Shown one piece after another: positions 1-13,005 of a stretch of DNA of 13,005 nt. The stretch is from Candidatus Sungbacteria bacterium RIFCSPLOWO2_01_FULL_47_10 (lineage in GTDB: Bacteria; Patescibacteriota; Minisyncoccia; Sungbacterales; GWA2-42-14). The notes beneath the pieces are model-generated. The model ran no database searches and was not told where the DNA came from. It saw only the letters and a list, made by a program, of their open reading frames with translations. Location: positions 5,605-18,609 of the forward strand of contig MHQO01000002.1 of assembly GCA_001820675.1 (NCBI GenBank), written 5' to 3'. Made by a program: the position numbers and the translations under genes. Positions within the stretch are counted from its first letter, which is position 1; each line of letters starts with the position of its first letter.

Positions 1-429
1 ATCGCCGCCCAATCCTCGGCATCTTTTCCGCCCGCACCCGCAAATACGCTGATTACCGCGTTTCCTTTGTCGTAGGGGCCGGTGAAAAAAGTTTCGCGCT
101 CAAGCGCCAGGAATTCTTTTTCTGCGGCACATACTTTTTGGTGAATTTCCGCAATAAGCGATTCTTCTTCCGTAAGTTCTACAAGCTCTTTCAACTCGGC
201 TATTTCTTTAATCAAGGCCGAGACCCGTTCGGTTTCCCGTTTTAATTGCGCCAACCCCTGATTCGCGCGGGCCGCTTTCGCGTGATCCTGCCAAAAACCG
301 GGTTCGCGCATTGTTTCTTCAATTTTCAAAATTTCTTCGTGTTTTTTGGGTAACTCAAAGACGGTCCGCAAGGTTGCGGATTTTAATTTCCAATGCGCCG
401 ATTTTTTCCTGAAGTTCCTGTGAAATCAT
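1..429 (-). CDS. prfB: Peptide chain release factor 2, N-terminal part (cut by window edge), with programmed +1 frameshift
   Basis: RF2 recognises UGA and UAA stop codons on the ribosome and releases the finished protein. The zero frame opens with ATG at 429 and runs 24 codons (MISQELQEKI...NLADRL), then meets TGA at 357-355. Moving +1 at CTT-TGA-G continues as ELPKKHEEIL and on to the window edge through MREPGFWQDH, FFTGPYDKGN and FAGAGGKDAEDWA. The last of these matches the conserved AGAGGxEAxDWA segment of RF2. A short leader ending in CTT TGA followed by D/E-L is the classical RF2 arrangement, in which scarce RF2 favours slippage and so raises its own synthesis. The catalytic GGQ domain lies outside the window. 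The gene follows the tRNA on the same strand and has its own extended -10 promoter with no room for a Shine-Dalgarno site. The identification is firm; use of the frameshift is inferred from family knowledge. Confidence 0.95.
354..360 (-). other. Programmed +1 ribosomal frameshift site of prfB (CTTTGAG)
   Basis: CTT is codon 24 of the prfB leader and TGA is codon 25. Slipping one base forward on CTT reads GAG and restores the RF2 frame. The E. coli site is CTT TGA C with an AGGGGG element three bases upstream. Here the base after TGA is G, and the upstream stretch GCGGACCGT has no good Shine-Dalgarno-like element. Confidence 0.85.
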
Positions 430-435
430 AGAACA

Positions 436-444
436 ATTATACCA
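436..444 (-). promoter_or_regulatory. Extended -10 promoter of prfB (TGGTATAAT), leaderless
   Basis: A perfect TATAAT (441-436) is preceded by TGG, giving an extended -10. Six bases (TGTTCT) separate it from the ATG at 429, so transcription should begin at or next to the A of the start codon. No -35 box is obvious; the sequence 17 bases upstream is TTTCTT. Confidence 0.75.
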
Positions 445-464
445 TATGAAGACAAAAAAAGAAA

Positions 465-536
465 GCCGATGGTCGGATTCGAACCGACGACCCACGCTTT
501 ACGAAAGCGTTGCTCTGCCAGCTGAGCTACATCGGC
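465..536 (-). tRNA. tRNA-Thr (anticodon CGU)
   Basis: The 72-base sequence folds into a complete cloverleaf. The acceptor stem GCCGATG/CATCGGC is perfect. The D arm is GCTC...GAGC, the anticodon stem is ACGCT/AGCGT around loop TTCGTAA, the variable loop has five bases, and the T arm is GTCGG TTCGAAT CCGAC. The anticodon CGT (503-501) reads the threonine codon ACG. The 3' CCA is not encoded: the base after the acceptor stem is T, followed by TTC and a T-rich run that may help end transcription. CCA must be added by a tRNA nucleotidyltransferase. prfB begins 35 bases downstream on the same strand. Confidence 0.97.
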
Positions 537-546
537 GCCATCCTTT

Positions 547-575
547 GATATACCATATTTTTTGCTTAACGCCAA
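547..575 (-). promoter_or_regulatory. Promoter of the tRNA-Thr gene
   Basis: TTGGCG (575-570), a 17-base spacer and TATATC (552-547) with a TGG extension match a sigma-70-type promoter. The expected start site is a few bases upstream of the mature tRNA 5' end at 536. The core TATGGTATA is identical to those in front of prfB and the antitoxin gene. Confidence 0.65.
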
Positions 576-609
576 TCGCAGGATATCATTTTAACCGCTC
601 CGTGCCATT

Positions 610-618
610 TGTGGATAA
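610..618 (-). other. DnaA-box-like 9-mer (TTATCCACA)
   Basis: TGTGGATAA on the plus strand is the exact reverse complement of the canonical DnaA box. It sits in the gap between the tRNA and the gene ending at 711, next to a 14-bp hairpin. A second exact copy lies at 6583-6591, also intergenic. The sequence match is certain; the function is not. Confidence 0.35.
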
Positions 619-619
619 A

Positions 620-656
620 CAAGATCCGACCTTATCAAGAAAAAGGTCGGATCTTG
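620..656 (-). terminator. 14-bp hairpin downstream of the secreted-protein gene, probable terminator
   Basis: CAAGATCCGACC (620-631) pairs perfectly with GGTCGGATCTTG (645-656). Two further T-A pairs lengthen the stem to 14 bp around a 9-base loop. It lies about 55 bases past the stop codon of the minus-strand gene ending at 711. On that strand it is followed by TTTATCC, only a weak U-tract, so it may be an imperfect intrinsic terminator or a processing or stability hairpin. The rest of 537-710 holds the tRNA promoter and the DnaA-like site; I see nothing else there. Confidence 0.5.
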
Positions 657-710
657 GATGAAAATTGCTTGTATCCTTCCGTAATTCTTCATTCAGCATT
701 CATCATTCTT

Positions 711-1619
711 TTATGTCGGCGGAACTTCTTCGAATTCTCCGGGGATGGTTTCTTCCCTGTTGTCCGTAGGACTTGCGCACCCGATATCATCGGGGAAATC
801 AACATGCCCATCACCGTCATTATCCAATCCGTCATTACACTCTGCCAGGGAACAATATCGTTCGTCTTGGAGACGAAGAACCCCTGGCCCGCTATATGTG
901 CCGGAATAGGTGCAGGAGCCGGTATTAAGACCTACGCCTTCGACAGAAACACAAAGGCCAGCCTGACACGCATATCGATTCGCTTCGTCAGAGTCAAAAC
1001 CATTCGTGCAGCCCATATCCTCTAAGTCAATGAAATCATCGTCATCATCGTCAAAACCATTGGAACACGCGGTCTCGGCGGCAACATTCACGATAACGGT
1101 GTCAGACGGATTTGGTGTTCCGTTATTGCTCAAACAGCTTACTTGATATGTGTAGTCAGGCGGAGGAGCTGGCGGAGCAATATCCGCAAGCGGGCCGCTG
1201 TTGCCGATGGCTCCCGAATGTCCGGTGCCGCTACACGTTGCATTATCCGTCAACTCGCATGCCCCCCCTTTTTTTGTAACCGTGCACGATGAAGTATATG
1301 CGGACGTCCATGAAATTATCGCCGTTCCGTTATTCGCAATCGTAATCGGCCCATCCACGCCGTCTGCGGTAATTCGCGCAGTGGCGGGGGGTTCGGGAGG
1401 GGGAGCAGAACACTCTCCCCCCTTATGCTCATAACTTGGGCATGAGGCGGGTATCAACAAGCCACCGGCCCTACCCAAAGGAGATTCGGAAGCAAACCCG
1501 ACTTCTATCGAATGAGAAAGCGGTGGCATGACAGATGATTCCCGAAAACTCGAAAAAAGCGCAAGTCCGAGAGACGCAGTTAAAACCGTCAGACCGAAAT
1601 AAAAAAGATATCGAAGCAT
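711..1619 (-). CDS. Secreted Cys-rich protein with Ig-like domain and Asp-rich calcium-type repeats
   Basis: The product has 302 residues. Residues 1-25 are a hydrophobic signal or anchor segment. A Pro-rich linker (72-79) leads to an Ig-like region (about 80-180) containing ADGVDGPITI...ISWTS...C, a pattern I associate with surface proteins of Parcubacteria. The C-terminal part carries acidic repeats: CSNGFDDDDDDFIDLEDMGC (185-204), CTNGFDSDEANR (204-215) and CNDGLDNDGDGHVDFPDDIGC (from 261). These resemble the DxDxDG loops that bind calcium in thrombospondin type-3-like repeats. Fourteen cysteines suggest disulfides outside the membrane. It is probably exported and surface-exposed; its specific role is unknown. 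It is last in the minus-strand block and has its own likely promoter at 1626-1654. Confidence 0.85.
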   Translation of the reverse strand: MLRYLFYFGLTVLTASLGLALFSSFRESSVMPPLSHSIEVGFASESPLGRAGGLLIPASCPSYEHKGGECSAPPPEPPATARITADGVDGPITIANNGTAIISWTSAYTSSCTVTKKGGACELTDNATCSGTGHSGAIGNSGPLADIAPPAPPPDYTYQVSCLSNNGTPNPSDTVIVNVAAETACSNGFDDDDDDFIDLEDMGCTNGFDSDEANRYACQAGLCVSVEGVGLNTGSCTYSGTYSGPGVLRLQDERYCSLAECNDGLDNDGDGHVDFPDDIGCASPTDNREETIPGEFEEVPPT

Positions 1620-1625
1620 ACTTCA

Positions 1626-1654
1626 ATACTAACGCTAGCGGCAAGACAAAACAA
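1626..1654 (-). promoter_or_regulatory. Likely leaderless promoter of the secreted-protein gene
   Basis: TTGTTT (1654-1649), a 17-base spacer and TAGTAT (1631-1626) are followed by six bases (TGAAGT) and the ATG at 1619. The spacing matches the other leaderless starts in the window. The upstream gene ends at 1699, so this gap of about 80 bases can hold an independent promoter. Confidence 0.5.
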
Positions 1655-1698
1655 ATTTATTATCAACAGCACAAATCAGCGGCCCGCCATCGCGCGCA

Positions 1699-2481
1699 TC
1701 ATTTCACCAGTCCAAGGTTGTATGTTATCGTTTCTTTCATCAACGCAAGACCGCGGCCTGCCAAACGCGGATCATTTCCCGGATAGGCCTTCATCCAGTC
1801 GGCCTCGTCAAGCCCGCCTGCAAGCGCCATTGCTTTTTCAAGGACACTACGCGCCTCATCGTTTCTCCCGAGATTCAATAGCGCTACACCGAGAGAAGTA
1901 AGAAGCCAGGCGTTTTCACCCGCGCGCTCCATACCTCTTCGCGCGGTTGCTTCCGCTTTCTCAAAATCGCCTTTCTGAAAATAAATCCACGCAAGGTCGT
2001 TGTGCGCCGCCCAATTTGCCGGGGACCACTCGAGAAATGCGTTAAAATCGCGCTCGGCCTCGTAAAAGTCGCGCCGATACCCGTAAATCAGCCCGCGGAT
2101 ATAAAAAGAAGCCATGAACGATTCGCCGTGAATGTCGATTTGTCTGTTGATTTTTTCAAGCGCGCCGTCCAAATTTCCGCGCAAGAAATCAATCCGGGCC
2201 AACTGATGCCATGCGTCGCGGATATTCGGGTCCGTATTCAGCGCGCGCATGAAATACTTCTCCGCCTCCGCAAGGTCATACGCGCCGCTATTCCTGACGT
2301 TAAAATAGTAATTGCCGATTTTGACGAAAAGCAGAGCGTCGTTCCTGTTCAGAGCCGTCGCGAGTTTTACAAACTGATATTCCTTCCATACAAATCGCGC
2401 AAGAGAATCGGAGTAGATAAATCCCACGCCGACAATTGCGGCAGAAAAAAGAATGGTTAAAATTTTATTTCGTCTCGCCAT
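1699..2481 (-). CDS. Membrane-anchored TPR protein (intact paralogue)
   Basis: The protein has 260 residues starting MARRNKILTI. A basic N-terminus and one transmembrane segment (about 7-24) are followed by five TPR-like helix pairs. They are near KIGNYYFNVRNSG...KYFMRALNTDPN, RDAWHQLARIDFLRGNLDGA, FYIRGLIYGYRRDFYEAERD, AAHNDLAWIYFQKGDFEKAE and WLLTSLGVALLNLGRNDEAR. TPR arrays bind protein partners, so this is probably a scaffold on the outer face of the membrane. A longer frame opens upstream at 2625 but crosses the hairpin repeats and encodes no plausible N-terminus, so I chose the ATG at 2481. CATAAC lies six bases before it, a weak version of the leaderless pattern. It is a close paralogue of the broken gene at 3508-3899: 141 bases align at about 91% identity. 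Confidence 0.85.
   Translation of the reverse strand: MARRNKILTILFSAAIVGVGFIYSDSLARFVWKEYQFVKLATALNRNDALLFVKIGNYYFNVRNSGAYDLAEAEKYFMRALNTDPNIRDAWHQLARIDFLRGNLDGALEKINRQIDIHGESFMASFYIRGLIYGYRRDFYEAERDFNAFLEWSPANWAAHNDLAWIYFQKGDFEKAEATARRGMERAGENAWLLTSLGVALLNLGRNDEARSVLEKAMALAGGLDEADWMKAYPGNDPRLAGRGLALMKETITYNLGLVK
2203..2343 (-). repeat. Duplicated TPR segment, copy in the intact gene
   Basis: This 141-base stretch aligns without gaps to 3556-3696. By hand count 128 of 141 bases match. The first 68 bases (2203-2270) differ at one position only, while the next 25 or so differ at eleven. Such patchy identity suggests gene conversion or recent recombination between the two TPR genes. Confidence 0.85.
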
Positions 2482-2530
2482 GTCGGAGTTATGCTTGAGC
2501 CGTGTCCGGTGCGCGCACAATAAATCCCCC

Positions 2531-2610
2531 ACCACGGACTTACGTCCATGGTATGTATCTATGCGCTTTGCGACTGTCGGCAATTCATCTACGGGCTTAC
2601 ACCCGTGGAT
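2531..2610. repeat. Pair of covarying imperfect palindromes (REP/BIME-like)
   Basis: Hairpin 1 (2532-2551) is CCACGGAC-TTAC-GTCCATGG with one mismatch. Hairpin 2 (2587-2610) is ATCTACGGG-CTTACA-CCCGTGGAT with one G-T pair. The two 20-base cores match at 15 positions, share the loop CTTAC, and include a compensatory change in which an A-T pair in hairpin 1 is G-C in hairpin 2. They start 57 bases apart in the non-coding gap between the toxin stop (2618) and the intact TPR gene start (2481). The layout resembles REP elements mobilised by IS200-type (RAYT) transposases, but no transposase is in the window. Confidence 0.7.
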
Positions 2611-2617
2611 TTCCGCG

Positions 2618-3241
2618 CTATACAATCAGCCTCATCTTTCTTATTTCATTCCGAAAAAACGTTTCAAGAGTTTTCTTTTTAACTTCTTTTTTTATAAATG
2701 CAATCGGTGTTTCCTCTATGTCTTTCAAATATACAAGTTGTTCCAAAAATAATTTTTGGCTGAATTCCTTGTCGTATTTTTTCTCCGCACTCTTTATGAT
2801 TCGTTTAAGGGCGCGGCGGCTTTTGGAAATTATAAAATACAGATCGATATAATCCTTATATTCTGCTCTTCTCCCTATGGTATAGGCCTTAGTCGCGGCA
2901 ATTTCTTCAACGGTAAACATGTGTATTCCGTCGCCATGTATCGTGCGGTAGAGGGTCGGATAGGGATATGCCAGAAAAGTAATTTTCACGCCGTCAATCA
3001 AGACCGTAAGTTGGTCTTTGGAGTTGACAAGCGTTTTCAAGGAACATCCCTTAAAGACTCTTTTGGTTTTATCAAAAAGGGAGCGTGATATTTCCCCCTT
3101 GATAAAAAAATCAAAATCCACCGAAATTCGATGGCCAATTTCCAACGCCAACGCCGTCCCTCTGCCAAGAACGCATCCGTGAAAATTTTTAAGCTTTGGC
3201 AACAGTTTTCTTGCTTTTGATGTAAGAGCTTCGAGATGCAT
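2618..3241 (-). CDS. AbiEii-type nucleotidyltransferase toxin
   Basis: The 207-residue protein carries the signature of the AbiEii/MenA nucleotidyltransferases: GRGTALALEIGHR followed by ISVDFDFF (residues 26-46), with D42 and D44 as the likely metal-binding acidic pair. Downstream FTVEEIAATKAYTIGRRAEYKDYIDLY (109-135) fits the conserved middle of the family. Family members are toxins that block translation, in some cases by adding nucleotides to tRNA 3' ends. The start codon lies 53 bases inside the antitoxin gene, which implies translational coupling. The last codons abut the second hairpin of the 2531-2610 repeat. Base composition is clearly more AT- and Lys-rich than the intact TPR gene next door, consistent with horizontal acquisition. 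The family call is firm; the target is not known. Confidence 0.87.
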   Translation of the reverse strand: MHLEALTSKARKLLPKLKNFHGCVLGRGTALALEIGHRISVDFDFFIKGEISRSLFDKTKRVFKGCSLKTLVNSKDQLTVLIDGVKITFLAYPYPTLYRTIHGDGIHMFTVEEIAATKAYTIGRRAEYKDYIDLYFIISKSRRALKRIIKSAEKKYDKEFSQKLFLEQLVYLKDIEETPIAFIKKEVKKKTLETFFRNEIRKMRLIV

Positions 3242-3500
3242 ATTTCATTTTTTTGACCCCAAAAATGACTGCGGCAAGCGCAAGCGCGGCTGGGCGAAAT
3301 TCGCTTATCGGCGTGTTTTCAATGATGCGCCGGATGCGATCGCTTCCATACATGTCCGCAATCCGCACCCAATGTTTCCATTCGCCATAATTAATCGCCT
3401 GCACCACAACGATCTTTGCAAATTTTTCAACATCAAACCGTTTAAGGTCGTACGACCACAATATGTCTTTAACATATCCTGATTTTTTCTTTGTTCTCAT
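3189..3500 (-). CDS. Antitoxin partner of the AbiEii-type toxin (DUF6922-like)
   Basis: The product has 103 residues from MRTKKKSGYVKD. It contains DILWSYDLKRFDVEKF, VVVQAINYGEWKHWVRIADM and YGSDRIRRIIENT. This resembles, from memory, the small DUF6922-type proteins encoded just upstream of nucleotidyltransferase toxins (pattern LFWDxDxxKLD...ERVLxxGxxxDWxxLxxxYG). It is not the usual AbiEi winged-helix antitoxin. The position upstream of the toxin and the 53-base overlap support the pairing. The frame also opens earlier at 3533, but the TATAAT box sits between, so I chose the ATG at 3500, six bases after that box. A function as protein antitoxin is inferred. Confidence 0.72.
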   Translation of the reverse strand: MRTKKKSGYVKDILWSYDLKRFDVEKFAKIVVVQAINYGEWKHWVRIADMYGSDRIRRIIENTPISEFRPAALALAAVIFGVKKMKYASRSSYIKSKKTVAKA

Positions 3501-3506
3501 GTCTTT

Positions 3507-3535
3507 ATTATACCATAGCAAAATCATCAGCACAA
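3507..3535 (-). promoter_or_regulatory. Promoter of the toxin-antitoxin operon, leaderless
   Basis: TTGTGC (3535-3530), a 17-base spacer ending in TGG and a perfect TATAAT (3512-3507) form an extended -10 promoter. AAAGAC then separates it from the ATG at 3500. The 11-mer TATGGTATAAT is identical to that of the prfB promoter. It lies inside the 3' remnant of the broken TPR gene, whose stop codon overlaps the box. Confidence 0.75.
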
Positions 3536-3899
3536 TACCATCGCCAATTCCCGAGCTGATGCCATGCGTCGCGGATATTCGGATCCGTATTCAGCGCGCG
3601 CATGAAATACTTCTCCGCCTCCGTTAAATTATAGATGCCGCTGTTTTTGACGTTAAAATAATAATTGCCGATTTTGACGAAAAGCAGAGCGTCGTTGCGA
3701 TTAAAAATGACAGCCAAGCGCACGCTGTAATGTCGTTCCCATGCCCAACGAGCAAAAATATCCGAATAATAATAACCGCCAATGAGAATAATCACAAAAA
3801 AAACAAATTTATAAAAATGATCCTTCTTTTCACTCTTTCAAAAAATTTCCACGCAAATACAATAAAACCCATCAGCGAAAAGGCTTGGGTCGCCTGCAT
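3508..3899 (-). pseudogene. Broken TPR paralogue: 5' frameshift and 3' truncation at the toxin-antitoxin module
   Basis: From 3795 downward the frame reads VIILIGGYYYSDIFARW...NDALLFVKIGNYYFNVKNSG...KYFMRALNTDPNIRDAWHQL, clearly homologous to the intact gene at 1699-2481. After HQL (about 3556) homology stops abruptly and an unrelated tail runs to TAA at 3510-3508. Upstream, another frame reads VKRRIIFINLFF from a GTG at 3833, then hits TGA after a run of eight T (3803-3796). One extra T would join the frames, and the distance to YSD (25 residues) would equal that of the intact paralogue. The upper frame also extends back to an ATG at 3899 preceded by TATAAG. The gene has therefore lost its 3' part and probably one base in a homopolymer. 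A sequencing error in the T run cannot be excluded; the truncation is independent of it. Confidence 0.8.
3556..3696 (-). repeat. Duplicated TPR segment, copy in the broken gene
   Basis: This is the counterpart of 2203-2343, with 128 of 141 bases matching. The identity ends sharply at 3556, where the sequence joins the toxin-antitoxin promoter region. That marks the probable left boundary of the inserted or recombined segment. Confidence 0.85.
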
Positions 3900-3905
3900 G
3901 AATCT

Positions 3906-3911
3906 CTTATA
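3906..3911 (-). promoter_or_regulatory. Possible -10 box of the broken TPR gene
   Basis: TATAAG lies six bases (AGATTC) before the ATG at 3899, matching the leaderless spacing elsewhere in the window. No -35 box is visible. It is in the short gap after the TPR gene ending at 3936. Confidence 0.35.
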
Positions 3912-3935
3912 TTACCGATTATCATCGATACCTTG

Positions 3936-5024
3936 TTATCGCCCCAAAGCTCTTTTAAAATCATCTCTATTTCTCAAAATAAAGATAGTGTGTTCCGGCA
4001 TCTCATCAGTCTCCTTGAGATAACTTCTCATAAAGTTATCCGCCTCCGATTTGTTTCCCAACTTTGCGTTTCCTTCTGCGAACACAAAAAGGCACGCAAA
4101 ACGCAAATCTCCCTCAACACCCAAAGCGCCTTCTGCGCGCATGACGGCCCGCACGGGATCACCGCCCTCCAACAACGCAGTTGCAAAAATACAGTTAGCT
4201 CCGTCTTTCGGATTCGATAATTTTGAAATTTTTTCAAGTTCCGCTTCTGCCGAAGTAAAATCCTTTTTATATCCATATATGATGGCGCGTACCCCGCGCA
4301 CGATGTATATAAATCTATCAACCTTGCCATTGCTTGCTCTCAGAGCAAGTTCCGAATATTTCCATGCGTTATCATAATCCTTTAAGAAATAAAAAAGCTG
4401 TGAAAGCAAGGAATACCCTCTGTAATAATACCGCTCCTGCCCGTCGCGGGAATCAAACGCCGGAAGCAACAGATCAATCGCATCCTGCGGCTTGTTGAAC
4501 CGCTCGAAATAATCAACCGCAACGAAATATCGCGCATTAAAGGACAGATCGGGAAATAACTCGATTTTTTTCAGATATACCGCATCCCCTTTTTCATATT
4601 CCCCGATCTGCCGGTATGAAAAACCGAGGTTATTTAAGGTTCTTCGATGGGTGTCGGTGTCTTTCTTTTCAATTCCGTATTCAAGCGCTTTTTCATAATA
4701 AGTAACCGCGTTCGCATAATCCGCTTCCGGGAGGTAATACACGATCCCGCCATCCGTCTCAACCGCAATGCTTATCTGCCCTAAATAAAAATATGCCTCG
4801 GGGAGCCTTTGATTTAACTCAACCGATTTTTTCAGATAGAGTCGCGCGTTTGTAAAATCATCCTTCAAAAAATATTCCACTCCTTTCTGAAGGTATGAAG
4901 AAGCGATATATCCCTTCACCACAAAAAAAGACGCGAGAAGAACGGCAAGGATCGCGATGCCGATTCCAACCCAGATTATTTTTTTGTTTTTTCGTTCGTT
5001 TTCCATGTGTATTTGGAAAAACAT
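3936..5024 (-). CDS. Membrane-anchored TPR protein
   Basis: The protein has 362 residues. A Lys-rich N-terminus precedes one transmembrane helix (about 15-37), followed by a TPR array. Repeats include YLQKGVEYFLKDDFTNARLY, AYFYLGQISIA, ANAVTYYEKALEYG, LNNLGFSYRQIGEYEKGDAV, LFYFLKDYDNAWKYSELALR and VRAIIYGYKKDFTSAEAELE. The motif YGYKKDFTSAE echoes YGYRRDFYEAE in the gene at 1699-2481, so the TPR genes in this block share ancestry. The start is two bases after the stop of the upstream gene (TAA AT ATG), which suggests coupled translation and a shared task. An in-frame ATG at 5006 would give the cleaner N-terminus MENERKNKK. Probably a membrane scaffold facing outwards; partner unknown. Confidence 0.85.
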   Translation of the reverse strand: MFFQIHMENERKNKKIIWVGIGIAILAVLLASFFVVKGYIASSYLQKGVEYFLKDDFTNARLYLKKSVELNQRLPEAYFYLGQISIAVETDGGIVYYLPEADYANAVTYYEKALEYGIEKKDTDTHRRTLNNLGFSYRQIGEYEKGDAVYLKKIELFPDLSFNARYFVAVDYFERFNKPQDAIDLLLPAFDSRDGQERYYYRGYSLLSQLFYFLKDYDNAWKYSELALRASNGKVDRFIYIVRGVRAIIYGYKKDFTSAEAELEKISKLSNPKDGANCIFATALLEGGDPVRAVMRAEGALGVEGDLRFACLFVFAEGNAKLGNKSEADNFMRSYLKETDEMPEHTIFILRNRDDFKRALGR

Positions 5025-5026
5025 AT

Positions 5027-6523
5027 TTACCGATAATCCCGAAGCGAAACGAGCGAGGCCAGTCGCTCTTTCGCCTCATCGGGAATCCGGCTCCGCCAAT
5101 CTCCGGCAATTCGCGCATTTTCATCACGAAGCGCCGAATAAAATCCTGATGCCCTGAAAAGATATGTTTCTTTTTCGTCTTTATTCGGTATCTTCCCGGA
5201 CGCCCGGAACTCGAGATTGACCGTATCGCCCGGAATCGTCTGAACATATTCGCCCTTCCGTGTTTTTGACAACACGCCCACGACATCACGATCTAACCTG
5301 TTGTGGTGCGCACGCTCGAGTTGAAGTTTTTCTTCCGTAAAAGCGCGAGAGGACTTCTTGAGGTCCCGTTCCTGAATCACACCGAGAAATCCCAGCGCGT
5401 GTTTTTTTGATGAACGGATGCGAACCCGCATCTCGCCGTTCTCCATGATTGCCTGCATAGGAAATTCGATAACTTCTGTATTCATTTTCCATGAACGGAC
5501 ATCGGCAACCGCAACCCTCTCATATTCACCCGATGCATCTCGATATTCAACCACAAGGCAACAGCCGCCCTGTGTCCCAAAGACCATTGGTGTTAAGATA
5601 AGCGCGGAACCGTTAAAACCGAGTTTCTCAAAAAACCACACCCCAAAAACCGCAGTAGCCACCGCAGCCATCTTGACGAACATTTTCGACTTCACAAGAG
5701 GATAAGACGAAACCGACCGTTCCTCTTGCCAATCCCGCTCCATTCCCAACACCCAATCGCGGTACCACGACTTCATGACAAGATGGGGAATTTCCCCATG
5801 CTTCAAACCCCGAAATATCATTTCGATCTCCTGACCGGAATTTAAAAACGAGGCGTCATCAGTTTTGGAGGAATCCCTCCACGAAGCGCCTTTTTTTGAA
5901 AACTTTTCCGTCACGTCCTGCCCCGAAGAAGTTGTGACCGATGCGGGCAAAATCACGTTCTTTTCAAAAACAGATTTTTCAACCACATAGTATTTTTTAA
6001 ACTCGGAATCAACAACCACTTCCGAATTTTCCGGATGAATGACCCGAAGAAGTTCGAGCCACGAAAAATAACTTTCTTCCGGCTCAATTTCCTGAATCTG
6101 AAACCTTAATTTCCCGCCATGAGGGCGGATCGGCGCGTTAATTTTATATAAATCGGGATAAATTCTCCCGTCTTCATAGAGGGAACGCGCGATCCGATAT
6201 ACCGGATAATAACTTTTTGGTTTTCCGAAAAGGATGTCGTTTTCGATAATAAATTTCTTTCCGTCCGAATATGCCAGAAACGGAGTCGAGCTTCCGCCCG
6301 GCACATCCGCCAGCGCGTGATCCGCGCCGAACAAGTCTCCCGAATCGGGATTTTTTGCCTGATGCTTCTTTCCCTTAATGAGGTTGGAAACGTTCACAAA
6401 CGCCCACCCGACCGCGACAAGCAAAATTAAAAGGAACACTTTGGAAAGAAACGAGAAAAAAGAAAAGATTTTTTTCATAATATAAGATTCTTTGCGGGAG
6501 AACGTATGGAGTTCCCCACGCAT
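5027..6523 (-). CDS. Membrane protein of unknown function, large extracytoplasmic region
   Basis: I do not recognise this 498-residue protein. A strong hydrophobic helix lies at about 20-43 (MKKIFSFFSFLSKVFLLILL lies within it and just before), and further hydrophobic stretches lie at about 282-316. The section between is polar, with YYPVYRIARSLYEDGRIYPD (105-124), DGKKFIIENDILFG and VVVDSEFKKYYVVEKSVFEK, and is probably outside the cytoplasm. The C-terminal part is rich in charged beta-like segments. Two starts are possible. ATG 6523 has TTGGGA-18-TAAAAT and a six-base gap before it, matching other leaderless starts, so I use it. ATG 6478 gives the more usual N-terminus MKKIFSFF. The gene is coupled to the following TPR gene, so the two products may form a complex. 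Confidence 0.75.
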   Translation of the reverse strand: MRGELHTFSRKESYIMKKIFSFFSFLSKVFLLILLVAVGWAFVNVSNLIKGKKHQAKNPDSGDLFGADHALADVPGGSSTPFLAYSDGKKFIIENDILFGKPKSYYPVYRIARSLYEDGRIYPDLYKINAPIRPHGGKLRFQIQEIEPEESYFSWLELLRVIHPENSEVVVDSEFKKYYVVEKSVFEKNVILPASVTTSSGQDVTEKFSKKGASWRDSSKTDDASFLNSGQEIEMIFRGLKHGEIPHLVMKSWYRDWVLGMERDWQEERSVSSYPLVKSKMFVKMAAVATAVFGVWFFEKLGFNGSALILTPMVFGTQGGCCLVVEYRDASGEYERVAVADVRSWKMNTEVIEFPMQAIMENGEMRVRIRSSKKHALGFLGVIQERDLKKSSRAFTEEKLQLERAHHNRLDRDVVGVLSKTRKGEYVQTIPGDTVNLEFRASGKIPNKDEKETYLFRASGFYSALRDENARIAGDWRSRIPDEAKERLASLVSLRDYR

Positions 6524-6529
6524 GAGAAC

Positions 6530-6559
6530 ATTTTATCCTTCACCGTCATCATATCCCAA
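6530..6559 (-). promoter_or_regulatory. Promoter of the 5027-6523 / 3936-5024 operon
   Basis: TTGGGA (6559-6554), an 18-base spacer and TAAAAT (6535-6530) are followed by GTTCTC and the ATG at 6523. If the true start codon is 6478, this promoter would instead give a leader of about 45 bases. Confidence 0.5.
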
Positions 6560-6582
6560 ATTCAATGCGAAGCAAGCGCCCT

Positions 6583-6591
6583 TTATCCACA
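6583..6591 (+). other. DnaA-box-like 9-mer (TTATCCACA) in the divergent intergenic region
   Basis: It exactly matches the canonical DnaA box and lies between the divergent starts at 6523 and 6656. The surrounding TTTATCCACAAA is a 12-base match to the minus strand at the other copy (610-618). Confidence 0.35.
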
Positions 6592-6619
6592 AAATAAGCC
6601 CGCACGTTTACTGCGCACC

Positions 6620-6649
6620 TTGCGCCACCATCGTTTTTTCGATTACACT
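6620..6649 (+). promoter_or_regulatory. Promoter of the glycan operon, leaderless
   Basis: TTGCGC (6620-6625), an 18-base spacer and TACACT (6644-6649) precede the ATG at 6656 by six bases (TGTGGT). This is the only visible promoter for the four plus-strand genes. Confidence 0.55.
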
Positions 6650-6655
6650 TGTGGT

Positions 6656-7525
6656 ATGAAAATACTCGTTATCGGGGGGTCGCGCTTTATTGGCCCCCGC
6701 CTCCTTGATATACTGATCAAAAACAAACACGATATCACCGTATTCAACAAGGGCTCCATCCGGACGCGTTATGAAAAAAAAGTTCGATTCGTTAAAGGAG
6801 ATCGGAGGAAAGAATTTCCGTTTCGGGAGCGGTTTGACGCCGTCATCGATACCTGCGCGTATCGCGGCGAAGACACGGCGGCGGCAATAAACCAAATTGA
6901 GTGTGATTTTTTCCTTCATATCGGAACGGTTGCGGTGTATCAAAAATCGGAAATTTTTCCGCTTACCGAACATTCTCCAATCGGCACATGGCCGCTCTGG
7001 GGTGAATACAACAAGGGCAAAATTGAATGCGAACACATCCTGAAAACGTCCGGTATTTCGTATGCGATCCTGCGGCCGGTATATATTCTCGGTCCGAAAA
7101 ACTACATTGACCGCGAACGATTCATTTACGCGAAACTCGCAAAAAAAGAAACGGTTGTTCTTCCCGGAAACGGACAGTCGCTCATTCAGTTTGTCCACGT
7201 AGACGATGTCGCGCGCTCGCTTGCCCTCATCGCGGAAAAAAAGGGGGAAGGAGCATATAACTGTGTGTCTGACGAAGCGGTCACACTGAAAGGACTGGTC
7301 GAGCTGATGGCAGAAATTTCGGGACAAAAAGCGCGCATAGCGTTTGACGCCGCAAAAGACGGAGTAGGATTTAACGAACGCGAATTTCCTTTTGCGAACG
7401 AAACCATGGTGTGCTCAAACGAAAAAATTAAAAAGGCGTTGAATATGCACTTTATGAATCTCAGGGAATGGCTGAAAATCGATTATGAAAATTATTACAA
7501 ATTTCAAGTTCTGAAATCAAAATGA
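6656..7525 (+). CDS. NAD(P)-dependent epimerase/dehydratase (extended SDR)
   Basis: The protein has 289 residues with a Rossmann fold. The nucleotide-binding loop is ILVIGGSRFIG (residues 3-13), a GGxxFIG form seen in atypical extended SDRs. The catalytic pair YxxxK is Y118 and K122 (EYNKGK), with T91 in HIGTVAVY as the likely third residue. RPVYILGPKNY and FVHVDDVARSLALI are typical of sugar-nucleotide epimerases. It probably remodels an NDP-sugar in the cytoplasm for the glycan made by this operon; the exact substrate cannot be read. The same frame is open back to 6506, but that stretch covers the promoter and encodes no SDR sequence, so ATG 6656 is the start. Its stop overlaps the next start by four bases (ATGA). 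Confidence 0.88.
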   Translation: MKILVIGGSRFIGPRLLDILIKNKHDITVFNKGSIRTRYEKKVRFVKGDRRKEFPFRERFDAVIDTCAYRGEDTAAAINQIECDFFLHIGTVAVYQKSEIFPLTEHSPIGTWPLWGEYNKGKIECEHILKTSGISYAILRPVYILGPKNYIDRERFIYAKLAKKETVVLPGNGQSLIQFVHVDDVARSLALIAEKKGEGAYNCVSDEAVTLKGLVELMAEISGQKARIAFDAAKDGVGFNEREFPFANETMVCSNEKIKKALNMHFMNLREWLKIDYENYYKFQVLKSK

Positions 7526-8271
7526 CAAAGTCCGTTCAAGACCAAAAAGATTCCACGGCCGTTATCCTTGCCGCGGGGCGAGGAACGCGCCTTCTTCCGC
7601 ATACGAAAGACACCCCGAAATGCCTTCTTGAGGTCGCGGGGTCGCCGATTCTCTTTCACCAGCTTTCTTCTCTCGAGAAAAGCGGAATTATGCGCATCAT
7701 TGTGGTTGTCGGTTTTTTTGCCGAAAAAGTCAAAGCGCTTACTTCTGCCGCATTTCCTCATCTTCCGGTAACATTTGTTCATAATCCAGTTTTTGAAACA
7801 ACGAACACCCTGTATTCCCTTGCGCTGGCCGCGGAAAAAATCACTTCTACAGGAAGCGTTTTTTTATTGAACGGGGATGTTGTTTTCATGCCGGAAATCA
7901 TACAAAACCTTTCCCGGCGAGATCCTGAAAAAAGTTTCTTGGTCATCAGCAAAAAAAAATGCGGAAACGAGGAGGTAAAAATACAAATTGCGGAAGACGG
8001 CTTAATCGTCTCCGTAAACAAAGCAATCGATCCTGCCATTGCGCGGGGGGAAGCGGTGGGAATCAATAAATTCTCGCCTGGTTTCTGGGGCGTATTCTCT
8101 GAAAAATTAAAAATATTGAAAGATGGTTTTGCAAACGAATATTTCGAGTACGCGCTTGAGCGATCCATATCCGCCAAAAATTCTATTCTGCCATATTATA
8201 TTCATCAAAACATCGCTATGGAAATCGATTTTCCTGATGACTTAAAGAACGCAAAAAAATTTCTCGTGTAA
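7522..8271 (+). CDS. Sugar-phosphate/phosphocholine-type nucleotidyltransferase (LicC/IPCT-like)
   Basis: The 249-residue enzyme begins with the NTP-transferase signature LAAGRGTRLLPHTKDTPKCL (16-35), with K33 as the expected phosphate-binding lysine. NTLYSL (95-100), LLNGD with metal-binding D119, GEAVGINKFS (176-185), NEYFEYAL and MEIDFPDDLKNA (D236 as second metal ligand) follow. The combination of NTLYSL, GExVGIxKFS and EIDxPxDL is what I associate with the COG1213/LicC/inositol-phosphate cytidylyltransferase group rather than with RmlA or GlmU. The likely product is a CDP-linked small molecule such as CDP-choline, CDP-glycerol or CDP-inositol. That would suit the glycerophosphotransferase-like domain encoded two genes downstream. 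Substrate and nucleotide are inferred. Confidence 0.85.
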   Translation: MTKSVQDQKDSTAVILAAGRGTRLLPHTKDTPKCLLEVAGSPILFHQLSSLEKSGIMRIIVVVGFFAEKVKALTSAAFPHLPVTFVHNPVFETTNTLYSLALAAEKITSTGSVFLLNGDVVFMPEIIQNLSRRDPEKSFLVISKKKCGNEEVKIQIAEDGLIVSVNKAIDPAIARGEAVGINKFSPGFWGVFSEKLKILKDGFANEYFEYALERSISAKNSILPYYIHQNIAMEIDFPDDLKNAKKFLV

Positions 8272-8280
8272 TAAAATAGT

Positions 8281-9138
8281 ATGCTTGAAAACCATACACT
8301 GCGCGAAAAATTGAAACAAGCGTGGAATAGACACTCGTCCGGCCATCTTGCAACGTGGTATCAAAATGGACACCTGCACCCGTTTTATAATCCGCAGTTT
8401 ATTTTGACACGCGAGATTATTTTGGAAAAGATCGCGGAAAAAAATCGGGGAATAAATTTCTATTTCGAAAAAAGAATACTTGACGCATCGCTCGGATTAT
8501 ATTGGAAACACATCTCATGGTTTCACGAACATTTCCCGCGCATGCATGATGTGTGTGCGGACCTGCATGAACTTGCCGGAACGCTTCGCTGGCAAAGACT
8601 AAAAAATAGAGAAATCAAAAAGATATCGTTGCTTGACGCAGGGTGCGGATCCGGCAATTATTACGAAAGCTTCCAAAAGTCGGGAATGCACCACCTTCTG
8701 GAATACACAGGCATCGACATCGCGGAAAAAAACATAAAAAATTGCAAACGCCTCTATCCCGATATCAATTTTTCCGTTGCTGATATCAGCGCGCTTCCGT
8801 TTCCGGACAACGCGTTTGATATAGTACTCGCATGCCAGATTTTCGAACACCTCCCGCCGGAACTCCTCGAATCCACGCTTTTTCATTCATACCGTGTAGC
8901 CAAAGAAGCTCTGATCATTAATTTTTTTTGTGAAAAAGATATTCCGGAACATGTGATACTGCCGAAGGACGACCTCTATTATTGGAACCGCTTAAGCAGA
9001 AAAAAAATTATGGAAACGCTTGCGTGTCCGTCCTCACACATAACGATTGTTGATAATTATTCCGGCAGACGCTGGACAAATCTCGTGTTTATGAAAAAAT
9101 ATCCTGTGTCGTACTCAACGTGGATTGTTAAAAAATAA
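8281..9138 (+). CDS. SAM-dependent class I methyltransferase
   Basis: The protein has 285 residues. The methyltransferase core starts at about residue 114: LLDAGCGSGN (117-126) is the SAM-binding loop, YTGIDIAEKNI places acidic D146 at the ribose, VADISALPFPDNAFDIV (166-182) holds the adenine-binding acidic residue D168, and ACQIFEHLPP follows. The first 110 residues are an uncharacterised His/Trp-rich extension (YWKHISWFHEHFPRMHDV). It probably methylates a sugar or glycan end group, judging only from the operon. The gap to the preceding gene is nine bases and no ribosome binding site is visible. Confidence 0.85.
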   Translation: MLENHTLREKLKQAWNRHSSGHLATWYQNGHLHPFYNPQFILTREIILEKIAEKNRGINFYFEKRILDASLGLYWKHISWFHEHFPRMHDVCADLHELAGTLRWQRLKNREIKKISLLDAGCGSGNYYESFQKSGMHHLLEYTGIDIAEKNIKNCKRLYPDINFSVADISALPFPDNAFDIVLACQIFEHLPPELLESTLFHSYRVAKEALIINFFCEKDIPEHVILPKDDLYYWNRLSRKKIMETLACPSSHITIVDNYSGRRWTNLVFMKKYPVSYSTWIVKK

Positions 9139-9145
9139 TGATGCC

Positions 9146-11587
9146 ATGAACTTGCATTCCGCATTTAAACTCATAACGCTCATTCAGGATCGAAATACAA
9201 GTTATAACGAACTTGTCGAGTTTTTATACGGAGAAACGCCTCCGCCAGATCATAATTTTCTCGCGCGAACCGACCTCTCGACTGTCGCGGAAACAATCAA
9301 ATCAAATTCTTACGACCATATCACGCAATTCGAAGAAAATCCCAACCCAAACGCAACAGTCGCGTTTATCATCCGTTTCCCGTTTCAATACTACATTTAT
9401 AAAAATATATATCGGCACTTGCCAAAATCGGAATTCATTATTGATTTCCCGTTTCTCCGCACAGATGCAGAAAAACCGTACGAGCTTCTTCAAAAAATGA
9501 CCGGGTTTTTAAAAAAGGAGGGTGTTTATTTTCGCACATTTCGGGATTATGAAGGAGCGGAAGAATTTTTTAAACCATACGAAACCCTCGTGACGTATTT
9601 CTGGATTCCCATTATGCGGCTCCCGTGCAACAAAGATAAGAAAAAAATCCGCGTCATGTACGGGCACGGGAAAGATTTATATAATTTTGGAGCATGGTCG
9701 CGCCATTTCGACTGTGCGCTCACATACGGTCCCTATAGCAGTGAACGCATTCGCCTTTTTACGGATGTAGAGGAAACAGGAAATGCCCGTTTCGACGATT
9801 GGTTCAAGAGAAATATTGATGCCGAAGAAGTTCAGAAAATAAAAAAACAACTTGACCACGATAAACAAACTGTTCTCTATCTGCCGACGCACGGAAATCT
9901 CTCTTCGCTCGAATGGGTTGCAGGAGAAATTCAGACCATAACGGAGAAATATAATCTCATCATAAAACCGCATCCGATCAATCTTCATTTCGATACGGAG
10001 AAACTCAAAAATTTTAAAAAAACCATAGGCAAAAAAACCGAACAAAAAATCCTTTGGGTGGATGATTTCTTTGATAACATAACGCTATTTTCCGTCTCTA
10101 ACGCGATACTGTCAGATAATAGCGGCTCTATTTTTGATGCCGTTCTTGCTGACAAACCGGTCGTTCTTATAGACCATCTTGCGAAAGATTTTTTTAAAAA
10201 TGAAAATTGGAAAATCGTCAGATTTTTACCAAACATGATGCTTATCCCGGGATCGTTTCCGGAAAGCATGGATCAAAAAATAAAAAAGGACCCAAAACTC
10301 ATGCCGGGTGAAATTATTAAGAAGCCCAAACAAGCGCTTTCCGCAATATCAAAAACTCTTCAGAATAAAAGACAATTTTCTGCGGCGGGAAGACGGATAC
10401 GCGCCATGCTTTTCTCTCACGCCGACGGAACTGCGGGTAAACGCGCCGCGGGAGCAATACGCAGTATGGAAAAAAGAACCAAATATGATTCATTTCTTCC
10501 TCTCGCCATGCGCGCAGAGGACGCATATCGGGAAACCCAACTTAAAGAATCTACATCATCCCTTCTTTCTCTGGCAGAGAACTACTATAATCCGTCCCCG
10601 TTTTGGAATGAAAAAAGGGGAGATGATGAAATAATTTTTAGCGTTATTATTCCGTGTTATAACGGGGCAAAAAAGATCAGGTGGTCGCTCGGGTCCATCG
10701 CGAATCAGACGGGCATTGATCTCAATAGAATAGAAATTATCGTCGTTGACGACGGCTCAAAGGACGACACAAAAACAGTGGTAAGGTCTTTTATCGATGA
10801 AAACAACAAAACAAAAATTCTCTATCTGCGGCTGAACGAAAATCGTGGGCCCGCGTTTGCGCGAAATATCGGAATCAAACATGCGCGGGGCACGTTCATC
10901 GCGTTTACCGATGACGACGCAATCGTTCCTGATAACTGGCTCGCAACATTCCGTGCCGCGTTTAAAAATAATCCCGAAATAGCGGGGGTCGGTGGATGGT
11001 ATTCAACCGAACAAAACGAATCACAGAGCCATTTTGACCGGTATATTTACTGGAGGAACCTGCCGAAAATTTTGCATACATATAAAACGATAGCGCCGGA
11101 ACTTATCGCGTGCGGCAATACTGCAAACGTCTGCTTCCGTAAGACCATCCTCGAAAAATCGGGGGGCTTTAACATATATTTTCCACATCCATCACACGAG
11201 GACGGAGAGCTGCAAATGCGCATTCAGAGGAAAAAATTTGCGCTCATGTCACACTCGCACATGGTAATCCATAACCGCGCGCACGGGCTATCTTCTTTTA
11301 TCCGTTATTCCATTGTCCGCGGCTGGGCGCGTTTTCTTACAGGAAAAATACATGAAGATTGGCCAATCCTCTATTATAAAATTTCATTCGTTAATACCGT
11401 TCATTTCTGGGGAGCAAACTTACGAAAAATAATTACGGAGACGGATCATACGATTCCGACGTCATTCACCGAAAAAATCATATTGTTTATTGCCGATTGT
11501 ATTTATCAAACCATCATACTTATCGGAAAATACTGGATCCCCCTTGAAATACTCGCTAAACGGAATCGCGAGCAAAAAAACGTTTAA
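9146..11587 (+). CDS. Fusion of TagB/TagF-like glycerophosphotransferase and GT2 glycosyltransferase
   Basis: The protein has 813 residues and two catalytic modules. Residues about 70-430 resemble the CDP-glycerol:glycerophosphotransferases of teichoic acid synthesis. MYGHGKD (H174) is the counterpart of the TWHG catalytic histidine, TVLYLPTHGN (242-251) and IIKPHPIN (H276) follow, and ILSDNSGSIFDAVLADKPVV matches the DYSSxxFDxxxxxKPxI substrate motif. Residues about 498-735 are a GT2 domain: FSVIIPCYNG, EIIVVDDGSKDDT, FTDDDA (588-593) as the DxD site, and HEDGEL (684-689) as the general-base region. A hydrophobic stretch near 776-803 may hold the enzyme at the membrane. The same frame could open at TTG 9125, but ATG 9146 follows the previous stop by seven bases and is preferred. 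It probably transfers both a sugar and a phospho-alditol to a surface glycan. Donors are inferred. Confidence 0.85.
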   Translation: MNLHSAFKLITLIQDRNTSYNELVEFLYGETPPPDHNFLARTDLSTVAETIKSNSYDHITQFEENPNPNATVAFIIRFPFQYYIYKNIYRHLPKSEFIIDFPFLRTDAEKPYELLQKMTGFLKKEGVYFRTFRDYEGAEEFFKPYETLVTYFWIPIMRLPCNKDKKKIRVMYGHGKDLYNFGAWSRHFDCALTYGPYSSERIRLFTDVEETGNARFDDWFKRNIDAEEVQKIKKQLDHDKQTVLYLPTHGNLSSLEWVAGEIQTITEKYNLIIKPHPINLHFDTEKLKNFKKTIGKKTEQKILWVDDFFDNITLFSVSNAILSDNSGSIFDAVLADKPVVLIDHLAKDFFKNENWKIVRFLPNMMLIPGSFPESMDQKIKKDPKLMPGEIIKKPKQALSAISKTLQNKRQFSAAGRRIRAMLFSHADGTAGKRAAGAIRSMEKRTKYDSFLPLAMRAEDAYRETQLKESTSSLLSLAENYYNPSPFWNEKRGDDEIIFSVIIPCYNGAKKIRWSLGSIANQTGIDLNRIEIIVVDDGSKDDTKTVVRSFIDENNKTKILYLRLNENRGPAFARNIGIKHARGTFIAFTDDDAIVPDNWLATFRAAFKNNPEIAGVGGWYSTEQNESQSHFDRYIYWRNLPKILHTYKTIAPELIACGNTANVCFRKTILEKSGGFNIYFPHPSHEDGELQMRIQRKKFALMSHSHMVIHNRAHGLSSFIRYSIVRGWARFLTGKIHEDWPILYYKISFVNTVHFWGANLRKIITETDHTIPTSFTEKIILFIADCIYQTIILIGKYWIPLEILAKRNREQKNV

Positions 11588-12668
11588 CCGCATCGACAAT
11601 TTTAATAATATCTTTTTTTGTTAAAGAATAATGCGTCGGCGCCATAAGCGATTCTTCGGCGATTTTTTCCGCAACGGGAAAATCGCCTTTTTGATACCCG
11701 AGCGATTGCAGAGCGGGCAGATACGGAAGCGGCACCGGATAATAATTTCCCGGCCTTATTCCCCGCTCACGCAAAAAACCATCCAACCCGTTCTTCTGCT
11801 TCGTCAAAATCGGAAACCGGTAACCGTTTATTTCGTACCGTGGATCGTCTTTCAAAAAACGAATATCCCCGACACCTCCCAACAACTCGCGATACATGCC
11901 GCAGTGTTCCCTCTGCCGCGCGATATACGACTCAAGATATGGAAACTTTTCTATAAGTATGGCTGCCTCAAACGGGTCAAGACGGCTTGAGACACCCACG
12001 ATAGTATTATTCGTATGAAGTTCTTTCCACGACGGCGCTCCGTACATTCTCATTCTGAAGATTGTATCGTAAAATCCGTCGCTGTCGGTCAAAACCGCGC
12101 CGCCGTTCCCATATCCTCCGAATAACTTCGTAAAATTGAAACTTAAGCACACAAGGTCACCGTACACACCGACCGGATTTCCCATGTACCGAGAACCAAC
12201 CGCATGCGCCGCATCAACAATAACCGCAAGTGAATGTTTTTTTGCCATCGAAAGAATCACATCCATATCGGCCATTCTGCCGTTCAAATGCACGGGAATG
12301 ATTGCTTTCGTTCGGAGAGTTATTACGGATTCGATTTTTGAAACATCGATGTTGAACGTATCGAGTTCAACATCAACGAAAACCGGTTTTGCGCCAACCC
12401 ACATAACGGCGCTTGCGGTCGAAAAAAAACTGACCGCGGGGACAACAACCTCATCTCCGGGCCCAATTCCAAGCGTCCTTAACGATAAGATCAATGCGTC
12501 CGTCCCCGACGCAACGGCGAACGCGCGCCGAACACCCGCATGTTTTGCAAGTTTTTTTTCAAAAAAATGCATAGGTTCGTACAGCGCCCGATTGTCCGCA
12601 TTGCCCTTTTTTAACACTATCCCCATGAGGGCACGCACGATTTTTAGTTTTAGAAAAAATTCACTCAT
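11556..12668 (-). CDS. DegT/DnrJ/EryC1/StrS-family PLP aminotransferase
   Basis: The 370-residue protein has the family pattern throughout. ASGTDALILSLRTLGIGPGD (53-72) binds the PLP phosphate, EVVVPAVSFFSTASAV follows, VDAAHAVGS (151-159) supplies the PLP-ring aspartate D152, and SFNFTKLFGGYGNGGAVLT (176-194) carries the Schiff-base lysine K181. SRLDPFEAAIL and GIRPGNYYPVPLPYLPA also fit. Members add an amino group to keto-sugars attached to NDP carriers, giving amino sugars for O-antigens or capsules. The start overlaps the stop of the upstream ligase gene (ATGAGTGA), so the two are co-translated. The 3' end overlaps the end of the plus-strand fusion gene by 32 bases. The donor sugar is not identifiable. 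Confidence 0.92.
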   Translation of the reverse strand: MSEFFLKLKIVRALMGIVLKKGNADNRALYEPMHFFEKKLAKHAGVRRAFAVASGTDALILSLRTLGIGPGDEVVVPAVSFFSTASAVMWVGAKPVFVDVELDTFNIDVSKIESVITLRTKAIIPVHLNGRMADMDVILSMAKKHSLAVIVDAAHAVGSRYMGNPVGVYGDLVCLSFNFTKLFGGYGNGGAVLTDSDGFYDTIFRMRMYGAPSWKELHTNNTIVGVSSRLDPFEAAILIEKFPYLESYIARQREHCGMYRELLGGVGDIRFLKDDPRYEINGYRFPILTKQKNGLDGFLRERGIRPGNYYPVPLPYLPALQSLGYQKGDFPVAEKIAEESLMAPTHYSLTKKDIIKIVDAVKRFFARDSV

Positions 12669-13005
12669 GTTTCCCGTTCAAATTGGTTTCTCGCAGAAAC
12701 GTCGGCGTTTTGCCAGACGCATTAGGACTAATCCCGGAAACCTTTTCTAACGCGATAATCGATTTCTGCCCGATAATATTTCGAAGCATATCGAGAAGTG
12801 GCGTATCAAGTCCCGGCTCATATTTCCGTCCCGGCACGAATCGAAATGTATAAACACCCGGTTTTTCTTCCACAAGCTGAAATTGTAAAATGGTCACTGC
12901 AAACCGCTTCGCAATCTCGGTTCCAAACCCGGCAACGCTAAAGGATTTTCCGGATGGCGTAGTTATAACTTCCGGCAATCTCCCCTTCAACACAAGCACG
13001 GGGAT
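12661..13005 (-). CDS. PaaK/CapK-like adenylate-forming ligase, C-terminal part (cut by window edge)
   Basis: The visible 114 residues have no start inside the window; the frame runs through the edge. GRLPEVITTPSGKSFSVAGF matches the hinge and C-terminal subdomain of phenylacetate-CoA ligase-like enzymes (pattern GRxxDxIxxPxGxxxSP). TILQFQLVEEKPGVYTFRFV continues the C-terminal fold, and ASGKTPTFLRE resembles the terminal SGKxRxxxRE with the late catalytic lysine. PaaK-like proteins of the CapK group occur in capsule and O-antigen loci, where their substrates are mostly unknown. The eight-base overlap with the aminotransferase gene suggests both act on the same glycan precursor, for example amination followed by acylation. 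The N-terminal ATP-binding domain is outside the window, so confidence is moderate. Confidence 0.72.
   Translation of the reverse strand: MPVLVLKGRLPEVITTPSGKSFSVAGFGTEIAKRFAVTILQFQLVEEKPGVYTFRFVPGRKYEPGLDTPLLDMLRNIIGQKSIIALEKVSGISPNASGKTPTFLRETNLNGKHE

Follow-up and report, generated by a model that had tools for sequence, protein, structure and literature searches.

In an order of tiny, uncultured bacteria that presumably comprises the Sungbacteria lineage and its kin within the Parcubacteria/Patescibacteria, TATAAT-like hexamers are enriched directly in front of start codons, and it is likely, at a probability of roughly 0.75, that these start-adjacent boxes give rise to leaderless or near-leaderless mRNAs from a considerable minority of the transcription units, within a translation system that operates largely without Shine-Dalgarno (SD) pairing. 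The boxes would act as sigma-70-type -10 elements, from which RNA polymerase would start at the start codon or at most ~3 bases before it. The starting point was a stretch of 13,005 nucleotides of Candidatus Sungbacteria bacterium RIFCSPLOWO2_01_FULL_47_10, which is referred to as the window, together with the original prediction that leaderless transcription is the apparent rule there.

Start-adjacent boxes in the window

Seven hexamers had been named in the window, each exactly 6 bases 5' of an ATG, and all seven placements are correct (Table 1), with five of the seven fitting TANNNT. The constant spacing that had been claimed for them is real at the seven named genes but partly a matter of selection, as six other window genes have no such box (the toxin-like gene at 3241, the TPR gene at 5006/5024, and the genes at 7522, 8281, 9146, and 12668). 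Among the 13 window genes with readable upstream sequence (a 14th, at 12999, has none), TANNNT is found at the single 6-base offset in five (p = 1e-5) and, when the membrane gene is excluded, in four (p = 2e-4), in both cases against a per-offset rate of 2.5%, which is the rate at orthologue-supported starts. The absence of a convincing SD site from all window genes was borne out by inspection by eye.

Table 1. Location of the boxes and of the prfB elements in the window.
Feature	Position	Strand	Remark
prfB (release factor 2), 5' part	1..429	-	runs off the window; TIGR00020
prfB +1 frameshift site CTT TGA	355..360	-	codons 24 and 25
Hairpin TCCGCA-ACCT-TGCGGA in the prfB leader	365..380	-	ends 4 bases before the slip codon
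TATAAT, -10 box of prfB	436..441	-	6 bases before ATG (429)
tRNA-Thr(CGT)	464..536	-	same strand, directly upstream of prfB (34 bases)
TAGTAT, -10 box of the secreted-protein gene	1626..1631	-	ATG 1619; G002 homologue TATAAT-7-ATG
CATAAC, proposed as -10 box for the intact TPR gene	2488..2493	-	ATG 2481; unsupported
TATAAT, -10 box of the antitoxin gene	3507..3512	-	ATG 3500
TATAAG, before the broken TPR fragment	3906..3911	-	ATG 3899
TAAAAT, membrane protein	6530..6535	-	fits only start ATG 6523
TACACT, -10 box of the epimerase gene	6644..6649	+	ATG 6656

Comparison with related genomes of the order separates these sites. Orthologues support the boxes of prfB, where TANNNT with a gap of 6-7 bases to the start is present in 16 of 23 genes against a background of 0.62 per offset, and of the secreted-protein gene, while for the antitoxin no homologue was found in the stretches searched. 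The epimerase box is weakly supported, with TAAAAC (G002) and TAAGTC (G003), neither of them TANNNT, at the same place and none in G001. The box claimed for the intact TPR gene found no support in the comparison: G001 and G002 have starts near the homologous position without TANNNT at -15..-12, and the one TANNNT match in G003 goes with a start that lies 5 codons inside. Nor did the start of the membrane protein at 6523, since the homologues in G001, G002, and G003 all possess a start at the M that matches window position 6478. Translation thus probably begins at ATG 6478, where a -10 box at -12 is lacking. Two of the seven starts thus fail the homologue test, and one more, the broken TPR "gene", is a fragment of 35 codons. 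With the -10 boxes placed in this way, prfB, the antitoxin gene, the secreted-protein gene, and perhaps the epimerase gene are probably leaderless or nearly so.

It could also be argued that these mRNAs have leaders with promoters further upstream, and that prfB is co-transcribed with the tRNA-Thr gene and freed by tRNA 3' processing. The same-strand tRNA-Thr gene shortly before prfB, the tRNA-like 3' ends that by eye also precede prfB in G002, G011, and G012, and the poor -35 elements of all seven window sites (2 to 4 of 6 matches) point in this direction. However, no tRNA-like end was seen, again by eye only, just upstream of 12 of the 16 prfB genes with a box at gap 6-7, and when promoters that have a -35 match are pooled, they cluster at -15..-12 (68 at these four offsets, elsewhere ~5 per offset), so that we regard leaders as unlikely.

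The TANNNT peak across the order

When upstream regions from the order are aligned, as had been proposed, a TATAAT-like motif peaks at -12 and also at -13 to -15. The signal is weakened if each gene is assigned its first ATG, and therefore scans of candidate starts and then orthologue-supported starts were used. Among 228 starts from six genomes, which were chosen by orthology and not by motif, TANNNT lies 12-15 bases before the start in 62 against 22.5 expected, a net 17%, and exactly at -12 in 22 against 5.8 (p = 1e-7). The positional peak at the leaderless distance concerns a minority of genes and not the rule: the motif precedes 46 of 153 first genes (30%), where 18.3 (12%) would be expected, which is short of the majority that a dominant leaderless mode would take. 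The best motif of an unsupervised search was TAtAaT at -12 and -15, with a log-likelihood of 72.5 against 18.6-33.4 in ten single-base shuffles; the fraction of 75% given by the mixture fit was set aside as inflated, since the motif behind it was weak and scattered across many positions. The -15 peak does not hide starts 3 bases upstream, since none of 20 such genes has ATG, GTG, or TTG at -3.

In G000 alone, the box is present at 4 of 27 orthologue-supported starts, and a raw scan of this genome found TANNNT at -12 in 12 of 151 genes against 4.8 per offset, or net ~5% of genes. The gene finder was custom-written and overlooks some genes, with a coding fraction of 0.68 for G000 vs 0.85 for E. 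coli. G000 is probably a mixed bin, because it has another prfB, on C43, that shares only 44% identity with that of the window.

It is improbable, and already disfavoured, that the boxes are chance occurrences in AT-rich upstream DNA whose constancy comes from picking starts that fit. The background is high, at ~1.6-4.8% of genes per offset, and the failed starts and boxless genes of the window would agree with such an origin. So would a stray peak at -13 in E. coli, the negative control (6/72 vs 1.7), which means that small peaks near -12 arise without leaderlessness. At -12 itself, E. coli has the motif in 1 of 72 genes against 1.7 and the other control, D. deserti, in 7 of 52 against 0.5. 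Against chance stand the excess at -12 and at -15..-12 with starts set by orthology, the recurrence of the prfB box at gap 6-7, and the enrichment of -35 matches, which accompany 41% of 116 hexamers at -14..-12 vs 26% of 1513 controls (p = 0.001). Outside the order, one other member of the phylum was scanned, G038, which has an intact CCUCC and carries TANNNT at -14, -13, and -12 in 12, 9, and 11 genes, respectively, out of 151, with 2.1 expected per offset. Leaderless use as a consequence of anti-SD loss is thus not supported, as the signal of G038 is equal or stronger.

Loss of the anti-SD sequence and start context

The 16S 3' tail reads GGAACATTTCTTTTT. An examination of the 16S 3' end, which had been suggested along with the prediction, revealed that the anti-SD core is gone in the order: CCUCC occurs in 0 of 11 readable tails (12 of 23 genomes gave no readable tail), whereas 34 of the 38 tails that could be read in the rest of the phylum have it. 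Era reads the GAUCACCUCC tail of 16S, and no match to Era exceeded the cut-off in any of the 23 genomes of the order, vs 10 of 14 control genomes. At the orthologue-supported starts SD words are at background (7/228 vs 8.1) when all of these starts, boxed and boxless, are counted together. The wider gene set shows little excess of SD-like words in genes with sampled orthologues (33/398 vs 24.2) and an unexplained excess in genes without them (75/408 vs 27.7). Taken together, the lost CCUCC, the little or no SD excess in conserved genes, and the lack of an Era match above the cut-off suggest that SD pairing has largely been given up. In-operon starts are A-rich (46 starts; A at -6 0.50 and at -12 0.46, vs 0.27), and the other genes may be initiated by reinitiation in tight operons and from A-rich, SD-free start regions.

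That SD pairing persists in a new code, in which the tail UUUCUUU pairs with A-rich AAAGAAA-type sites, is disfavoured and very improbable: AAGAA-type words at -11..-6 are slightly in excess in G000 and G002 (5 of 55 orthologue-supported starts vs 0.7), but this looks like plain A-richness, because non-pairing words are equally enriched there (AACAA type 7/55 vs 1.3, AAAAA 8/55 vs 1.0), all six genomes together have pairing words in 11 of 228 against 6.4 and AACAA-type words in 15 against 5.0, and a hairpin instead of such a word stands at the prfB frameshift site. In favour of the new code, an excess of pairing words alone is seen in G016 (first-ATG starts, 10/120 vs 3.6; AACAA control unenriched, 2 vs 2.3).

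A hairpin at the prfB frameshift site

The prfB gene of the window continues in G000:C2 beyond masked bases. The TIGR00020 match at G000:C2 is split into one piece with 286.6 bits and another with 94.7 bits, neither of which reaches the cut-off alone. The prfB genes examined number 23 and come from 22 genomes, two of them from G000; G007, with a partial match below the cut-off, was left out. All 23 contain CTTTGA followed by the remainder of RF2 in the +1 frame, whereas none of the 23 has an SD-like stimulator three bases ahead of the slip codon, and one has an SD-like word before the start. The place of the stimulator is, as read from the sequences, occupied by a predicted hairpin that stops four bases short of the slip codon, with a stem of 6 bp in 22 of 23 genes and 4 bp in the remaining one (G002). 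The pairs are also present in G010, but the minimum-energy fold differs there. The arms covary across the genes, and a comparison with synonymous shuffles also supports the stem. A slip-like TTTTGA in L214, 18 bases from its start, was discarded as spurious.

Across the wider phylum, hairpin-type and SD-type prfB stimulators alternate. Five genomes outside the order were classed as hairpin-type and have a readable 16S (G032, G042, G043, G053, and G059), and all of them have CCUCC, which speaks against the hairpin being purely a result of anti-SD loss. Because of the alternation, the swap of the stimulator may have come first and may have made the anti-SD dispensable. We consider it somewhat more probable than not that the SD:anti-SD interaction has been dismantled in the order and that the autoregulatory frameshift of RF2 is driven by an intramolecular mRNA hairpin on the E-site side, instead of the SD:anti-SD duplex, on a leaderless mRNA.

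Relation to known systems

Actinobacteria and Deinococcus-Thermus with leaderless genes generally keep CCUCC. Leaderless genes of the TANNNT class are also reported for mycobacteria (PMC3898074). Such genes are given as ~20% in Actinobacteria and ~40% in Deinococcus-Thermus (Zheng 2011, PMC3160421; PMC12340547), with a leaderless share of 46.1% in D. radiodurans (PMC3160421), and like these groups the order has TANNNT ~12 bases before the start in a substantial minority. However, Deinococcus is described with a ribosome binding motif GGAG beside the -10 motif (PMC12340547), whereas the order has lost the anti-SD core and shows little or no SD excess at its conserved genes. With its low SD use and a 16S tail without CCUCC, the order resembles the "SD-scarce" organisms, whose table holds the phylum members Absconditabacteria, Campbellbacteria, Peribacter, and Wolfebacteria; the Sungbacteria lineage is absent from the main-text part of this table, the full list being in the supplement, and bacterial leaderless promoters and prfB are outside the scope of its section 21 (PMC10783764). 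For Bacteroidia, SD-free initiation is described with A at -3, -6, -12, and -13, and the in-operon starts of the order are likewise A-rich at -6, -12, and -13; yet Bacteroidia mostly keep a hidden CCUCC, which the order lost, and the Weeksellaceae with altered anti-SD are listed without the prfB frameshift, which the order retains (PMC8710568).

With CTTTGA in the 5' part and RF2 finished in the +1 frame, prfB follows the known programmed frameshift, but the SD-like element that is called hyper-conserved in the literature (PMC12421855), located three bases ahead of CTTT and with a consensus near AGGGGG, is missing from all 23 genes and a hairpin is present instead. A designed 12-bp hairpin, placed 5' of CUUUGA and next to the E site, reached ~60% of the SD-driven +1 shift with E. 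coli in vitro (Huang 2018, PMC6321510). Both hairpins lie near the E site, whereas that of the order is natural, covarying, and 6 bp long, and is a predicted stimulator. No report of a natural hairpin of this kind at prfB was found in the literature searched.

Implications

The lineage offers anti-SD-free initiation as a natural state for study, in which the remaining upstream signals, i.e., start-adjacent promoters, A-rich starts, and tight operons, are visible, and gene prediction that gives weight to SD sites may put starts in the wrong place in it. If the hairpin works, another duplex in the same position would be able to stand in for a stimulator described as hyper-conserved. This would support the view that an E-site-adjacent duplex, whatever its partner, drives the +1 shift.

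Probable loss of the Shine-Dalgarno role in prfB

The RF2 frameshift site CTT TGA of the window prfB lacks a Shine-Dalgarno (SD)-like element upstream and has a conserved hairpin in its place. In 23 prfB genes of the order (probably the Sungbacteria lineage and kin) the end of the stem lies four to five bases upstream of CTT. The stem has 6 bp and encloses a 4-base loop in 22 of them, and has 4 bp in G002, while in G010 the six pairs are present, but the minimum-energy fold is a different one. Both-side changes occur in three of the six pairs and 98.6% of cells pair, slid registers of the hairpin pair at most 51.4% of cells, and relatedness effects may contribute to this covariation; in G013 the arm letters differ and pairing is kept. 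In synonymous shuffles, which preserve the peptide and follow the gene's own codon use, the observed stability was reached by 0 to 17 of 300 per gene.

For the rest of the phylum, where 77 genomes had a match, 70 prfB 5' regions were examined, taken from 30 loci and 40 stretches, and the slip site is present in 24 of these regions. Assigned by eye from predicted folds, 10 of these 24 are SD-type, with AAGGAG or GGAGG placed three bases upstream of CTT, and 11 carry a hairpin whose end lies at roughly that position; the stem is weak in G064, and neither element nor hairpin is present in G040 and G081. The five uninterrupted stems (G042, G043, G071, G078, G080) gave 0 to 11 of 300 in the shuffle test, and the six interrupted ones (G028, G032, G053, G059, G061, G088), invisible to this test, are read from single-sequence folding only. 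G028 and G042 have AAGGA within the hairpin stem as well. Across the phylum, prfB genes alternate between the hairpin type and the SD type.

In an E. coli system, a hairpin designed to lie next to the E site, upstream of CUUUGA, is reported to reach about 60% of the +1 shift that the SD element drives (Huang 2018, PMC6321510), and Weeksellaceae, with an altered anti-SD, are described as having no prfB frameshift (McNutt 2021, PMC8710568). The SD-like prfB element was called hyper-conserved in a survey of 12,753 genomes (PMC12421855), in whose main text the terms hairpin, secondary structure and Patescibacteria do not occur. No natural prfB hairpin of this kind was recognised in searches of open-licence papers. 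The hairpin seems to have taken over the SD role in prfB.

The closest relative of the window prfB is that of G002, on a contig which also carries the secreted protein, two TPR genes and the membrane protein. A tRNA-Thr lies directly upstream of the window prfB, and tRNA-like 3' ends were seen by eye upstream of prfB also in G002, G011, and G012.

Coordinates of the features discussed (positions in the window unless stated otherwise)
Feature	Position	Strand	Remark
Window	5605-18609 of contig C2
prfB	1-429
prfB frameshift site and hairpin	355-380	-
tRNA-Thr	464-536	-
Putative nucleotidyltransferase-like toxin gene with antitoxin gene	2618-3500	-	the two genes overlap; antitoxin named so in the original prediction, the rest by eye
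Broken TPR duplicate	3508-3899	-	beside putative toxin/antitoxin genes, by eye
16S match in G000	925-4170 of locus L001 (G000:C5:20349-26018)		interrupted gene
Group I intron match in 16S	3113-3352 of locus L001

The 16S tail

The 16S tail is GGAACATTTCTTTTT in G000, the genome bin with the window, and GGATCACCTCCTTT in most of the phylum. At the 16S 3' end, where the original prediction had proposed to look for the anti-SD sequence, CCUCC is found in 0 of 11 readable tails of the order (11 of 23 genomes readable). Of 38 readable tails from the remainder of the phylum, 34 contain CCUCC; those without it are from G064 and G046, which belong to the same class as the order, G067, and G030. When public genomes were scanned for a helix-45 pattern requiring GGAACA and permitting CCUCC, 18 tails were obtained, including some from Candidatus Sungbacteria/Sungiibacteriota and other Parcubacteria, and CCUCC was in none of them. 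SD-type prfB occurs in 0 of 12 genomes with an altered tail and in 6 of 11 with CCUCC (p = 0.005, which ignores phylogeny; a single order supplies 11 of the 12).

Era is reported to bind GAUCACCUCC and to be lost in most of this phylum (PMC10582724); over the cut-off it was found in 0 of 23 genomes of the order, with weak matches only, and in 10 of 14 control genomes. Since CCUCC loss in other Patescibacteria is already published (PMC10783764), the loss in the order adds to a class already known. The 16S gene of G000 is interrupted and contains a group I intron match, and in several further members of the order, too, the 16S match is long or split.

16S tails in the order
Tail	Genomes
TTTCTTT	G000, G002, G003, G018
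TTTCCT	G004, G011, G012
AATTCTTT	G008, G021
AATCTTTT	G016
AACTCCTT (least changed)	G022

Probable start-adjacent promoters

The original prediction had taken leaderless transcription as the apparent rule, from -10 boxes six bases upstream of seven start codons. All seven hexamers are in place; five fit TANNNT, and TATAAG and CATAAC do not. TANNNT stands at that single offset in 5 of 13 window genes with readable upstream sequence (p = 1e-5 at a 2.5% rate). The start codons were compared with homologues in the relatives G001, G002, and G003. That of the secreted protein is supported by TATAAT-7-ATG in G002. The epimerase box has counterparts at the same place in G002 (TAAAAC) and G003 (TAAGTC), neither of them TANNNT, and none in G001. 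The box of the intact TPR gene is absent at nearby starts in G001 and G002; in G003, where the alignment stops short of the start, a candidate start five codons further in has one TANNNT before it. The membrane-protein start at 6523 (TAAAAT-6) is probably wrong, because all three homologues have a start at the residue matching window position 6478. The antitoxin had no match in the stretches searched. The broken TPR piece is 35 codons long.

The best case among the claimed boxes is prfB, the 5' part of which is readable in 23 genes from 22 genomes of the order, including two from G000, one of them on the doubtful contig C43. With the start whose leader comes closest to the mode of 22 codons, TANNNT ends 6 or 7 bases upstream in 16 of 23 (background 0.62 genes per offset), and in 12 of 23 at the same two offsets if the most upstream ATG is taken instead; an SD-like word precedes one of the 23. 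The box is missing there in G001, G003, G014, G015, G016, G019, and G020, with a TANNNT 10 bases away in G014, G015, and G016 and 9 bases away in G003.

Raw scan of candidate ATG starts of predicted genes (TANNNT at -12, mean per offset in brackets)
Genome	TANNNT	SD-like words
G000	12/151 (4.8)	25/151 vs 9.7
G002	10/138 (6.0)	14/138 vs 8.3
G008	11/124 (4.7)	21/124 vs 8.3
G016	11/120 (5.7)	16/120 vs 7.8
G020	10/133 (3.7)	5/133 vs 7.2
G022	8/140 (2.2)	27/140 vs 10.5
G038 (distant phylum member, intact anti-SD)	12, 9, 11 of 151 at -14, -13, -12 (2.1)	44/151 vs 13.7
E. coli (control)	1/72 (1.7); yet 6/72 at -13	32/72 vs 4.0
D. deserti (control)	7/52 (0.5)

Genome-wide, the expected TANNNT peak at the leaderless distance was found. 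Starts backed by an orthologue give a clearer picture: for 894 genes predicted in six genomes, a usable orthologue was available in 332 cases and supported the start in 228; of the latter, 62 have TANNNT at -15 to -12 (22.5 expected) and 7 an SD-like word (vs 8.1). The box precedes 46 of 153 first genes (vs 18.3) and 8 of 46 in-operon genes (vs 2.0); G000 by itself gives small numbers, with the box at 4 and SD at 1 of 27 supported starts. In an unsupervised motif fit TAtAaT at -12 and -15 was the best of three starting words, with a log-likelihood of 72.5 (others 63.6 and 55.5); ten single-base shuffles reached 18.6-33.4, and the stretch from -60 to -31 gave 32.4. At first genes of the six genomes, a -35 match of at least 4/6 accompanies TANNNT at -14 to -12 in 41% of 116 cases vs 26% of 1513 controls (p = 0.001). 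This effect is absent in G038 and D. deserti, and the -35 support therefore holds for the order only. Pooled promoters with a -35 match number 21 at -15, 16 at -14, 10 at -13, and 21 at -12, with 6 at -16 and 4 at -11.

A second TANNNT peak at -15 (20 of the 228 supported starts) nearly equals that at -12 (22). Its genes lack an alternative start 3 bases upstream, and it perhaps reflects 3-base leaders.

Taken together, raw scan, orthologue-supported starts, motif fit, and -35 matches argue that leaderless or near-leaderless promoters are very likely real in the order, but a minority. In our view the start-adjacent signal stands, but with 46 of 153 first genes its description as a rule was overstated. 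A literature search for leaderless genes in this phylum gave papers that use the term for other things, and PMC10434106 as a further match.

Residual SD-like words and other modes of initiation

The raw scan shows an excess of SD-like words in the scanned genomes of the order except G020, exceeded by that in G038 and E. coli. It lies mainly in genes without a sampled orthologue (75/408 vs 27.7) and little in those with one (33/398 vs 24.2); in G022 (stretches L077-L086) the values are 22/55 vs 3.5 and 5/85 vs 7.0, respectively. The excess in orthologue-less genes could come from contaminating contigs or recently acquired genes, and those of G022 may be acquired ones still carrying foreign SD sites. 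The G000 bin (1,097,321 bases, 84 contigs, 87% complete) is probably mixed with contigs of a second organism, because its second prfB on C43 (locus L047) has only 44% identity to the window prfB, a lower value than for the 21 further prfB genes above the cut-off in the order (49-79%). Both G000 prfB genes are hairpin-type. The residual excess counts against a purely SD-free picture.

SD pairing that co-evolved with the altered 16S tail is disfavoured, G016 being an exception. The 46 in-operon starts are A-rich (0.46 at -12, 0.43 at -13, and 0.50 at -6, vs 0.27), similar to what is described for Bacteroidia (PMC8710568), and 44 of 145 same-strand gaps fall within -20 to 30 bases. We therefore infer reinitiation and A-rich start regions as modes for the remaining genes.

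In our opinion it carries more weight that the SD system, its prfB role included, is lost or nearly so, and we think that start-adjacent promoters are one of several start modes in a lineage with little SD pairing.
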